Shown here: positions 1-64,000 of the stretch, piece by piece
How positions within the stretch are numbered: the first letter of the stretch is position 1
Layout of the letters: every line of letters begins with the position of its first letter
DNA from: Deltaproteobacteria bacterium HGW-Deltaproteobacteria-13
Lineage (GTDB): Bacteria; Desulfobacterota; Syntrophia; Syntrophales; Smithellaceae
DNA: 64,000 bases
Direction: 5' to 3'
Assembly (NCBI GenBank): GCA_002840555.1
Contig: PHBJ01000002.1
Coordinates: forward strand, 124,001 to 188,000
Position numbers and translations under genes: made by a program
The notes under the pieces: generated by a model
Seen by the model: only the letters and a program-made list of their open reading frames with translations
What the model was told of the DNA's origin: nothing
Database searches by the model: none

Positions 1-586
1 ACATCAATAGATATTTTGTCCACAATACTTCAGAGATTTTATCCGTCAATACTGCGTTAATTTTTGCCATTAATAAAACATCCAAAATGTTTGAATATTT
101 CTTGGCTGATTCCGAATCATCCGTGCCGAATGTCAGCTTGCAGGCGCCGCCTTCCTGCTTGATAACACCCGGCTTTGCAATATGGGAAATGATGTAAACA
201 CTGCCGCCCAAAATTTTCGCCTGCGGCAAGATGGCGCGAAGTTTCTCCGCACTACTGACACCATTGAGCAGAGGAATCACCACTGTATTTTTATTGACGC
301 AGGCGCTGAGCTCTTTCGCGGAATTATCCAGCGCATAACTTTTTGTGCAGAAGAAAACCAGATCAAAGACGCCGGCTCCAGCCGGTTTATCCGTCGCAAT
401 GTTCGGCCATGCAACATAATCCCCTTCCTGAGTTAATAACTGCAAGCCGTTTTTCTGAATAGCTTTTAAATGCTCACCGCGAGCAATAAAAATTATTTCA
501 TGCTTGTTGGAGGTTGCATACTCCCTTGCAAGCTTCCCGCCAAAATATCCCCCTACTCCGCCTATGCCGACAATTGCGATTCTCAT
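1..586 (-). CDS. panE: 2-dehydropantoate 2-reductase (ketopantoate reductase), 3' part beyond the window edge
   Basis: This would reduce ketopantoate to pantoate with NADPH in pantothenate/CoA synthesis. Translating the reverse strand from the ATG at 586 gives an N-terminal dinucleotide-binding motif, GIGGVGGYFGG (about residues 8-18). An LLNGV segment follows near residue 100, in the place of the family's LQNGV. The last visible stretch reads EVLWTKYL, which fits the conserved Glu/Trp/Lys region. About 195 codons are present, and the rest lies left of base 1. The start codon overlaps the recG stop in an ATGA arrangement, so translation is probably coupled to recG. This ORF is open to the window edge and is therefore easily missed. 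Confidence 0.85.
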   Translation of the reverse strand, partial: MRIAIVGIGGVGGYFGGKLAREYATSNKHEIIFIARGEHLKAIQKNGLQLLTQEGDYVAWPNIATDKPAGAGVFDLVFFCTKSYALDNSAKELSACVNKNTVVIPLLNGVSSAEKLRAILPQAKILGGSVYIISHIAKPGVIKQEGGACKLTFGTDDSESAKKYSNILDVLLMAKINAVLTDKISEVLWTKYLLM

Positions 587-3042
587 CCTGTCCTCGCTAA
601 ATCAAGTTTCCCCTGCCATTTTAAAATCAATGTTTCTTTTAAAATGATATGTTCGGGTTTTTCTAAAAAAGGATCGCGGGCGGCCAGTGCAAAGGCGTCT
701 TCCTTGGCGTCATTCAAAATGCGGGCGTCACGGATGATGCTGGCAATGCGAAAATCCGGCAGCCCCGATTGCCTTGTTCCCAGAAAATCTCCGGGGCCCC
801 GAATAGCGAGGTCTTCTTCGGCAAGGGCAAAACCATCCGTTGTTTTTTCCATCACTTTTAATCTTTTACGGGCATCCATTGAGCATTTAAAATTTGTGAG
901 AAGAATACAGCTTGAAGGAATATCACGGCGCCCAACCCTGCCGCGCAATTGATGCAATTGCGAAAGGCCGAAGCGTTCAGCGTGTTCGATGACCATCAAA
1001 GACGCGCGCGGCACATCAATGCCGACTTCAATGACTGTTGTGGAAACGAGAATTTGTATTTTATTTTCCAGAAATTCCCGCATGACTTCGTCTTTTTCCT
1101 TTTCCTTCATCTTGCCGTGAATCAATCCCACGCGGTGATCGGGGAAAATATCTTTTTGCAGGTGTTTGGACATGTTCGTGGCGTCTTTTAAATCCAGGGT
1201 CTCAGACTCCTCCACTAAAGGGTAAACAATAAAGACCTGGTGGCCTTTTGCCAGTTCCGCACTGATGGTCTGATAAACCTTGTCTCTCTTGCTCTCCGGC
1301 ATCACGACTGTGCGCACCGGCTTTTTGCCTGGCGGCATTTCATCAATCACGGAAACATCCAGATCGCCGTAAACGGTCATGGCCAGCGTTCGCGGAATCG
1401 GCGTGGCCGTCATGACCAGGACATCCGCGTTGATCCCCTTGCCGCGCAAAGTCGCCCTTTGCATGACGCCAAAACGGTGCTGTTCATCAATGACAACCAT
1501 TCCCAGCTTGTGAAAATCAACATCCTCTTGAATCAAAGCGTGCGTGCCGATGATAATATTGGCGTCACCGTTTTGAATTTGACTGAGGGCTTCGCTTCGG
1601 GCGTTGTTGTTCATACTACCGGTAAGCAAAACCGTATTTAAACCAATCTGCTCGGCCCAGGAACTGATCGTTTCGAAGTGTTGTTTGGCCAGTATTTCCG
1701 TGGGCGCCATGATAGCGGCCTGATAAGAATTTTCGCACGCCGTGATCATCGCCGCCATCGAAACGATCGTTTTGCCGCTGCCCACATCGCCCTGCAAAAG
1801 TCTGTTCATTACCATCTCCTCGGACATGTCTTTTTGTATTTCTTCAATTACTCTCTTCTGGGCTTGAGTTAAATTGAACTGCAGTATGGCATAAAATTTT
1901 TCCAGAATATTTCCTTTAGCTTTAAAAGAAATTCCTTTATCAAGAACCCTTCCCGATTTTTTTACAGCCATGCCCAGTTGAAAAAAGAAAAATTCATCGT
2001 AAATCAAACGTCTGTGCGCGTCCGACCGGGAGTCTATAAATTGTTCCACAGACTCGTTATTTCCCGGAAAATGAACCGAGAGCAGCGCTTCGTGAATATT
2101 GAGCAGTTTTCGCTTTTCGCAGATATTATCCGGTATCGGCGAAGCAACATAGCGCGAGTAATTTTCCAGCGCGAAGTTCATCACTTTGCGGAAATATTTC
2201 TGATGCAGTCCTTCCGTCTCCGAATAAATAGGCACGATTCTTTTGAAGTTTAAGAGATTTTCCTCATCCTTTTCATCAAGAATTTCGTAGTCGGGATGAA
2301 TCATCGATTTTCCGTTATAATCCGGCCTTACTTCACCTGTAAAAATAACTTTTGTTCCCTGCTTAAAAACACCAAGAAGATAAGACATCTGCCCCTTAAA
2401 CCATTTCGCCGTCAGATTCGCCGTGCCGTCGCTGACAACTGTTTCCAGTATCTTCCTTCTTCCATAATAACGGTATTGTGACGTAGTCACCGTGCCTACG
2501 GTGGTTTGAACCTTTTCCACTTCCAGACGATTTATTTTTTTGATTTCCCGGCGGTCTTCATAAGTACGGGGCAGAAAATAAAGCAAATCTTCCACCGTGG
2601 TTATTTTCTTGGCAGCAAAGCGTTCGGCCATTTTCGGTCCTACACCTTTGAGGTATTGAACCGGCAGGCTAAGTTTTGCTCCTGCTTCCTTTAAATCGGA
2701 TATTCTCTCCATGATCTTTTGATCGGGAGGATGAACATGCGTGGGCGCTGCTGAAGATTCCATAACGGCTTTTAAGCTTTCCAATACAATCTGCGCTTTT
2801 TCAATCTTGTATTTCTTTAATTCCAGCTTTTGCCAGTCATAATCGGAAAATATTTCCAGCAATTCGTCTATGAGATTGTTAAAATTCTTGCCTGCAGGCA
2901 ACGAGGAGTCCTTCAATGTGGGTAATAAATTTAAAAGAAATTTGCCTAAATCTTTTATGTTGGAAAGATTTTTATAATGATCACGGGACGCAAAAGTCAA
3001 AGGCCGCTCTATTTTTTGCAGAATTTCCTTTTGTGAATCCAT
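583..3042 (-). CDS. recG: ATP-dependent DNA helicase RecG
   Basis: RecG remodels stalled replication forks and Holliday junctions. Numbered from the ATG at 3042 (819 residues), the protein has a long N-terminal extension and a helix-hairpin-helix-like LKGVGPKMAERF segment near 131-142, which begins the wedge/OB domain. Walker A is GDVGSGKT (about 418-425), motif II is DEQH (about 519-522), TATPIPRT is near 545, and a helicase C-terminal domain with LRGRVGR follows. It is roughly 120 residues longer than E. coli RecG, with the excess at the N terminus. The longer reading would begin with TTG at 3069. I prefer the ATG at 3042 because GGAGA lies five bases upstream of it. It is divergent from purM and overlaps panE by four bases. 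Confidence 0.96.
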   Translation of the reverse strand: MDSQKEILQKIERPLTFASRDHYKNLSNIKDLGKFLLNLLPTLKDSSLPAGKNFNNLIDELLEIFSDYDWQKLELKKYKIEKAQIVLESLKAVMESSAAPTHVHPPDQKIMERISDLKEAGAKLSLPVQYLKGVGPKMAERFAAKKITTVEDLLYFLPRTYEDRREIKKINRLEVEKVQTTVGTVTTSQYRYYGRRKILETVVSDGTANLTAKWFKGQMSYLLGVFKQGTKVIFTGEVRPDYNGKSMIHPDYEILDEKDEENLLNFKRIVPIYSETEGLHQKYFRKVMNFALENYSRYVASPIPDNICEKRKLLNIHEALLSVHFPGNNESVEQFIDSRSDAHRRLIYDEFFFFQLGMAVKKSGRVLDKGISFKAKGNILEKFYAILQFNLTQAQKRVIEEIQKDMSEEMVMNRLLQGDVGSGKTIVSMAAMITACENSYQAAIMAPTEILAKQHFETISSWAEQIGLNTVLLTGSMNNNARSEALSQIQNGDANIIIGTHALIQEDVDFHKLGMVVIDEQHRFGVMQRATLRGKGINADVLVMTATPIPRTLAMTVYGDLDVSVIDEMPPGKKPVRTVVMPESKRDKVYQTISAELAKGHQVFIVYPLVEESETLDLKDATNMSKHLQKDIFPDHRVGLIHGKMKEKEKDEVMREFLENKIQILVSTTVIEVGIDVPRASLMVIEHAERFGLSQLHQLRGRVGRRDIPSSCILLTNFKCSMDARKRLKVMEKTTDGFALAEEDLAIRGPGDFLGTRQSGLPDFRIASIIRDARILNDAKEDAFALAARDPFLEKPEHIILKETLILKWQGKLDLARTG

Positions 3043-3136
3043 TGAGTCTCCGCATTGTAAAGTTGGCAAACCTAAGTTATTTCCGATGAATTGATTGTTT
3101 TTGTTAACAAATATATTTTATTTGCGCAAGGAATGA

Positions 3137-3165
3137 TTGACTTAAAATTTGATTTACGTTACACA
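3137..3165 (+). promoter_or_regulatory. Candidate sigma-70 promoter for purMN
   Basis: TTGACT (3137-3142) is followed after 17 bases by TACACA (3160-3165), about 45 bases before the purM start. The -35 is good but the -10 is a weak match. This is inference only. Confidence 0.3.
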
Positions 3166-3211
3166 AAACCACGCATTAATCCATATTAAAACTAAATTCA
3201 TCAGGGGCAAT

Positions 3212-4261
3212 ATGACAGATAACATTACATATAAAGACGCGGGGGTAGATATCGATACCGCCAATGAATTTGTAGAACGCATTAAAGCTTCAATAAAAAC
3301 AACCGCCCGGAAAGAAGTTATTTCCGGCATCGGCGGTTTTGGCGGTCTTTTTCATTTAAATTCAACCAATTTAAAAAATCCGGTACTGGTTTCTTCGACC
3401 GACGGCGTGGGCACAAAGCTGCGCATCGCCCAATTACTGGATAAACATGACACCATCGGCATCGATCTTGTAGCCATGTCGGTGAATGATGTCGTTGTTC
3501 AGGGTGCCGAGCCTTTATTTTTTCTTGATTACCTGGCCACGGGCAAAATTGAACTGGAAAAAAGCGTGAAAATCATCGAAGGAATTACTGAAGGATGCAG
3601 ACAGGCCGGATGCACTCTTCTCGGCGGTGAAACGGCGGAAATGCCAGGATTTTACAAGCCCGGCGAATACGATCTTGCCGGTTTTTGCGTCGGTGTCGTC
3701 GAATCGGAAAAAATAATTAACGGCTCTACCGTGAGCATGAATGACCGGATCATCGGACTTGCTTCCACCGGCTTGCATAGTAACGGCTTTTCATTAGCCC
3801 GAAAAGTTCTTCTGGAAAAAGGGAAACTGGGCGTCAACGATAAGGTCAGCGGCTTAGAGAAAACGATCGGGCTGGAAATGCTGGAGCCGACAAAAATATA
3901 CGTCAAGCCTCTGCTGAAACTTTTCAAAAAGTTTAGCATAAAAGGCCTTGTCCATATTACCGGCGGCGGATTTTACGATAATATTCCGAGAATCATTCCC
4001 CAGGCCTGCCGCTCAGTTATTAAAAAAGGAAGCTGGCCGATACCGCCTGTTTTTAATGTTATAAAAGAAATAGGCAACGTTGAAGAAAAAGAGATGTTTC
4101 GTGTGTTTAACATGGGCATCGGAATGATGATTATTGTCGCTGATAAAGACTGCAAGGAAATTCTCGAATACCTTGAATTGATGGGTGAAAAAGCCTATCA
4201 AATCGGATTTATCGAAAAGAAAGACGACAAACAGGAACAGGTTTATCTTTCTGAAAATTAG
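3212..4261 (+). CDS. purM: Phosphoribosylformylglycinamidine cyclo-ligase (AIR synthetase)
   Basis: PurM closes FGAM to AIR using ATP, the fifth step of purine synthesis. The 349-residue protein has the AIRS fold. Its glycine-rich GIGGFGGLF is at about residues 39-47, followed by STDGVGTKL, VNDVVVQGAEPLFFLDY, GGETAEMPG and the C-terminal HITGGGFYDNIPR. An upstream TTG at 3149 would add 21 residues unlike the family. The ATG at 3212 has AGGGG at a sensible distance and starts where PurM proteins normally start. purN follows after 10 bases, so the two are probably co-transcribed. Confidence 0.96.
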   Translation: MTDNITYKDAGVDIDTANEFVERIKASIKTTARKEVISGIGGFGGLFHLNSTNLKNPVLVSSTDGVGTKLRIAQLLDKHDTIGIDLVAMSVNDVVVQGAEPLFFLDYLATGKIELEKSVKIIEGITEGCRQAGCTLLGGETAEMPGFYKPGEYDLAGFCVGVVESEKIINGSTVSMNDRIIGLASTGLHSNGFSLARKVLLEKGKLGVNDKVSGLEKTIGLEMLEPTKIYVKPLLKLFKKFSIKGLVHITGGGFYDNIPRIIPQACRSVIKKGSWPIPPVFNVIKEIGNVEEKEMFRVFNMGIGMMIIVADKDCKEILEYLELMGEKAYQIGFIEKKDDKQEQVYLSEN

Positions 4262-4271
4262 GGCAAAAGAA

Positions 4272-4886
4272 ATGGCTGATTTATTGAAACTGGGAGTTCT
4301 GATTTCCGGAAACGGTTCCAACCTGCAATCAATTATTGATCATATTGAAAGAGGTTCATTAAAGGCAACCATCAAGATTATTATCAGTAATAACCCGGAT
4401 GCCTTTGGAATCACCAGGGCGAAAAAACACGGAATTCCCTTTGTTGTTTTAAAAAACAGTGATTTTACAAGCAAAGAAGAATTTGATTCCGAATTAATAA
4501 AAACGTTGAAAGACCATGGCGTTGATCTGGTTATTCTGGCCGGTTTCATGCGTATTATTTCTCCCGCTTTTTTAAAAGCTTTCCCCAATAAAGTAATGAA
4601 CATCCACCCTGCCCTTCTCCCGTCTTTTCCCGGGCTTCACGGGCAAAGGCAGGCTTGGGAGTACGGCGTGAAATTCTCCGGCTGCACAGTTCATTTTGTT
4701 GATGAAGGCATGGATACCGGACCAATCATTATCCAAAGGGTCGTGCCTGTCCAGGACGACGATACGGAAGAAACGCTGGCGGCAAGAATATTAACGGAAG
4801 AACACAAGATTTATCCGCAGGCCATCCAGCTTTATGCTGATGGTAAAATTGAAATCAAGGGACGTAAAGTACACATTAAAAACTAA
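4272..4886 (+). CDS. purN: Phosphoribosylglycinamide formyltransferase 1
   Basis: PurN transfers a formyl group from 10-formyl-THF to GAR in purine synthesis. It has 205 residues. The phosphate-binding GNGSNLQ lies near the N terminus. The catalytic triad appears as N110 and H112 in MNIHPALLPSFPG and D148 in VDEGMDTGP, equivalent to E. coli N106/H108/D144. An in-frame start at 4185 lies inside purM and adds 29 unrelated residues. The ATG at 4272 sits just after the purM stop and matches the usual PurN N terminus. Confidence 0.96.
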   Translation: MADLLKLGVLISGNGSNLQSIIDHIERGSLKATIKIIISNNPDAFGITRAKKHGIPFVVLKNSDFTSKEEFDSELIKTLKDHGVDLVILAGFMRIISPAFLKAFPNKVMNIHPALLPSFPGLHGQRQAWEYGVKFSGCTVHFVDEGMDTGPIIIQRVVPVQDDDTEETLAARILTEEHKIYPQAIQLYADGKIEIKGRKVHIKN

Positions 4887-4968
4887 AATAATAAATATCT
4901 TCCATGCTTTTTGTAATTCGTTTTTAAACTTTTATAATAATTATCCACGATGAGGAATAATTTAATTC

Positions 4969-6405
4969 ATGTACGGTCTAATTGTCATCGGTGATGATCT
5001 TTCTTCCCATGTGGCCGCGGCAGTTGCTTCCAAAAACGGCATTAAAACCGCGCTGCTGGCGGAAAACGGAATGGGAGATGTCTGTTCTGTCGGCGATCTT
5101 ACTTTTAATGTTGATCCCACACCGTTATCCGGTTTCGGCGCCAATCAAAATTATCTCTCCCTTTTGGCTGGTCTGGATATTTCGGAAGAAAGAATTTTAC
5201 TGGATCCCGCTTACCAGATAATTTTGCCCGAAAAAAGAATAGATTTCTTCAATGACAAGGAAGCCCTTGTCAAAGAACTGTCCAGAGAATTTCCCGAACT
5301 AACCGCGAAGATCAAATCCTTTTACGATGCCGTGGAAAGAAACTCGCAAACCGCCGGTCAATGGCTCTGCGATCATCCATTGATTCAACCCGGAAGCGCA
5401 AAGGATTACCTTGACTTCATTAAGCTGATACCCCGTTTAATAAGATGCAAGTTTGACGATATGAAATTAAAGCAAATGATGTCTCAAAACGCTTCTTTTG
5501 AAAAAGTCATGGAAGCGCAAAAGGTTTTACTTTCCTTTAAAACAAACAATCAAAATTCCCTTTTCTCTCATTTTCAATATGGCGTGCCGCTGCGCGGCGC
5601 TTACCATTTTTCAGGGGGCAAACAGGCGCTTTTTGATTCCCTGATAAAAAAAATAGAATCCACAGCAGACGGACTGTATATAAATCGCTGCGAAGTGTTA
5701 TCCATTAAAAAAGGTAAACTGATCGAATTAACTTATATGGATAAAGACGGCAGCGCCTCAAAGATTGAGGCTGATCATTTAATTGTCAGCACGAAATGGC
5801 AAAACATGCATTTAGTCATTGACCGCAAAAAGAAGCTCAACCTCAGCGATTTTATCAGACCCGTTAAAATCTCCCATTACCCTTTTACGATTCATCTGGG
5901 TGTCAGTCCTGATTGCATCCCCGAAAGAATGGCAAGGCATGTCGCTGTTATCAGCGATGTTAACAAAAATATTTATGATGATAATTTGATTATCCTGGAA
6001 TCTAATGCGCATGAAGATGCAAAAAATACATCAACGGCAATGATTCCTTTATTGGCTACCGTCTTTCTTCCTAACGATCAAAATATCTGGTCTAAAGACC
6101 ATTTAAGTCAAACAGCTGATTCCATCATTGATCGCCTGGAATATTTCCTGCCCTTTCTGAAAGAAAATATTAAGTTTTTCGATATAGAAGAATCCATCAA
6201 GATTTCTCAGAAACAACGCGATGTCGTTAATCCCAAATATCAGATGAGAAACGCTTTTCTTTCCGGTTTTGCCGCAAAAAAAAATAAAACAAAATTCGGC
6301 AATGTTTATCTTGCCGGTGCCTCATTATTAGCAGACGCCGGTTTCGAGGGAGAAATTATTTCCGGTATAAACGCCGCGGCGCGAGTGTCCGGTAAAATGG
6401 AGTAA
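4969..6405 (+). CDS. NAD(P)/FAD-dependent oxidoreductase-like protein (phytoene-desaturase type fold)
   Basis: I recognise the fold but not the substrate. The N terminus reads YGLIVIGDDLSSHVAAAVAS, the position of a Rossmann dinucleotide motif, but the usual GxGxxG is degraded to G-D-D-L-S-S-H. A GGKQALFDSLIKKI segment near residue 220 matches the part of phytoene-desaturase and NAD(P)-binding oxidoreductases that precedes the second half of the FAD domain. The C-terminal YLAGASLLADAGFEGEIISG resembles the final FAD-contact motif. Length (478) is normal for the superfamily. Only 3 bp separate its stop from the phosphofructokinase start, so the two are probably one transcript. The changed nucleotide loop means it may bind FAD atypically or have lost activity. 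Confidence 0.6.
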   Translation: MYGLIVIGDDLSSHVAAAVASKNGIKTALLAENGMGDVCSVGDLTFNVDPTPLSGFGANQNYLSLLAGLDISEERILLDPAYQIILPEKRIDFFNDKEALVKELSREFPELTAKIKSFYDAVERNSQTAGQWLCDHPLIQPGSAKDYLDFIKLIPRLIRCKFDDMKLKQMMSQNASFEKVMEAQKVLLSFKTNNQNSLFSHFQYGVPLRGAYHFSGGKQALFDSLIKKIESTADGLYINRCEVLSIKKGKLIELTYMDKDGSASKIEADHLIVSTKWQNMHLVIDRKKKLNLSDFIRPVKISHYPFTIHLGVSPDCIPERMARHVAVISDVNKNIYDDNLIILESNAHEDAKNTSTAMIPLLATVFLPNDQNIWSKDHLSQTADSIIDRLEYFLPFLKENIKFFDIEESIKISQKQRDVVNPKYQMRNAFLSGFAAKKNKTKFGNVYLAGASLLADAGFEGEIISGINAAARVSGKME

Positions 6406-6408
6406 TCT

Positions 6409-7707
6409 ATGAAATACGATTTTTCTATCGCCAATCTTGGAAAGAGATTATTTAAATCTCCTCTGTGCATCAGCAATTTTACACCGGACAAAAAAAGATT
6501 ATTATTCAACTCCTATTCGGATGATTATCTTTCCTGCGCTGATAAAAAAGGTGAGCCGCTTTCCGTGGAACTTGCCGGACCTCGTGACAGAATATTTTTT
6601 AATCCATCCCGGACAAAAGCGGCAATCGTCACCTGCGGCGGTCTCTGCCCGGGCATTAATGACGTCATCAGGTCAATAACGACAGCTCTATTTTTCAATT
6701 ATAATGTCCGGGATATCATCGGTGTTAAATACGGACTGCGGGGTTTAAATCCGGTCTATGGACATGAATTAGTCAAACTGTCGCCCGAAGCCGTTAAAGA
6801 CATCACAAGCATCGGAGGCAGCATTCTTTCTACTTCCCGCGGCCCGCAGGATGTAAATACCGTAGTCGATTATCTAGCCCAATTAAATATTAATATTCTT
6901 TTTTGCATTGGCGGTGACGGCACGATCAGGGCGGCTGAAAAAATAACGGCTGAAATAAAAAAAAGAAAGTTGAAAATGGCCATCGTTTGTATTCCCAAAA
7001 CAATTGATAATGATCTTAATTTGATTCAAAAATCATTCGGCTTCGACACCGCAATAGAAAAAGCGGTCGAAGCGATCAAAAGCGCTCATGTGGAAGCCAA
7101 GGGATCATTTAACGGTATAGGTCTGATTAAAATAATGGGACGTAATTCCGGCCATATCGCTGCTTTAGCGGCGCTGGCGCAAAACGATACAAATTTTGTT
7201 TTAATTCCCGAAGTCCCTTTTGCTCTGACAGGTCCAAACGGATTTTTAGCGACATTGAGAAAACGCATGAAATCCAGAGGACATGCGGTCATTCTGGTAG
7301 CGGAAGGCGCGGGACAATACCTTTTGAGAGAAAATGCATCTCCCCTTCAAAAAGATGCGTCAGGAAATATTCGTCTGCAGGATATCGGGGTATTCTTAAA
7401 AAATGCCATTGGGGACTATTTTAACAAACTTAATATGGAGATTAATCTGAAGTACATTGAGCCCAGTTACCTGATTCGTTCCGTTCCGGCAAATGCTTCG
7501 GACGGCATCTATTGCAACTCGCTGGGTCAGTACGCCGTTCATGCGGGAATGGCTGGAAAAACGGGCATTCTGGTGGCTTTAATGAAAGACGAATATGTTC
7601 ATCTGCCAGTGGGCGCAGTTGCTTCCAACCGTAAAATTGACCCTGCGGATGATATCTGGCTGCGCGTCCTGGAAGCTACCGGACAGCCGGCATCCATGAC
7701 AAATTAG
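6409..7707 (+). CDS. 6-phosphofructokinase (plant/TP0108-like clade of the PfkA family)
   Basis: It would phosphorylate fructose 6-phosphate. The 432-residue protein has the PFK signature: CGGLCPGIND (about 76-85), GGDGT (168-172), PKTIDND (196-202) and MGRNSG (243-248). The Gly in GGDGT is typical of ATP users, because PPi enzymes usually carry Asp there. The Lys in PKTIDND is typical of PPi enzymes and of long plant- and trypanosome-like ATP-PFKs. This Gly/Lys combination favours an ATP-dependent enzyme of the long clade, but the phosphoryl donor cannot be settled from sequence. GGAG for its start lies inside the end of the preceding gene. Confidence 0.9.
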   Translation: MKYDFSIANLGKRLFKSPLCISNFTPDKKRLLFNSYSDDYLSCADKKGEPLSVELAGPRDRIFFNPSRTKAAIVTCGGLCPGINDVIRSITTALFFNYNVRDIIGVKYGLRGLNPVYGHELVKLSPEAVKDITSIGGSILSTSRGPQDVNTVVDYLAQLNINILFCIGGDGTIRAAEKITAEIKKRKLKMAIVCIPKTIDNDLNLIQKSFGFDTAIEKAVEAIKSAHVEAKGSFNGIGLIKIMGRNSGHIAALAALAQNDTNFVLIPEVPFALTGPNGFLATLRKRMKSRGHAVILVAEGAGQYLLRENASPLQKDASGNIRLQDIGVFLKNAIGDYFNKLNMEINLKYIEPSYLIRSVPANASDGIYCNSLGQYAVHAGMAGKTGILVALMKDEYVHLPVGAVASNRKIDPADDIWLRVLEATGQPASMTN

Positions 7708-7889
7708 CTATTATTAATAACAATATCAATATTTTAAGAATAATATTTCTTTTTTGCCTCAAAAGTAAATTACCCGCAGCAGCCGGTAAACAGGCCTGAT
7801 CCATCAAATATTAAATATAATCGAAAAAATGCTTGCAAAATACCGTCTTATAGTTTAGTAACGACGCACATTTCTAGGAGGATTTTTAA

Positions 7890-8087
7890 ATGTCTCGTAT
7901 TTGTGAAGTATGTGGAAAAAAGCCGGCAATAGGCAACAAAGTGAGCCATGCCAATAATAAAACAAAGGCAACATGGTATCCTAACTTGCAGAAATTACGT
8001 TGTGTTGATGAAAAAACCGGCTCCATAAAAAGAGTTAAGGTTTGCACCAGTTGCATTCGTTCCGGATTTGTTAAAAAAGCTGTTTAA
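7890..8087 (+). CDS. rpmB: 50S ribosomal protein L28, zinc-binding form
   Basis: A 65-residue bL28 with [12 protein letters not shown] at the start and VKVCTSC near the end. Two CxxC pairs (C5/C8 and C52/C55) make this the zinc-ribbon (C+) paralogue type. AGGAGG stands eight bases before the ATG. It is monocistronic. Its last 17 bases overlap the convergent gene on the other strand. Confidence 0.96.
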
Positions 8088-8874
8088 AAGCGGGAAGTGA
8101 ACTGTAATTTTTTATAACCTGCATGGTTTCCAGAAAAAATAATTCATCATCGTCAATTAAATCTATAGCTTGCTGAAACAAATTTTTCAGGACATCGTAA
8201 AATAATCGTTCATTGCTTTGAAGGCCGAATTTATCTTTATAAAGATTGATTCGGCCTTCAATATTCATCAGGCCTTCCATTGATTCTTTCGTGATGAAAC
8301 ACAAAGCGCTTTTCATCACTTCGGTTATTTCATTTCCTTCCAGATCATATAACCAATTCATGGTGGCTGAAAATTCATTCATTTTATTTTTTTCGGTAAA
8401 ATTTATCGCTTCAACCAGCAGGTCGATCGTTTTAAAGGAATTAATGTGTTTTAAAATAACAAGATCATAGATCATCTCAATAATTAAATGGGATTGATAA
8501 ACCGCCTGACTATAAGAAATTTCTTTTTTAATTATTTTATGCAATTCCAAAATGGACTCTATCAGAGGCCTGCCTTTGAGATAGCTGTACCCTTTTGAAT
8601 CGGAGTTAAATCCTTCCTCGCAATCGGAACAAATATATCCGTAATGAGAAAGGTCATCAACCAGGAGATGAAATATGACGTAAGCCGATTTTGAATATTG
8701 CTCCGGTATTTGCAATGCTCTTTTTATTTTGTGTGTTTTATCGGGGCCTATACGCGGATGAATTGTTAATAAATCAGGAGCGATATTGTAAACATAAACA
8801 TCCGGATCAATATTTTTATTCTTCGCGTCGTCCAAGACCTTCTGCAAAAAATAAGTATGAGTTAACATAAACAT
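8071..8874 (-). CDS. Uncharacterised protein with a phospholipase C/nuclease-like metal motif
   Basis: Function unknown. The 267-residue protein is mostly helical and carries several well-placed His/Asp residues: H6 in the first helix, H39 and H47, and then [11 protein letters not shown] (H69, D73, D74, H77). An HxxxD/H array in an all-helical protein of this size recalls the zinc-dependent phospholipase C (PF00882-like) or HD-type families, though identity is not certain. No signal peptide is visible, so it is probably cytoplasmic. No convincing ribosome-binding site precedes the ATG. It ends 17 bases inside the convergent rpmB, and a palindromic repeat lies just upstream of its start. Confidence 0.6.
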
Positions 8875-8890
8875 AAAAATACCGATTAAG

Positions 8891-9012
8891 GGGCTCTTGA
8901 AAAACGCTCATCTGCTGCGTTGCGCTGCAAACATCATCGCTCAACGTATATCTATATACGCCTCGCGGTTCTGTTTTTGCGCGCCTTGCATCTAAGCATT
9001 TTTGAAGAGCCC
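8891..9012. repeat. Dispersed 120-bp imperfect palindrome, copy A
   Basis: The outer arms GGGCTCTTGAAAAA and TTTTTGAAGAGCCC pair with one mismatch. The centre is CGTATATCTATATACG. Inside are the sub-motifs CTGCGTTGCGCT and CGCGCCTTGCATCT, shared with copies at 15613-15737 and 61027-61151. The whole block could fold into one long hairpin. It fills most of the 170-bp gap between two minus-strand genes. No ORF lies in it. Confidence 0.8.
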
Positions 9013-9044
9013 ATAAATATATTGTTTTTCAACTTGTTGGTCTG

Positions 9045-9263
9045 TTAATTAACCGGCCAATTAATTTCTTCCATTTTATATTTATCTTTCAGATACCCGA
9101 TTAAATCGTTCATCTCTGAAAGAAAATCAGGGATAATTGAAATTCGGATGATTGCGGCTTGAGGATCTATGGTTGTGACCGTCGCCATTTCTCCATATCC
9201 TTCAATAATAAACTGGACTAACGCAATATCTTTTCTCTTTAATTTATAATATTTTTTTATCAT
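9045..9263 (-). CDS. DUF4911 family small protein
   Basis: A 72-residue protein. The core IALVQFIIEGYGEMATVTTID, followed by an IIRISIIPDF strand and a helix, matches my memory of the DUF4911 family, small proteins common in deltaproteobacteria with no assigned role. No signal peptide or membrane segment is seen. It stands alone between palindrome A and the divergent transglutaminase-like lipoprotein gene. Confidence 0.65.
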   Translation of the reverse strand: MIKKYYKLKRKDIALVQFIIEGYGEMATVTTIDPQAAIIRISIIPDFLSEMNDLIGYLKDKYKMEEINWPVN

Positions 9264-9373
9264 CTTCCAACAGCTATACGTTTATCAGTTATTGTTTCAA
9301 TGATCAAGATTCAATGACCAATTGACGTCAACATATAAAGAATGTATGATTAATAAAAAATAAAGGGTCATTC

Positions 9374-11287
9374 ATGCGCATCGCAAAAAACATACTGATT
9401 TTATTGGCATTATTTGTTTTGTCCTGCTCTACCACGAATTCCAATATCAAAAGCATATCTGACGGCGATGTCAATTTGTTTCTCAAGCAAGCGCCTCTTG
9501 CCGAAGAACATCCCAATGCCGGCGCCGATATTTTATATTCTTATGATTATACGGAATTTTATAAAGACGGCACCAGTCTCTCCAGACATTTATATCGTAT
9601 CAAAATATTCAACGAACGCGGACGCAGTTTTGCGTCACAATCAATATCTTATCGTGAAGGATATCAGGAAGTAAAAATAATTTTTGCCAATACGGTCAAA
9701 CCGGATGGGCAAATTATCGCTTTAGACCCAAAAGATATTCAGGATTCCTCAGAGCACGCCGGTTATGAATTTTATACGGATATAAAGGTAAAGAAGTTTA
9801 CCATGCCCGCCGTGGAAAACGGCTGCATCATTGAATATGCTTACGAAACAAAAAATTTAAAGCCGGTTTTATCCTTCGACTATTTTAACATCTTTTTATG
9901 CCAGAATCTTTATCCCATGGAAGAAGATATCATGGAAATCGTTTTGCCGGCAAATATCGAGCTGAAATACAAGAAATTTAAGACAGCGCTTACCCCGCAA
10001 ATCATTGTTGACGGCAACAGAAAAAAATATATTTTTATCAATACGAAGCAGAAAGAAATAATTCCTGAATCGCGTATGCCTTCTCTGCTGGACAGGGATA
10101 CTTTTCCCCAGCTGTCTGTCTGGACTCTCAACAGTTGGGATGTCATCTCCAAATGGTATATTAATCTTGTCCGGGAACAAATGAAATCAGACGATGAATT
10201 GAATGAGTTTACAAAGCGGCTCATTGCCGGAAAAAATACCGACGAAGAAAAAATCAACGCCATCTTCAATTTCGTTTCTCAGAACATCAGATATATTGCC
10301 GTTCTACTGGGCCCCTATACCCATAAACCTCATCAGGCCGCGGAAATATTCCGGAAAAGATACGGTGATTGCAAAGACAAAACGGTTCTTCTGCTGACCA
10401 TGCTCAAGATTGCCGGTATCGAAGGACTGCCGGCTCTTGTTCCCGCCAACGGGAAATATTTTGATGAATCCGTTCCTTCGTTAAATGTCTTTAATCATGT
10501 CATTGCCGTTGTCCCATCCGGAAACAAATATTTCTGGCTGGACGCAACAAACGAAGCAGCGGCCTACAATTCACCGCCTTTTCTCACTCCCACGACAGTT
10601 TTTCTGATGAAGGATGACGGATCTTATCGCTTCATAAAAACGCCCGACCTGGACAATAAAAACGATTATATTAATGTCCACATGAAATATGATATCAATC
10701 CGGAAGGCAATGCTACTATTGATTATACGCAAGAGTATTTCGGGAAAGCCGCCGAATCCGTCAGGTATTTTTTAAAATATTCCCCTCCGGAACAAAGAAA
10801 GAAATATTATGAAGAACGCGGCGTCGAAGTGAAAGAACTTAACCTGGGCAGTTTAACGGATACCCCAAAACCATTTATCATCAAACTTTCAGGAAACTTA
10901 AAAAATCTGGCGCAAAAATTGGACGACGAAACCATGGTCTTATCCAACATTCTTTCTTTTGATTCGTACCGGGATATTACCGCCGCAAACAATCGCCTCT
11001 ATCCGGTTAGCCAGGCGGAATCATTCTATTCACGGGAAAACTATTCCTATAAATTCCCGGCAGGATTTAAAATAAGGAAATTGCCGGGTGATTTTACTTT
11101 TGACAAGCCTTTTAAATATAGAACGGAAAAATACAGTTTTAAGGGTTCCACCTTCAATGTTTATCTGGAATCAAAAAGCAATGAAGAAACAATTAGTCCG
11201 GATAATATTGATGATTTTAAAAAGTTAGCCGTCGAATTGCAAAAACATGAATCATCCATTAAAAACTTTGTGTTTGAAAAAAAGTAG
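9374..11287 (+). CDS. DUF3857 and transglutaminase-like domain lipoprotein
   Basis: The N terminus is a lipoprotein signal ending in VLSC (Cys18), so the protein is probably anchored in the periplasm or outer membrane. A DUF3857 beta domain spans about residues 50-250. It is followed by a transglutaminase core with Cys333 in YGDCKDKT, His375 in VFNHVIAV and Asp390 in FWLDAT, an intact Cys-His-Asp triad. The C-terminal 200 residues resemble the DUF2569/3858-type tail found in this architecture. The length of 637 is typical. Members are presumed cysteine peptidases or cross-linkers of unknown substrate. recJ follows after 70 bp. Confidence 0.85.
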   Translation: MRIAKNILILLALFVLSCSTTNSNIKSISDGDVNLFLKQAPLAEEHPNAGADILYSYDYTEFYKDGTSLSRHLYRIKIFNERGRSFASQSISYREGYQEVKIIFANTVKPDGQIIALDPKDIQDSSEHAGYEFYTDIKVKKFTMPAVENGCIIEYAYETKNLKPVLSFDYFNIFLCQNLYPMEEDIMEIVLPANIELKYKKFKTALTPQIIVDGNRKKYIFINTKQKEIIPESRMPSLLDRDTFPQLSVWTLNSWDVISKWYINLVREQMKSDDELNEFTKRLIAGKNTDEEKINAIFNFVSQNIRYIAVLLGPYTHKPHQAAEIFRKRYGDCKDKTVLLLTMLKIAGIEGLPALVPANGKYFDESVPSLNVFNHVIAVVPSGNKYFWLDATNEAAAYNSPPFLTPTTVFLMKDDGSYRFIKTPDLDNKNDYINVHMKYDINPEGNATIDYTQEYFGKAAESVRYFLKYSPPEQRKKYYEERGVEVKELNLGSLTDTPKPFIIKLSGNLKNLAQKLDDETMVLSNILSFDSYRDITAANNRLYPVSQAESFYSRENYSYKFPAGFKIRKLPGDFTFDKPFKYRTEKYSFKGSTFNVYLESKSNEETISPDNIDDFKKLAVELQKHESSIKNFVFEKK

Positions 11288-11357
11288 CAAATACTTGACA
11301 TCAACGACAGCGTTGATATGATCAATATTATACGAAAGAAAATACGAAAACAATATA

Positions 11358-13097
11358 ATGACAATATCAAACCAACTGCCGGCGACAAAATGGAAATTAA
11401 ATGAAGCCGGAGATAAAAACGCAGAAAATTTGCTGATTAAAGAATTCGAGATTCATCCCATTATCGCTCAAATTCTCGTGAATAGAGGCATCCGGGATAT
11501 CGAAACCGCCCGCCGTTACCTCCACCCTTCCCTCAATGATTTGCACAGCCCCTTTTTAATGAAAGACATGAAAAAGGGCGTTTCACGTTTACTCAAAGCG
11601 ATCCACGATCATGAAGAAATTATCATTTACGGTGATTATGACGCCGATGGAATAACGTCCGTTGTTATTCTTTATAAATTCATCAAAGAAATTACACCGC
11701 ATGTAAATTATTATATCCCCGATCGGGTACAGGAAGGTTACGGTTTAAAAATACCGGCCATTGACAAGTTCAAAAATAATAATGTCAAATTGCTGATTAC
11801 CGTGGATTGCGGCATTTCCGATCTGGAGCAAATTGCTCACGCGCAATTCATCGGAATCGACACGATTGTTCTGGATCACCATGAAATATCGGGATCGCTG
11901 CCGCAGGCGGTAGCTTCAATCAATCCCAATCGTGAAGATTGCGCTTTCCCGTTCAAAGGACTTGCCGGCGTGGGAATTGCTTATAACTTTCTCATCGCTC
12001 TGCGCGGCAGCTTGAATAAAGAAGGTTTCTGGAAAAATAAAAAACATCCCAATTTAAGGGAATATCTTGACATTGTTACTCTGGGAACGATCGGCGATAT
12101 GGCGCCTCTGATCGATGAAAACAGAATCTTTGCCAAAATCGGTCTGGAATTAATTACGGAAAGTCAGCGCCCCGGAATCAAGGCACTGAAAGAAGTAAGC
12201 GGCGTTGATAACCAGACGATTGATTCTTTCAAAGCGTCTTTCTCACTTATTCCCCGTATAAATGCCGCCGGACGCATTGCGTCTCCCATCGACGCCGTAA
12301 AATTACTTCTGGCTGAGGATATGGCCGAAGCCCGGATGCTGGCCGAAAAGCTTGATTCCTATAACCGGCACCGGCAATTAATGGAGAAGAAAATTCTCAC
12401 TGAAATTCTGGAAAGAATTAGCAGCAACAACATCATTGAAAATAAGAATGCTTTTGTTTTTGCATCGGATAAATGGCATCCGGGGGTTATCGGTATTGTC
12501 GCCTCGCGCCTGGTTGAACTTTTCAACCGCCCCGCATTTGTCATCAGCCTGAACAATGGCGTGGGAAAAGGATCGGGAAGAAGTGTTTCCGATTTTAATA
12601 TTTACAAGGGAATTCAGCAGTGCGCGCCTCTTTTACTTTCCTACGGTGGACATTACCACGCGGCGGGGATATCCATCAAAGAAGAAAATATCGATGAATT
12701 TGCCGGTCTTTTAGATGAAATAACTCACAACAGCTTTGAATTTCCGGAACAGACCTCTCAAATTGTTATCGATTCGGAATGTCGAATCTCCGATATCGAT
12801 CTGAACTTGATTGAACAGATGGACATTCTTGCACCCTTCGGCAGTAAGAATCCGGAACCATTGCTTTACGTCCGCAACATTCAGGTTTCTTCCCCTATTA
12901 TCGTCGGCAACAACCATTTGAAAATGTGGGTTAACAGCAACGGGACGTCTTTTGATTCTATCTGGTTCAATATGGGCAAGCATCAGGCTGCACTGAGCGG
13001 CGCCAGTATTGATATTGTTTTTACGCCGCAAATAAACAACTGGAACGGATCTCCCAATATTCAGTTGAAGATGAAAGATGTAAATATTATTCCTTAA
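11358..13097 (+). CDS. recJ: Single-stranded-DNA-specific exonuclease RecJ
   Basis: RecJ degrades single-stranded DNA 5' to 3' in recombination and mismatch repair. The DHH catalytic motifs are clear: YGDYDADGIT (91-100), LITVDCGIS (about 146-154) and VLDHHE (DHH at 173-175). DHHA1 motifs GSGRSV and YGGHYHAAG are near residues 410-440, and an OB domain follows. The length (579) is normal. Ribosome binding before the ATG is weak. Confidence 0.96.
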   Translation: MTISNQLPATKWKLNEAGDKNAENLLIKEFEIHPIIAQILVNRGIRDIETARRYLHPSLNDLHSPFLMKDMKKGVSRLLKAIHDHEEIIIYGDYDADGITSVVILYKFIKEITPHVNYYIPDRVQEGYGLKIPAIDKFKNNNVKLLITVDCGISDLEQIAHAQFIGIDTIVLDHHEISGSLPQAVASINPNREDCAFPFKGLAGVGIAYNFLIALRGSLNKEGFWKNKKHPNLREYLDIVTLGTIGDMAPLIDENRIFAKIGLELITESQRPGIKALKEVSGVDNQTIDSFKASFSLIPRINAAGRIASPIDAVKLLLAEDMAEARMLAEKLDSYNRHRQLMEKKILTEILERISSNNIIENKNAFVFASDKWHPGVIGIVASRLVELFNRPAFVISLNNGVGKGSGRSVSDFNIYKGIQQCAPLLLSYGGHYHAAGISIKEENIDEFAGLLDEITHNSFEFPEQTSQIVIDSECRISDIDLNLIEQMDILAPFGSKNPEPLLYVRNIQVSSPIIVGNNHLKMWVNSNGTSFDSIWFNMGKHQAALSGASIDIVFTPQINNWNGSPNIQLKMKDVNIIP

Positions 13098-13162
13098 AAG
13101 AATATTTTGCCGTATCATTCCGAGATTTCATAGGATGACGCGGATGCAAGGAGGAGGGATAT

Positions 13163-13549
13163 ATGAACATAGCCACTAAAGCAGCATTATATAATGCTCT
13201 TCTTTTCCCGGGATGGGGGCAGATATATTTAAAGGATTATAAAAAAGGAACCGCGATCATCGTCGCCGTTATCGCCGCAATTTTATCTATTTTATTCTCG
13301 GTCATTCAAACAACTAAAACGCTTTTAAAAATTTCTCCCTTCAAAAAAGGAACCGTTACCCTTGAAGCCGTTGTAAAATTATCTGTCACTTCGCTAAAGC
13401 AGCTGAATCTGTCTTATATTTCCCCCCTTTTATTATTCATTCTGCTGCTTTGGATTTTTTCCATGATTGACGCTTACCTGCGCGGGAAAAAAGAAATGGC
13501 GAAAATTAATACTGCCGCTGATCCAGAATCAACTTCTCCTGAGGTTTGA
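13163..13549 (+). CDS. Small integral membrane protein (DUF5683/TM2-like)
   Basis: 128 residues. The opening AALYNALLFPGWGQIYLKDYKKG matches the Pro-Gly-x-Gly-Gln-x-Tyr pattern of small bacterial membrane proteins of the DUF5683/TM2 kind. Three hydrophobic segments follow (about 12-24, 30-48 and 90-108). A very strong AAGGAGGAGG precedes the ATG. No function is known. Its last 44 bases overlap the end of the convergent ligase gene. Confidence 0.7.
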   Translation: MNIATKAALYNALLFPGWGQIYLKDYKKGTAIIVAVIAAILSILFSVIQTTKTLLKISPFKKGTVTLEAVVKLSVTSLKQLNLSYISPLLLFILLLWIFSMIDAYLRGKKEMAKINTAADPESTSPEV

Positions 13550-14759
13550 TTTCACCGGCGTTCAGATATTCCAGATGATCAATTCTCACCGTGCATATTT
13601 CGCGAAATATTTTCTTAAAATCTTCTTCCCACGGTGAACTGCCGATTTCGTGCGATATTTTTTCAATCCGTAATTTAAGTATATCTTCATGACCTGAGCG
13701 GCTCACCACCACCTGCAATGGAAGGTTATTGAATTTTGATTGAATCATTTTGATCTGACTCGGCGCCACAAATAATCCGCGAACTTTCACAGCGTCTCCT
13801 ACCCTGCCCGCGATTCCAGCCAGACGATAGGAAGTCCTTCCACAGGGGCAGGCTTCCGTAATCAGACGCGACAAATCTCCGGTTCCAAACCGCAGCAAAA
13901 AGAAAATATTGTTGAGCCTTGTGACCACGACTTCCCCTAATTCTCCGTCGGGAACATTTTTACCTGTTGTAGGATCAACGATTTCCACGATTGTTTCTTC
14001 GCAGATATGCCATCCTTTTTTTTCGGAGCATTCATAAGCCACATCACCAACCTCGGTAGCTCCGTACATTTGATACGTATCGATGCCATAATCATTCTCA
14101 AATGAACGCCGCAAACCGGGCAAGAGCGGCTCTGCCGCGAAGCAGGCTTTCTTCACCAGGAAATCTTTCTTGAAATCGAAACCCATTTCTTTGGATTTAT
14201 CAATAATGGCCTTCAAGAAGCTGGGAGTGCCGACATAAGCGGTAACTTTTAGATCCTTGATTAACTGCACCTGTACCTGTGATGATGAAGTACCCGAGGG
14301 AACAACTGTTGCGCCTACCCTGCGCAGGCCGGTATGAAAGGTCAATCCTGCGGCGACCAGATGATAGGAAAAAGCATTTAACGCTATATCTTTGGGACCA
14401 ATGCCCGCGGCAAAAAAAGCCCGTGCCCATAAATAATCAGTCTCTGAAAGATGCGGTTCATAAACCGGTCCCGGAGAAGTAAAAATGCGATCAATGGAAA
14501 CATCGGGATTTTCCAAACCTGCATAAGGCGGGTCATCCATTTCCATCTCCACTAATTTTTCACGGGACGTCACCGGCAGGCACTCCAAATCTTCACGTGA
14601 TTTTATAGTGTCGGGATTTATTTTATGATTATCCAGCAGTGCTTTTACGTGCTCTGATTTTTCGAAACCAAGTTTTACCATTTCAGCCAGAGCCCTATCC
14701 TGCTGACTTTTTCTCTTCCTTTTCCCCCACGATTCTTTTTTATCGAATAAGTTGTTCAT
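13506..14759 (-). CDS. Phenylacetate-CoA ligase family protein
   Basis: An adenylate-forming acid:CoA ligase of the PaaK type (417 residues), expected to activate an aromatic or other carboxylic acid with ATP and CoA. Visible motifs are LECLPVTSREKLVE, SPGPVYEPHLSETDYLWARAFFAAG, VPSGTSSSQ (nucleotide loop), YQMYGATEVGDVAYEC, LRFGTGDLS and AGRVGDAVKVRG. The nucleotide loop is shorter in glycines than the family's SSGTTG. It is the last gene of the region that begins with the livK operon. The small ORF upstream stops 15 bp before it, and AAAGGA precedes the ATG. A relic of a second such gene lies at 15465-15536. Confidence 0.85.
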   Translation of the reverse strand: MNNLFDKKESWGKRKRKSQQDRALAEMVKLGFEKSEHVKALLDNHKINPDTIKSREDLECLPVTSREKLVEMEMDDPPYAGLENPDVSIDRIFTSPGPVYEPHLSETDYLWARAFFAAGIGPKDIALNAFSYHLVAAGLTFHTGLRRVGATVVPSGTSSSQVQVQLIKDLKVTAYVGTPSFLKAIIDKSKEMGFDFKKDFLVKKACFAAEPLLPGLRRSFENDYGIDTYQMYGATEVGDVAYECSEKKGWHICEETIVEIVDPTTGKNVPDGELGEVVVTRLNNIFFLLRFGTGDLSRLITEACPCGRTSYRLAGIAGRVGDAVKVRGLFVAPSQIKMIQSKFNNLPLQVVVSRSGHEDILKLRIEKISHEIGSSPWEEDFKKIFREICTVRIDHLEYLNAGEIKPQEKLILDQRQY

Positions 14760-14774
14760 ATATTTCCTTTTATA

Positions 14775-14948
14775 TTAATTTTTACAACCAAGAGCAGACA
14801 CTGTTCTTTGCACAGTCTTGTTTTTCGAATGCTTTTTCATGATTTCCCTGCCTGCGCTGGAATTGGCAAGCGATAGAGATACACGCCTCAATTCATTAGC
14901 AATTTTTAGACGGCTTGCAACAGATTCCGGACTCATGTCAATCTTCAT
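14775..14948 (-). CDS. 57-residue hypothetical protein overlapping the nucleotidyltransferase gene
   Basis: Unrecognised. The reading frame runs from the ATG at 14948 to TAA at 14775. It overlaps the upstream nucleotidyltransferase stop by 11 bp, an arrangement that favours coupled translation. The product is basic and helical in appearance (opening MKIDMSPESVASRLKIANEL, ending VQRTVSALGCKN) with no membrane segment. An internal ATG at 14936 is an alternative start. The ligase gene begins 15 bp after its stop. A small basic partner next to an AbiEii-like nucleotidyltransferase suggests a two-gene module, but no toxin or antitoxin family is recognisable. Confidence 0.5.
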   Translation of the reverse strand: MKIDMSPESVASRLKIANELRRVSLSLANSSAGREIMKKHSKNKTVQRTVSALGCKN

Positions 14949-15402
14949 TTTCCAGACTCCTCAGATATTCAATATCGTCCTTGTCCTGACCGCTATTGCG
15001 TAAAGATTTCAGTAAAATCAAACCTTGCGGAGATACTACCCTCAGAGGGTATCCTTCCCATTCTATCGTCGTATGATCATCCCAAGCTTTTTCTATTTCC
15101 GGAGTTACAATGAGCAAATCCAATATAAAATATTCACCGGAAACTTTATCAACCTTGCTCAACCTCTGAAGCTTGACAGCGCCATTATTAAATTCCATCA
15201 TTGCGGAACTCATCGTATAGCCAAGTTCCTTCGCTACTTCTTTTGTCTTTGAAAAATAATCAGGCTGCACCATAATATCAATATCAAGCGTCGCGCGGGG
15301 CTTCGCGTAAATGGCAATAGCCAATCCCCCGCATAAAGCATAATCTATCCCGGCTTGATCTAATTTTTTAGATAGTTTTTTAAGTTCTTCTAAAAGATCC
15401 AT
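14938..15402 (-). CDS. Nucleotidyltransferase-fold protein (AbiEii/DUF6036-like)
   Basis: 154 residues. The segment YALCGGLAIAIYAKPRATLDIDIMV (residues 21-45) has the GG...DxD pattern of the minimal nucleotidyltransferase fold, followed by a third acidic residue in YFILDLLIV. Proteins of this type include AbiEii-like toxins and uncharacterised nucleotidyltransferases. It is much shorter than full AbiEii, which has a large C-terminal domain. The 3' end overlaps a 57-residue ORF by 11 bp. It sits between a ligase relic and an intact ligase, in what should be a continuous ligase region, which suggests an acquired cassette. Confidence 0.65.
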   Translation of the reverse strand: MDLLEELKKLSKKLDQAGIDYALCGGLAIAIYAKPRATLDIDIMVQPDYFSKTKEVAKELGYTMSSAMMEFNNGAVKLQRLSKVDKVSGEYFILDLLIVTPEIEKAWDDHTTIEWEGYPLRVVSPQGLILLKSLRNSGQDKDDIEYLRSLENED

Positions 15403-15464
15403 TTCAATTCACAATCATTATTTATTAATAGCTTGGATTTATTATAATCAATTAGAATTTTAAA

Positions 15465-15536
15465 TTAAAGCCTTATCTTGCCGGCTTTTCTCTTCCTTTT
15501 TCCCCACGATACTTTCTGATCGAATAATTGATCCAT
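15465..15536 (-). pseudogene. Relic of the 5' end of a second phenylacetate-CoA-ligase-like gene
   Basis: Read on the minus strand from the ATG at 15536, this gives MDQLFDQKVSWGKRKRK and then, after a one-base shift, SRQDKAL. The intact ligase at 14759 begins MNNLFDKKESWGKRKRKSQQDRAL. About 72 bp align at roughly 80% by eye with a single-base deletion, after which similarity stops. The body of this paralogue is gone. The nucleotidyltransferase ORF begins 62 bp further on. It probably marks a decayed tandem ligase that originally followed livF. Confidence 0.7.
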
Positions 15537-15612
15537 CAAAGAAGTATACTCTTTCGCTTTGAAATGATAACGCTACGGTAGCGAGGAAACTACGAAATTA
15601 TCATTAACTCTC

Positions 15613-15737
15613 CAGGCTACTCAAAAAGGCTCAGAGGCAAGGCGCGCGAGAATCGAGCGGCAGAGCGTACTTTAAACGTACGTGAGCACGCGAGATTCGA
15701 AGCGCAACGCAGTATATGAGCCTTTTTCAGCAGTCTG
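15613..15737. repeat. Dispersed 120-bp imperfect palindrome, copy B
   Basis: The outer arms CAGGCTACTCAAAAAGGCTC and GAGCCTTTTTCAGCAGTCTG are inverted copies with a few mismatches. The centre is CGTACTTTAAACGTACG. It carries CAAGGCGCGC and GCGCAACGCAG, the reverse complements of the motifs in copy A, so it lies in the opposite orientation. It abuts the livF stop codon at 15738. As RNA it would form a long hairpin at the 3' end of the liv transcript. The remaining 15403-15612 holds only the ligase relic and AT-rich sequence. Confidence 0.75.
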
Positions 15738-16538
15738 CTACAACCAGCGTTTGCGGCGTCTATATGATTTGACGTCTTTATACGATTTAGCAATGCCCGA
15801 TGCCGCCATTCCCAGATAGAATTCTTTGATGTCCGGATTATCGGACAATTCTTTCGACGTGCCTTCCATCATGATTTTGCCGTTTTCCATGACATAGCCG
15901 TAGTGAGCGACCTGCAGGGCCATGCGGGCGTTTTGTTCCACCAGTATAATGGTCGCCTGTTGATCTTCATTTATTTTTTTGATGATGCGGAATATTTCCT
16001 GCACAACCAGCGGCGCCAGACCCAGGGAAGGTTCATCAAGCAATAAAAGCTGGGGATGGGCCATCAACGCGCGGCCGATGACCAGCATCTGCAATTCGCC
16101 GCCGCTGCAGTATCCGGCCAGCGCTTTTCTTCTTTTCACCAAGGCGGGGAAATAATTGTAAACAAGCTCCAGATCCTGCTTGTAAGGCTTGCCGAACCGT
16201 GTGGCTGTGCCGACACGCAGATTCTCTTCAATGGTCAGATATTTGAATGGCTGGCGGCCTTCCAGAACCTGAATAATGCCCTGGCGGGTAATGAATTCCG
16301 GCGCCTGATTCTGAATATTGACGCCGTTATAAATAATCGTTCCGTCAGTTACTTCGCCGTTTTCGGGCTTGAGCAAACCGGATATGGCTTTGAGTGTAGT
16401 TGTCTTTCCCGCGCCGTTACTGCCCAGAAGCGATACGATATGGCCTTTCTCCACACTTAAAGAAACACCTTTCAATACCTGTATAACATCTGAATATACA
16501 ACAGATATATTATTTATTTGTAAAAGAATATCTCCCAT
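15738..16538 (-). CDS. livF: Branched-chain/hydrophobic amino acid ABC transporter ATP-binding protein (LivF-like)
   Basis: One of two ATPases of a HAAT-family importer. Walker A GSNGAGKT is at about 39-46, the ABC signature CSGGELQM near 143, and Walker B LLLLDEPSLGLAP follows, with the H-loop region in ILVEQNARMAL. The LivF-type EGRQPFKYLTIEENLRVG segment (usually EGRxxFxxLTVEENL) supports the assignment. Nine bases separate it from livM upstream. The basic C-terminal tail (KSYRRRKRWL) is a small extension. Confidence 0.92.
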   Translation of the reverse strand: MGDILLQINNISVVYSDVIQVLKGVSLSVEKGHIVSLLGSNGAGKTTTLKAISGLLKPENGEVTDGTIIYNGVNIQNQAPEFITRQGIIQVLEGRQPFKYLTIEENLRVGTATRFGKPYKQDLELVYNYFPALVKRRKALAGYCSGGELQMLVIGRALMAHPQLLLLDEPSLGLAPLVVQEIFRIIKKINEDQQATIILVEQNARMALQVAHYGYVMENGKIMMEGTSKELSDNPDIKEFYLGMAASGIAKSYKDVKSYRRRKRWL

Positions 16539-16547
16539 AACGACACC

Positions 16548-17627
16548 TTAATATGAAAAAGGCCACAGCCGGAAACTGGAACGGATGATCCGCCACATTT
16601 CAGCCAGTCCCTTTGGTTCAATCAATATAAATAATACGATGGTCAGTCCAAAAACAAATTCCTTCAGCGGAGCCATATTCAAACCTAAACTGGTCACAAA
16701 TCCCACATTCATTAATATACCTGTAAAATATCGCAGGAATTCATTAAGCAGTGTGATAAACGTTGCACCGAAGATGGCACCGGGAATATTGCCCATGCCG
16801 CCTATAATAACCATGGCAATGTATTCCACGGAAAGTCCCAGATTAAATGGTTCCGTCGTAATACTCACCATGTAATAAGCCCAGAGAGCGCCGGCAAAAC
16901 CGGCATAAAACGAACTGATGCCGAATGACAATAGTTTGTATTTAAATATGGGAATGCCCATCCCTTCGGCGGCACGGTCATTATCGCGGATGGCAATGAA
17001 AGCCCGACCGTATTTGGTGCGCATGATATTTACCGCAAACCAGGTCATCAGAATAAGGCTAACGAAAATCAGAAAGAAAAAGGCTTTGTCTCCTGAAATT
17101 TGCCATCCTAAAATTTCGGGTGAAGGCAGCGTAATACCCATGGTGCCCATGGTGAGACTGTCCCACTGAATTAAAACATATTCTATGATAAATTGCCCCG
17201 CCAGAGTCGCAATGGTCAGATAAAGCCCTTTTAATCTTCCCGAAGGGATGCCGAAGATCATGCCGACAAGCGCGGTAATGATGCCCGCAGCCGGTATGGC
17301 AAAATAAAACCCTACTCCCAGCCTGGTAGCCAGGATTGCCGCGGCATAAGCGCCCACGCCGAAAAAAGCGCCATGTCCGAGAGATATTTGTCCGGTGTAA
17401 CCGATAAGGATATTCAGTCCGATGGCCGCAATGGCGGTAATACCGATTATATTGAGAATGTAGAGCATGTACGGGCTCAACACAAATGGAGCGACAAAGA
17501 AAAGCAAAGCCAAAAATACACACAGACTTAACCTGCCGAAATCCGTTTCAAAAATATTTAATTCCTGCGCGTAGTCTTCCCGGTAATTGCCGCAGGGATG
17601 AAAAGAAAATTTTCTCTTTACTTGCAT
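16548..17627 (-). CDS. livM: Branched-chain/hydrophobic amino acid ABC transporter permease (LivM-like)
   Basis: 359 residues with about nine or ten hydrophobic segments. The diagnostic segments are NILIGYTGQISLGHGAFFGVGAY near residues 70-92 and IRDNDRAAEGMGIPIFKYKLLSFGIS (the cytoplasmic loop that contacts the ATPase), followed by EYIAMVIIGGMGNIPGAIFGA. It partners with LivH in the inner membrane. It begins 3 bp after the livH stop. Confidence 0.92.
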   Translation of the reverse strand: MQVKRKFSFHPCGNYREDYAQELNIFETDFGRLSLCVFLALLFFVAPFVLSPYMLYILNIIGITAIAAIGLNILIGYTGQISLGHGAFFGVGAYAAAILATRLGVGFYFAIPAAGIITALVGMIFGIPSGRLKGLYLTIATLAGQFIIEYVLIQWDSLTMGTMGITLPSPEILGWQISGDKAFFFLIFVSLILMTWFAVNIMRTKYGRAFIAIRDNDRAAEGMGIPIFKYKLLSFGISSFYAGFAGALWAYYMVSITTEPFNLGLSVEYIAMVIIGGMGNIPGAIFGATFITLLNEFLRYFTGILMNVGFVTSLGLNMAPLKEFVFGLTIVLFILIEPKGLAEMWRIIRSSFRLWPFSY

Positions 17628-17630
17628 TGC

Positions 17631-18509
17631 TTAAACTCTCTCAATCTCAACTAAGCCAAATAATCCATAGGGTTTGACCATCAGAATAAATACTAAAACG
17701 ATATAGGGAACTACATCGCGTAACGACGGCGAAAGATACCCGCCGGTAAATGTTTCCAGAAGCCCGATAATAATTCCGCCAATAATCGCGCCTCCGATGC
17801 TGTCGAGCCCTCCGAGAATAACCACGGGGAATACTTTCAGGCCGATGGAACTCAGGTCATGAACGTTGACGCCGTTGATAATTCCGAGAACAATTCCGCT
17901 CATGCAGGCGACAAGCGCCGCAATCGCCCAGGAAAGCGCAAGCACCCGCCGGACATTAACGCCCAAAGAAAGAGCCGCCTTCTGATTGTCGGCAACAGAG
18001 CGCATGTAAATCCCCTGCGCTGATTTTTTGAAAAACAATCCGAACAACACAAGAAAAATAACACTGATAATCAACGTGGCCGAATAAACAGGAGCAATAT
18101 AAATGGCGCCGAATTGCAGCCCCATTGCCGGGGGTAAAAATTCCGGATAGGTATATAAATTGCCGCCCCAAATCAACAGAATCAAGCCTTTGAACATGGC
18201 CGCCAATCCTACCGTCAGCATAATAACAAAAATAAGTTTTTCACCGATTAACGGGCGCAGAAAAAATCTTTCTATAAGGAATCCCAGAAGAAAACAGCCG
18301 ACCAAAGTTAAAATGAAAGCAAGAACAATAGGCAGCTTTGCCCAAGTCACCAGTGCGAGAAAGAAAAAAGCACCCAAGGCCAGAAGTTCGCCGTGGGCAA
18401 AGTTCAATACGCTCGATGATTTAAAAATCATGACAAAGCCCATCGCGGAAATGCCGTAGAGCAGGCCGACACAAACGCCGTTGACTAATAATTGCAGAAA
18501 AAATTCCAT
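17631..18509 (-). CDS. livH: Branched-chain/hydrophobic amino acid ABC transporter permease (LivH-like)
   Basis: 292 residues, an integral membrane permease. It opens with LLVNGVCVGLLYGISAMGFVMIFK and has LNFAHGELLALGAF, the family hallmark of LivH. The loop SVADNQKAALSLGVNVRRV and the VFPVVILGGLDSIGGAIIGG segment are as expected. It lies between the acyl-CoA synthetase (11 bp upstream) and livM. Confidence 0.92.
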   Translation of the reverse strand: MEFFLQLLVNGVCVGLLYGISAMGFVMIFKSSSVLNFAHGELLALGAFFFLALVTWAKLPIVLAFILTLVGCFLLGFLIERFFLRPLIGEKLIFVIMLTVGLAAMFKGLILLIWGGNLYTYPEFLPPAMGLQFGAIYIAPVYSATLIISVIFLVLFGLFFKKSAQGIYMRSVADNQKAALSLGVNVRRVLALSWAIAALVACMSGIVLGIINGVNVHDLSSIGLKVFPVVILGGLDSIGGAIIGGIIIGLLETFTGGYLSPSLRDVVPYIVLVFILMVKPYGLFGLVEIERV

Positions 18510-18520
18510 GGATTAATTCC

Positions 18521-20449
18521 TTAGCTTACATTGATAACATTTATCGTTGTTTCTATCTCGCCGATTCTTCCATCGCGATACTTGACTTTACCGGTAACTT
18601 CAACATTCTTCTGATTCTGGTACATAGCTTCAATTATCTTCAGATACAAGCCGTAAACAAAACGGCGGCGCACTTTGCCTGTGCGCGTCAGTTCTTCGTC
18701 ATCCGCATCCAAAAGCTTATACAGAAGGACAAACTTTTTAATCTTCATGACTTCGGGAAGCTGTTCGTTAACCTGAATGACTTCCTTTAAAATCAATTCT
18801 TCTACAGCCGTTTGCTGGGAAAGGTCCATATAAGTCGTATAGGGGATCATTCTGTCTTCCGCCCAGTTGCCGACATTGTCCATATCAATATTGATCATGG
18901 CGGTTATGTAGGGACGGGCTTCGCCAAAAGTAACGGCTTCTTTAATATAGGGGCTGAATTTCAGGCGCGTCTCAATAAAATCGGGAGAAAAGGCATCACC
19001 GCTTTTATTGCGGATAATATCTTCCTTGCGGCCGATAATGAGCAAGTGACCATCGTTGTCGATATATCCGGCATCGCCTGTTTTTAGCCAACCGTTTTCA
19101 AAAGCGCCCTGCGTTGATTGATAGTCGTTATAGTATCCCGAAAAATTGGCTTCGGATTTAACCAGCACTTCCTGATCCTCAGCTATCTTTACTTGGGTCA
19201 GGGACAAAGGTTTGCCGACCGTTTCGAGTTTCACTTCGTTATCCGGCTGTATTTGAAATATTCCCCCGGATTCCGTCAGGCCATAGCATTGTTTTAAATT
19301 CAAGCCGACAGCTCTAAAGAAAAGAATAACATCGGGACTGATCGGATGTCCGCCTGTGAAGGCGCTGTGAAAACGGGAGCAGCCCAGACGATCCAAAAGA
19401 GGCCGGTAAACAAGAACAGACATTATTTTATATAAGACGTTCAGGGATCGGGGGATCGGCTCTTTATGCGATTGTTTTTCCACTATCGTTTTACCGATCG
19501 ATTCACCCAAGTAAAACAGTTTTTTCTTCAGCCAGCCGGCGTCAGATACTTTTACACGTATGCGGGAGGCCATATCTTCCCAGAAACGTGACGAGGTGAT
19601 AATCATGGCCGGACCGATATCCCGAAAATCTTCCAGGACCGTTTCCGCGGTTTCCGGGAAATTCATGCACATACCGCTCTTGAGCGCTACCCCCATTCCC
19701 CACATCTGATCAACAATCCAGGCCGGAGGAGACATGGAAAGCCAGTTTTCTTCCGGTTTAATTTTCGTTTCCTGCGTCCATTGATCCGCCATGGCCGTGA
19801 GATTTCGATGGGACAACATGGCCAGCTTGGGAACGCCTGTCGTTCCCGATGTTTGAATCATTACGGCTATATCATCCTGACGGCCTTTATTTATTTCCTC
19901 TTCGATAAAACCCGGATGTTCTTTAATGAATTTTTCACCCTCTTCCAGAAGCCGGGCATAGCTGATTAACCAGGGATCGTCTTCGTAGGAGGTCATGCCT
20001 GTGGGGTCAATGTAGACAACTTTTTTCGTCTGGGGCAGTTTATCTTTTACCTCCAGAAGCTTATCAACCTGCTCCTGATCCTGAACGACAACAACGGGAG
20101 AGTTGATACGTTTTATGGAAAAAACCAGTTCATCGGGAATTGACGAAGTAAACAAATTAAGGGTTGTCGCGCCCAGCGCATGCGCCGCCAGTTCCGAGAA
20201 AAGCCATTCCGGATGATTATGAACAACCATGCAGATATTTTCACCCCGCCGCAGATTCAAAGAGGCAAATCCCGCGGCCGTTATCTGCATATAACGGCAA
20301 TATTCAACCCAGTTGTATTTTTGCCAGATACCGTATGCTTTTTCGCGAATGGCCGTTTTAGTATCGCCATACAGGGCGGCATTATTCATCAATAACTGGG
20401 GCAGTGTTACTGTATTATTTTGAATTTTATTTTGCTGTTCTGTATACAA
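18521..20449 (-). CDS. AMP-binding acyl-CoA synthetase (long-chain fatty-acid-CoA ligase type)
   Basis: An ATP-dependent acid:CoA ligase (642 residues) of the long-chain/FadD15 type. The P-loop is IQTSGTTGVPK (about 198-208), then YGLTESGG, GWLKTGDAGYID and the hinge IIGRKEDIIRNKSGDAFSP. The substrate is not deducible. Its place inside a liv operon, and the ligase genes downstream, suggest it activates a carboxylate imported by the transporter or derived from it, but this is inference. The start is TTG at 20449, with AAGG upstream. The next in-frame ATG would remove a conserved-looking N terminus. Confidence 0.9.
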   Translation of the reverse strand: MYTEQQNKIQNNTVTLPQLLMNNAALYGDTKTAIREKAYGIWQKYNWVEYCRYMQITAAGFASLNLRRGENICMVVHNHPEWLFSELAAHALGATTLNLFTSSIPDELVFSIKRINSPVVVVQDQEQVDKLLEVKDKLPQTKKVVYIDPTGMTSYEDDPWLISYARLLEEGEKFIKEHPGFIEEEINKGRQDDIAVMIQTSGTTGVPKLAMLSHRNLTAMADQWTQETKIKPEENWLSMSPPAWIVDQMWGMGVALKSGMCMNFPETAETVLEDFRDIGPAMIITSSRFWEDMASRIRVKVSDAGWLKKKLFYLGESIGKTIVEKQSHKEPIPRSLNVLYKIMSVLVYRPLLDRLGCSRFHSAFTGGHPISPDVILFFRAVGLNLKQCYGLTESGGIFQIQPDNEVKLETVGKPLSLTQVKIAEDQEVLVKSEANFSGYYNDYQSTQGAFENGWLKTGDAGYIDNDGHLLIIGRKEDIIRNKSGDAFSPDFIETRLKFSPYIKEAVTFGEARPYITAMINIDMDNVGNWAEDRMIPYTTYMDLSQQTAVEELILKEVIQVNEQLPEVMKIKKFVLLYKLLDADDEELTRTGKVRRRFVYGLYLKIIEAMYQNQKNVEVTGKVKYRDGRIGEIETTINVINVS

Positions 20450-20468
20450 AATATCATGCCTTAAATAT

Positions 20469-21296
20469 TTATAACGCTTCAGCCTCGCCGAGATAAGCCT
20501 TAATCACTTCGGGGTTGACACTGATCTCTTCGGCGCTGCCTTCCCCCAGTTTTTCGCCGAAATTCAAAACCATGATTCTTTGGGAAATACTCATGACGAT
20601 AGACATATCGTGTTCGACAAGAATCATGGTCAGTCCCCATACTCTATTCAACTCCAGAAGAAAACGGACCATATCTTCTTTCTCTTCCATATTCATACCG
20701 GCAAAGGGCTCATCAAGAACCAAAAGTTTTGGTTCCAAAGCAAGCGCACGGCCCAGTTCAACCCTTTTCATCATTCCATATGGCAGAGATCCTACTGTTT
20801 GTTTTCGAATGGACTGCATTTCCAGAAAATCTATGATTTCTTCGAGAGCCTGCCTGTGACGGATTTCTTCTTTTTTGACGGAACCGGAAAAAAGGCAGGA
20901 GCGCAAAACGCTGTACCGGCAATGAATGTGACGCGCCAGGGTCATATTGGCCAGCACGGTCATCCCCGGAAAAAGTTCTATATTTTGAAAAGTTCTGCCA
21001 ATTCCCACACCGACAAGTTCGTGGGTGTGAAGATGGCTGATATCCTGCCCATTGAATATTATTTTACCCTGTTGTGCGCGGTAGAACCCGGTTATGCAAT
21101 TAAGAAGGCTCGTTTTACCTGCTCCATTAGGGCCGATAATTGCCATCAATTCACCGGTGTGAACCTCAAGATTAACATCCTTGACGGCAATAACGCCGCC
21201 AAAGCTTAAACGCAAACTTTGAATCGAAAGTTCCGCCCTTTTATCTTCTTCCCGCCGGTTGATCATGATTGACGGCCGGCTGCGAAAAGCTTTCAT
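20469..21296 (-). CDS. livG: Branched-chain/hydrophobic amino acid ABC transporter ATP-binding protein (LivG-like)
   Basis: 275 residues. Walker A GPNGAGKT is at about 55-62, followed by NCITGFYRAQQGKI, the LivG-type GIGRTFQNIELFPGMTVLANM, signature LPYGMMKRVELGRAL (in place of LSGGQ) and Walker B LLVLDEPFAGMN. An N-terminal extension of about 20 charged residues precedes the ABC domain. GAGG lies five bases before the ATG. A stem-loop separates it from livK. Confidence 0.92.
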   Translation of the reverse strand: MKAFRSRPSIMINRREEDKRAELSIQSLRLSFGGVIAVKDVNLEVHTGELMAIIGPNGAGKTSLLNCITGFYRAQQGKIIFNGQDISHLHTHELVGVGIGRTFQNIELFPGMTVLANMTLARHIHCRYSVLRSCLFSGSVKKEEIRHRQALEEIIDFLEMQSIRKQTVGSLPYGMMKRVELGRALALEPKLLVLDEPFAGMNMEEKEDMVRFLLELNRVWGLTMILVEHDMSIVMSISQRIMVLNFGEKLGEGSAEEISVNPEVIKAYLGEAEAL

Positions 21297-21318
21297 TAAA
21301 ACCTCATTTTGAAACAGA

Positions 21319-21351
21319 CGTTGCCGGAGATTATATAAACCTCCGGCAACG
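21319..21351. promoter_or_regulatory. Intercistronic stem-loop between livK and livG
   Basis: A perfect 11-bp inverted repeat, CGTTGCCGGAG (21319-21329) and CTCCGGCAACG (21341-21351), with an 11-base loop. No T-run follows on the minus strand, so it is unlikely to be an intrinsic terminator. It more likely protects the 3' end of the abundant binding-protein mRNA, as hairpins between binding-protein and permease genes do elsewhere. Confidence 0.7.
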
Positions 21352-21367
21352 CCGGATTTACAAATAT

Positions 21368-22573
21368 TTACTTCTTGAGCAGTTTTATCTTATCCTTGCC
21401 GGGTACATAGAAATTGGTGAGCGGCGTATAAGTTCCGTCTTCTTTAACCCTGACCATGCGCGCGGTGAAAGATGCGCCGTGATCATTTTTAGTGTAGGTT
21501 ATTTTCGGCACCAAACCGCCGAAATCTTCATTTTTAAAAGACTCCAGTGCGGCATTGACTGTTTCCGGAGTGATATTTTTGCTTTTTTCATAAGCACGGA
21601 TAAAGGCGCGTTCCATAATCATGCCGATAACGACACCTTCCCAGTACGAAGCGTCAAACTTATTAACTGTTTTATAACGTTTCCATAATTCCTGCATCAC
21701 AGCCATCCCTTTAGATTTGTCGGAAGGTAATCCTCCGGGAAACTGAATGACCAGCCTGTCGCGAATAAGTCCTTTGCCCATTTTGAAAAAGTCAGGGTCG
21801 GTCGATGTCCAGGTTCCCAGGAAAACCGGGCTGTAATTTATACGATCAGCGCTTTTGAAAGCCGTAATAATCGCTGAAGGCAGCATCTGCATAAAGATAT
21901 ATTCCGCGCCGGCTTTCTGTAAGCGAAGAAGCTCTGTATTGAGATCAACTGTTTTAGGAGGAAATTCTTCCACGGCAACCAGATTAATCCCCAGTTGTTT
22001 AGCGTATTCCTTGCTTGGAGCATGAATAGAACGGCCATAGGCGTTATTATATGTTAAAAGACCGACTTTAGGAGCATCTTTACCTTTATGAATCGCTTTA
22101 ATGTATTCGAACACGGCATGACAATCCATTTTGTAGCTGCCAAAAGGCAAATACATATAATCTACCGGTTTCTCCAGGATTTCCCAACTTGTGGAGTAGT
22201 TGATGGTAGGCACTTTATATTTTTGGACAATAGGTTTTGCCGCCAATCCCTCACCCGCGCCCCAGGTTGCAATCATGTCTACTTTGTCCTTTAGAACAAA
22301 TTTATTAACGGCCGCCTGTGCTTCGGGAACCTTGTAGGCCGTGTCCACGGAAATCATTTCAATCTTGTTGCCAAATACCCCGCCCTTAACCTCGTTTACA
22401 TACCGGAAATAATCACGTTGACCTTTTTCATGAAATTGCCCCCATGTTGACGCGGGACCTGTCAGGTTGATTGCAGCTCCAACTTTAATCGTCTCGGCCC
22501 GTAAACTGCCGACACCTGCAATCAGAAAAATAGCGGATAATACTGCAACTAAAACTCTATTTTTCATATTCAT
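21368..22573 (-). CDS. livK: Hydrophobic amino acid ABC transporter periplasmic substrate-binding protein (LivK-like)
   Basis: 401 residues. A Sec signal (MKNRVLVAVLSAIFLIAGVG) precedes a likely cleavage after RAE near residue 27. The mature part begins IKVGAAINLTGPASTWGQ, the usual start of the periplasmic binding protein type 1 (LivJ/HAAT) fold. WGAGEGLAAKPIVQKYKVPTIN and YNNAYGRS follow in the expected places. GGAGGAA precedes the ATG. It is the first gene of the operon. The ligand is unknown, but the Phe-rich leader upstream hints at phenylalanine or an aromatic acid. Confidence 0.92.
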   Translation of the reverse strand: MNMKNRVLVAVLSAIFLIAGVGSLRAETIKVGAAINLTGPASTWGQFHEKGQRDYFRYVNEVKGGVFGNKIEMISVDTAYKVPEAQAAVNKFVLKDKVDMIATWGAGEGLAAKPIVQKYKVPTINYSTSWEILEKPVDYMYLPFGSYKMDCHAVFEYIKAIHKGKDAPKVGLLTYNNAYGRSIHAPSKEYAKQLGINLVAVEEFPPKTVDLNTELLRLQKAGAEYIFMQMLPSAIITAFKSADRINYSPVFLGTWTSTDPDFFKMGKGLIRDRLVIQFPGGLPSDKSKGMAVMQELWKRYKTVNKFDASYWEGVVIGMIMERAFIRAYEKSKNITPETVNAALESFKNEDFGGLVPKITYTKNDHGASFTARMVRVKEDGTYTPLTNFYVPGKDKIKLLKK

Positions 22574-22625
22574 ATTCCTCCCCTTTCTCTCTATTTTTTA
22601 TAAAAAGCATTACCATAATCATGGC

Positions 22626-22664
22626 AAAAAAAAACCGTGGGCTGGTACTTATCTGCCCACGGTT
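22626..22664 (-). terminator. Intrinsic terminator inside the livK leader (attenuator stem 3:4)
   Basis: On the minus strand AACCGTGGGC (bases 22664-22655) pairs perfectly with GCCCACGGTT (22642-22633), 10 bp with a 12-base loop, followed directly by a run of nine T. This is a textbook intrinsic terminator. It points toward livK and ends about 50 bp before the livK ATG, so it would stop transcripts started at the upstream promoter unless disrupted. The left arm continues into AGA, which can pair with an upstream TCTGCC (22703-22698) instead. Confidence 0.85.
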
Positions 22665-22683
22665 CATTACCCTTTGCTGATGG

Positions 22684-22770
22684 TCATGATTCTGTCAGGC
22701 AGACCTTTAAGTTAATAAAGCTAAAAAAATAAAAAAAGACTGCCTTTTTAAAAAAGTAATTTTTTAACAT
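22684..22770 (-). CDS. Phe-rich leader peptide, candidate attenuator of the livK operon
   Basis: A 28-codon ORF from the ATG at 22770 to TGA at 22684, read on the minus strand. Seven codons are Phe (positions 6, 7, 12, 13, 15, 16, 18) and two are Tyr. It starts MLKNYFFKK and ends VCLTES. AGAGG lies 11 bases upstream, rather far for a ribosome-binding site. It ends 20 bp before an intrinsic terminator. Codons 9-11 contain AGGCAG, able to pair with CTGCCT in codons 24-26. That in turn overlaps TCTGCC, which can pair with GGCAGA of the terminator's left arm. This is the arrangement of a translation-controlled attenuator. The many TTT codons also reflect T-rich DNA, so translation is unproven. 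Confidence 0.6.
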   Translation of the reverse strand: MLKNYFFKKAVFFYFFSFINLKVCLTES

Positions 22771-22795
22771 GTTCAATACTGCCTCTTGTTTGAGG

Positions 22796-22825
22796 CATAT
22801 AGAGCAAATATACCCGAAATGTCAA
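22796..22825 (-). promoter_or_regulatory. Sigma-70 promoter for the livK operon leader
   Basis: On the minus strand, TTGACA (22825-22820) is followed after 18 bases by TATATG (22801-22796). The expected start point is near 22789, within a small GCCTC/GAGGC dyad (22781-22796). This gives a leader of roughly 215 nt before livK. The -35 matches consensus exactly and the -10 matches four of six. Confidence 0.6.
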
Positions 22826-22860
22826 GCAAAAAGAAACAAACAACTTCAGGTTCCCGTTAG

Positions 22861-22892
22861 TTTGCCCATCCTGTTTAAGCAGGATGGGCAAA
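22861..22892. terminator. Strong stem-loop after the PilR-like gene
   Basis: A perfect 13-bp inverted repeat, TTTGCCCATCCTG and CAGGATGGGCAAA, with loop TTTAAG, two bases after the regulator's stop codon. On the minus strand no T-tract follows, although the stem ends in A/T pairs. It very probably ends the two-component transcript and separates it from the livK promoter. Confidence 0.65.
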
Positions 22893-22894
22893 TT

Positions 22895-24268
22895 TTATTC
22901 AACACCGAGTTTTTCCATGCGGTAACGTAATGAATCAAAGGAGATATTTAACAGCTCGGCGGTTCTTTTTTTCGATCCTTTTGCTTTTTGCAGGGCTTTT
23001 TCAATCACTATCTTTTCGATTTTTTCCAACTCGGTATTTAAGTCTATTCCTTTATCGTTAATCTCAATGTCAAATTTGGACGCGCCGTCAGAGGCATTCG
23101 AGTATAATGTTAAGCTTTCCGGTAAAATTATATTAGAGCTCTCCATGGCAACACTGCGTTCAATAATATTTTCCAGCTCACGAATATTGCCGGGGAAATT
23201 ATAATTCATCAATAGTTCCATCGCATAGGAAGAAATATTTCTGATTTCTTTACCGAACAATCGAGCATATTTTCTGATAAAATTATCAATAAGCAATGGA
23301 ATATCTTCCCGGCGTTCCCTCAACGGAGGTATAAAAACAGGTATAACATTTAAGCGATAATAAAGATCTTCGCGAAACTCTCCTGTTTTGACTCTTTCCT
23401 GCAAATTCTGGTTGGTCGCTGAAATTATGCGTACATCGATCTTGATATCTTCTGCGCCGCCAATACGCCGAACCGTCTTTTCCTGGACCACCCTCAAGAG
23501 CTTAACCTGTAAAACCGGAGACAATTCTCCTATTTCATCTAGAAATATTGTGCCGCCCCGGGCCATTTCAAAAAATCCCGGACGGTCGGCATAAGCGCCT
23601 GTAAAGGAACCTTTCATATATCCAAAAAGCTCGCTCTCCAGAAGATTTTCCGGGATGCCGCCGCTATTAATGGCGACAAATGGCATTTTTGAACGGGAAG
23701 AGTTTTCATGAATTGCGCGGGCGACAAGTTCTTTACCTGTTCCGCTTTCTCCTAAAATTAAAATGTTCGCCAGCGTATCGGAGACTTTCTTGATCGTTGC
23801 GAATATTTTAATCATCTCTCTGTTCGTCCCGATCATGCCGCAAAAAGAATTTCCTGCCGCTGCCCCTGTCTTTACTTGTTCTTCCGAAACATGATTTTCA
23901 ATCAATCCTTTTTTCTGCAAAGCGGATCGCACAACTTTTTTCAGTTCCTCAATGCTCTGTCCTTTCTCTACATAATCATATGCGCCTTCTTTCATCGCGT
24001 TTATTGCCGTTTCTCCCGAAGCATAAGCCGTGATCAGAATAACCATCGCATCCGGTCTTTGATCTTTGATGACCTTAAGGAATTCAATACCGTTGATTTT
24101 AGGCATTTTCAGATCGGTGATAATCAGATCAAACTCTGTTTTGCGGCATATCTCAATTGCTTTGAGAGGCTCTCCGGTGCTGGTGACGTCATAGCCCTCG
24201 TTGACCAACATTATTTCCATGAATTCCCTCATGCCCTGATCATCATCAACAACCAATATTTTTACCAT
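22895..24268 (-). CDS. Sigma-54-dependent response regulator, NtrC family (PilR-like)
   Basis: 457 residues in three domains. The receiver (1-120) has phospho-acceptor Asp52 in TDLKMP and switch Thr in ITAY. The usual KP after the last strand is KG (YVEKGQSIEEL). The AAA+ domain has Walker A GESGTGKE (173-180), the sigma-54-contacting loop GSFTGA (220-225, a Ser variant of GAFTGA) and GGTIFLDEIGEL. A Fis-type HTH (GSKKRTAELLNISFDSLRYRMEKL) is at the C terminus. It follows the sensor gene by 48 bp. The PilS-like topology of the partner suggests a PilR-type regulator, but no pilus genes are nearby to support this. Confidence 0.9.
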   Translation of the reverse strand: MVKILVVDDDQGMREFMEIMLVNEGYDVTSTGEPLKAIEICRKTEFDLIITDLKMPKINGIEFLKVIKDQRPDAMVILITAYASGETAINAMKEGAYDYVEKGQSIEELKKVVRSALQKKGLIENHVSEEQVKTGAAAGNSFCGMIGTNREMIKIFATIKKVSDTLANILILGESGTGKELVARAIHENSSRSKMPFVAINSGGIPENLLESELFGYMKGSFTGAYADRPGFFEMARGGTIFLDEIGELSPVLQVKLLRVVQEKTVRRIGGAEDIKIDVRIISATNQNLQERVKTGEFREDLYYRLNVIPVFIPPLRERREDIPLLIDNFIRKYARLFGKEIRNISSYAMELLMNYNFPGNIRELENIIERSVAMESSNIILPESLTLYSNASDGASKFDIEINDKGIDLNTELEKIEKIVIEKALQKAKGSKKRTAELLNISFDSLRYRMEKLGVE

Positions 24269-24316
24269 ATTCCCATCCTCGCTTCATCTTGACAGCAGTT
24301 TATTAATCATTTTATC

Positions 24317-25987
24317 TTATTCTTTTTCGAGTGGCAGCCACACGTGGCAAATTGTGCCCTGATTTACGACACTTTCTATTTTAATTTTTCCATTATAACC
24401 TTCAACAATGTGACTGACAATCGGCAATCCCAAACCGATTCCTTTTTCTTTATTTGTAAAGAATGTTTCGAATATTTTGTTCAAATCATTTTCTTTAATA
24501 CCGCATCCGGTATCTGAAACTTTAATTTCGGCATATTTTTTCCTGTCATCCAGTTCGGCATTTTTTGTTTCGATAGATAAAACACCGCCTTCTTCCATAG
24601 ACTGAACAGCATTGAGCACAAGATTATTTATAATCTGCCGGACCTGTTCCTTGTTGGCAAAAGCCCCGGTTGTGTTCGAGAAAACTTTTGTAATTTGAAT
24701 TTTGTCTGTCCAGTCTTTATTCACTTTTATCTGTTCCAGAACTTCCTCAATCATTTCGTTTAAATCAACCAATTCTCTTGTTACGGGAACCGGACGCGCC
24801 AGTGAAAGAAAATCGCGGACAAAGCTCTCTAATTGATCTTTACCGCGTAAAATTATTCCCATCAGGCGCTTGTTTGTTCCTTCCAATTCCAATCCCTGCT
24901 TCAAAAGCTCTATAGAACCGGTTATCGCCGCCAGTGGATTTCTCATTTCATGAGCGAGACCTGCCGACATTTCGCCGATGAGAGCCAGTTTTCTGCTTTT
25001 TTCCAGACTTTCTTCCATCTTTTTGATTTCAGTTAGATCCTGAAAAATAATAATATTGCCGATCTGTTTTTCATTGCGGTCTTTTAAAGGAGATATTGAA
25101 CAACCCAGATGAACATCATTTCCTTTTTCCGCTTTTATTTTAACGGCCATTCGATTGATGGAGGATTCCGGCATTTTCTTTTTTGCAAATAACGGCACGA
25201 ATTCGGGGAAAATATCGTCGAACATTTTATTTTCTATAGTGCTTATTTTATATCCGGTAATTTCCTCGGCCGCCCGGTTAAATGTTTTGATGCGACCTGC
25301 CAGATTTAATGTCATAACTCCCGTATCCACTGATTCGATGATGCTGCGGAAAAGCAGGTCCAACTGATTGAATGCCGATTCTTTTTCTTCCAGCAAAGAC
25401 ATGGCCTTCTTTTCCCGCTCAACAATAAAACTGACCAGAAAAGCTAGCACGTAAAAAGATATAATGCGTACCATGACATTGGTGAAGGCATTCGCGGCGC
25501 CCAGCTCATAATCAGATTTAATAAAGGATACGAAAGGCATTAACTTGTAAAATTCAAAATACAGGAGTAATGCGTAAAAAAAACTGGAAATGGAAGCGAC
25601 AATCCCCCCCCCCCTCCGGCCAAGAAAAATTACCGAATAAATGATGATCAGTGTGTAAAAGAGGGAATAATCAACCTGCGTGTTGCCGAACATGAAGATT
25701 AGAGATGTAACAATAGCGATATCTCCGGCTATTTGTAAATAGATATTCTTTTTTATATTTTTCCCGAATTTGAAAAGCAAAATATAAATAGCCGAAAACA
25801 AATATGTTGCGGCGGCGATAAAATAAAAAAAGTTAATCGTAATTTGTGGTATGGCAAACGCTTGCTTTTTAATATCGATAAAAATCGTAATGCCGAGAAA
25901 AAACGTGACAATAATGATTCTTGGTATTATTAAAAAGAACATCCGGCGCATATTTATTTCTTGGGGTAAGGTTCCTTCATGCATCAT
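24317..25987 (-). CDS. Membrane PAS-domain sensor histidine kinase (PilS-like)
   Basis: 556 residues. About six transmembrane helices lie in residues 14-195, with almost no periplasmic loop. A PAS domain follows (about 210-330), then the dimerisation helix with phospho-acceptor His347 in LAHEMRNPLAA. The ATPase has N-box QIINNLVLNAVQSM, DTGCGI and GIGLGLPIV. The six-helix N terminus matches PilS. The coding strand contains a run of eleven G (25604-25614) encoding Gly-rich residues 125-128 in the cytoplasmic-side loop GRRGGG. A change of one base there would truncate the kinase. Confidence 0.9.
   Translation of the reverse strand: MMHEGTLPQEINMRRMFFLIIPRIIIVTFFLGITIFIDIKKQAFAIPQITINFFYFIAAATYLFSAIYILLFKFGKNIKKNIYLQIAGDIAIVTSLIFMFGNTQVDYSLFYTLIIIYSVIFLGRRGGGIVASISSFFYALLLYFEFYKLMPFVSFIKSDYELGAANAFTNVMVRIISFYVLAFLVSFIVEREKKAMSLLEEKESAFNQLDLLFRSIIESVDTGVMTLNLAGRIKTFNRAAEEITGYKISTIENKMFDDIFPEFVPLFAKKKMPESSINRMAVKIKAEKGNDVHLGCSISPLKDRNEKQIGNIIIFQDLTEIKKMEESLEKSRKLALIGEMSAGLAHEMRNPLAAITGSIELLKQGLELEGTNKRLMGIILRGKDQLESFVRDFLSLARPVPVTRELVDLNEMIEEVLEQIKVNKDWTDKIQITKVFSNTTGAFANKEQVRQIINNLVLNAVQSMEEGGVLSIETKNAELDDRKKYAEIKVSDTGCGIKENDLNKIFETFFTNKEKGIGLGLPIVSHIVEGYNGKIKIESVVNQGTICHVWLPLEKE
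25604..25614. repeat. Homopolymer tract of eleven C (G on the coding strand)
   Basis: Eleven consecutive C on the plus strand lie inside the sensor kinase gene, at about codons 124-128. Tracts of this length are prone to slipped-strand mispairing or to sequencing error. The frame is intact in this assembly. Confidence 0.9.
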
Positions 25988-26098
25988 AGTTATTCGATTT
26001 CCTTTTTAACAAAAAAGAATTTAAATGATACTATAATATTTCAGCATTTTTAGCTAATAAATTTGAAGCATTTCACTTATAAAGAAAATTAAAAATAT

Positions 26099-28579
26099 AT
26101 GCACAGACTATTAATTCCTCTTTTTCTTGCGTTGATGGCAGGTATTATTGCCGGCAGCTACTTCATTTCCTGCTATGACCTGTTATTCATTGCGGTTATT
26201 TTAAATCTTTTTTTTCTTCTGATAACAATCCGTAAAAAATGGCTCATCACAGGATTCTTTCTTATTCTGAGTTTTACTTTTTTGCTTGGCGTTTTTGACA
26301 TTCAAAAGCAGAATTATTTTATCGAAAACAGTCAAAGTATAGGCCGATACATCGATCAAGGCAAAGTTACCCTGGAAGGCACGGTCATAGAAAATCCTCT
26401 CGCCTACATAGATAAAAATGTTTTAATTGTACGCACTCTGCGTGTGATAAAAGACAAATCATATATTCCCGTTTCAGGCGATATTCGTCTGGCAATTCCA
26501 CCGGACTTAAATTTCCAGTACGGGGATTTTATCCGTTTCCATTCAACGCTGAAGAAAATACAAAGCTTTAAAAATCCCGGCAACTTTAATTACGAACGTA
26601 TTCTGAGTTTTCGGGGTATTTCCGCCTCCGGATTTATCAGCAATAGCTCGGGGATTATACTTCTGAGAAACAATTCGTTAAGTAGTATAAGACTGAAGCT
26701 GGAATCTTTCAGGCTTTACTTAAAACAAATTATTTACCGGAACGCCTCTTCGCCGCAAAGAGAAGTCCTGGAAGCCATGACGATCGGCAATCAAAATGAA
26801 ATTCCCGCGGATGTGCGGGACAATTTTAACAAAACGGGAACGTCGCACATTCTTTCCATCTCCGGCCTCCATATCGGGATGGTAGGAGCCATTACTTTTT
26901 TATTTATTTTTTTTATTCTAAAGATATCAGAATACATGATGCTCAGATTTAATGTGATTAAATTAGCGGCGACAGCGGCTTTTTTTATGGTATTGATTTA
27001 CGCCTGCATCGCGGGAATGGGAGTTGCCGTCATGCGAACGACTCTCATGGCGTTTATTTTCCTGATCGCTCTGCTCTTGGGAAAACAAAAAGACCTTTAC
27101 AATACTCTGGCGGCAGCAGGATTAATGATACTGGTTATTTCACCGGAAGCTGTCTTTGATATTTCATTTCAGCTTTCCTTTCTATCTGTTTTGGCGCTTA
27201 TTTATATTGTTCCGAGATTCAGTGATATTCCTTTCATGAAGCATTCAACCCTTCCTTTATGGATGCAAGGTGTTATCCGGTATCTCTATCTGTCGATTAT
27301 TGTCTGTCTCGCGGCAACAATCGGCACCCTGCCTTTTATCATGTATTATTTTAACCGCGTCTCTTCAGTGACCATTATTGCCAACCTGATTGCCGTTCCG
27401 CTTCTCGGCACCCTGACCTTGGCTATCTCCATGCTTTTCATTCTCAGCGCTTTCTTTTCCCCGGCAATTGCCGGTTATTTTATTAAACTGGCTTCTTACT
27501 TTACCGAATTATCCATCAATATCATCAATAAACTGGCGGCTCTTCCCTTCTCCTATTTCACCGCAACAACACCCAATATCATTGAAATTATATTCTTTTA
27601 TTTATTCATTTTTCTTGTCATTCAGTTTATTGATGAACGGAAGAAAAAAAACATAAAGGATGGGTTTTCCCCTGTCCGCTTTCGGATTTTAAAATATTTA
27701 CTGGTTATGACCATTATATTTTTTATTGCGGATACAACGTATCTGGCCGTCAGAGATAAATTTTCATCTGATTTAAAAATTACGGTTATGGATGTGGGTC
27801 AGGGAAATTCCAATCTCATCCAGTTTCCCGGCGGGAAAAAAATGGTGATAGATGGCGGCGGTTTTTCGGAGAGCTCTTTTGATGTAGGCAAAGCCGTTAT
27901 CGCTCCTTTTCTTTATCACCAGAGAATCAGCCATATCGATACGGCCGTGTTAAGCCATCCTCATCCCGATCATTTACTGGGACTTATTTACATTTTGAAT
28001 AATTTTGGCACAGGTCAGGTTTGGAAATCGAATCTACCGGTCGATTCAGAAACCTTTCCGGAATGGGAAAAAACGATCCGCCTTAATAACATTCATATCG
28101 ATCCGGTTTCCAATAAAGACCCTGAAAGGATATTGAACGGTGTCCGGGTGAAAGTCTTATGGCCGCCGGATTATTCTTTGCAAGACATTAACGATCTCTC
28201 TTATGGTGAGGCCAACGATTCTTCTCTGGTTTTAAAGATAACTTTCGGTAAAATAAATTTTCTTTTTCCGGGGGATATTTCAAGTGATATTGAAAAGCAG
28301 CTTATTCAATCCAAAGCGGATCTGCAAAGTGATGTTCTGGTGGTCCCTCATCACGGCTCAAATCATTCCAGCAGCGCCGAATTTATCAAAGCCGTCGCCT
28401 GCCGTTACGCAATCGTCAGTGCGGGAAAATCAAATGTCTTCAAGCATCCGCATCCTTCAGTTCTCGAGAGATATCAAGAAGCCGGCGTCATGGTTTTCCG
28501 TACTGACCGCGATGGGGCGATAAGTCTTACCACCGATGGCAACAATTTACATATCGATACATTTATCAAAAACAGATGA
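26099..28579 (+). CDS. comEC: DNA internalization-related competence protein ComEC/Rec2
   Basis: 826 residues, the inner-membrane channel for DNA uptake. An N-terminal DUF4131 domain with three hydrophobic segments comes first. The Competence domain follows, starting at TSHILSISGLHIGMVGAI, with many membrane helices. A C-terminal metallo-beta-lactamase domain (from about residue 560) has LKITVMDVGQGNSNLI, LSHPHPDH and VPHHGSNHSS. All three parts are present, as in B. subtilis ComEC and E. coli Rec2. It is divergent from the PilS-like gene and ends 9 bp from the convergent aminotransferase. Confidence 0.95.
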   Translation: MHRLLIPLFLALMAGIIAGSYFISCYDLLFIAVILNLFFLLITIRKKWLITGFFLILSFTFLLGVFDIQKQNYFIENSQSIGRYIDQGKVTLEGTVIENPLAYIDKNVLIVRTLRVIKDKSYIPVSGDIRLAIPPDLNFQYGDFIRFHSTLKKIQSFKNPGNFNYERILSFRGISASGFISNSSGIILLRNNSLSSIRLKLESFRLYLKQIIYRNASSPQREVLEAMTIGNQNEIPADVRDNFNKTGTSHILSISGLHIGMVGAITFLFIFFILKISEYMMLRFNVIKLAATAAFFMVLIYACIAGMGVAVMRTTLMAFIFLIALLLGKQKDLYNTLAAAGLMILVISPEAVFDISFQLSFLSVLALIYIVPRFSDIPFMKHSTLPLWMQGVIRYLYLSIIVCLAATIGTLPFIMYYFNRVSSVTIIANLIAVPLLGTLTLAISMLFILSAFFSPAIAGYFIKLASYFTELSINIINKLAALPFSYFTATTPNIIEIIFFYLFIFLVIQFIDERKKKNIKDGFSPVRFRILKYLLVMTIIFFIADTTYLAVRDKFSSDLKITVMDVGQGNSNLIQFPGGKKMVIDGGGFSESSFDVGKAVIAPFLYHQRISHIDTAVLSHPHPDHLLGLIYILNNFGTGQVWKSNLPVDSETFPEWEKTIRLNNIHIDPVSNKDPERILNGVRVKVLWPPDYSLQDINDLSYGEANDSSLVLKITFGKINFLFPGDISSDIEKQLIQSKADLQSDVLVVPHHGSNHSSSAEFIKAVACRYAIVSAGKSNVFKHPHPSVLERYQEAGVMVFRTDRDGAISLTTDGNNLHIDTFIKNR

Positions 28580-28588
28580 ACATCGCAT

Positions 28589-29770
28589 CTATCCGCATTC
28601 CGTGATTGCCTCCGCAAAACCTTGCATGGAATTGATGATCGTTGCGTCGTCGACACAGTATGCAATGCGGAAATATCCGGGGCAAGCAAAAGCGCTGCCA
28701 GGAACGACCAGAATATTTTTCTCTAACAGCTTTTTGACAAATTTCATATCATCCGGAATCGGGCTTTTGACAAAAAGATAAAACGCGCCTTGAGGTTTTT
28801 CAAACCGGTAACCGGCTTTTTTCAGACCGGAGCAAAGCATGTCGCGTTTTCTTTTATAAACGTTCACTTCAACTTTTGTGTTCTGAAGCCTGGCGACAAC
28901 TCTCTGCATCATAGCCGGCGCGTTCACGAAACCGCAAATCCGCGTACACATAATCAGGGCACTAACCAACTCGTCTGCATCTTCAATTTCCGGGTTGACC
29001 GCAATATATCCGATTCTCTCACCGGGGAGTGATAATGTTTTTGAGTAGGAATAGGCAATGATGCTGTTTTTGTAGAAGGAAAATATATTTGGCACTTTTA
29101 CCTTATCATAAACGATTTCACTGTAAGGCTCGTCGGAAACAAGATAGATTGCTTTTTTCAGTTCTTTGCTTTTTTTGACCAGCATCCGCGCCAGATCGGC
29201 AATGTTTTTTTCACTGTAAACCTTTCCCGTAGGATTATTGGGTGAATTAATTAACACCGCCTTGGTCTTATCATTGAGAGCCGCAGCAATTGCCGCAACA
29301 TCCAGCGAAAAGTCTTCTTTCGTGTTTACTTTTCTGAGGACACCGTCGTAATTGCCAATATATGCATTATATTCCATAAAAAAAGGAACCGGTACAATGA
29401 CTTCATCTTTCGGATCGAGCAGCGATTTAAAAATAACATTAAGGGCGCCCCCGGCTCCGCAGGACATGACGATATGATCACTGTCGAGTTTCAGGCCGTG
29501 TGTTTTATTTATTTTCGCGGCAACGGCCTGTCTGGTTTCCGGATAACCGGCGTTGGGCATGTACCCATGCTTATTATGAATAATTTCTTCCGCTATCTTT
29601 TTCAGTTCTTTTTTGAAATTCTCAGGCGGTTCCACATTGGGATTGCCCAGACTGAAATCATAAACCTTATCGGCGCCATGTTTCTTTTTCATCGCGATGC
29701 CTTCTTCAAACATTTTCCTGATCATTGAAGAATTGGACAGTGATGATTTAATTTTTTTAGCAATAGCCAT
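28589..29770 (-). CDS. Class I/II pyridoxal-phosphate aminotransferase (aspartate-type)
   Basis: 393 residues of fold type I. Motifs are YDFSLGNPNVEPP near the start, SCGAGGALNVIFKSLL (phosphate-binding region), NSPNNPTGKVYSE, LVSDEPYSEIVYD and YSYSKTLSLPGERIGY with the Schiff-base lysine (about residue 245). The family includes aspartate, alanine and aromatic aminotransferases, and the substrate cannot be assigned from sequence. It stands downstream of the NfeD-slipin group and converges on comEC. Confidence 0.9.
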   Translation of the reverse strand: MAIAKKIKSSLSNSSMIRKMFEEGIAMKKKHGADKVYDFSLGNPNVEPPENFKKELKKIAEEIIHNKHGYMPNAGYPETRQAVAAKINKTHGLKLDSDHIVMSCGAGGALNVIFKSLLDPKDEVIVPVPFFMEYNAYIGNYDGVLRKVNTKEDFSLDVAAIAAALNDKTKAVLINSPNNPTGKVYSEKNIADLARMLVKKSKELKKAIYLVSDEPYSEIVYDKVKVPNIFSFYKNSIIAYSYSKTLSLPGERIGYIAVNPEIEDADELVSALIMCTRICGFVNAPAMMQRVVARLQNTKVEVNVYKRKRDMLCSGLKKAGYRFEKPQGAFYLFVKSPIPDDMKFVKKLLEKNILVVPGSAFACPGYFRIAYCVDDATIINSMQGFAEAITECG

Positions 29771-29807
29771 ATTCGTAAATTCCGTTTTCTTAATTTTGGA
29801 CCAATGA

Positions 29808-30116
29808 TTATTTCTTTCGTCTTAATAGTATAAAGGCTCCCAGTAAAATCAGTATGGTCGGCAATAAATACTGTGAATATTTTGAGAGATCAAATCCATA
29901 TAATTCATTAATCAGGAATGCCGCTCCCGCGATCGTTATAAACCAGCCGCCAAAATCTCTGAATCTTTGAATGATGGTGGATAGTCCGATGACAATGATC
30001 AGTACCGGCCATGTCTGACCAAAACTATAGCTGGTTGTCTTGCTGATGAAAATCAACACCCCCAAAGTAATTAAAATAAGTCCGCCTGTAATCAGACTGC
30101 GCTTTTCGCTTGCCAT
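29808..30116 (-). CDS. Small membrane protein with LiaI/LiaF-like (DUF5668) transmembrane region
   Basis: 102 residues, four predicted membrane helices in two hairpins (LITGGLILITLGVLIFIS, WPVLIIVIGLSTII, GWFITIAGAAFLI, YLLPTILILLGAFILL), ending in RRKK. The pattern of repeated WPxxLIxxG/LLGxxLL segments is that of the LiaI-LiaF-like transmembrane domain. It follows slipin by 66 bp on the same strand, so a role in membrane-domain or envelope-stress physiology is plausible but unproven. Confidence 0.7.
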   Translation of the reverse strand: MASEKRSLITGGLILITLGVLIFISKTTSYSFGQTWPVLIIVIGLSTIIQRFRDFGGWFITIAGAAFLINELYGFDLSKYSQYLLPTILILLGAFILLRRKK

Positions 30117-30182
30117 AAGTTATCCCTCCAACAATAATTTATATTTTTTAAGACAGGAGTTCCTACTCCCGTCTTGCATCAG

Positions 30183-30947
30183 CTAAGATTTTTCCGCCAA
30201 TTTTAAAAACGGTTTGAATAAATCAATCGGTATCGGAAACACCGTTGTGGAATTGTTTTCCGAAGCGATCTGATTGAGCGTCTGCAAATAGCGCAATTGC
30301 AGCGACATGGGCTGAGTCTCCATGATCGCCGCCGCTTCAATCAGTTTTTGCGCCGCCTGGAATTCACCTTCCGCGTTGATGACTTTGGCTCGTCTCTCTC
30401 TTTCCGCTTCGGCCTGCTTGGCCATGGAACGTTTCATTTCTTCGGGTAAATCAATTTGCTTTACTTCTACAAGCGATACCTTGATGCCCCATGGTTCCGT
30501 ACTGCGATCCAGAATTTCCTGCAAGTGCATATTAATCTTCTCACGTTCGGAAAGAATACCATCCAGTTCCATCTGACCGCAAACACTTCGGAGAGTTGTC
30601 TGGGAAAGTTGAGAGGTGGCATAAAGATAGTTTTCTACATTGGTCACGGCGGAGTTGGCGTCCATCACGCGGAAATAAATAACCGCGCTGACTTTGATGG
30701 AAACGTTGTCTTTCGTGATAACATCCTGCGGCGGAACGTCCATGGTGATCGTCCGCATGTCTATTTTCACTACCCTGTCGATGCCGGGAATAATGATGAT
30801 CAGCCCCGGACCTTTTACGTCCCTGATACGGCCCAACCGGAAGACAACAGCCCTTTCGTATTCATTCAAGACACGGATTGCTGATGCCAAAAACATAACC
30901 ACCAGCACGACGACAACAATGAACGGCAAAGAAAAAGTGCCAACCAT
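30183..30947 (-). CDS. Slipin family protein (SPFH/stomatin-like)
   Basis: 254 residues. One N-terminal membrane helix ([16 protein letters not shown]) is followed by an SPFH domain ([54 protein letters not shown], then an Ala/Glu-rich helix [19 protein letters not shown]). These proteins form membrane scaffold oligomers. It directly follows the NfeD-type protease, the recurrent slipin-NfeD pairing. Confidence 0.92.
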
Positions 30948-30983
30948 TTTAAGTTCCTCCCTTACTTACCTAAAAGATTATTG

Positions 30984-32285
30984 TTATTTATTTATTTCTT
31001 CAACAATTAAATTTAATCCATCAACCTTGACGACTCTTACTTTTGCGCCTTTTTTAACCGGTTTTTCGCTTTTCGCGCTCCAATATTCTCCCCGGGTAAA
31101 TACCTTCCCTTCATCGGCAATGTCTGTCAGCGCCTCTATTTCGTCACCGACCATGGCCTCTGCGCCGGTAAAATGTTTCCTCATTTGCGCTTGAACCGCC
31201 AACCAAATCACCACAATAAAAAAACCCGAAGCTACGAGAATTGCGGGAATCAGCACCTGTAAAGAAATACGCAGGGCGGGCTCCGATGTATCAAACAGTA
31301 ATAATGATCCCATAATCAATGAAATGATACCTCCCACCGTCAGCATGCCGTGACTCATAACTTTTATCTCCGCGATAAATAAAATTACACCGAAAATTAT
31401 CATTAAAATTCCCGTATAATTCACCGGCAGGGTGGACAACCCGAAAAATGCAAGCAAGAGTGATATGCCGCCGATGACTCCGGGCAATATCGCGCCGGGA
31501 GTGGAGAGTTCGAAATAAAGTCCCGCCAGGCCTATCAATAAAAGAATGTAAGAAATATTGGGGTCGGAAATAGCCGCAAGAATACCCTGGCGCGTTCCCA
31601 TTTTTTTATTATTAATTACCGCGCTTTTTGTTGATATTTTCTTTTTCCCGCTGACCAGATTTACTTCTTTCTGATCAATGGCAACCAGAAGCTTTTCAAT
31701 ATCGGGAGCCACAAAATCAATAACTTTTAACTTGAGCGCTTCTTCGGCGGTGATCGATTCGCTTTTGCGCACTGCTTTTTCCACCCATTCTCCCGAACGT
31801 CCTCTGGTCAGGGCAATGCTGCGGGCGTAAGCGGCGGCGTCATTTTCCACTTTTTCGGACATGGTTTTATCCATTTTTTCCGCGCCGCCAATACCGATCG
31901 AAACCGGGTGAGCGGCGCCGATATTTGTACCGGGAGCCATCGCGGCGATATGGGCGGCTTCCGTGATAATGACTCCCGCAGAAGCGGCCCGGGCGCCCGA
32001 GGGAGAAACAAAAACGATTACCGGCAGGGGCGCGTTGAGAATGCTTTTGGCTATATCGCGCATCGCCGTATCCATTCCTCCCGGCGTGTCGAGTAATATG
32101 ATCAAACCTTCGGCTTTATCTTTTTGAGCATCTGCAATGCTGCCGGCAATATATTTTGCCGTCGGTGTTGTGATGATGCCATCAACCGTAATGACATTAA
32201 ACACAGGATTTTTTTCCTGAGCCCCCGCTAAAACAGCGGCAAACATTAAAATGGCTATCAATGCGTATTTAATTTTCATGAACAT
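30984..32285 (-). CDS. NfeD family membrane-bound serine protease
   Basis: 433 residues. A cleavable signal (MKIKYALIAILMFAAVLAGAQ) precedes a ClpP-class Ser-Lys protease domain (residues 25-220: LLDTPGGMDTAMRDIAKSI, SPSGARAASAGVIITEAAHI with the catalytic Ser, TRGRSGEWVEKAVRKSESI with the Lys). About four membrane helices (250-360) and a C-terminal NfeD OB-fold (GDEIEALTDIADEGKVF, GAKVRVVKVDGLNLIVEE) follow. This is the long form of NfeD, which in archaeal homologues cleaves the stomatin C terminus. The adjacent slipin is the likely partner. Confidence 0.92.
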   Translation of the reverse strand: MFMKIKYALIAILMFAAVLAGAQEKNPVFNVITVDGIITTPTAKYIAGSIADAQKDKAEGLIILLDTPGGMDTAMRDIAKSILNAPLPVIVFVSPSGARAASAGVIITEAAHIAAMAPGTNIGAAHPVSIGIGGAEKMDKTMSEKVENDAAAYARSIALTRGRSGEWVEKAVRKSESITAEEALKLKVIDFVAPDIEKLLVAIDQKEVNLVSGKKKISTKSAVINNKKMGTRQGILAAISDPNISYILLLIGLAGLYFELSTPGAILPGVIGGISLLLAFFGLSTLPVNYTGILMIIFGVILFIAEIKVMSHGMLTVGGIISLIMGSLLLFDTSEPALRISLQVLIPAILVASGFFIVVIWLAVQAQMRKHFTGAEAMVGDEIEALTDIADEGKVFTRGEYWSAKSEKPVKKGAKVRVVKVDGLNLIVEEINK

Positions 32286-32318
32286 GGGTCCACCTCTTTT
32301 GTTTGCACCAAGGAATCA

Positions 32319-33032
32319 TTAAAGATTTATTTCCTTCATGATCATCTGGACATCTTCCCAGACCGGTCTTTTAGCCGACGGGTTTCGTAAAAGATATGCC
32401 GGATGATATGTCGGCATTAATTTTATTCCCTCATACAAATGAAAACGTCCTCGCAACGCGGATATGGGAATATCGGAATTCAGAAGTGTCTTGGCGGCAA
32501 AAGTTCCCAAAGCGCATATGATTTTCGGTGAAATAATCTGCAGTTGTTTTTTTAAAAACGGTTCGCATTTACTTATTTCATCGGGCAGCGGGTTGCGATT
32601 GTTTGGCGGCCGGCATTTGAGTATATTGCAGATATAAACATCCTTGCGCTGAAGTTGCATGCCCTTAACGATGATATCTGTTAACAACTGCCCGGCCCGG
32701 CCAACAAAAGGCAGGCCCTGCTCATCTTCATCAGCGCCGGGCGCTTCTCCGACAAAAACTATTTTCGCATCCGGATTGCCATCGCCAAAAACAAGGTTCT
32801 TCCTTGTTTTCCCAAGAGGACAGAGATGACAATCAGCCATATTCTGACAAACATCTTTCAACAGTTCTTCTTTGGTTTTTATGGTTTTCCGATCCTCTTT
32901 TACCGGTTTAACGGCAGCCCGACGCGCTTTCTTCCATTCAATTCCGGCAGACAAACTGTCATGATTTACCACCTGTCCCTTGAGTGCTTTTACCGCTTTG
33001 AGTAATTCCGTTTGTAATTCGTTTCTTGCCAA
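32319..33032 (-). CDS. Uracil-DNA glycosylase, family 4 (iron-sulfur type)
   Basis: 237 residues. Removes uracil from DNA. Motif A is GEAPGADEDEQGLPFVGRAG and motif B is MPTYHPAYLLRNPSAKRPVW. The four iron-sulfur Cys are in MADCHLCPLG and, further on, in ICNILKCRPP and near CEPFL. An N-terminal extension of about 70 charged residues is common in this family. It lies 19 bp after coaBC on the same strand. Confidence 0.93.
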   Translation of the reverse strand: MARNELQTELLKAVKALKGQVVNHDSLSAGIEWKKARRAAVKPVKEDRKTIKTKEELLKDVCQNMADCHLCPLGKTRKNLVFGDGNPDAKIVFVGEAPGADEDEQGLPFVGRAGQLLTDIIVKGMQLQRKDVYICNILKCRPPNNRNPLPDEISKCEPFLKKQLQIISPKIICALGTFAAKTLLNSDIPISALRGRFHLYEGIKLMPTYHPAYLLRNPSAKRPVWEDVQMIMKEINL

Positions 33033-33051
33033 ATTTTAAAATGTTCTCCCA

Positions 33052-34263
33052 TTAATTTTTGATATTACTTTTTTTGCTCATGATCTTTTTGACACGATCA
33101 AGAATGGCTCCGGCAGCTTCGATTTTTGTCATTTTTCCGAAAGATTCGCATTCACCTGTACGATCAATGATTGTTATCACATTGGTATCCGTGCGGAAGC
33201 CGGCGCCCTCCTCCTGTAAATTGTTGGCAACAATTAAATCCATATTTTTTTTCTTCAATTTATCCCTGGCATTGGCCAATAAATTTTGTGTTTCCATCGC
33301 AAAGCCAACCAATACGCGGTTGCCTTTATTCTTTCCAATATCGGCTATGATATCCGGATTTATTTCCAGTTCCAGGGAAAGCGCTTTCTTATCTTTTTTA
33401 ATTTTTTCCTTAGCCAGTGTTTTGGGACAATAATCGGCGACAGCCGCAGCCTTGATGATGATATCCGCGTTTCTGTAATGAGTCATAACGGCTTTGTGCA
33501 TCTCTTTTGCCGTGCGTACCTTGATTATTTTTTCCGCCGCCGGTAAGGGCAAATTTGCCGGACCGCTGATCAACGTAATATTTGCGCCGCGCCTGTGCGC
33601 CGCAACAGCCAATGCGTAGCCCATCTTTCCCGATGATAAATTAGTAATAAAACGCACCGGATCAAGCGGTTCCTCGGTAGGGCCGGCGGTAATCAATATC
33701 CTTGCCCCTTTAAAATCTTTTGGGGTTAGAAGCGTTTTTATTTCTTCGATGATGTCCGCAATATCCGGCAGGCGGCCTTTCCCCGCCGTCTTACAGGCCA
33801 ACTCCCCTTCCGCGCTGTCCATGATGACATAACCGGTTTTTTTCAGCTTATTGATGTTTTCCTGAACGATGGGGTTGGACAACATTTTATCGTTCATTGC
33901 CGGACAAATCAGTGTTGGCTTTGATTGCGCCATCATCGTGGTGGAAAGCAGATCATCGCCGATGCCGGAAGCAATTTTTCCGATTATATTTGCCGTGGCC
34001 GGCGCGATAACAAAAGCATCGGCAAATTCAGCAAGCGAGATGTGAGCCATATCGTATTGATCCGCCGGCACAAACATATCCGTATAGACCTGATTGCGAG
34101 AAAGCGTTTGCATGGTTAAAGGGGTGATGAATTCCATCGCACTTTTGGTCATCATTACTTTGACCAGCGCCCCTTCTTTCACGAGCGTGCGAATTAATTC
34201 CGCCGCTTTGTATGCGGCAATCCCGCCGGTAATACCGAGAACAATTTTTTTATTGGTAAGCAT
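33052..34263 (-). CDS. coaBC: Bifunctional phosphopantothenoylcysteine decarboxylase/phosphopantothenate-cysteine ligase
   Basis: 403 residues. The N-terminal CoaC flavoprotein (1-180) has GGIAAYKAAELIRTL, His in MAHISLAEFAD and PAMNDKMLSNPIVQ. The C-terminal CoaB domain (190-400) has ITAGPTEEPLDPVRFITNLSSGKMGYALA and KIKKDKKALSLEL. Both steps lie between phosphopantothenate and phosphopantetheine in CoA synthesis. With panE at the other end of the window, two steps of this pathway are visible. Confidence 0.96.
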   Translation of the reverse strand: MLTNKKIVLGITGGIAAYKAAELIRTLVKEGALVKVMMTKSAMEFITPLTMQTLSRNQVYTDMFVPADQYDMAHISLAEFADAFVIAPATANIIGKIASGIGDDLLSTTMMAQSKPTLICPAMNDKMLSNPIVQENINKLKKTGYVIMDSAEGELACKTAGKGRLPDIADIIEEIKTLLTPKDFKGARILITAGPTEEPLDPVRFITNLSSGKMGYALAVAAHRRGANITLISGPANLPLPAAEKIIKVRTAKEMHKAVMTHYRNADIIIKAAAVADYCPKTLAKEKIKKDKKALSLELEINPDIIADIGKNKGNRVLVGFAMETQNLLANARDKLKKKNMDLIVANNLQEEGAGFRTDTNVITIIDRTGECESFGKMTKIEAAGAILDRVKKIMSKKSNIKN

Positions 34264-34423
34264 ATTTCCAATCTTTCCAGTATATTTTATTGGACTGATT
34301 TAATGAAAACAGCCGCGCGAATACGACTCTTATTTTCGAAATATAACAGTGCTTCCTGACAATATCAAGGCATAATTATATGTATATCTTCGTAATATTC
34401 CGCAAGATATGAACAGATTTATC

Positions 34424-34452
34424 TTGCAAATCGTTTTAAAAGTTATTATAAG
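34424..34452 (+). promoter_or_regulatory. Candidate sigma-70 promoter for the M23 peptidase gene
   Basis: TTGCAA (34424-34429) and TATAAG (34447-34452) are separated by 17 bases, about 40 bases before the ATG at 34492. AGGAGA precedes that ATG. Good spacing and near-consensus boxes make this a likely promoter. Confidence 0.5.
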
Positions 34453-34491
34453 CCGCGCAGTCGCAGCATTTTACAACTTTAGGAGATTATT

Positions 34492-35808
34492 ATGAAAAAA
34501 TTCCGTTTATATATAGAAATTTTTGCCGCAATATTAGTCCTCGCCGTTTTAGTCTGGATTTTTTTCGGCAGTTATCTGGAAGCTGGAAAACCTGAAATAA
34601 AATTCGATCAGGAAGTTAAAGCTGTCGGCAAGCAAAAAACCATCGGAATTATTTTCTCCGATTCCAAAAGCGGTCTCTCCCGTTTAAGCGTAGAAATAAT
34701 TCAGGATAATAAAGGCCAGATTCTGTCCGATAAGAAAATCCCCGCAAGAGGAAAGCAACTGGAGAAGGTATCCCTGAATATCAATGCGGGAGAGCTGAAG
34801 CTGCATGACGGTCCCGCTGTAATTAAAATTACAGCAACAGACCATTCTCTTTTTGAAAATCAAACCGTTTTATCCCAGGCGGTAAAAATTGACACGGTGC
34901 CGCCGCAGATCAATCTTCTGAAAAATACAAATTATTTAAATCAGGGCGGCACGGGATTCGTCGCTTACCAGTCATCTAAAGCTATCGCTTCCACGGGCGT
35001 TTATGTGAATGATTTATTTATTCCGGCCCATACCATATCACTTCATAACACACCGTCTTACATCGCTTATTTTGCGGTGCCGATTGACGCGGATAAAACA
35101 AAAACAAGAATCATGATCTTTGCCCGTGATGAAGCGGGCAATGAAACAAATATCGGACTGCCCTGTGTCATTAAGGAAAAGAAATTCCGGGCCGATAAAA
35201 TGAATTTAAGCGAAAATTTTTTAAGGCAAAAAATGCCGGAATTTCAGGCAATGGTTCCCTCGCTAAAAGACAAAACGCCTCTGGAGGTATTTGTCTATAT
35301 CAATTCTCAGATGCGCAATGAAAATTTCCAGACCATACAAAAGATCTGTCAGAAGTCGTCTCCCAAAGAACTTTGGGAAGGCACTTTCCTCCGTATGAGT
35401 AATGCCTCTCCGATGGCCCTTTTCGGCGATAAGCGATCTTATATGGTTGACAAAAAAGCTGTCGCGGAATCTGTTCATACAGGCGTTGATCTGGCTTCTA
35501 CCGCTCATGCGGCTATCGAAGCGGCCAACAAAGGCATTGTGGTTTTTACCGGCGCTTTGGGCATTTACGGTAATGCCGTTGTTATTGATCACGGCCTCGG
35601 GTTATTCAGCCTTTACGGACATTTATCCACTATTGATACGACGGTCGGGAAAAATGTTGCCAAGGGTGAAGTGATAGGACATTCCGGCATTTCAGGCCTC
35701 GCGGGAGGAGATCATCTACATTTCAGCATTTTAGTCGGCGGACAATTTGTCAACCCGCAGGAATGGTGGGATCCTCACTGGATTAAAGACAATATAACGA
35801 AGGAATAG
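34492..35808 (+). CDS. M23 family metallopeptidase (LytM-type)
   Basis: 438 residues. An N-terminal membrane anchor (residues 5-24) is followed by about 250 residues of beta-rich linker with no recognised domain (Ig-like strands near 34-140). The C-terminal LytM domain carries the Zn-binding HTGVD, then GNAVVIDHGLGLFSLYGHLS and HLHFSI, so the HxxxD and HxH metal set is complete. Expected to cut peptidoglycan cross-links or act as a hydrolase activator in the periplasm. It is monocistronic and convergent with rapZ. Confidence 0.92.
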   Translation: MKKFRLYIEIFAAILVLAVLVWIFFGSYLEAGKPEIKFDQEVKAVGKQKTIGIIFSDSKSGLSRLSVEIIQDNKGQILSDKKIPARGKQLEKVSLNINAGELKLHDGPAVIKITATDHSLFENQTVLSQAVKIDTVPPQINLLKNTNYLNQGGTGFVAYQSSKAIASTGVYVNDLFIPAHTISLHNTPSYIAYFAVPIDADKTKTRIMIFARDEAGNETNIGLPCVIKEKKFRADKMNLSENFLRQKMPEFQAMVPSLKDKTPLEVFVYINSQMRNENFQTIQKICQKSSPKELWEGTFLRMSNASPMALFGDKRSYMVDKKAVAESVHTGVDLASTAHAAIEAANKGIVVFTGALGIYGNAVVIDHGLGLFSLYGHLSTIDTTVGKNVAKGEVIGHSGISGLAGGDHLHFSILVGGQFVNPQEWWDPHWIKDNITKE

Positions 35809-35821
35809 ATTTATATTCCCA

Positions 35822-35937
35822 TTCTCAATCAAAGGGTATTTTTGCCCGCCCGGCGCACATCGGGGGTGTCGGCTTTCAATACTCCTCGTCGTCTCGGCGC
35901 AGCCGCGTATTATTAACTTTTAAAAATGGATTGAGAA
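35822..35937. repeat. Dyad-rich intergenic block between the M23 gene and rapZ
   Basis: A 116-bp GC-rich island in AT-rich surroundings, bounded by TTCTCAATC (35822-35830) and its inverted copy GATTGAGAA (35929-35937). T and A runs lie just inside the ends. It lies in the gap between two convergent stop codons and contains no ORF of note. It may be a palindromic repeat element or a bidirectional terminator. I see no second copy in this window. Confidence 0.4.
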
Positions 35938-35960
35938 AAAACCGTGTTAAAAATATTTCG

Positions 35961-36827
35961 TTAATTTTTATTGATGTCTCGGTGGTTTATATTAACCAAA
36001 TACTTCATGGAAGAAAAAAACGAGCTTATTTTATTGGCGATAACGACGGACCGGTGTTTTCCTCCCGTGCAACCCATGGCAATGTTCAGACGCACCTTCC
36101 CTTCTTTTTCATAGAGAGGAATCAGTAAATTCATCAAATCCAATGTTTTTTCCAAAAAATCCTTACTTTCCTTATTTTGCAGAACATAGTTTCTGACATC
36201 AATATTATTACCGTCATATTTTTTTAAATTCTCAACAAAATAAGGATTAGGTAAAAATCTTACGTCAAAAACAAGGTCCGCTTCAACGGGCAGTCCGTAA
36301 CGATAGCCGAAAGAAGTTACGTTAATAACCATTTTCTTATTTCTGGAAGACGGCGAGAAATGCCGCTGAACGATATCCTTCAGTTGGTGAACATTGATTG
36401 AAGTGGTATCAATAATCTTGTCTGCCATTTGTTTTAAAGGTGATAATTTTTCCCGTTCCAGCAGAATGCCTTCCATAATCATTCCCCTTTCGGAAAGAGG
36501 ATGAATACGTCTGGTTTCATTAAAGCGATGCAAAAGAGACTCATCACTGGATTCAAGGAAAAGAATCTCAATTTTGTAACCTTTTTCTTTAAGCCCGGCG
36601 AATATTCGTTTGTACTTATTCAGAAAGCTTCTTTCCCGCAAATCCATGACCAGGGCCACTTGTTTAATTTCGGGCGAAGAAACAGCGGTTATGGAAAGAA
36701 ATTTTGGAAGTAAAATAACGGGCAAGTTATCGACACAAAAAAAACCGATATCTTCCAGTGCCCGCAGCGCCGTGCTTTTACCGGAACCGGAAAGACCGCT
36801 AATGATGACGACACGAAGATTTTTCAT
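35961..36827 (-). CDS. rapZ: RNase adapter RapZ (YvcJ family nucleotide-binding protein)
   Basis: 288 residues. Walker A GLSGSGKS is at 11-18, [11 protein letters not shown] near 27-37, and the C-terminal regulatory domain has [26 protein letters not shown] and [13 protein letters not shown]. In E. coli RapZ delivers sRNA GlmZ to RNase E and senses glucosamine-6-phosphate. In other phyla the role is less clear. It is the last gene of the rpoN-hpf-ptsN-rapZ run. Confidence 0.94.
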
Positions 36828-36967
36828 CCAACTTTCATCCTTTTTAATTGTCTGATATTTTTTATCAGATTTATTTTAAAATATCCAGCAGATGAGAGTT
36901 TTTGTAAACCATTGTAATTTTGCAGTTAATACTTTTGTGCCCGGGGATATCCTCTATTCAATGGATG

Positions 36968-37015
36968 TTCATACCACGCTGCGCTAACGGGAGAGTCCAT
37001 GCAGCGTGGCATGAA
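36968..37015. terminator. Long stem-loop between ptsN and rapZ
   Basis: TTCATACCACGCTGC (36968-36982) pairs with GCAGCGTGGCATGAA (37001-37015), 15 bp with one G-T wobble and an 18-base loop. It starts nine bases past the ptsN stop on the minus strand. No T-tract follows, so it could be a processing or protective hairpin rather than an intrinsic terminator. The rest of the 36828-37023 gap shows nothing else. Confidence 0.5.
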
Positions 37016-37023
37016 TTTAAAAT

Positions 37024-37491
37024 TTAAGTGGTACAAACCTCTTCCTGATCAATAATAATTTTATATAAATCACTTTGAGAATTTGCTTTTAACAGTTTTT
37101 TGCGAAAGTTAACGTCCTTCAGCATTTTGGAAATTTTTGCCAGAATTTTTAAATGCTGACCCGCTGAATTTTCCGGAGCCAGAAGCAGGAAAAGCAGATA
37201 TACCGGTTTGCCGTCAAGAGAATCATAAGATATCCCGTCAATACTGCGTCCGAACGCGACCACGATATCGTCAAGTTCCGCTACCTTCCCGTGAGGAATG
37301 GCAACCCCGTCTCCTATTCCCGTGGAACCGAGTTTTTCTCTCTGTTTTAATATTTCAATAATCGAAGAGTAATTGAGTTTGAGGCCGCCGCGTATGATTG
37401 TATTAACCAGTTCCGCTAAAGCGTCATCTTTATTCCGGGCCACTAAATTGGCATTAATAAATTCTACTTTAAATATTTGATCCAGCTGCAT
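37024..37491 (-). CDS. ptsN: PTS system nitrogen-regulatory EIIA protein
   Basis: 155 residues of the mannitol/fructose EIIA fold. The phosphorylated His67 stands in GVAIPHGKV, preceded by REKLGSTGIGDG. Position between hpf and rapZ identifies it as the EIIA-Ntr of the rpoN cluster, a phosphorelay regulator rather than a sugar transporter component. No EI or NPr gene is in the window. Confidence 0.92.
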   Translation of the reverse strand: MQLDQIFKVEFINANLVARNKDDALAELVNTIIRGGLKLNYSSIIEILKQREKLGSTGIGDGVAIPHGKVAELDDIVVAFGRSIDGISYDSLDGKPVYLLFLLLAPENSAGQHLKILAKISKMLKDVNFRKKLLKANSQSDLYKIIIDQEEVCTT

Positions 37492-37559
37492 TTACGACAC
37501 CTAAAGTTAATCTTAAAAATTACTTCTAAATCTCATTTGATTTTAATCGCGTCCGTTGT

Positions 37560-38090
37560 CTAATTTGTTTCTATCAGCGTATAATTTTCATCATCACGAC
37601 GATAGACCAAACTTACGTTTTCCGAAGAAGAATCACGATAAATGATAAAACGATCCTTTGATTCTTCCAGTTCCATTATCGCTTCATCAAAAGACATCGG
37701 CTTTAATATGACTTTACGTGTTTCTGCGATTTTATTTACCGTAGTTTCTTCCGTTTCATCGCCCTGGGCTGATTTCTCCTGACCACGACGAATGCTTTTG
37801 GGTTTATGTTCACGTATTTTTTCTTTTTGTTTTTTTAATTGTTTTTCAATTTTTTCGATGCAGCTATCGAGCGCCAGATGCATATCCTTGGCTTCTTCTT
37901 TCGCGTTGATATTCCAACCGTTGGAGCTTAGATTAATTTCTATAACATTTCTGAATTTTTCCATGGAAACAATAATATGAGCTTCGGCAGGCGCGTCTAA
38001 ATATTTTTTCAGTTTTAGAATCCTTTCTTCAGCGTAAGCTTTTTGCCAGTTTTCACCTTCACCGTTTCTAAAAGTTACCGAAATTTTCAT
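37560..38090 (-). CDS. hpf: Ribosome hibernation-promoting factor, long form
   Basis: 176 residues. The N-terminal S30AE/YfiA domain (1-95) is followed by a charged linker (about 95-125). The C-terminal dimerisation domain has KPMSFDEAIMELEESKDRFIIYRD and YRRDDENYTLIE. The long form joins 70S ribosomes into 100S dimers by itself, without Rmf. The start is supported by GGAGGA upstream. It follows rpoN as in many proteobacteria. Confidence 0.94.
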   Translation of the reverse strand: MKISVTFRNGEGENWQKAYAEERILKLKKYLDAPAEAHIIVSMEKFRNVIEINLSSNGWNINAKEEAKDMHLALDSCIEKIEKQLKKQKEKIREHKPKSIRRGQEKSAQGDETEETTVNKIAETRKVILKPMSFDEAIMELEESKDRFIIYRDSSSENVSLVYRRDDENYTLIETN

Positions 38091-38253
38091 AATCGTTCCT
38101 CCTTAATTAAATTAATCTGCCTGACATCTCAATTGACTTTTAAAATTTTCACTGAGCCGGCCATAAAGACGCTCGTCATATCTTTATTTAAAATTAAAAG
38201 TCAATCAATATTTTACGCCATTTATCTCAAAACTGCTTTTTTGAGATAACAAT

Positions 38254-39735
38254 TTAAAAATATTTTTTTCTCTTCGATGAAGGGAGAATTCCCATCATTT
38301 CCCTGTACTTGGCAACTGTACGGCGAGCGATATCGATTCCTTTGGCTTTGAGCAGATCAACAATCTCACAATCGCTATAAGGTTTCTTGGGTGGTTCCCC
38401 GCTGACTATTTGCTTAATTTCTTCTTTAACACTTTTCGATGCGATAGCGCCGCCATCCGACGTTGTCTTAATGGAACTGCCAAAGAAGTACTTCATCTCG
38501 AAAATTCCCTGAGGTGAATGCATATATTTATTACTCACCACGCGGCTGATCGTGGATTCGTGCATATCGATATCACCGGCAACATCCCGCAATACCAGGG
38601 GTTTGAGGAAATCAATCCCCCTGTCAAAAAAATCTCTCTGGAATTTTACTATACTTTCCGCAACTTTGTATATGGTGTTCTGCCGCTGCTGGATGCTCTT
38701 AATCAGCCAGGTAGCCGATTGGACTTTATCCTTGATATATTTTTTCCCATCCTCTTCTTCATGATGACCGTGATCGGTAAGTCCCGCCATAATTTCACGG
38801 TAAAAATTACTGATCCGGAGATGCGGCAAACCATCATCATTGAGAATGATCTTGTATTCATTTCCCGCTTTGACGACATACACATCCGGAATGATCGGCT
38901 GGATATTTTCATCGGAATAAATACTGCCGGGCTTTGGATTCATTCGGCTGATTAACAATACCGCTATTTCTACTTCTCTGAGAGGAACTTTTAATTTATG
39001 AGCAATGTGGACATAATTTTTCAGTTCCAGTTCTTTCAGAAAATCTTTAATGATCACTTCAATGATCTTGTTTTGCACTCCCAGCATTCTCGCTTGAATT
39101 AACAGGCATTCCTGCAGATTTCGCGCGGCAATTCCCGGAGGATCGAATTCCTGAACTCTTTTCAGAACAGCGTCAACGAATTCTTCGCTGATATTTTCCA
39201 ATTGAGCGATTTCCGGTACGGTCGCGCATAAATAACCATTGTTATCAAGATTGCCGATAATTTGAGTGCAAACACGTATTTCATCATCCGTAAAAGATGA
39301 AAGTTTCATCTGCCACATTAAATGTTTCGTCAGCGACTGGCCTTCGGTAAGAACATTATCCCATGAAGTTTCCTCGCCATCCCTGCCGCCATAAGTCACA
39401 CCGACCGGACCGTAATCTTCAAGATAATTAGCCCAATCAAACTCCTGGGCGGCTCCGCCGCCTTCCTCAACGTTGAGTTCCTCCGTACGTTCGATCGCTT
39501 TTACATTTTCCCGTTCAACAGAGATGACATCATTTTCGATTTCTTCATGGATGACATCATCATTGCCTTCATCCGGAGAAATTTCTTCCAGGAGAGGATT
39601 TTCCTCCATTTCCTGATTAATCGACTCGACAAGATCCTGCCGGGATAGCTGCAACAATTTAATTGCCTGCTGCAGCTGGGGGGTCATGATCAGCTGCTGG
39701 GAAAGTTTCAGACTTTGTTTTAACTCAAATGCCAT
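38254..39735 (-). CDS. rpoN: RNA polymerase sigma-54 factor
   Basis: 493 residues. Region I is the Gln/Leu-rich LKQSLKLSQQLIMTPQLQQAIKLLQLSRQDLVE activator-interacting segment. An acidic region II follows (about 45-80), then the core-binding domain. The HTH has MHESTISRVVSNKYMHSPQG and the C-terminal RpoN box is ARRTVAKYREMMGI. A longer reading would start at TTG 39747. The ATG at 39735 gives the usual N terminus MAFELKQ. It presumably serves the NtrC-type regulator at 22.9-24.3 kb. Confidence 0.95.
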   Translation of the reverse strand: MAFELKQSLKLSQQLIMTPQLQQAIKLLQLSRQDLVESINQEMEENPLLEEISPDEGNDDVIHEEIENDVISVERENVKAIERTEELNVEEGGGAAQEFDWANYLEDYGPVGVTYGGRDGEETSWDNVLTEGQSLTKHLMWQMKLSSFTDDEIRVCTQIIGNLDNNGYLCATVPEIAQLENISEEFVDAVLKRVQEFDPPGIAARNLQECLLIQARMLGVQNKIIEVIIKDFLKELELKNYVHIAHKLKVPLREVEIAVLLISRMNPKPGSIYSDENIQPIIPDVYVVKAGNEYKIILNDDGLPHLRISNFYREIMAGLTDHGHHEEEDGKKYIKDKVQSATWLIKSIQQRQNTIYKVAESIVKFQRDFFDRGIDFLKPLVLRDVAGDIDMHESTISRVVSNKYMHSPQGIFEMKYFFGSSIKTTSDGGAIASKSVKEEIKQIVSGEPPKKPYSDCEIVDLLKAKGIDIARRTVAKYREMMGILPSSKRKKYF

Positions 39736-39765
39736 AATATTAAACAATCACAGATTGCGAAATTT

Positions 39766-40488
39766 TTATAAACTGAACGTATCACCAAAATAGAATTTTC
39801 GCGCCAGTTCGCTGTTAGCGATCACATCGGGAGCGCCTTCTACAAGGATTGCCCCTTCATTGACAATGTAAGCCCGGTCACAGCAGGAAAGCGTCTCACG
39901 CACATTATGATCGGAAATAATTATTCCGATCCCCTTTGCTTTTAACTTTTCGATTATTTTCTGAATATCGGCGACAGCAAGCGGATCAATGCCTGCAAAA
40001 GGCTCATCCAGGAGAATATACTTGGGCGACGTAACCAATGCCCGTGTAATTTCCACTCTTCTTCTTTCTCCGCCGGAAAGCGAATAAGCATGATTCTTTG
40101 CCAGCGCCGTCAGATCAAGTTCAGCCAGAAGCTCATGGAGCTTTTCACTTTTTTCCTCTTCCATTAAATCAAGAGTTTCTAAAATCGCCATAATATTCTC
40201 TTCTACCGTAAGCTTACGGAAAATAGACGGTTCTTGCGGCAGGTAATTTAAGCCTTTGCGCGCCCTTAAATACATGGGAAATCCGGTAATATTTTCGCCA
40301 TCCAGAAATATTTCTCCGGCATCAGGCTTAATCAGTCCGACAATCATATAAAAAGTGGTTGTTTTGCCGGCGCCATTAGGACCAAGCAGCCCGACCACTT
40401 CGCCCGGCGAAATAGATAAGTCAATCTGATTGACAACTTTTCGCTTACTATAAATTTTTGTTAATCCTTTTGCCGATAAATCACTCAT
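39766..40488 (-). CDS. lptB: LPS export ABC transporter ATP-binding protein
   Basis: 240 residues. Walker A LLGPNGAGKTT (about 34-44), PQEPSIFRKLTVEENI in the Q-loop region, signature SLSGGERRRVEIARAL-like (here SLSGGERRRVEITRAL) and Walker B YILLDEPFAGIDP. LptB powers extraction of LPS from the inner membrane with LptFG, which are not in this window. It lies between lptA and rpoN. Confidence 0.95.
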   Translation of the reverse strand: MSDLSAKGLTKIYSKRKVVNQIDLSISPGEVVGLLGPNGAGKTTTFYMIVGLIKPDAGEIFLDGENITGFPMYLRARKGLNYLPQEPSIFRKLTVEENIMAILETLDLMEEEKSEKLHELLAELDLTALAKNHAYSLSGGERRRVEITRALVTSPKYILLDEPFAGIDPLAVADIQKIIEKLKAKGIGIIISDHNVRETLSCCDRAYIVNEGAILVEGAPDVIANSELARKFYFGDTFSL

Positions 40489-40518
40489 AATTTTTTTATA
40501 ACATATAACTTAATTTGT

Positions 40519-41061
40519 TCACGGTTTCTTTTTATCCTGGGGATAAATTATTGCTTTAACTTGTTTTTGTGTATTACTTTCCACTATCCCTCTATTTTCA
40601 TTGAGAAATACTATTACCCTGTCTCCCTTGATGGAGTTTTTCCCCTCGCTGAGCACCGCATTACCGGTCATGACGACTTTATTGCTTTCCCGAAAATATG
40701 TTGCCTCATCTCCGGTAGCCACCCGTTTCCCCTGGGTTAAAGACACATTTCCTTTCGCCTCTATTTTTTCCAGATCACCGGTTCTTTCTGTTTCTATTGA
40801 TCCGATTTTTTCTTTTTTATCCGGATCTTTTTTATAATACAAAAGCAACTGGTCGGCCTTCAGGACGTTGCTGCCCTGTGTGACCACAGCGTTGCCGGAA
40901 AACACAACTAGTTTCTTTTCGTTAAAAGCCTCCATCCGGTTGGATGTAATTTCCAGAGGTTCATCGGATGGCCTGCCAATGAGATTATTATCCGCCCAGA
41001 CGCGGTAAGGTGACAGTAAAATAATAAATAAAACAAATATGTAAATTTTTTTATCCATCAT
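40519..41061 (-). CDS. lptA: Lipopolysaccharide transport periplasmic protein LptA
   Basis: 180 residues. A signal peptide (KIYIFVLFIILLSPYRVWA) precedes an OstA-like beta-jellyroll: PLEITSNRMEAFNEKKLVVFSGNAVVTQGSNVL, then further repeats GKRVATGDEATYFRESNKVVMTGNAVLSEG. LptA forms the periplasmic bridge for LPS. It lies 13 bp after lptC and 30 bp before lptB. Confidence 0.92.
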   Translation of the reverse strand: MMDKKIYIFVLFIILLSPYRVWADNNLIGRPSDEPLEITSNRMEAFNEKKLVVFSGNAVVTQGSNVLKADQLLLYYKKDPDKKEKIGSIETERTGDLEKIEAKGNVSLTQGKRVATGDEATYFRESNKVVMTGNAVLSEGKNSIKGDRVIVFLNENRGIVESNTQKQVKAIIYPQDKKKP

Positions 41062-41073
41062 TAAATTTCTCGA

Positions 41074-41628
41074 TTAATTTATTTTAGCTTTAACCATGGA
41101 AGGGATACTCAGTTTCCCGTTATTAATAGAAAGCGTTAGTCCGGTTCCTGTAAGTTTCATCCGTTTATTTTCCATCGTAACAGGCGCGTCGGTATAAAAT
41201 TTCTTTTCCGCGTCATTATAATTTAAATGATCCGTGGAGAATCTGTCGTCATTATCAGATGTTATAACAACGTTGCCTTTAATTTCAATATTCTTTTTAT
41301 CCGTGAACATCTGACCTTTATCAGCGCTCATTGTAAAAACCTTGCCATCGGACGTTGTCAACTTTATTTGAACCTTCTCTAAAACAGCAAGGTTTTGTTT
41401 CTTATTGTATGTAGCGGTATCGGCCTTGACTTCCCACTTGGCGTTAGCTTCACCGACTTCCGTATAAACGAAGCCCTTAATTTGCAGATCAACACTTTCC
41501 TGAAGCACCTTCAGCAAATTTTTGGGTTTATTGACGTTTGTCTTGATGATGGCCGCAACGGCAATCAAAATCACCAAAGATACAATTGCTATTGACGAGA
41601 TAATAATCGCTTTTTTGCTTAATTTCAT
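41074..41628 (-). CDS. lptC: LPS export ABC transporter periplasmic protein LptC
   Basis: 184 residues. An N-terminal membrane helix (AIIISSIAIVSLVILIAVAAII) is followed by an LptC-type beta fold: WEVKADTATYNKKQNLAVLEKVQIKL and IEIKGNVVITSDNDDRFSTDHLNY. LptC receives LPS from LptBFG and passes it to LptA. Sequence identity in this family is low, and position before lptA secures the call. Confidence 0.9.
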   Translation of the reverse strand: MKLSKKAIIISSIAIVSLVILIAVAAIIKTNVNKPKNLLKVLQESVDLQIKGFVYTEVGEANAKWEVKADTATYNKKQNLAVLEKVQIKLTTSDGKVFTMSADKGQMFTDKKNIEIKGNVVITSDNDDRFSTDHLNYNDAEKKFYTDAPVTMENKRMKLTGTGLTLSINNGKLSIPSMVKAKIN

Positions 41629-41754
41629 TTTAAGTTCGGGACATCCTGTTATTACGCATTTTCGTTGATTTTATTATATCACTCAGAATGTCACGTGTAA
41701 AGACAATAAGGATGATAAGCGAGTATAATTTTTAGGAATAATGCTGATTAGCCT

Positions 41755-42309
41755 TTATTTTTTATTTGATTTGTTTGTTTTGAATTCATACCTGTCGGCC
41801 ACTTCCCGCCATTTGTCCTGAGCCTGTAAAATCATTTCACAAAGCTCTCTTACGGCGCCGTGTCCGCCTGTATTTTGAGTGATATAATGAACCGAGCTTT
41901 TGACCTCATCAACAGCATCTGCCACCGCTGCGGAAAAACCAGCTCTTTTTAATACGGGTATATCAACGATATCATCTCCCATGAAAGCCGCTTCATCGGC
42001 TGATAATTTATGTTTTTTTAATATTTTTTCGAAAACTTCTTTCTTGTTGAAAACCTTTTGATAAACGTCTTTTATTTCCAAGTCCTTCATCCGATGCTCG
42101 ACCACTTTTGATTGCCGCCCCGTAATGATCGCAACCTTGATTCCATAACGCTGAATGAGCTTCAGCCCGTGCCCGTCACGCACATGGAAGTTTTTCATTT
42201 CACGCCCCGCATCATCCATGATGATCCGGCCATCCGTCATAACACCGTCTACATCAAGAATCAGCAATTTTATTTTTTCAAGTTTTGCCTTAATTATATT
42301 TTTCATCAA
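41755..42309 (-). CDS. kdsC: 3-deoxy-D-manno-octulosonate 8-phosphate phosphatase (HAD family)
   Basis: 184 residues. The HAD nucleophile region LLILDVDGVMTDGRI has Asp19 and Asp21. IITGRQSKVVEHR (motif II) and MGDDIVDIPVLKRAGFSAAVADA (motif IV) follow. No cap insert is present, typical of the tetrameric KdsC type. Frees Kdo from Kdo-8-P for LPS. Lies before lptC in the usual order. Confidence 0.93.
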   Translation of the reverse strand: MMKNIIKAKLEKIKLLILDVDGVMTDGRIIMDDAGREMKNFHVRDGHGLKLIQRYGIKVAIITGRQSKVVEHRMKDLEIKDVYQKVFNKKEVFEKILKKHKLSADEAAFMGDDIVDIPVLKRAGFSAAVADAVDEVKSSVHYITQNTGGHGAVRELCEMILQAQDKWREVADRYEFKTNKSNKK

Positions 42310-42440
42310 TCATCTATCCTTTCTCGCCGGTTCAAGCTTGAGCCGAAACATTTTGAAAATAACCGGTTCAGTCATTATCGGACTGAACCAGCGGTGAAAA
42401 CTATATTTTAAGAAATGACCCCGTCATTTCACGAAGCGCG

Positions 42441-43448
42441 TTACTTCTTTCTAAGATACCCATTTTCCTTAAACCAGTTTATGGCCTTTCTAATGGTCAT
42501 ATCGATGGGCGTCTGAGGCAGGCCCAGTTCATTTACCGCCTTGGAGCAGTCATACCATTCCGTCATCTTGCCAATTCTGACTTCACTGGCTGTTACAACA
42601 GGCGGTTTTTTTGTAATGAAAGCGCCCAACTCGAAGATATGTCCCAGAGCGAGTGCAACAGGATAAGGTAACTTGACAGCCGGCGGCTTTACACCGGCAA
42701 TATCCGCAATCAGCTTTAAATAATCATAAACAGTGATATTCCTGTTTCCTAAAAGATATCTTTCGCCGACTCGGCCCTTTTTCGCGGCAAGGATATGGCC
42801 GCGGGCCACATCTTCGACATCGATGATATTTACTCCCCCGTCAATATATCCGGGCATTTTTTGATTGACGACATCAATAATCATTTGTCCCGATGGTGTC
42901 GGCTTTAAATCATTAATACCGATGACAAGGGTAGGATTGACAATTACGACCGGCAGTCCCCGGGTGATAAAAATTCTTGCCTCGTTTTCCGCGATATATT
43001 TGGACATGGAATAGTGATCGCCGGCTTCCCAATAATTAAAAGCCTTCTCTTCATTGGCAGGTATGGGGCCGCTCGCGGCTATCGCGTTGTTGGTGCTGGT
43101 ATAGACGACTTTCTCTATCCCGGCTTCAAGAGCAGCTTTGAGGGATGCTTTTGTGCCGCCGACATTGACCTCATAGAGCAATTTGGGATCAGGCGCCCAG
43201 TGAGCAAAATACGCTGCTGTAAGATAGAGCGTGTCGCAATTCTTAAGCGCCATTTTTATGGAATCGCTGTCGCGAATATCTCCATATACTCTCTCAACAT
43301 CGAGATTATCGATATTGCGGGTATCGCTGGTTTTTCTTATTAAAACCTTTACTTCTTCCCCATCCTTGATGAGTTCTCTTGCGATTGCGGAACCGATAAA
43401 ACCTGTTGATCCGGTGACAAGTTTCTTCATCTTTGAATATTTCTCCAT
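42441..43448 (-). CDS. NAD-dependent epimerase/dehydratase (extended SDR, HpnA-like)
   Basis: 335 residues. The cofactor loop is TGSTGFIGSAIA and the catalytic YxxxK is YSMSK (about residue 146). The segment NTLYLTAAYFAHWAPDP-like (here DTLYLTAAYFAHWAPDP) matches the hopanoid-associated sugar epimerase HpnA and related dihydroflavonol-reductase-like proteins. It stands between kdsA and kdsC, where many proteobacteria keep kdsD. A second ATG at 43430 is a possible start. The true substrate is unknown, but envelope sugar modification is suggested by context. Confidence 0.8.
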   Translation of the reverse strand: MEKYSKMKKLVTGSTGFIGSAIARELIKDGEEVKVLIRKTSDTRNIDNLDVERVYGDIRDSDSIKMALKNCDTLYLTAAYFAHWAPDPKLLYEVNVGGTKASLKAALEAGIEKVVYTSTNNAIAASGPIPANEEKAFNYWEAGDHYSMSKYIAENEARIFITRGLPVVIVNPTLVIGINDLKPTPSGQMIIDVVNQKMPGYIDGGVNIIDVEDVARGHILAAKKGRVGERYLLGNRNITVYDYLKLIADIAGVKPPAVKLPYPVALALGHIFELGAFITKKPPVVTASEVRIGKMTEWYDCSKAVNELGLPQTPIDMTIRKAINWFKENGYLRKK

Positions 43449-43531
43449 AAGTAATGGGCGATAATTTTTAACTATTATCGGGACACCACATTAGTTTTTT
43501 AAAAAAATTTGGTTATTTATCGCAACACGTT

Positions 43532-44359
43532 TTACCGGTTCGGCGCTTTGACCAGAGAATTAATTTTCTTAAGCGTAATCAGCAGTTCTTCCAGTGAATC
43601 CAGATAAAGAGAATTAGCGCCGTCGCATAAGGCTTTTTCGGGATCGCGATGAACTTCGAAAAAAATCCCATCCACACCGGCGGCAACAGCCGCCCGCGCC
43701 AGATACTTGACCATATCCCTCTGGCCGCCCGAAGATGTCCCCTGCCCTCCGGGCAACTGCACGGAATGCGTGGCGTCAAATATAACGGGATACCCCAAAG
43801 CCCTGAGAATGGGCAAGGAACGAACGTCAAATACAAGGTTATTATAGCCAAAAGACGCGCCTCTTTCCGTAATCATAATATTTTCATTACCGGCTGCTTT
43901 AGCCTTCTCAATAATATTGGCCACATCCCAGGGCGCCAGAAACTGCCCTTTTTTGATATTGATGGCGCGCGCTTTCTTAGCGATTTCCGTTATAAAATCC
44001 GTCTGGCGGCAAAGAAAGGCCGGCACCTGTATGACATCCAGTATTTTCGCGGCAGCATCGATTTCCTCGAAACGATGCACGTCGGAAAGCACCGGAATGT
44101 TCAACTCCTCTTTAATTTTCTTTAAAATCGGCAATCCTTTTTTCGCTCCCGGGCCGCGATAGGATTTTATTGAGGTCCTGTTGGCCTTGTCATAAGAAGC
44201 CTTAAAAATGAAAGGGATTTTCAACTTTGCCGTGAGTCTCTTTAAATATAAAGCCGTTTCCATGGCCGTTTTTTCATTTTCCAGAACGCACGGGCCGGCA
44301 ATCAGTACAAACTTATTATTATCTCCGATAACGAAATCACCCAGGCTGATTTTCTTCAT
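43532..44359 (-). CDS. kdsA: 2-dehydro-3-deoxyphosphooctonate aldolase (Kdo-8-P synthase)
   Basis: 275 residues. Condenses PEP and arabinose-5-phosphate to Kdo-8-P. Motifs are LIAGPCVLENEKTAMETA, FKASYDKANRTSIKSYRGPG, IPVLSDVH, QVPAFLCRQTDFI, TERGASFGYNNLVFDVRSLP and DATHSVQLPGGQGTSSGGQRD. Cys in PAFLCRQTD is not diagnostic of the metal class. Its start codon overlaps the stop of the upstream TPR gene (ATGA), implying coupled translation. Confidence 0.95.
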   Translation of the reverse strand: MKKISLGDFVIGDNNKFVLIAGPCVLENEKTAMETALYLKRLTAKLKIPFIFKASYDKANRTSIKSYRGPGAKKGLPILKKIKEELNIPVLSDVHRFEEIDAAAKILDVIQVPAFLCRQTDFITEIAKKARAINIKKGQFLAPWDVANIIEKAKAAGNENIMITERGASFGYNNLVFDVRSLPILRALGYPVIFDATHSVQLPGGQGTSSGGQRDMVKYLARAAVAAGVDGIFFEVHRDPEKALCDGANSLYLDSLEELLITLKKINSLVKAPNR

Positions 44360-46392
44360 TCTTCTTCACTCCTGATTTTTTTCTTCGCTTTTTCCTGTAA
44401 AAGTTTAATTTTCAGTTTCGGTATTTTTTGTTGGGCTTTTGCCGAGTCGGGATTAAGCGCGTAGGCATTGGTATAAGCTTTGAGCGCTTCAGGATAGAGT
44501 CCTTTTCTTTCATAAGCCTCGCCTAAGTTAGCATAAAGTTCATCATCTTCCCGATCGTACTTCAACGCAATCCTGTAATTTTTGATAGCCGTATCCCAAT
44601 CTTCAGAAGCGGCATAAGCATAACCCAAACTCTCGTAGGATGCAGCTTTTTTCGGTTCCAACTCAACTATTTTTTTATAATATTTGATTGCGGTCGCATA
44701 TTTTTTTTCCTTGAGGTAATAATTACCGATAATGCCCAATATCTGCTTTGTCTTGGGAGAAATTTTTTCATACTCGGCAATTGCCTTTTTTCCCATTCCC
44801 AGCTTATCGTAGGTATAGGCCAGGTTATAATGTAAGTTGGAGTCTTTAGCGCCGTATTGAATAGCTTTCTCGTAATTTTCAGCGGAGGAGGCATATTTTT
44901 TGAGTTCGCCATAGGCAAAACCCAGATTGGCATAAATTGAAGATTTCTGGGGGAATTTTGTCTTTAACTTTTCGTAATATTTTACGGCCTGGCCAAATTG
45001 CTTATTCTTAAGCGCCAGAGCTGCAAGGCGATCCTGCGCATCGGCATCGGCAGAATTAATTTTCAATACAGTCTCATATTCCCTGATTGCTTCAGCGTCC
45101 ATTTTTCGTCTTTCGTAAGCCGTGCCCATATTAAAACGTATCGTCGGATCATTCGGACTTAGCGAGATTGCTTTTTTCAGATTATCCATTTCTTCGGACG
45201 CTTTGCCTCCACCGGCATAAGCGGCGGCAAGATTGGCATAGACAGCGGCATTCCGGGGCTGTTTTTTCAATACTTCTTTATAACACTTTACCGCTTCATC
45301 ATATTTTTTGAGCTTCAGATAAACATCGCCCAGGGAAAGAAACGCCGGATCCGGCTCTTTCGAATGCGCGGCGATATATTTATATTCTTCAACCGCTGAA
45401 CTCATCATATTGCTGTTTTTATAGGCTTCCGCCAATTTTAACCTCACCGGATAATCATCCGGTTCAATACGCACGGCCTCGCGATAATTTTGTGCCGCCT
45501 GAGCCCATAATCCTTTTTCCGCCAGAGAAAGGCCGAGACCGACATAAGCCCGGGCATCTTTCGGATTTGTTTTGATCATGACTTTCGATAGCTTAATCGC
45601 CTCGTCGTATTCTTTCTTCCTGATGTAGCATTTTACCAGTTCTCCCATAGCCACCGGATCATCGGGCTTAATATTTAACACATCTTTATACTGAACAATG
45701 GCGTCATCCAGGTTCCCCTGCCGCGAATATATACCGGCAAGAACCTTGCGCACACTGACCTCATTTTTATTCATTTCAATCGCTTTTTTTAAATAGTCAA
45801 TTTGCTCCCTGACGTTTGTTGAATCTTTCGCGAACCGGAACCAGTCCTGGGGTGTAATTTCAATTTTCAAAGGAACAACGGCTATCATTTCATTTCGATG
45901 ATTGATTAAAATTTTATAATCGGACACGATACCGGAATTTTCAATAACCGTTCCCGATTGGATTATCTTATTGACGAAGTCGACGCCCTTTAATAAAACG
46001 CCCAAATCGTTATTCCCTTTGCTGAAACCCTCAAACTTTATGGTTGTGTATTTGCCCGTCAGGTCGTCACTGACCACCGCTTTGACCACGAATTCATCCC
46101 GGTAAGTTACTTCCAGCGGGTTGTCTTTGCCGGCGCGAATATCCTTGCCGTTTTTTTCCATTTCCAAATAATAAAATTCGGGTTTGTCCTGCAACAGGTA
46201 ATACCCGAAAGCATTTTTTATTCTGGAGGCATTAAAAGACAGAGAGCGAAAAAATTGAGGATAGAAAAAAAATAATAAGACAAATATTATGATGATGGAA
46301 ACGAACGCAAGCGATATCACTTTCAGAGGACTTGATATTCCCTCGCTTTGTTCTTTTCTATTGGCGCGTCGATTAATCATTAAAACTCTCAA
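44356..46392 (-). CDS. Membrane-anchored tetratricopeptide repeat protein
   Basis: 678 residues. One membrane helix near residues 28-50 is followed by a beta-rich part (about 75-190). Roughly twelve TPRs then run to the end, for example NLDDAIVQYKDVLNIKPDDP and NYREAVRIEPDDYPVRLKLA. It probably acts as a periplasmic or membrane scaffold for protein assembly, though the partner is unknown. It sits between xerD and kdsA with a four-base overlap into kdsA, so it is likely linked to envelope assembly. Confidence 0.85.
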   Translation of the reverse strand: MRVLMINRRANRKEQSEGISSPLKVISLAFVSIIIIFVLLFFFYPQFFRSLSFNASRIKNAFGYYLLQDKPEFYYLEMEKNGKDIRAGKDNPLEVTYRDEFVVKAVVSDDLTGKYTTIKFEGFSKGNNDLGVLLKGVDFVNKIIQSGTVIENSGIVSDYKILINHRNEMIAVVPLKIEITPQDWFRFAKDSTNVREQIDYLKKAIEMNKNEVSVRKVLAGIYSRQGNLDDAIVQYKDVLNIKPDDPVAMGELVKCYIRKKEYDEAIKLSKVMIKTNPKDARAYVGLGLSLAEKGLWAQAAQNYREAVRIEPDDYPVRLKLAEAYKNSNMMSSAVEEYKYIAAHSKEPDPAFLSLGDVYLKLKKYDEAVKCYKEVLKKQPRNAAVYANLAAAYAGGGKASEEMDNLKKAISLSPNDPTIRFNMGTAYERRKMDAEAIREYETVLKINSADADAQDRLAALALKNKQFGQAVKYYEKLKTKFPQKSSIYANLGFAYGELKKYASSAENYEKAIQYGAKDSNLHYNLAYTYDKLGMGKKAIAEYEKISPKTKQILGIIGNYYLKEKKYATAIKYYKKIVELEPKKAASYESLGYAYAASEDWDTAIKNYRIALKYDREDDELYANLGEAYERKGLYPEALKAYTNAYALNPDSAKAQQKIPKLKIKLLQEKAKKKIRSEEE

Positions 46393-46433
46393 CCGTTAAA
46401 ATCTTTGCTCATCTTCGTCACGACGATTTGATC

Positions 46434-47324
46434 TCAGCCTCTGGGATGATATTTCTGATGAACTTCCCTCAGCCTGTCCCGCGTGATATGCGTGTAAATC
46501 TGCGTCGTCGAAATATCGGAATGCCCCAGCATGACCTGCACAGTGCGCAAATCGGCGCCGCCTTCCAGCAGATGCGAAGCAAAAGAATGGCGAAAAGTGT
46601 GAGGATAAACATTCTTTTTCAATCCGGCTTTCTTTGCATAACCGACAACAATTTTCCACAGCCCCTGCCTGGTAAACTTTCTTCCAAAGCGATTCAAAAA
46701 TAACACATCCGTACTTTTTTTCTGCATTAATTTCGGCCTGATCTCATCAACATAACGCCTGACGCAATCGTAAGCTATTTTCCCAACGGGAACAACCCTT
46801 TCTTTACTGCCCTTCCCCATGGCAACCAAAAAGCCAACCTGCCAATTAATGCTGTTCATCGTTAAATTTATCAATTCCGAAACACGAATTCCCGTCGCGT
46901 ATAAAAGCTCCAGCATCGCCGTGTCTCGAATAGCACTCACAGATTGAGTGCCCGGCTGATCTAAAATAAGGTTCATTTCCTCTTTACTTACCGTATCGGG
47001 CAGCTTCATCCAGACTTTCGCCAGTTCTATATGGGCCAGCGGATTCTCTGTGATTATTTTTCCCCTTAGCAGATACTTGTAAAATCCTCTTAAGGCGGCA
47101 AGCGACCGGTTCATGGAATTGGCCGCCAAACCTTCATCTCTAATCTGTGTTAAATACCCGACGATAATCTCCGGCGTGACCTCATGAATATCCGTTAGCT
47201 TCTTTTTCTCCTGAATAAACAAGACAAACCGGCGCAAATCACGACCATAGGCTTCCAGTGTATTTTGAGAGATGCCTCGTTCGATTAACAGATAATTGAA
47301 ATACTTCGTCAATAATTCCTGCAT
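46434..47324 (-). CDS. xerD: Site-specific tyrosine recombinase XerD
   Basis: 296 residues. The N-terminal SAM-like core-binding domain is followed by the catalytic domain with the full set R147, K171, H242, R245, H268 and Y277 (ATGIRVSE, GKGSKER, HTFRHSFASHLL, LGHSDISTTQIYTHI). Length and lack of neighbouring mobile genes indicate the chromosome-dimer-resolution enzyme rather than a phage integrase. It is the first gene of the long minus-strand operon. Confidence 0.92.
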   Translation of the reverse strand: MQELLTKYFNYLLIERGISQNTLEAYGRDLRRFVLFIQEKKKLTDIHEVTPEIIVGYLTQIRDEGLAANSMNRSLAALRGFYKYLLRGKIITENPLAHIELAKVWMKLPDTVSKEEMNLILDQPGTQSVSAIRDTAMLELLYATGIRVSELINLTMNSINWQVGFLVAMGKGSKERVVPVGKIAYDCVRRYVDEIRPKLMQKKSTDVLFLNRFGRKFTRQGLWKIVVGYAKKAGLKKNVYPHTFRHSFASHLLEGGADLRTVQVMLGHSDISTTQIYTHITRDRLREVHQKYHPRG

Positions 47325-47440
47325 GCGGCTTTTTAACGCAAATACGCCCGCGAAGCAAAGTTTTTTTTATTGACTTCTTTCGCAATATCGTAAAAATGAT
47401 AATAAGGAAATTACATAAATTTCTCCGTGAGGAATGACGA

Positions 47441-47881
47441 ATGAAAAAAATTATTATTGCTTCCGATCATGGCGCCGTCGCTTTAAAAAGCGAAATCGCC
47501 GCCTTTCTAAAAACAAAAAATTGCGAAATAAAAGATATGGGCGTCCATAGCGATGATTCCGTGGATTACCCCGATATCGCCGTGACGGCCTGCGAAGAAT
47601 TTAAAAAAAGCGGATATGATTTCGGCATTTTGCTTTGCGGCACAGGAATAGGAATGTCGATTACCGCGAATAAAATTAAAGGGATCCGCTGTGCTTTAGT
47701 TCATGATCTTTTTACCGCTGAAATGGCCAAAGCACACAATGACGCTAATTTTATCGCTTTCGGCGGCAGGGTAAAATATTCCATACCGGTTACAAAAATG
47801 ATCGAGAAATTTATGGATACAAAATTCGCCGGAGACAGGCACGAACGACGGATATCCAAAATGATGGCTCTTGACTGCTGA
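47441..47881 (+). CDS. rpiB: Ribose 5-phosphate isomerase B
   Basis: 146 residues of the RpiB/LacAB fold. Motifs are IASDHGAVALK (His10), GVHSDDSVDYPDIA, the catalytic Cys66 in LLCGTGIGMSI and FGGRVKYS. Interconverts ribulose- and ribose-5-phosphate. It is divergent from xerD and ended by a strong terminator. Confidence 0.95.
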   Translation: MKKIIIASDHGAVALKSEIAAFLKTKNCEIKDMGVHSDDSVDYPDIAVTACEEFKKSGYDFGILLCGTGIGMSITANKIKGIRCALVHDLFTAEMAKAHNDANFIAFGGRVKYSIPVTKMIEKFMDTKFAGDRHERRISKMMALDC

Positions 47882-47888
47882 AATCATA

Positions 47889-47928
47889 AGAACTCCCCGC
47901 GTTTATTGCGCGGGGAGTTCTTTCTTTT
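47889..47928. terminator. Bidirectional intrinsic terminator between rpiB and hcp
   Basis: A perfect 13-bp stem, AGAACTCCCCGCG (47889-47901) and CGCGGGGAGTTCT (47909-47921), with a seven-base loop. It is followed on the plus strand by TTCTTTT. The two genes converge here, so it should stop both transcripts. Confidence 0.88.
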
Positions 47929-47952
47929 AATCTGACGGATATAATTTTACCG

Positions 47953-49596
47953 CTAACCTAAAATCGCCTTCAAATCTTCATCCGGTGTCGTAATCGGCTT
48001 AATGCCGAAATTTTTCACCAGCACATCAAGCACATTAGGCGTAATGAAGGCAGGCAGAGACGGCCCAAGACGAATGTCTTTAATACCCAGGTAAAGAAGC
48101 GTCAGTAAAATCGCGACGGCTTTTTGTTCATACCAGGATAAAATCATGGATAGGGGCAGATCGTTTACACCGACATTGAATGCTTTGGACAAAGCAACAG
48201 CGATCTGGATAGCCGAATAAGCGTCGTTACACTGTCCGACATCTAAAAGACGGGGAATGCCGCCGATATCGCCCAGTTCCTTGTCAAAGAAACGGAACTT
48301 GCCGCAAGCCAGCGTCAATATTAAGGTATCTTTCGGTGCTTTTTCCACGAATTCCGTATAATAATTTCTGCCGGGTTTGGCGCCGTCGCATCCGGCAACC
48401 AGGAAGAAATGGCGGATAGCCTTGCCTTTGACCGCTTCGATGACATTATCGGCCACACCCAGAACAGCATTGCGGGCGAATCCGACCATAACGGATTTGC
48501 CTTCCGTGTCTGCGGCAAATCCCGGCAGTTCAAGCGCCTTTTTAATGACCGGCTCAAAGTTGTCATCGGCAATATGAGGAACGCCGGGCCAACCGACTAA
48601 ACCACAGGTAAAGATATTGGCCGCGTATGCTTCGCGAGGCCTCTGAATACAGTTGGTGGTCATCAGGATCGCACCCGGAAATTCGGCAAATTCCCTGGCC
48701 TGATTCTGCCAGGCCGTTCCGTAGTGACCGTAAAAGTGCGGATACTTCTTCAGTTCAGGATAGCCGTGCGCCGGCAGCATTTCGCCATGCGTGTAGATAT
48801 TGATCCCTTTCCCTTCAGTTTGTTTCAACAGCGCGGATAAATCTTTAAGGTCGTGGCCGGAAATGAGGATGGCCTTTCCTTTTTTGGCGCCCAGCGGAAC
48901 GGATGTGGGAACGGGATGACCGAAGGCTCCGGTATTGCCCGCGTCCAGAAGTTCCATGGTGCGCAGGTTGATTTCACCGCATTTTAATACCCAGCCGACC
49001 CAGCCGTTCAAATCGATATTCTCACGCAGAATTGCCGCCAATGCTTCCTGAACAAAAGCATAAACTGTGTCGTCTTCCTGTCCCAGGATCTGCGCGTGAT
49101 CAGCATAAGCAGCAACACCCTTTACGCCAAAAAGCAGTATATGCTGAAGTGACAGGATATCAGGATGAATGGACGCATCTGCTTTAAGCCCTGCGATTTT
49201 TGCCTGCCCGACCAGTCCCGCGACTGTCAATTCCGGTTGAAAGCTGACCGCGGCGGGCTTTTCATCTAAAATTCCGCCAGCCTTTTTCACTCTTTCTTTC
49301 AGGCCGTCGCGCAGAGCAACCGCTTTCTTGATCAGATCAAGAAAGCGCGCCGGATCGAAATCCACATTGGTCAGGGTCGAAAAAAGTGCCTTAACTGTAA
49401 ATACAGCAATATCATGATCGACAATCCCGGACTTGCGGGCGTCAACTGATACTGCCGATAATCCTTTAAGAGCATAAACCAGTACATCCTGAAGGGCGGC
49501 AACTTCCGGATTCTTGCCGCAGACCCCTGACTTATTGCATCCTTCGCCTTTTGCCGTCTGTTCACACTGGTAACAAAACATATTTAAATTTTCCAT
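47953..49596 (-). CDS. hcp: Hydroxylamine reductase (hybrid-cluster protein)
   Basis: 547 residues from the ATG at 49596. The N-terminal cluster ligands are C8, C11, C20 and C26 (CYQC...CNKSGVC), spacing C-x2-C-x8-C-x5-C, the [4Fe-4S] form seen in Desulfovibrio and other anaerobes. Hybrid-cluster ligands are in ISGHDLKDL, TTNCIQRPR, CGLVGWPG and AGCDGAKPGRNYY. Hcp reduces NO or hydroxylamine and is tied to nitrosative stress. The longer start at 49614 adds six residues. AGGAGA stands six bases before 49596. It is divergent from the regulator at 49707. Confidence 0.95.
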   Translation of the reverse strand: MENLNMFCYQCEQTAKGEGCNKSGVCGKNPEVAALQDVLVYALKGLSAVSVDARKSGIVDHDIAVFTVKALFSTLTNVDFDPARFLDLIKKAVALRDGLKERVKKAGGILDEKPAAVSFQPELTVAGLVGQAKIAGLKADASIHPDILSLQHILLFGVKGVAAYADHAQILGQEDDTVYAFVQEALAAILRENIDLNGWVGWVLKCGEINLRTMELLDAGNTGAFGHPVPTSVPLGAKKGKAILISGHDLKDLSALLKQTEGKGINIYTHGEMLPAHGYPELKKYPHFYGHYGTAWQNQAREFAEFPGAILMTTNCIQRPREAYAANIFTCGLVGWPGVPHIADDNFEPVIKKALELPGFAADTEGKSVMVGFARNAVLGVADNVIEAVKGKAIRHFFLVAGCDGAKPGRNYYTEFVEKAPKDTLILTLACGKFRFFDKELGDIGGIPRLLDVGQCNDAYSAIQIAVALSKAFNVGVNDLPLSMILSWYEQKAVAILLTLLYLGIKDIRLGPSLPAFITPNVLDVLVKNFGIKPITTPDEDLKAILG

Positions 49597-49670
49597 TGAC
49601 TCTCTCCTTTTCATATTTATATTTTACATGTTCTTTGGCGGGAGTATGAACGATTACCAAGAGTTGTTCC

Positions 49671-49684
49671 TTGACTTAAGTCAA
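49671..49684. promoter_or_regulatory. Crp/Fnr-type operator dyad between hcp and the regulator
   Basis: TTGACTTAAGTCAA is a perfect 14-bp palindrome. It matches the TTGAY-N4-RTCAA pattern of FNR-type sites with C/G at the inner position, as proposed for HcpR regulators of sulfate reducers. It lies 75 bp from hcp and 22 bp from the regulator gene, so both can be controlled from it. Confidence 0.75.
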
Positions 49685-49706
49685 ATATAAATGATATTTA
49701 TTACTA

Positions 49707-50405
49707 ATGGTGAAAGTTATGAATATAATTCAAACCATTGCCTCGATTCCCTTGTTTGAAGGTCTGCCAGATAATTACTGCGAAAGTCTCGGTTTAATTG
49801 CCGTTCGTAAAACGTACGCGCGAGGTCAGATGTTTTTTTCCGAAGGAGATGACGGGATTGGTTTTTATATCATTCTTTCCGGAAAAGTGAAAGTTTTTAA
49901 ACTGTCTGCCGATGGCAAAGAACAAATATTTCATATCCTGGAAGACAAAGAACCCTTTGGCGAGGCGGCTGTTTTCGCGGGAGAGCATTATCCCGCCTCC
50001 GCGCAGGCTCTTGTTGAGACCAGCGCCATTTTTTTCCCGAGGCCGAAATTCGTGGAACTGATTCTGAGCCAGCCTTCGCTTGCCCTGAGTATGCTGGCGC
50101 TTCTATCCCTGCGATTGCGCAAACTCACCCTTCTGGTGGAGAACCTCTCTCTTAAGGAAGTGCCGGGACGATTGGCTGCCTATTTGATCTTTTTGAATGA
50201 TCGTAATAATCATTCTAAAAGCATAGAACTGGATGTCTCAAAAAATCAAATGGCAGGACTTTTGGGAACGATTCCCGAAACCATCTCACGTATTCTCAAA
50301 CGCATGAGTGAAGAAAAGTTAATTAAAATGAGTACACGCTCCATTTCGATTATTGATAAAAAGGGACTGGCCGATCTGGCCGAAGGAGTGAGAAGGCTGG
50401 CATGA
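49707..50405 (+). CDS. Crp/Fnr family transcriptional regulator (HcpR-like)
   Basis: 232 residues. The cNMP-binding-like beta-roll (about 15-125) has FSEGDDGIGFYIILSGKVKVFKLSADGKEQIFHIL and EPFGEAAVFAG. The C-terminal HTH has LDVSKNQMAGLLGTIPETISRILKRMSEEKLI. FNR-type iron-sulfur Cys residues are absent from the N terminus (one Cys, at residue 23), so this is not a classic FNR. Position beside hcp and the shared palindrome point to an HcpR-like NO/nitrosative stress regulator. An ATG at 49719, preceded by GGTGA, is an equally good start. Confidence 0.85.
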   Translation: MVKVMNIIQTIASIPLFEGLPDNYCESLGLIAVRKTYARGQMFFSEGDDGIGFYIILSGKVKVFKLSADGKEQIFHILEDKEPFGEAAVFAGEHYPASAQALVETSAIFFPRPKFVELILSQPSLALSMLALLSLRLRKLTLLVENLSLKEVPGRLAAYLIFLNDRNNHSKSIELDVSKNQMAGLLGTIPETISRILKRMSEEKLIKMSTRSISIIDKKGLADLAEGVRRLA

Positions 50406-50476
50406 CACGCCTCTTTCATGCAGAGTAAGGACCCTGATCAGGAACCATAACGCACTATAAAGAAGGCTGGTAAAAT

Positions 50477-51337
50477 ATGGCGGAAGTTCTGGATAAGAAA
50501 AATATTCGTAAAGTATTTCGCGACGTGCAAAAGCACCTGGCTATCGCGCAATTAATCCGCCGGTTTTCCACCAATAAAGAAGACATCCGGAAAACAGCCC
50601 TGAAACAGGTTGACCTTTCGAACTGCCGGAATGTTTTGGAATTAGGCTGCGCCTTCGGCGCGTTTACCGAAGCCCTCAAGGGCAAACTTCATCCGGACGC
50701 GATAATAACCGGCATCGATATTATTCCCGAATATAAACCATTCTTTCTGGAAGCCTGCCGGCGCGCCGGATATTCAGGATCATTTTCCTCCTCAGGCATT
50801 GATAAGATCAATAAATATCCCGCCGGTTCCTTTGATCTGGTGATCTGCAGTTACGCTTTATACTTTTTCCCCGACATGATTCCGGAAATCGCTCGCGTTC
50901 TGAAAAAAGACGGATATTTTATCACCATTACACATTCAAAGGAGGACATGCGGGAGATTATCAACATCATCAAAACAATCCTCCGTCAGGATCATTCTCC
51001 CGATGACAGTCCCACCCTGCCGATAGAAATTATTTTCGACCAGTTTTCCGCCGAAAACGGAGGAATACTTCTTCAACCGTTTTTCAGCCAAATTCAGATC
51101 ATTGATTTTAAAAATACATTGGTTTTCCAGCCGCCGGAGATTGACCAGTTCCGGGATTACTTCCAGTTTAAAAAATCTTTTTTTCTGACGGGAACCGGCG
51201 CTCACGATAAGACCATCATTGACCAGCTTATGCTGGAACTTCAGGATGCGGCAATGAAAAATAATTTAGTCACCATTTGCAAGGATGACAGGATTTTTAT
51301 TTGCTCCGGACCCTTTATCACAGAGGAAACTTCATGA
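50477..51337 (+). CDS. Class I SAM-dependent methyltransferase-like protein
   Basis: 286 residues. Motif I is VLELGCAFGAF (53-63), the acidic end of strand 2 is GIDIIPE, and SFDLVICSYALYFFPDMIPEIARVLKKDGYFITITHS is the usual motif IV to VI region. The substrate is unknown. It lies between the HcpR-like regulator (71 bp upstream) and the Nudix gene, whose ATG overlaps its stop. Confidence 0.8.
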   Translation: MAEVLDKKNIRKVFRDVQKHLAIAQLIRRFSTNKEDIRKTALKQVDLSNCRNVLELGCAFGAFTEALKGKLHPDAIITGIDIIPEYKPFFLEACRRAGYSGSFSSSGIDKINKYPAGSFDLVICSYALYFFPDMIPEIARVLKKDGYFITITHSKEDMREIINIIKTILRQDHSPDDSPTLPIEIIFDQFSAENGGILLQPFFSQIQIIDFKNTLVFQPPEIDQFRDYFQFKKSFFLTGTGAHDKTIIDQLMLELQDAAMKNNLVTICKDDRIFICSGPFITEETS

Positions 51338-52332
51338 AAAAACAACGCCAGTTTTGCCTTTACTGCGGCGGAACAACCATCAAAAAGCACGAGGACAATG
51401 TCCGGCGGGACTTTTGCCCCGCCTGCAATTCATATTTTTATGAAAATCCTCTGCCGGTGGTTTCCACAATTCTTGAATCTGAGCGACGGATACTTTTGGT
51501 CAAGCGCGACAGAGCGCCCTCCAAAGGGTTATGGTGCCTGCCGACCGGATTTGCCGAAGCCGGAGAAAGCATCGAAGAAGCCGCGTTGCGCGAGTTGGCG
51601 GAGGAAACAGGCATCAAGGGCAAAATTATAAAATTACTGGACGTTGATTCTTACAAAAGCCGCTTTTACGGCGATCTGCTTTTCCTGACCTTTATCGCGG
51701 AACAAAGCGGCGGCAGGCTTTGTGCCGGAGACGATTGCTCGCAGGCAAAGTTCTGGCCGGTAAACAAATTGCCCCCCCTTGCCTTCCGCTCCAATAAACG
51801 CGCCCTGGATGCCTATATTAAAAGCAGAAGGGATTACTGGGCGATATTTGATTCGATTGAGAATACGGTTAAGAAAACACCCGCGCCGGCCATCGCGAAA
51901 AATTCATTAACACGCCGTCTGGTCAATGTAATCATCAAAAACAAGGAAAAGATCATAGAACAATGGCTGGAAGATGTGGCGGTAAATCCTTCAACCGTTG
52001 AATACCATAAGGTGGAAAGAGCTGTACTGTATAATATCTGCGACAGGATTCTTTCGCATTTAACGCTCTGGATGGGCGGCGTGCATGATGTCGGCAAAAT
52101 TAAGAATTTTTACACAAAACTTGGCAGAGAAAGAAAGAAATCCGGATTTAAAATCAGCGAAGCGCTCAGCGCTCTTAGCCTCATACGCAAGCACATCTGG
52201 ACTTTCGCGCTGGCGCAGGACTCCCTGCAAAAAAATCTTGATCTCTACATGACCTTTGAACTGCAAAGACGCATGACCGTATTTTTCGACCTGGCAACTT
52301 TTTACTTAACACGCGGACATGAAGAAAAGTAA
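51334..52332 (+). CDS. Nudix hydrolase with N-terminal zinc ribbon and C-terminal RsbRD-N-like domain
   Basis: 332 residues from the ATG at 51334. A zinc ribbon (C8, C11, C28, C31) is followed by a complete Nudix box at residues 72-94 (G72, E78, R86-E87-L88, E90-E91, G93). Zinc-ribbon Nudix proteins act on NADH, ADP-ribose or related diphosphates. The C-terminal 145 residues (about 188-332: KNKEKIIEQWLEDV, FELQRRMTVFFDLATFYLTRG) look like the all-helical RsbRD N-terminal domain that follows the four-helix sensor globin fold. The fusion is unusual to me. An upstream TTG at 51301 would add 11 odd residues. GAGGAA precedes 51334, and the ATG overlaps the methyltransferase stop. Confidence 0.8.
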   Translation: MKKQRQFCLYCGGTTIKKHEDNVRRDFCPACNSYFYENPLPVVSTILESERRILLVKRDRAPSKGLWCLPTGFAEAGESIEEAALRELAEETGIKGKIIKLLDVDSYKSRFYGDLLFLTFIAEQSGGRLCAGDDCSQAKFWPVNKLPPLAFRSNKRALDAYIKSRRDYWAIFDSIENTVKKTPAPAIAKNSLTRRLVNVIIKNKEKIIEQWLEDVAVNPSTVEYHKVERAVLYNICDRILSHLTLWMGGVHDVGKIKNFYTKLGRERKKSGFKISEALSALSLIRKHIWTFALAQDSLQKNLDLYMTFELQRRMTVFFDLATFYLTRGHEEK

Positions 52333-52361
52333 TTGAATGTCTATACACAACTGGAGGCTTT

Positions 52362-52991
52362 ATGGAATTCAAAGAAACCATGCGACAAAGACGGGCCGTT
52401 AACTTTTTCGATACAACCAAAGACGTTACCGATGCGCAGCTGAAGGAAATTATAGAAACCGCCGCGCTGGCGCCGTCAAGCTCTAATCTTCAACCATGGA
52501 AAGTGATTGTTCTGAGAGACATGGATAAAAAAGAAACTTTGAAAAAGGTGGCCATGAATCAGCCCAAAATAACCGAAGCGCCTGTTGTCCTGATTGTTCT
52601 GGGCGATCGCGAAGGCTGGAAAAAAGGCAATGCCGATTTCGAAAAAGGATTTGTTAATTCGGTCAAAGCGGGGCATATGAAACAGGAGCAGTATGACCAG
52701 TTTGTCAATTCGACAAATTCACTTTATGGAATTTCTTCCGAGAGGCAGTTGGCCTTTGCCTGCAAGAATGCCGGATTTTTTGCCATGTCGCTGATGCTTG
52801 CCGCGAAAGACGCGGGACTGGATTCCCACCCGATGGACGGCTTCGATATAGATGGCGTGAGGAAAGCTTTTAATATATCCGATCAATACTGGATTCCGCT
52901 TTTAATGGCAATCGGACATTTCGATAAAAGCAAAACCCTTCTCCCGCCCAAATGGAGAAAAAACTACGATGAAATTGTTGTAAATTTCTAG
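52362..52991 (+). CDS. Nitroreductase family protein
   Basis: 209 residues, a FMN-dependent NAD(P)H oxidoreductase fold. RRAVNFFD near residues 10-17, TAALAPSSSNLQPWKVIVL (FMN/NADPH contact) and LAAKDAGLDSHPMDGFD are as in the family. AAACTGGAGG precedes the ATG. Position after Nudix and methyltransferase genes and downstream of the hcp regulator suggests a redox-stress role. Confidence 0.88.
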   Translation: MEFKETMRQRRAVNFFDTTKDVTDAQLKEIIETAALAPSSSNLQPWKVIVLRDMDKKETLKKVAMNQPKITEAPVVLIVLGDREGWKKGNADFEKGFVNSVKAGHMKQEQYDQFVNSTNSLYGISSERQLAFACKNAGFFAMSLMLAAKDAGLDSHPMDGFDIDGVRKAFNISDQYWIPLLMAIGHFDKSKTLLPPKWRKNYDEIVVNF

Positions 52992-53036
52992 ATATAAGCT
53001 GCTCAATGTAAACAATGTTATACAATAGAGGGAATC

Positions 53037-53342
53037 ATGACAGAACTGGCTTCAGTCATCAAGCGTGCTGGTCATTGGGCACTTATTCCATTTGGAACAG
53101 CGACAATCGCTAGCATAGTGATGTTGGTGCAGGGTGGATTTGGTGCAGGTCACCTCCCGTTGGATTGGCTTGTAGACGTTCTTGGTTTGCCGGCGGTTCT
53201 TTTGCTCGACAACATATGGCTTCCGAGATTCTTATTTCTGAGCGATTTTTTACTTATTGTATGGTTTCCTGCAATTATCAATGCAATAATTTGGTTTCTC
53301 GGTGCCCTCTTAGTGGTTTTCGTGAGGGCGAATATGCGGTAA
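53037..53342 (+). CDS. Small hypothetical membrane protein
   Basis: 101 residues, three hydrophobic segments (LIPFGTATIASIVMLVQGG, LPAVLLLDNIWLPRFLF, IIWFLGALLVVFV). No family recognised. GAGGG precedes the ATG. Codon choice (many GGT, GCA and GTG) differs from neighbours. It has no clear partner, and the following 160 bp hold only a weak AACAAAGAA/TTCTTTTGTT dyad. Confidence 0.55.
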   Translation: MTELASVIKRAGHWALIPFGTATIASIVMLVQGGFGAGHLPLDWLVDVLGLPAVLLLDNIWLPRFLFLSDFLLIVWFPAIINAIIWFLGALLVVFVRANMR

Positions 53343-53503
53343 ATTTTCTAACTACCTGTTGTAGCAAACGGTAGGCTATGCCACTGGCTCGGAATGTTAT
53401 TCATAAACCAAAAACAAAGAATTCTTTTGTTCTTTAAAATAACCCATTGTCATTTTTTTAAAATCCGGTTAAATAAAGACATTAAAAATCAAGGAGAAGA
53501 CCG

Positions 53504-53755
53504 ATGGCCGCTAAAGTTAAAATGTTTACATTGAGTACGTGCAGTCATTGCAAGGCGACGAAGAAATTCATGCATGATAACGGCATTGATTTTGATTACA
53601 TCGACGTTGATTTGCTTCAAGGTGAGGACAGGCAGAGGATTCTGGAAGAAGTTGAACAATACAATCCTCAACGTTCTTTCCCGACCATTATAATCGGCAA
53701 AAATATCATTATCGGTTTCAAAGAGGATGATATCAGGGAGGCTTTGGGGTTTTAA
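53504..53755 (+). CDS. Glutaredoxin family protein
   Basis: 83 residues, thioredoxin fold. The active site is TCSHC (C13, C16), the cis-Pro is in RSFPTIIIG, and helix 4 follows. AAGGAGAAG precedes the start. The stop overlaps the next gene's ATG (TAATG), and that gene encodes an FTR catalytic subunit, which suggests the two work as a reductase pair. Confidence 0.9.
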   Translation: MAAKVKMFTLSTCSHCKATKKFMHDNGIDFDYIDVDLLQGEDRQRILEEVEQYNPQRSFPTIIIGKNIIIGFKEDDIREALGF

Positions 53756-54087
53756 TGACACCGGCTGAACTCTACGATATGTTAAAAAAGGTTCAGGAGC
53801 CCAAGGGATATTTCTTCAATAAAGACAAGGACTGGGTTCTGAGTATTTTAAGCGATCTTTTAATCAATAAAGAACGCTACGGCTATATGTCCTGTCCCTG
53901 CCGCCTGGCAGCAGGCTTTCGTGAAAAGGATGCGGATATTTTATGCCCCTGCCAATACCGGCCGGACGATGTTAAGGATTACGGCAGTTGTTATTGTAAT
54001 TTATATGTTTCTCCTGAATGGAATGAAGGCGTAATTAAGCATCAATACGTTCCGGAAAGAAGGCCAAAGGAAAAAATAAGTTTCTAG
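53755..54087 (+). CDS. Ferredoxin-thioredoxin reductase catalytic-chain-like protein
   Basis: 110 residues. All six Cys of the FTR catalytic subunit are present as C47-x-C49, C64-x-C66 and C79-x-C81 (SCPCR, CPCQY, CYC). They carry a [4Fe-4S] cluster and active disulfide. The usual partner subunit (FTRA) is absent from the window. Coupling to a glutaredoxin suggests an electron path from ferredoxin to the glutaredoxin. Confidence 0.9.
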   Translation: MTPAELYDMLKKVQEPKGYFFNKDKDWVLSILSDLLINKERYGYMSCPCRLAAGFREKDADILCPCQYRPDDVKDYGSCYCNLYVSPEWNEGVIKHQYVPERRPKEKISF

Positions 54088-54238
54088 ACTGCAATAGATT
54101 TTCCTTTATTATTTTGCTCTATATATCCAAAAATAAATGTTTTTTAATCTTTTTACTTGATTTCCCGAAATAAATTATTATATTCAACCATGATTGAAGA
54201 GATTAGACTAAGAAAATTTAGAATAAGGAGCTTACTCC

Positions 54239-54523
54239 ATGATTAATACGTATAAATGCAAAAAAAAGAATGTTCTCATCGGTGAAATATGCACGGATAC
54301 CACCTGTGAATGGCGTTTGAAAAACGAATCTTTTCTGAACTGCACATGGGTCGCCTGTAATTACGGTCCGTTTACCCTGGAAGAAGTAGGCGATATGATG
54401 GGCGTTACGCGAGAAAGAATCCGCCAGATTGAAGCCAAAGCTTTAAAGAAACTTCAGCATAAAAAAAGAAGGGATCAGCTTAAGGATTTTGCCGCGCCGG
54501 GGAATGATTGGGATAATTTATAG
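54239..54523 (+). CDS. Stand-alone sigma-70 region 4-like protein with Cys-rich N terminus
   Basis: 94 residues. The C-terminal part (43-75) is a canonical region 4 [33 protein letters not shown]. The N-terminal 40 residues contain five Cys (7, 18, 23, 35, 40). No sigma region 2 is present. It could bind -35 elements or sense redox through a metal site, and the closely placed thiol-redox genes make the latter attractive. AAGGAG precedes the ATG. Function is not known to me. Confidence 0.7.
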
Positions 54524-54628
54524 AGCCAATTCCGATTATCTTCGTTCATGAATTGGTGTAACAGATCCCGCATGGCTTACCTTCAAATCTCCTCCCGGCG
54601 AGTCGGGATTCGTTTTCAGGGAGTGTCA

Positions 54629-55396
54629 TTATTTTTTCTTACGGTTTTTTTCCAAAGACAGTACTTCGCGCATTTTCACTTTACATTCATCCCTGGCAAA
54701 GAGTAGTGCGCATATAGAACATTCGATATCCAAAGCCGCCATTTTATCCATCCGGGGAACAATCGAGCAAAGGTTTTTTAATTCTTCAAACGCTTTAGGC
54801 GAACGCGTCGCTAATGTTTCCGCCATATTTTCAGCCGCTTTCATGAATTTTTCCGGCGGTTCTACTTTATTGACTAATCCTATATTTAAGGCTTCATTAG
54901 CTCCTATTGGTTCGCCCAGCATGACGATTTCTTTTGCTTTTGCCACACCGACAATTTGACTCAACGGATAGAAAAAAGGATTAAATCCAAATTTCAATTC
55001 CGGATGACAAAAGATAGCGCTTTCCGAAGCGACAACCAGATCGCAAATCGTGACGAGATTAAAACCGCCGCCCAAAGCGATGCCGCCCACAGCGGCGATG
55101 ACCGGTTTCGGGCAGGAATAAATCTTTTTTAAATAAAGCATCATGGATTTCAGGAAGTCATCCCCTTCCTGACTGGGCAGGTTCGACATTTCCTTAATAT
55201 CCATCCCGGCCGAAAAAACATATTCTCCCCCGGTCAGAACGATGGCTCTAACTTCCGGATCAACTTCCAGATCAACAAAAACCTTATATAAATCCTGGCG
55301 CATTTCTTTGGAAATCGCGTTCATATCATGAGGGCGGTTTAATTTAACGACAGCGTACCCTTTTTTCTTTTCAACAATTAATGTCGGATAAGTCAT
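54629..55396 (-). CDS. Enoyl-CoA hydratase/isomerase family protein
   Basis: 255 residues of the crotonase fold. Motifs are RPHDMNAISKEMRQDL, the oxyanion segment AAVGGIALGGGFNLVTICDL and HPELKFGFNPF. A single Glu (in PELKF) stands where hydratases have Glu144, and the second Glu of true hydratases is not obvious, so the reaction is uncertain. The start overlaps the ihfB stop by four bases (ATGA), so it is the last gene of the cmk-rpsA-sppA-ihfB run. Confidence 0.85.
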   Translation of the reverse strand: MTYPTLIVEKKKGYAVVKLNRPHDMNAISKEMRQDLYKVFVDLEVDPEVRAIVLTGGEYVFSAGMDIKEMSNLPSQEGDDFLKSMMLYLKKIYSCPKPVIAAVGGIALGGGFNLVTICDLVVASESAIFCHPELKFGFNPFFYPLSQIVGVAKAKEIVMLGEPIGANEALNIGLVNKVEPPEKFMKAAENMAETLATRSPKAFEELKNLCSIVPRMDKMAALDIECSICALLFARDECKVKMREVLSLEKNRKKK

Positions 55397-55677
55397 TTTT
55401 TATTATCTACCATTAAGCGCAGTTCCTTGCCGGTTTTAAAAAACGGCACTTTTCTTTCCTGCAATTTTACTTCCGCTCCGGATTTTGGATTTCGTCCCAT
55501 GCGCGGTTTTCTTTCTCTGACCACAAAACTGCCAAAACCTCTTAATTCAATGCGTTCTCCGCGCTTAATCGCGTCGGTCATCGAATCAAATATTATCTCT
55601 ACCGCATAATTTACGTCTTTGAGGGAATACGTTTTCAGCTCTTCCTGTAATCTTTTGATTAAATCGTTTTTTGTCAT
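55393..55677 (-). CDS. Integration host factor beta-like protein (HU/IHF family)
   Basis: 94 residues. The helical dimer part (1-40) is followed by GERIELRGFGSFVVRERKPRMGRNPKSGAEVKL, the DNA-bending beta arm of the HU/IHF family. The RKPRMGRNPKSG arm tip and the position after rpsA and sppA fit IHF beta. It bends DNA at sigma-54 promoters and recombination sites. Confidence 0.9.
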   Translation of the reverse strand: MTKNDLIKRLQEELKTYSLKDVNYAVEIIFDSMTDAIKRGERIELRGFGSFVVRERKPRMGRNPKSGAEVKLQERKVPFFKTGKELRLMVDNKK

Positions 55678-55692
55678 AATAACCCTTCTCTT

Positions 55693-56589
55693 TTACCTGG
55701 CAGGATAATATAAATAACTCACACCGCTTTTACTTTCCATTTTTTCCTTCAAGGAATTGCTTATGTGGGTTGCCGCGTTTTCCATAAAATAATCAAGAAC
55801 AGATGATCGCTTTTTGGTGGGATAAACCAAATCATAACTGCCGTCTTTTCCTGCTAATTTACTCGCCAGTTTAGCCGCGGAAGCCATGTCGCCGAGAGAA
55901 TCAACCAATCCCAGTTCTTTTGCCTTGCGGCCGGAAAATACGCGGCCATCGGCAATTGCGACAACCTTTTCCCGGGGAAGCTTCCGTTCTTTGACAATCA
56001 CGTCAATAAACTGATTGTAAATATCATCCACCAGATCCTGAACAATCACTTTTTCCTCGGGTGTCATCTCTCTCATGGGAGAGCCGATATCCTTAAACTG
56101 GCCGCTTTTTACCACCGAAGACTTTACACCAACTTTTTTCATCAGTTCTTCGAAATTGGCAAACTGCATGATGGCCGAAATGCTGCCGGTAATGGTGCCG
56201 GGATTGGCAACAATTTTATCCGCCGCGCATGCCACGAGCAAGCCGCCGGAAGCGGCAACGGAACCCATGGATGCGACAACTTTTTTCGTTTTTTTCAATT
56301 CAATGACGGCATCGTAGATTTCCTGGGAAACGGCTACGCCGCCGCCGGGAGAATCCACCCGAAGAACCACGGCTACGATGGAATCATCTTTGCCGAACTC
56401 ATCCAATTGCTCGGTAATTTCGATGGAATCGGTAATGACTCCCTCGACACTCACAACGCCGATTTTATCTTTTAAAGAGAAACTTTTACTTTTACCGGAA
56501 TGAAAACCGGCTCTGTAAAAAGAAAAATAAACCACGACACTGAGCGCCAGAAGTATCAATATTCCAAAGACAATGGGATGTTTTCTCAT
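55693..56589 (-). CDS. sppA: Signal peptide peptidase SppA
   Basis: 298 residues, 36K-type SppA. A membrane anchor (IVFGILILLALSVVVYFSF) precedes a Ser-Lys protease domain with VLRVDSPGGGVAVSQEIYDA, ASMGSVAASGGLLVACAADKIVANPGTITGSI (catalytic Ser) and the later Lys (VFSGRKAKELGLVDSLG). Digests cleaved signal peptides. It lies 3 bp after rpsA. Confidence 0.94.
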   Translation of the reverse strand: MRKHPIVFGILILLALSVVVYFSFYRAGFHSGKSKSFSLKDKIGVVSVEGVITDSIEITEQLDEFGKDDSIVAVVLRVDSPGGGVAVSQEIYDAVIELKKTKKVVASMGSVAASGGLLVACAADKIVANPGTITGSISAIMQFANFEELMKKVGVKSSVVKSGQFKDIGSPMREMTPEEKVIVQDLVDDIYNQFIDVIVKERKLPREKVVAIADGRVFSGRKAKELGLVDSLGDMASAAKLASKLAGKDGSYDLVYPTKKRSSVLDYFMENAATHISNSLKEKMESKSGVSYLYYPAR

Positions 56590-56592
56590 TTT

Positions 56593-58362
56593 TTATTCGC
56601 CTTTTGGCTGACTTTCAATCTTCACGTCCGCCAATGCATGACTCAGGTTAGATCCTACATTTTCCGTATTGTTAATATACTGATTGGATGTTGGAGTCGG
56701 CGCCGAAACCGGGGCTTCCAGCTCCTTAATGCTTAATCTGATTTTCTTGGATTTAGGATCAATACTTTTAACCACGGCAGACACGGTATCTCCCACGGAA
56801 TAAAGTTCCGAAGAAGTCTTTACGCGCTTCTGGCTTATTTCGGAAATATGAACAAGGCCTTCAATTCCCTCTTCAATTTCCATGAAGATCCCGAAATCCG
56901 TAAAGTTCTTTATTTTGCCGGTCACGACACTGCCCGGCACATATTTTTGGGATAACTCATCCCAGGGATTTTTTTCAATTTGTTTGATGCCCAGAGAAAA
57001 TTTTTCATTCTCCACATCAACATTTAACACGACCGCCTCAACTTCCTGCCCTTTTTTAAAATATTCGGAAGGATGATTCACTCGATGCTTCCAGGAAATA
57101 TCGGATACGTGAATGAGTCCGTCTATTTTTTCTTCAATTCCCACGAAAACACCAAAATTGGTAATATTTCTGACAATGCCTTTCACAACGGTTCCAACGG
57201 GATATTTTTCCTTGAGCTTTTCCCATGGATTGGGCGTTGTTTGTTTCAGACTTAAAGAAACCCGCTTGGTCTGCGGATTTACTTCCAGGATCATAACTTC
57301 TATTTCTTCACCAACGTTCAATACTTTTGACGGATGTTTGATTTCTCTCGTCCAGTACATTTCGGATATATGGACAAGGCCTTCAACGCCAGGCTCCATT
57401 TCCACAAAAACACCGTAATCCGTCAGATTAACAACCTTGCCTTTCACAATAGAGCCGACAGGATATTTATCCGTTATTCTTTCCCATGGATTATCTGTTA
57501 ACTGTTTCAGGCCCAAAGAAACTCTTTCTTTCTCAGAGTCAAAAGAAAGAACTTTTGTCGTAATCTTGTCTCCCTTCTGGAAATTTTCTGAAGGCTTGGC
57601 AATCCTGCCCCAGGAAATATCCGTAACGTGAAGGAGTCCGTCAACACCGCCCAAATCAATAAAAATACCGTAATCCGTGATATTTTTAATAATGCCTTCG
57701 ACCGTATTGCCTTCCTGTATGGATTTTAAAATATCTTTCTTTTCCGCTTCTCTTTCAGAAGCCACAATCGCGCGGCGCGACAAAACCACGTTATTGCGTT
57801 TCCGGTCATATTTTAAAACTTTAAAATCCAGCGTCTGGCCGACAAATTTATCCAGATCTTTAATCGGACGAACATCTACCTGAGACCCGGGAAGGAAGGC
57901 GACAATACCAATATCAACGGACAGCCCCCCCTTGATTTTTTCTATGACGACACCTTCGATCAGTGTGTCGTTCTCACAAGCGCTTTTAATTTCATCCCAT
58001 ATTTTGACTTTAGACGCCTTATCCCTTGATAAAATCAGGTTGCCTTCCGAATCTCTCTTATCGACAAATACATCGATTTCATCACCGACGGAAATATTAA
58101 TATTTCCCTGTGCGTCTTTCAGCTCGTCGATGGGAATAAAGCCTTCCGTTTTCCAACCGACGTCAACCATCACCCTGTCGTCTTTGATCTGTACAACCTT
58201 GCCTGTTGTTATATCGCCATACTGAATTTGTTGAAGACTTTGTTCGTAAAGCTCTTTAAAGTCCATTTCTTCTTCTTTAACTTGAGATGATTGATTTTTC
58301 GTCGAAGAGTCAGCGTTAACACCCTTTTCATTTGTTAAGTTTGAGTTATTATTGTTAACCAT
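56593..58362 (-). CDS. rpsA: 30S ribosomal protein S1
   Basis: 589 residues with six S1 RNA-binding domains, for example GDITTGKVVQIKDDRVMVDVGWK and the later KGKVVNLTDYGVFVEMEPGVEGLVHISEM and KGIVRNITNFGVFVGIEEKIDGLIHVSD. A basic/polar N-terminal extension of about 30 residues (to SSQVKEEEMDFKEL) precedes domain 1. S1 helps mRNA binding to the 30S subunit. It lies between cmk and sppA as in E. coli-type gene order. Confidence 0.95.
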   Translation of the reverse strand: MVNNNNSNLTNEKGVNADSSTKNQSSQVKEEEMDFKELYEQSLQQIQYGDITTGKVVQIKDDRVMVDVGWKTEGFIPIDELKDAQGNINISVGDEIDVFVDKRDSEGNLILSRDKASKVKIWDEIKSACENDTLIEGVVIEKIKGGLSVDIGIVAFLPGSQVDVRPIKDLDKFVGQTLDFKVLKYDRKRNNVVLSRRAIVASEREAEKKDILKSIQEGNTVEGIIKNITDYGIFIDLGGVDGLLHVTDISWGRIAKPSENFQKGDKITTKVLSFDSEKERVSLGLKQLTDNPWERITDKYPVGSIVKGKVVNLTDYGVFVEMEPGVEGLVHISEMYWTREIKHPSKVLNVGEEIEVMILEVNPQTKRVSLSLKQTTPNPWEKLKEKYPVGTVVKGIVRNITNFGVFVGIEEKIDGLIHVSDISWKHRVNHPSEYFKKGQEVEAVVLNVDVENEKFSLGIKQIEKNPWDELSQKYVPGSVVTGKIKNFTDFGIFMEIEEGIEGLVHISEISQKRVKTSSELYSVGDTVSAVVKSIDPKSKKIRLSIKELEAPVSAPTPTSNQYINNTENVGSNLSHALADVKIESQPKGE

Positions 58363-58471
58363 TTAACTAGTACCCCCTTTTATTATGAAACTCTGTAATT
58401 TTTAAAATTTAACACACTGAATGCTAAATATCAACATAAAATCAAGTATTTTTTATGATTATAATTTTCAA

Positions 58472-59140
58472 TTAATTTACCGAAAGGTAAGAAATAATCT
58501 TCTCCACGACTTCCTGAACGGACAAATTATCCGAATCAATGATTATTGCGCCGTCAGGCGCCTTCAGTGGAGCTATTTCGCGTTGTTTGTCCTGTTTATC
58601 TCTTATAAACATATCCTGCTGAATCGACTGATATTCCGCCGATACGCCTTTTTCCAAAAGTTCATTATGCCTTCTTTTAATTCTCTCTTCCAACTGGGCA
58701 TCCAGATAAAATTTATAATCCGCATGAGGGAAAACCACCGATCCCATATCTCTGCCTTCCGCAACAATACCGCCTTGAATGCCGGCTTCTCTCTGTAAAT
58801 GAAGTAATTTTTCACGGACCACGGCAAAAGCAGATATTTTAGAAGCAGCCAAACCGATTTCCTCCGTGCGTATTTTCTCTTCAACATCCTCTCCATCGAC
58901 ATATACTTTCATCCGGCCGCCGGCGTTTTCCAGAACTACTTTTGTATTCGAACACAAATCAGCCAGGGAGGAAACTTCGTCTGTAGGGATATTAAGATTC
59001 AGCGCTTTATAAGCGAGTGCGCGATACAGAGCGCCCGTATCCAGATAAATATAATCCAGTTTCTTTGCCAGTATTTTGCTCACCGTGCTTTTACCCGCGC
59101 CGGCCGGCCCATCAATCGTGATCACAAGCTTTTTCCCCAT
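58472..59140 (-). CDS. cmk: Cytidylate kinase
   Basis: 222 residues. Walker A IDGPAGAGKSTVSK (about 8-21), LDTGALYRALAYKAL, GRDMGSVVFPHADYKFYLDA and the nucleotide-binding RDKQDKQREIAPLKAPDGAIIIDS segment. It phosphorylates CMP and dCMP. Its start is divergent from the M48 peptidase gene. Confidence 0.95.
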   Translation of the reverse strand: MGKKLVITIDGPAGAGKSTVSKILAKKLDYIYLDTGALYRALAYKALNLNIPTDEVSSLADLCSNTKVVLENAGGRMKVYVDGEDVEEKIRTEEIGLAASKISAFAVVREKLLHLQREAGIQGGIVAEGRDMGSVVFPHADYKFYLDAQLEERIKRRHNELLEKGVSAEYQSIQQDMFIRDKQDKQREIAPLKAPDGAIIIDSDNLSVQEVVEKIISYLSVN

Positions 59141-59251
59141 AAGCTATAATCCCATCCACATTTTAATTTTATACTGATAAATGAAAACTTGTCTTAAAAT
59201 TATAAAAAAGGTAATGTAATCAGACTAGATTATATAACTTTAAAACTGCTT

Positions 59252-60676
59252 ATGCGGAAACTTATTCAAAATCAATATATTTATTTTGCCCTAATATTAT
59301 TTGTTTTATTATTCCGGGCAAACCCTTGTCTTGCCGAATTCACTATTGCAGATGAGAAAAAACTTGGCAAAGAATTTTATGATAAACTGGAAGAACATCA
59401 ACTTATCCTTAAAAACAAAGTCCTGAATGATTACATAAACAAAATCGGCAATTTAATTTTGACACAAACGAAAAAAGCGCCCTTTGAATTTCGTTTCTCC
59501 ATCGTGGATAGTTCAGCAATAAACGCTTTTGCCACACCCGGCGGTTACATTTACATCAACAAGGGATTAATAACAGCCGCTGAAAATGAGGGGGAACTGG
59601 CTGGTGTTATTGCTCACGAAATCGGCCATGCCAATGCCCGTCACGTTGCCAGTATTATTGAAAAATCAAAAAAATTAAATATTGCCACATTGGCCGCAAT
59701 TATCGCCGGAGCTTTCCTCGGTGGCGGCGGTCAGGCTACTGCGGCAATCGCCGCTTTCTCCATGGCCGGCTCCAGCACCCTGACTCTTAAATTTATGCGT
59801 GAACATGAAGAAGAAGCAGACCGGTTGGGAATAAGTTATCTCGTCGGCGCCGGTTATTATCCCGCGGCAATGATCGATTTTCTCAAAATTATGAAGCAAA
59901 ATGAGTTTCTCTCTAAAACCATGCCGTCTTACCTTCTGACGCATCCGGGTACAGACGACCGTATTTTCTACATGGACAGTCTGATTTTAACGCAATATCC
60001 TCAAAAAGGAGCAAAAAATATAATCGGTAATTTCAACAGGATCCAGGTTCTTGTTCCGTTAGATACGACTGATGAACTGAACAAAAAATACAGGCAACTG
60101 GAAGAGTCTTTAAAAAAAGATCCGGCTAATGTTGACTTGCTCTACACCTTTGCTTTCGTTGAAGATCAACTGGGACAAACAAGCTCCGCTCTTATTCACT
60201 ATCAGAAGGCCCTGAGTTTATCGCCGCGGGATCAAGATGTTTTGAAAAATATCGGGTTAATTTATTTAAAAACGGGACAAGCCGATCTTGCGCAGAACTA
60301 TCTTCTGCGGGCTGCCGGTTTAAATGCCGATAACGATGAAGTTACTTATGCATTAGGCAAGGCTTATTTAGCGACGGGGAATTATCAGAAGGCTCTGGAT
60401 TGCTTTTTAAGATTAGAAACCGCTTCACAGGATAATGACGATATTAATTATCAAATCGCCATGGCTTACGGCAAACTGAACAAGCAGGGAGAATCTCACT
60501 ACTACTTTGGCCTGCATTTCAAAAAAGAGAAAAAGAAGGAAAGCGCTCTGTTTCATTTCAAAGAAGCGCTCAATTATTTTCCTAAAAATTCGGAACGAAG
60601 CATTGCCATTCAACAGGCAATAAAAGACCTGGAAACCGGCGGGCGTCAGAAATCGGAGGAGAAACCAAAGCCTTGA
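59252..60676 (+). CDS. M48 family metalloprotease with TPR domain (BepA-like)
   Basis: 474 residues. A signal peptide (IYFALILFVLLFRANPCLA) is followed by the M48 zinc site H122-E-I-G-H126, with a third ligand Glu in HEEEADRLG (about residue 190). A glycine-rich insertion follows the HEXXH. The C-terminal 190 residues hold four or five TPRs (YTFAFVEDQLGQTSSALIHYQKAL and more). This is the architecture of BepA, a periplasmic protease of outer-membrane protein quality control. Confidence 0.9.
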   Translation: MRKLIQNQYIYFALILFVLLFRANPCLAEFTIADEKKLGKEFYDKLEEHQLILKNKVLNDYINKIGNLILTQTKKAPFEFRFSIVDSSAINAFATPGGYIYINKGLITAAENEGELAGVIAHEIGHANARHVASIIEKSKKLNIATLAAIIAGAFLGGGGQATAAIAAFSMAGSSTLTLKFMREHEEEADRLGISYLVGAGYYPAAMIDFLKIMKQNEFLSKTMPSYLLTHPGTDDRIFYMDSLILTQYPQKGAKNIIGNFNRIQVLVPLDTTDELNKKYRQLEESLKKDPANVDLLYTFAFVEDQLGQTSSALIHYQKALSLSPRDQDVLKNIGLIYLKTGQADLAQNYLLRAAGLNADNDEVTYALGKAYLATGNYQKALDCFLRLETASQDNDDINYQIAMAYGKLNKQGESHYYFGLHFKKEKKKESALFHFKEALNYFPKNSERSIAIQQAIKDLETGGRQKSEEKPKP

Positions 60677-60755
60677 GAAGACCGATATGACAGGCTTGAC
60701 ATTACTGAATTCCTGCATATTTTAATGACAAGATAAGACACGGGGACAATGAAAA

Positions 60756-60977
60756 ATGCCTATTTATGAATTTAGATGCAAAAAGTGTAAAAAAATATTT
60801 GAAAGCCTGATCTTTTCATCGACCGAAGAAAAAAAGATTTCGTGCCCGAAATGCGGAACAAAAAACCCTGAAAAAGTAATGTCCGTATCCGCCAGAAGAA
60901 ACTCGAAGGGTTCATCAGGTTCAACCGGTTCATCATGCTCAGCCAGCTCCTGTCCGCCCGGATGCTCCTGTCACTAG
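60756..60977 (+). CDS. FmdB-type zinc ribbon regulatory protein
   Basis: 73 residues. The FmdB/CxxC_CxxC_SSSS domain is MPIYEFRCKKCKKIFE and CPKCG, then a Ser/Gly-rich tail ending in CSASSCPPGCSCH. The function of this family is unknown. A palindromic repeat follows in the 3' intergenic space. Confidence 0.88.
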   Translation: MPIYEFRCKKCKKIFESLIFSSTEEKKISCPKCGTKNPEKVMSVSARRNSKGSSGSTGSSCSASSCPPGCSCH

Positions 60978-61026
60978 TATGTATTTTCAAAATAAAATAT
61001 TCGCGTTTGTCTGAAACCACCTATCT

Positions 61027-61151
61027 CAAAACTGAACAAAAATGTTCAGATGCAAGGCGAGCAAAAATCGAATCGCGAGGCATATATGAACATACGTTGA
61101 ACGGTACGGTTTGCAGTGCAACACAGCAGATGAGCGTTTTTAAACAGTTTC
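61027..61151. repeat. Dispersed 120-bp imperfect palindrome, copy C
   Basis: Arms CAAAACTGAACAAAAATGTT and the inverse AGCGTTTTTAAACAGTTTC flank GATGCAAGGCGAG and AACACAGCAGATGAGC. The reverse complement aligns with copy A over about 100 bp at roughly 80-85% by eye (AAAAACGCTCATCTGCTG, TTGCATCT and the ATATATGCCTCGCG centre). It lies between the FmdB-type gene and adk, opposite in orientation to copy A. Confidence 0.75.
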
Positions 61152-61235
61152 TTATCCTATTCTTTTATATTGCGAAAAACCGCTCAATACATTATAAGAC
61201 GCCTACTTTATATTTTTAATGAAAGGAGTCTCAAA

Positions 61236-61910
61236 GTGAACATTTTAATATTTGGCCCCAACGGCAGCGGCAAAGGAACCCAAGGCGCAATAGTGCAAAA
61301 GAAATATGGCGTGCCCCATATTGAAACCGGTGTTATCTTCCGGCAGAACATTTCGAAGAAAACCCCCCTGGGAGAAAAAGCAAAAGCATTTATTGACCGC
61401 GGCGAACTCGTCCCGGACGATATTACCATTCCCATGATTCTTGATCGCCTCAAAGAAGATGATTGTAAAAAAGGCTGGCTCTTAGACGGCTTCCCCCGCA
61501 ATCTGGCGCAGGCTGAAGCTCTCTGGGCGGCTCTGCAGAAAGAGAACATCAATCTTGATTATGTCATCGAAATTAATCTGGATCGTGAAATAGCCAAGAA
61601 ACGCATCATGGGACGCAGACTTTGCAAAACGGATAATAACCATCCCAACAATATTTTCATCGATGCCATCAAGCCCAATGACAAAGCAGGCAAACTTTCC
61701 TGCCGCGTTTGCGGTTGCGAAGAGTTATCCGCCCGAGCTGATGATCAGGATACGGCGGCAATTGATAAACGTCATGGCATTTACTATGACACAAAAACCG
61801 GAACTCTAGCCGCGGTCAACTATTTCAAAGACAGAACCAAGGTTATCGGTGTCGACGGCAGTGTCGGCGTAAAAGAAGTATCCGAAGAACTTATGAAAAA
61901 ACTGGCTTAA
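61236..61910 (+). CDS. adk: Adenylate kinase with Cys3His metal-binding LID
   Basis: 225 residues, starting at GTG 61236, preceded by AAGGAG at seven bases. The P-loop is FGPNGSGKGTQ (6-16), then ETGVIFR, DGFPRNLAQAE and GRRLCKTDNNHP. The LID holds C130, H136, C156 and C159. The same C-x5-H...C-x2-C set binds Zn, Co or Fe in Desulfovibrio gigas adenylate kinase. Reading from the upstream in-frame ORF start (61170) would add 22 unrelated residues inside palindrome C's downstream flank. Confidence 0.93.
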   Translation: MNILIFGPNGSGKGTQGAIVQKKYGVPHIETGVIFRQNISKKTPLGEKAKAFIDRGELVPDDITIPMILDRLKEDDCKKGWLLDGFPRNLAQAEALWAALQKENINLDYVIEINLDREIAKKRIMGRRLCKTDNNHPNNIFIDAIKPNDKAGKLSCRVCGCEELSARADDQDTAAIDKRHGIYYDTKTGTLAAVNYFKDRTKVIGVDGSVGVKEVSEELMKKLA

Positions 61911-61930
61911 ACGGTCAGGTAAAATTAAAT

Positions 61931-61967
61931 AAAAAAGCCCCCCGAATCAACATGGAGGGCTTTTTTT
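61931..61967 (+). terminator. Intrinsic terminator after adk
   Basis: GCCCCCC (61937-61943) pairs with GGAGGGC (61954-61960) with one A-C mismatch, flanked by A- and T-tracts. The run of seven T (61961-61967) ends only nine bases before the lepA start. Confidence 0.8.
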
Positions 61968-61976
61968 AACACAGTT

Positions 61977-63773
61977 ATGGAAAATATAAGAAACTTCAGC
62001 ATAATAGCGCATATTGACCACGGCAAATCCACGCTGGCGGACCGTCTGATTCAATTCACCGGCGTCTGCAATGAAAGAAACTTTCAGGATCAGATTCTGG
62101 ACAATATGGATATTGAGCGGGAACGGGGCATTACCATTAAAAGTAATGCCATCTCCCTGCCCTATCGCGCAAAAGACGGCAAAAATTACATCCTCAATCT
62201 GATTGACACGCCGGGCCATGTTGATTTTTCCTATGAAGTCTCCCGGTCACTGGCTTCCTGCGAAGGCGTTCTTTTGTTGATCGATGCCGCCCAGGGCGTA
62301 CAGGCGCAAACTTTAGCTAATTTATATCTCGCGCTCGATCACAATCTGGAGATTATTCCCATCATCAACAAAATAGATCTTCCCTCTGCCGATATTGAAC
62401 GGGTGTTGGAGGAAATTGAATCGGAACTGGGGCTTGATCCGGATCTCCATATCAAATGCTCAGCCAAGGAAGGGACCGGCATAGAAGAAATTCTGGAAGC
62501 CATTGTCACGCGCATTCCGCCGCCCAAGGGCGATGCTGCAAATCCTCTGGCTGCTTTGATCTTTGACGCCAAGTATGATTCTTTCCGCGGCACGATCATT
62601 CATTGCCGCGTGTTTGAAGGAACCGTTAAAAGCGGCGACATCATCAAATTCATGTATAACGGAACAACTTATAAAGTGGAGGAAGTAGGCCATTTTCTAT
62701 TGACCCGCACCAAGCGTGACAAACTCAGCGCGGGAGAAGTGGGCTACATTATCGCCGGCGTGAAAACCGTCGCGGATGTGCGTACAGGCGATACCATTAC
62801 ACTGCAGGACAGGCCTTGCAGCCAGCCTTTGCCCGGTTTTAAGGAAGTTAAGCCTGTAGTCTTTGCATCCATCTATCCTATCGCCTCTGACGATTATCAG
62901 GATCTGGCCGATTCGCTGGAAAAATATAAACTAAACGACGCCTCTTTTATTTATGAAAAAGATTCTTCCGCCGCGCTTGGACAGGGCTTCCGCTGCGGCT
63001 TTTTAGGTCTGCTGCATCTGGATATCGTACAGGAGCGCCTGGAGAGAGAATATGACCTTTCCATCATTCTTTCCGTGCCCAGCGTGCGTTACCGCTTTAC
63101 GCTAAAAGACCGTAAAGTTATTTACGTCGATAATCCCGCGCATTATCCCGATCCTTCCGAAATTGAAAAAGGCGAGGAACCTTATATCCGCGCCGCAATG
63201 ATGCTTCCCGAGCGTTACCTGGGAGCGGTCATGAAACTCTGCATGGAAAAGCGAGGCGTCAATTCCAACATGAATTACACCGGCCCCGGGCGCGTTGAAT
63301 TATCTTACGAAATGCCGCTGGCCGAAGTTATCTATGATTTTTACGACCGCTTCAAATCCGTTACTCAGGGTTATGGTTCTTTTGATTACGACATTATCGA
63401 TTACCGGGACAGCAATCTGGTTTTGATGGACATTCTGGTCAACAGCGAAAAGGTTGATGCCCTTTCCCAGATCGTTCATCGCGAACGCGCCCGTTCGCGC
63501 GCCCTGCTGGCCTGTGACAGACTCAAAGAGGAAATACCGAAACAAATGTTCAAGATCGCCATCCAGGGCGCCATCGGCGGAGAAATCATCGCCCGCAGCA
63601 CCATCAGCGCCTTCCGCAAAGATGTCACGGCAAAATGTTACGGTGGTGACATTACCCGGAAAAGAAAACTGCTCGAAAAACAAAAAGCCGGCAAGAAGCG
63701 CATGAAGATGATTGGCTCCGTAAGCATTCCGCAGAGCGCGTTTCTGGCGGTTCTTAAGTCCGATACCGATTAA
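61977..63773 (+). CDS. lepA: Elongation factor 4 (LepA)
   Basis: 598 residues. The GTPase domain begins MENIRNFSIIAHIDHGKSTL with G1 AHIDHGKST, G2 RERGITI, G3 DTPGH and NKIDLPSAD (G4). LepA-type domains 3-5 and the C-terminal domain follow, ending KAGKKRMKMIGSVSIPQSAFLAVLKSD. It back-translocates or remodels stalled ribosomes. No Shine-Dalgarno sequence is visible, and the upstream terminator ends nine bases before the ATG. Confidence 0.96.
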   Translation: MENIRNFSIIAHIDHGKSTLADRLIQFTGVCNERNFQDQILDNMDIERERGITIKSNAISLPYRAKDGKNYILNLIDTPGHVDFSYEVSRSLASCEGVLLLIDAAQGVQAQTLANLYLALDHNLEIIPIINKIDLPSADIERVLEEIESELGLDPDLHIKCSAKEGTGIEEILEAIVTRIPPPKGDAANPLAALIFDAKYDSFRGTIIHCRVFEGTVKSGDIIKFMYNGTTYKVEEVGHFLLTRTKRDKLSAGEVGYIIAGVKTVADVRTGDTITLQDRPCSQPLPGFKEVKPVVFASIYPIASDDYQDLADSLEKYKLNDASFIYEKDSSAALGQGFRCGFLGLLHLDIVQERLEREYDLSIILSVPSVRYRFTLKDRKVIYVDNPAHYPDPSEIEKGEEPYIRAAMMLPERYLGAVMKLCMEKRGVNSNMNYTGPGRVELSYEMPLAEVIYDFYDRFKSVTQGYGSFDYDIIDYRDSNLVLMDILVNSEKVDALSQIVHRERARSRALLACDRLKEEIPKQMFKIAIQGAIGGEIIARSTISAFRKDVTAKCYGGDITRKRKLLEKQKAGKKRMKMIGSVSIPQSAFLAVLKSDTD

Positions 63774-63826
63774 ACCATTTGTCTTTCCGGCAAAGCGACT
63801 ATGTCATTATATACGAAATCACGACC

Positions 63827-63912
63827 TAAGTCGTCATGCCGGCGAAGTCCGGTATCCAGAAATTAAAAATAATCCTGGATTCCGTGTCGCGCTTCGCTTG
63901 CACGGAATTACA
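63827..63912. repeat. Dyad-rich intergenic block after lepA
   Basis: The segment from AAGTCGTCATGCCGG to GGAATTACAAA contains three dyads: CCGG/CCGG around 63839, GGTATCCAG/CCTGGATTCC (63851-63881), and ATTCCGTG/CACGGAAT (63880-63908). The pattern of inverted ATTCC-type stems resembles a common repeat family of bacterial intergenic DNA. No second copy is in this window. Confidence 0.45.
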
Positions 63913-63934
63913 AATATTTATTAAAAATATTCCT

Positions 63935-64000
63935 ATGAAAGAAGAACAGGCCGGGCTTTATATTCACATTCCTTTTTGCCTCAGCAAATGCGGCTATTGC
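63935..64000 (+). CDS. Radical SAM protein, HemW/HemN family, 5' part only
   Basis: The first 22 codons are visible: MKEEQAGLYIHIPFCLSKCG and then YC. The CxxxCxxC radical SAM cysteines are present (FCLSKCGYC), and GLYIHIPFC is the usual start of HemW/oxygen-independent coproporphyrinogen oxidase-like proteins. The rest lies beyond the right edge. It follows lepA, as lepA and hemW are neighbours in many bacteria. Confidence 0.8.
   Translation, partial: MKEEQAGLYIHIPFCLSKCGYC

Follow-up and report, generated by a model that had tools for sequence, protein, structure and literature searches.

Operons of the HAAT (liv) type are routinely named branched-chain amino-acid transporters, and genomes leave it ambiguous whether IorAB and PaaK-type ligases serve the breakdown or the building of aromatic amino acids. 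Leader peptides show which amino acid matters to the cell, and so yield testable predictions for substrate and direction. The 64,000-nt stretch of DNA analysed here (the window), from a Smithella-like anaerobe, carries a candidate of this kind on its minus strand at 22825-22626, where a promoter, a Shine-Dalgarno-like site, a Phe-rich ORF and a terminator precede livK in that order. Ribosome-mediated leader attenuators of this kind are textbook regulators, and their mechanism is familiar from the pheA, pheST and trp leaders of enterobacteria. The livK leader shares with these a peptide rich in the presumed regulated amino acid, an antiterminator and a terminator that exclude one another, and an intrinsic terminator before the first gene. 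It differs from them in that it would control an uptake and CoA-ligase operon, and in that its GGTCTGCC element is common to the aro, trp and ior leaders described below. We asked whether the livK leader is an attenuator, and what the operon behind it is for.

Parts of a putative attenuator ahead of livK

The leader and operon comprise the following features.

22796..22825, minus strand: sigma-70-like promoter (TTGACA 22825-22820, 18-nt spacer, TATATG 22801-22796)
22785-22782, minus strand: Shine-Dalgarno-like GAGG ahead of the leader ORF
22684..22770, minus strand: leader peptide ORF MLKNYFFKKAVFFYFFSFINLKVCLTES, 28 codons with seven Phe and two Tyr
22740..22745, minus strand: element 1, AGGCAG, the weakest element, able to pair with element 2 in 88% of alignment cells
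22698..22705, minus strand: element 2, GGTCTGCC, 5' half of the antiterminator, ending 11 nt upstream of the leader stop
22652..22663, minus strand: element 3, ACCGTGGGCAGA, partner of element 2 (antiterminator) or of element 4 (terminator)
22626..22642, minus strand: element 4 and T-run, intrinsic terminator by folding and terminator alignment
21368..22573, minus strand: livK, HAAT-family substrate-binding protein (Pfam PF13458; AlphaFold model pLDDT 90.9)
20469..21296, minus strand: livG ATPase (profile matches)
18521..20449, minus strand: AMP-forming acyl-CoA ligase, FadD-like (PF00501), between livG and livH
17631..18509, minus strand: livH permease (profile matches)
16548..17627, minus strand: livM permease (profile matches)
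15738..16538, minus strand: livF ATPase (profile matches)
13506..14759, minus strand: distant PaaK-like CoA ligase (TIGR02155 187.6 bits, short of the cut-off of 646.3)

The original prediction had read a sigma-70 promoter, a 28-codon ORF with seven Phe and two Tyr codons, and a terminator about 50 bp before livK, and each of these was found. TTGAC recurs upstream in 45 of 46 livK loci, this one included. The terminator arms, 22663-22655 and 22642-22634, form nine perfect pairs (ten counting an outer A-T), the T-run extends to 22626, and livK starts at 22573, 52 bp further on. Separately, a 32-nt inverted repeat at 22861-22892 lies directly after the stop of a PilR-like regulator gene and ahead of the livK promoter; it is terminator-like and has no clear T-run on the minus strand.

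With a substrate-binding protein, two permeases and two ATPases, the operon encodes the complement of a HAAT system. Its ligase scores 256 bits against NF038343, below the cut-off of 950, and an AMP-forming ligase is present in the operons of all 14 relatives examined. The PaaK-like gene lies about 1 kb beyond livF and may or may not share the transcript; it is present in 9 of the 14 relatives' stretches and absent from 5. Between livF and this gene a small ORF (14938-15402, minus strand) looks nucleotidyltransferase-like by eye. It occupies the same place in one relative (L076, 84% identical) and is not among the rows listed for the others. The LivK model best matches PDB entry 3lkb, which holds valine (Z 46.1), followed by 4n03, titled as a fatty-acid transporter binding protein (Z 42.1). 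As a guide to the ligand the structure is ambiguous, amino-acid, fatty-acid and aromatic-acid binders all being among its matches.

The leader is conserved with livK in Syntrophales

It could be argued that the locus is an ordinary promoter and terminator around a spurious AT-rich ORF, its Phe codons owed to T-rich sequence and its pairings to chance. Within the window, 5 of 403 ATG ORFs of 15-40 codons encode at least seven Phe, so the leader ORF by itself is unremarkable and Phe-richness is weak as evidence. Against this explanation, the ORF, core and terminator are kept in 46 of 47 genomes, the terminator covaries, and the leader residue switches to Tyr or Trp in sister operons; we consider it very improbable. 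The 177-nt leader also folds 4 s.d. below dinucleotide shuffles, with 0 of 200 shuffles as stable. A covariance model of the core finds one strong site in the window, at 81.1 bits (E 1.2e-13), a score to be read with the window's own leader among the training sequences. The next-best site, at 20.6 bits, is this hairpin read on its other strand. Another Phe-rich ORF, with VCPE at its end (59309-59398, minus strand), was rejected as chance; it runs opposite the ORF 59252-60676 and its core match reaches only 9.8 bits.

The original prediction had looked to related genomes for a conserved Phe-rich leader, and the relatives bore this out. livK is present in 47 of 60 genomes, and when the upstream regions of all 47 were examined the leader was kept in 46, the window's own included in both counts. 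These 46 comprise 45 aligned leaders and one (L131) on a separate contig end of the genome whose livK also lies at a contig end. Two of the 47 livK loci were dropped before alignment, L013 for the contig end and L043 for its degenerate leader (genome G048). Among the loci listed, sequence farther upstream varies between genomes and the leader is constant. A Phe-rich ORF with at least four Phe is present in all 45 aligned leaders; for L038 the automatic call took the wrong ORF and the true one was seen separately, and L047 lacks its 5' part at a contig limit. Element 2 has the exact sequence GGTCTGCC in 39 of the 45, and the leader stop falls 11 nt after it in 38. The observation behind the original prediction is thus confirmed at the level of sequence, and conservation settles it.

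Outside Syntrophales and a second family, f52 (below), no recognisable leader was seen by eye in the roughly 260-330 nt upstream of 10 of 10 livK homologues (L335-L344), an inspection that covered 10 of the 30 livK-bearing genomes from outside these groups. Because such leaderless homologues exist, the Phe leader appears to be a trait of particular lineages and not of the transporter family. Within Syntrophales, decayed leaders were found in two f14 genomes, G048 and G433, where the promoter-like site of livK is kept and the leader and terminator have decayed (L325, L332). G048 also lacks a strong iorA, its best match being 45% identical.

Alternative pairings of the leader

Across 44 distinct livK leaders, 95.6% of the cells of the terminator (3:4) hold standard pairs and 32 cells are doubly changed. 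Over 44 livK and aroF-type cores (29 from the 45 livK leaders, plus 15 from the 16 leaders of aroF or related type, L121 being missed by the pattern) the values are 93.9% and 48, and 0 of 500 shuffles scored as high on either measure. The antiterminator (2:3) pairs in 90.1% of cells in the distinct livK leaders (slid control at most 51.1%) and in 98.5% over the 44 cores (slid control at most 53.1%). Compensatory changes are all but absent from it, the sequence of element 2 being nearly fixed, and the pairing is kept through one-sided changes. Of the three covarying stems foreseen, then, 3:4 covaries, 2:3 is held by pairing but nearly without compensation, and 1:2 is weak. Element 2 also has a rival partner, the downstream GACC beside the stop, pairable in 89.2% of cells with no covariation.

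We then folded the leaders under restrictions. With element 4 not yet made, as for a stalled ribosome, 2:3 formed in 45 of 45 leaders, and with element 2 covered 3:4 formed in 45 of 45. The antiterminator and the intrinsic terminator are thus predicted to be mutually exclusive. Before element 4 and with no ribosome, 2:3 was dominant in 36 of 45 leaders and the 1:2 helix in only 8. From the ladder of alternatives originally proposed, the exchange between 2:3 and 3:4 therefore stands, but its first rung is weak. With all elements present at equilibrium the terminator wins in 35 of 45 leaders, so the switch would need co-transcriptional folding.

Taken together, the livK leader is very probably a ribosome-mediated transcription attenuator of the trp/pheA type that senses charged tRNA-Phe. 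Its computed support is good, comprising the ORF, the promoter-like site, the alternative pairings, the conservation and the paralogous attenuators; the putatively translated ORF carries a run of codons for the amino acid that would be regulated. All of this evidence is computational, and it supports the attenuator interpretation first given to the locus. We infer ribosome stalling, a response to Phe and a service of the operon to Phe supply. When charged tRNA-Phe is scarce, the ribosome would stall in the Phe run, leaving element 2 (GGTCTGCC) free to pair with element 3 (GGGCAGA); the 2:3 helix would block the terminator and livKG-ligase-livHMF would be transcribed. When Phe is plentiful, the ribosome would reach the stop and cover element 2, allowing the 3:4 terminator to form and end transcription ahead of livK.

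Sister attenuators across the phylum

The same genome carries an aroF-aroB-pheA-aroDE-aroA-aroK-aroC operon whose leader, MVRKLNVNNNFFAYWYYTYFTLVCPALRRTC, is rich in Phe, Tyr and Trp and has the same GGTCTGCC element; the left arm of its terminator can pair with GGTCTGCC. Gene names in this operon were assigned by reading of translations, PheA by domain match.

L062 ~7854-8010 (G000:C6), minus strand: aroF-pheA leader of the same genome, F/Y/W-rich with the same core, followed by a second hairpin and T-run

A model based on sequence alone (R1) gave no other strong leader in this genome; the aroF leader came to light when the region ahead of aroF was read. Across 31 genomes a pattern search gave 72 matches against 28 in a backward control, with the livK and aroF leader types recurrent; given the control, many single pattern matches are chance. 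The covariance model of the core (R2) matched in 127 of 395 sampled genomes of the phylum at E ≤0.001. Loci fetched from among the R2 matches listed were sorted in three batches by the longest downstream ORF, not necessarily the first gene; in one earlier batch four contig-end loci were read at the wrong offset.

Besides livK, the core precedes aroF, ADTH-synthase and trp genes. The 60 matches of the last batch comprised 14 aroF, 8 ADTH synthase, 6 iorA, 5 trpD, 4 trpE, 3 livK and 2 Tyr-class HAAT binding-protein loci, the reference names ADTH synthase, trpD and trpE having been assigned by reading of translations, and 18 loci without a BLAST match to the references. By reading, 7 of these 18 resembled chorismate synthase, 2 shikimate kinase, 2 type-I DAHP synthase, 1 a TrpB-like protein and 1 acetolactate synthase, with 1 ending at the contig and 4 left unnamed. 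Reportedly, Lopatovskaya et al. 2010 surveys attenuation, and its coverage may already include the aro and trp leaders of this phylum.

Several single loci deserve mention. In L274 (G020:C63) the core match stands ahead of an ORF that looks acetolactate-synthase-like by eye, and the core may serve branched-chain leaders too. L275 (G312:C7) has a Trp-rich leader, AWWCWWWK, ahead of an ORF that is TrpB-like by eye. L127 (G040:C42:30000-31100) shows three adjacent Trp codons in what may be a leader, together with the same core, before a gene for a secreted-looking product that is possibly kin to phenol-degradation outer-membrane proteins. In two same-genus genomes (L118, L120) the ORF behind an aroF-type leader is not aroF; it starts MFRPQIKVIDCTIRDGG and is aldolase-like by eye.

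Phe, Tyr and Trp leaders on transporter operons

Phe leaders also precede livK in a second family, f52, where they were seen in 8 of 8 cases (MALEPIHTNSINFFFFD, MAHYVSLTTSSSFFFFFG and others, with FFFF(F)). Three f52 operons read livK-livG-ligase-livH-livM-livF-paaK, the paaK of the third being cut by the contig end, and a strong iorA lies elsewhere in 8 of 9 f52 genomes with Phe leaders. In f52 leaders the stop falls just ahead of element 2, unlike the 11-nt-after geometry of Syntrophales; the ribosomal footprint suggests that element 2 would be covered in either arrangement once a ribosome has reached the stop.

In families f90 and f109, Tyr leaders (VRTQFSFNHIGYYYYGYLRRSAL and others) precede livK'-livH-livM-livG-livF-paaK-iorA-iorB (L245, L246, L247, L253, L318); at a further Tyr-leader locus, L317, iorAB lies about 7 kb farther on. 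In f57 and f40, Trp leaders (MVNSRKARHTGNWWRWWWSGPGVRSAHR, MGKNKLTFWGWWWWKNQGGEVCP and others) precede iorA-iorB-livH-livM-(livG)-livF-paaK-livK', seen at L248, L249, L250 (no livF picked up), L314 and L315 (whole) and L316 and L319 (partial). The f40 Trp operons are followed by a TrpB-like gene (758.7 bits against a cut-off of 366 in L314; a similar ORF in L315). Against IorA (TIGR03336, cut-off 650.9) one Tyr-operon protein scored 737.8 and one Trp-operon protein 658.1 bits, both above the cut-off. For PaaK (TIGR02155), one Tyr-operon protein at 494.1 and one Trp-operon protein at 442.5 bits did not reach the cut-off of 646.3.

Residue totals follow these classes, with the miscalled L038 and L123 (wrong ORF or start) and the contig-limited L047 counted as computed. 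The 45 Syntrophales livK leaders hold F279/Y52/W2, both W coming from L038, and the eight f52 livK leaders F38/Y3/W0, a count that leaves out G324, whose leader was seen separately. The Tyr class (6 leaders) holds F10/Y29/W0, the Trp class F6/Y1/W43 (9 leaders, the genes of L257 lying beyond the contig end) and the Syntrophales aroF class F40/Y52/W13 (15 leaders). As judged from these sequences, the leader residue tracks operon type. What appears to be new is the placing of Tyr leaders ahead of HAAT-paaK operons, mostly with iorAB next, and of Trp leaders ahead of iorAB-HAAT-paaK operons; operons of HAAT, CoA-ligase and IorAB genes would come under a single attenuator group that has one core and leaders for Phe, Tyr or Trp.

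The linkage of iorAB to the operon seems to hold only in the Tyr and Trp versions. In the window's own genome iorAB lies about 18 kb from the livK operon, its iorA scoring 726 bits, above the TIGR03336 cut-off of 650.9. No iorAB directly adjoining the livK operon was found in the 14 relatives' stretches; in many relatives it is on the same contig about 18-35 kb away, and in some farther. A strong full iorA is missing from 5 of the 47 livK genomes, of which one is 71% complete and one has a fragment. Co-occurrence of livK and strong iorA over 60 genomes (42/5/7/6, Fisher p 0.009) is confounded by shared ancestry and incomplete genomes, and we do not rely on it as proof.

What the operon may be for

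The role of the operon was inferred from gene company. In our best reading it would supply Phe, whether by taking up an arylacetate, activating it with CoA and carboxylating it reductively, or by importing Phe as such. The likeliest role, to which we give about an even chance, is uptake of an arylacetate such as phenylacetate, its activation to the CoA ester, and conversion by the IorAB encoded elsewhere to phenylpyruvate and on to Phe. An attenuator that opens at amino-acid shortage argues for the building direction, and the sister Tyr and Trp switches on similar uptake operons suggest that such operons feed aromatic amino-acid synthesis. The original prediction that the operon may import phenylalanine or aromatic acids is sharpened by these sister operons towards arylacetate salvage; the Tyr and Trp attenuators on PaaK-type ligase operons, mostly with IorAB, favour salvage by analogy and are no proof of it for the window's operon. 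We regard the salvage reading as fairly strong in the case of the Tyr and Trp operons, which encode IorAB together with the transporter. It is weaker for the window's Phe operon because IorAB is elsewhere, paaK is absent in 5 of 14, the ligase is FadD-like in 14 of 14, and import of Phe would explain the leader equally well. The genome's own aro/pheA operon also speaks against a salvage role.

Two other explanations accept the attenuator as described. In one, import of phenylalanine (or aromatic amino acids) is all that the transporter does, and the CoA ligases are incidental or act at a different step. It is the simplest logic to import the amino acid whose tRNA is sensed, and valine is bound in 3lkb, the best structural match of LivK (Z 46.1, against 42.1 for the next). 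Yet a CoA ligase sits inside the operon in all 14 relatives examined, and PaaK-type ligases, in most cases together with IorAB, are encoded in the Tyr- and Trp-leader operons. Amino-acid import would need none of these; we regard simple import as possible and somewhat doubtful. In the other, Phe limitation is a general starvation cue and the operon is catabolic or makes a product other than Phe from an acid, as in fatty-acid or aromatic-acid degradation. The FadD-like character of the ligase and the fatty-acid title of the second structural match, 4n03, lend themselves to this, as does the reading of iorAB in passages of PMC5817080 as aromatic amino-acid fermentation. It would be odd, however, for amino-acid shortage to turn on a catabolic operon, and the IorAB-PaaK operons that stand behind corresponding Tyr or Trp leaders, among them a kind with a TrpB-like gene, point to biosynthesis; we think a catabolic role unlikely.

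Returning to arylacetate salvage, we tentatively propose, at slightly less than an even chance, that one GGTCTGCC-core attenuator family across the phylum runs three parallel routes, in which shortage of the matching charged tRNA (Phe, Tyr or Trp) would bring about import, formation of the CoA ester and IorAB-dependent reductive carboxylation to the arylpyruvate. If this is true, one can read from the attenuators in which direction IorAB works physiologically and what class of substrate these 'branched-chain' transporters take up.

Relation to known pathways and leaders

Arylacetate assimilation by phenylacetyl-CoA ligase and Ior in methanogens is described in PMC6737245, which also notes that gene presence is no proof of function. 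The operons here likewise pair a CoA ligase with indolepyruvate:ferredoxin oxidoreductase, joined by an uptake system; they differ from the methanogen route in being preceded by attenuators with Tyr or Trp leaders, and in the Phe form IorAB is missing from the operon. In rumen cultures, too, Phe can be made from phenylacetate, according to PMC7356843.

Attenuation ahead of ABC transporter operons has a precedent in the ABC-leaders of Naville and Gautheret (PMC2965389). As far as the source was seen, these differ in consisting of a T-box and further motifs, exemplified in lactobacilli, enterococci and bacilli, and 'phenylalanine', 'livK' and 'pheA' are absent from its main text. In Geobacteraceae, a related lineage, a conserved short RNA element is tabulated 5' of the DAHP synthase gene (PMC2700814). 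Standing likewise before an aromatic-pathway gene, it may be kin to the aroF leaders here, a likeness drawn from its description and not from the GGTCTGCC core; in the portions seen it is presented as a predicted RNA element with no mention of a leader peptide. The literature covered, which included passages of PMC2965389, PMC2700814, PMC4833913, PMC5817080, PMC7356843 and PMC6737245, yielded nothing on Phe, Tyr or Trp leaders that attenuate HAAT/PaaK/IorAB operons.

Rfam searches at gathering thresholds gave no match in the window. The Rfam Phe_leader model (RF01859, gathering score 55 bits) had no match in the window's own leader locus (L195) up to E 2. In a permissive search it matched two f52 livK leaders of one genus on the leader strand, at 30.8 and 28.4 bits (E 0.13 and 0.45) against the required 55; in the leader loci searched, the attenuator group thus gave sub-threshold matches only and reached no Rfam threshold.

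Further features of single leader groups

A long hairpin is possible in f52 leaders such as L203 and L227, where the run of Phe codons is able to pair with A-rich sequence lying past element 2. This is the region aligned by the Rfam Phe_leader model, and the hairpin may be a protector there. In the distant livK leaders L033, L036, L037, L041, L044 and others we observed a second terminator-like hairpin (GGCCGTGG...CCACGGCC or close, with a T-run), whose left arm resembles that of the first terminator and might compete with it.
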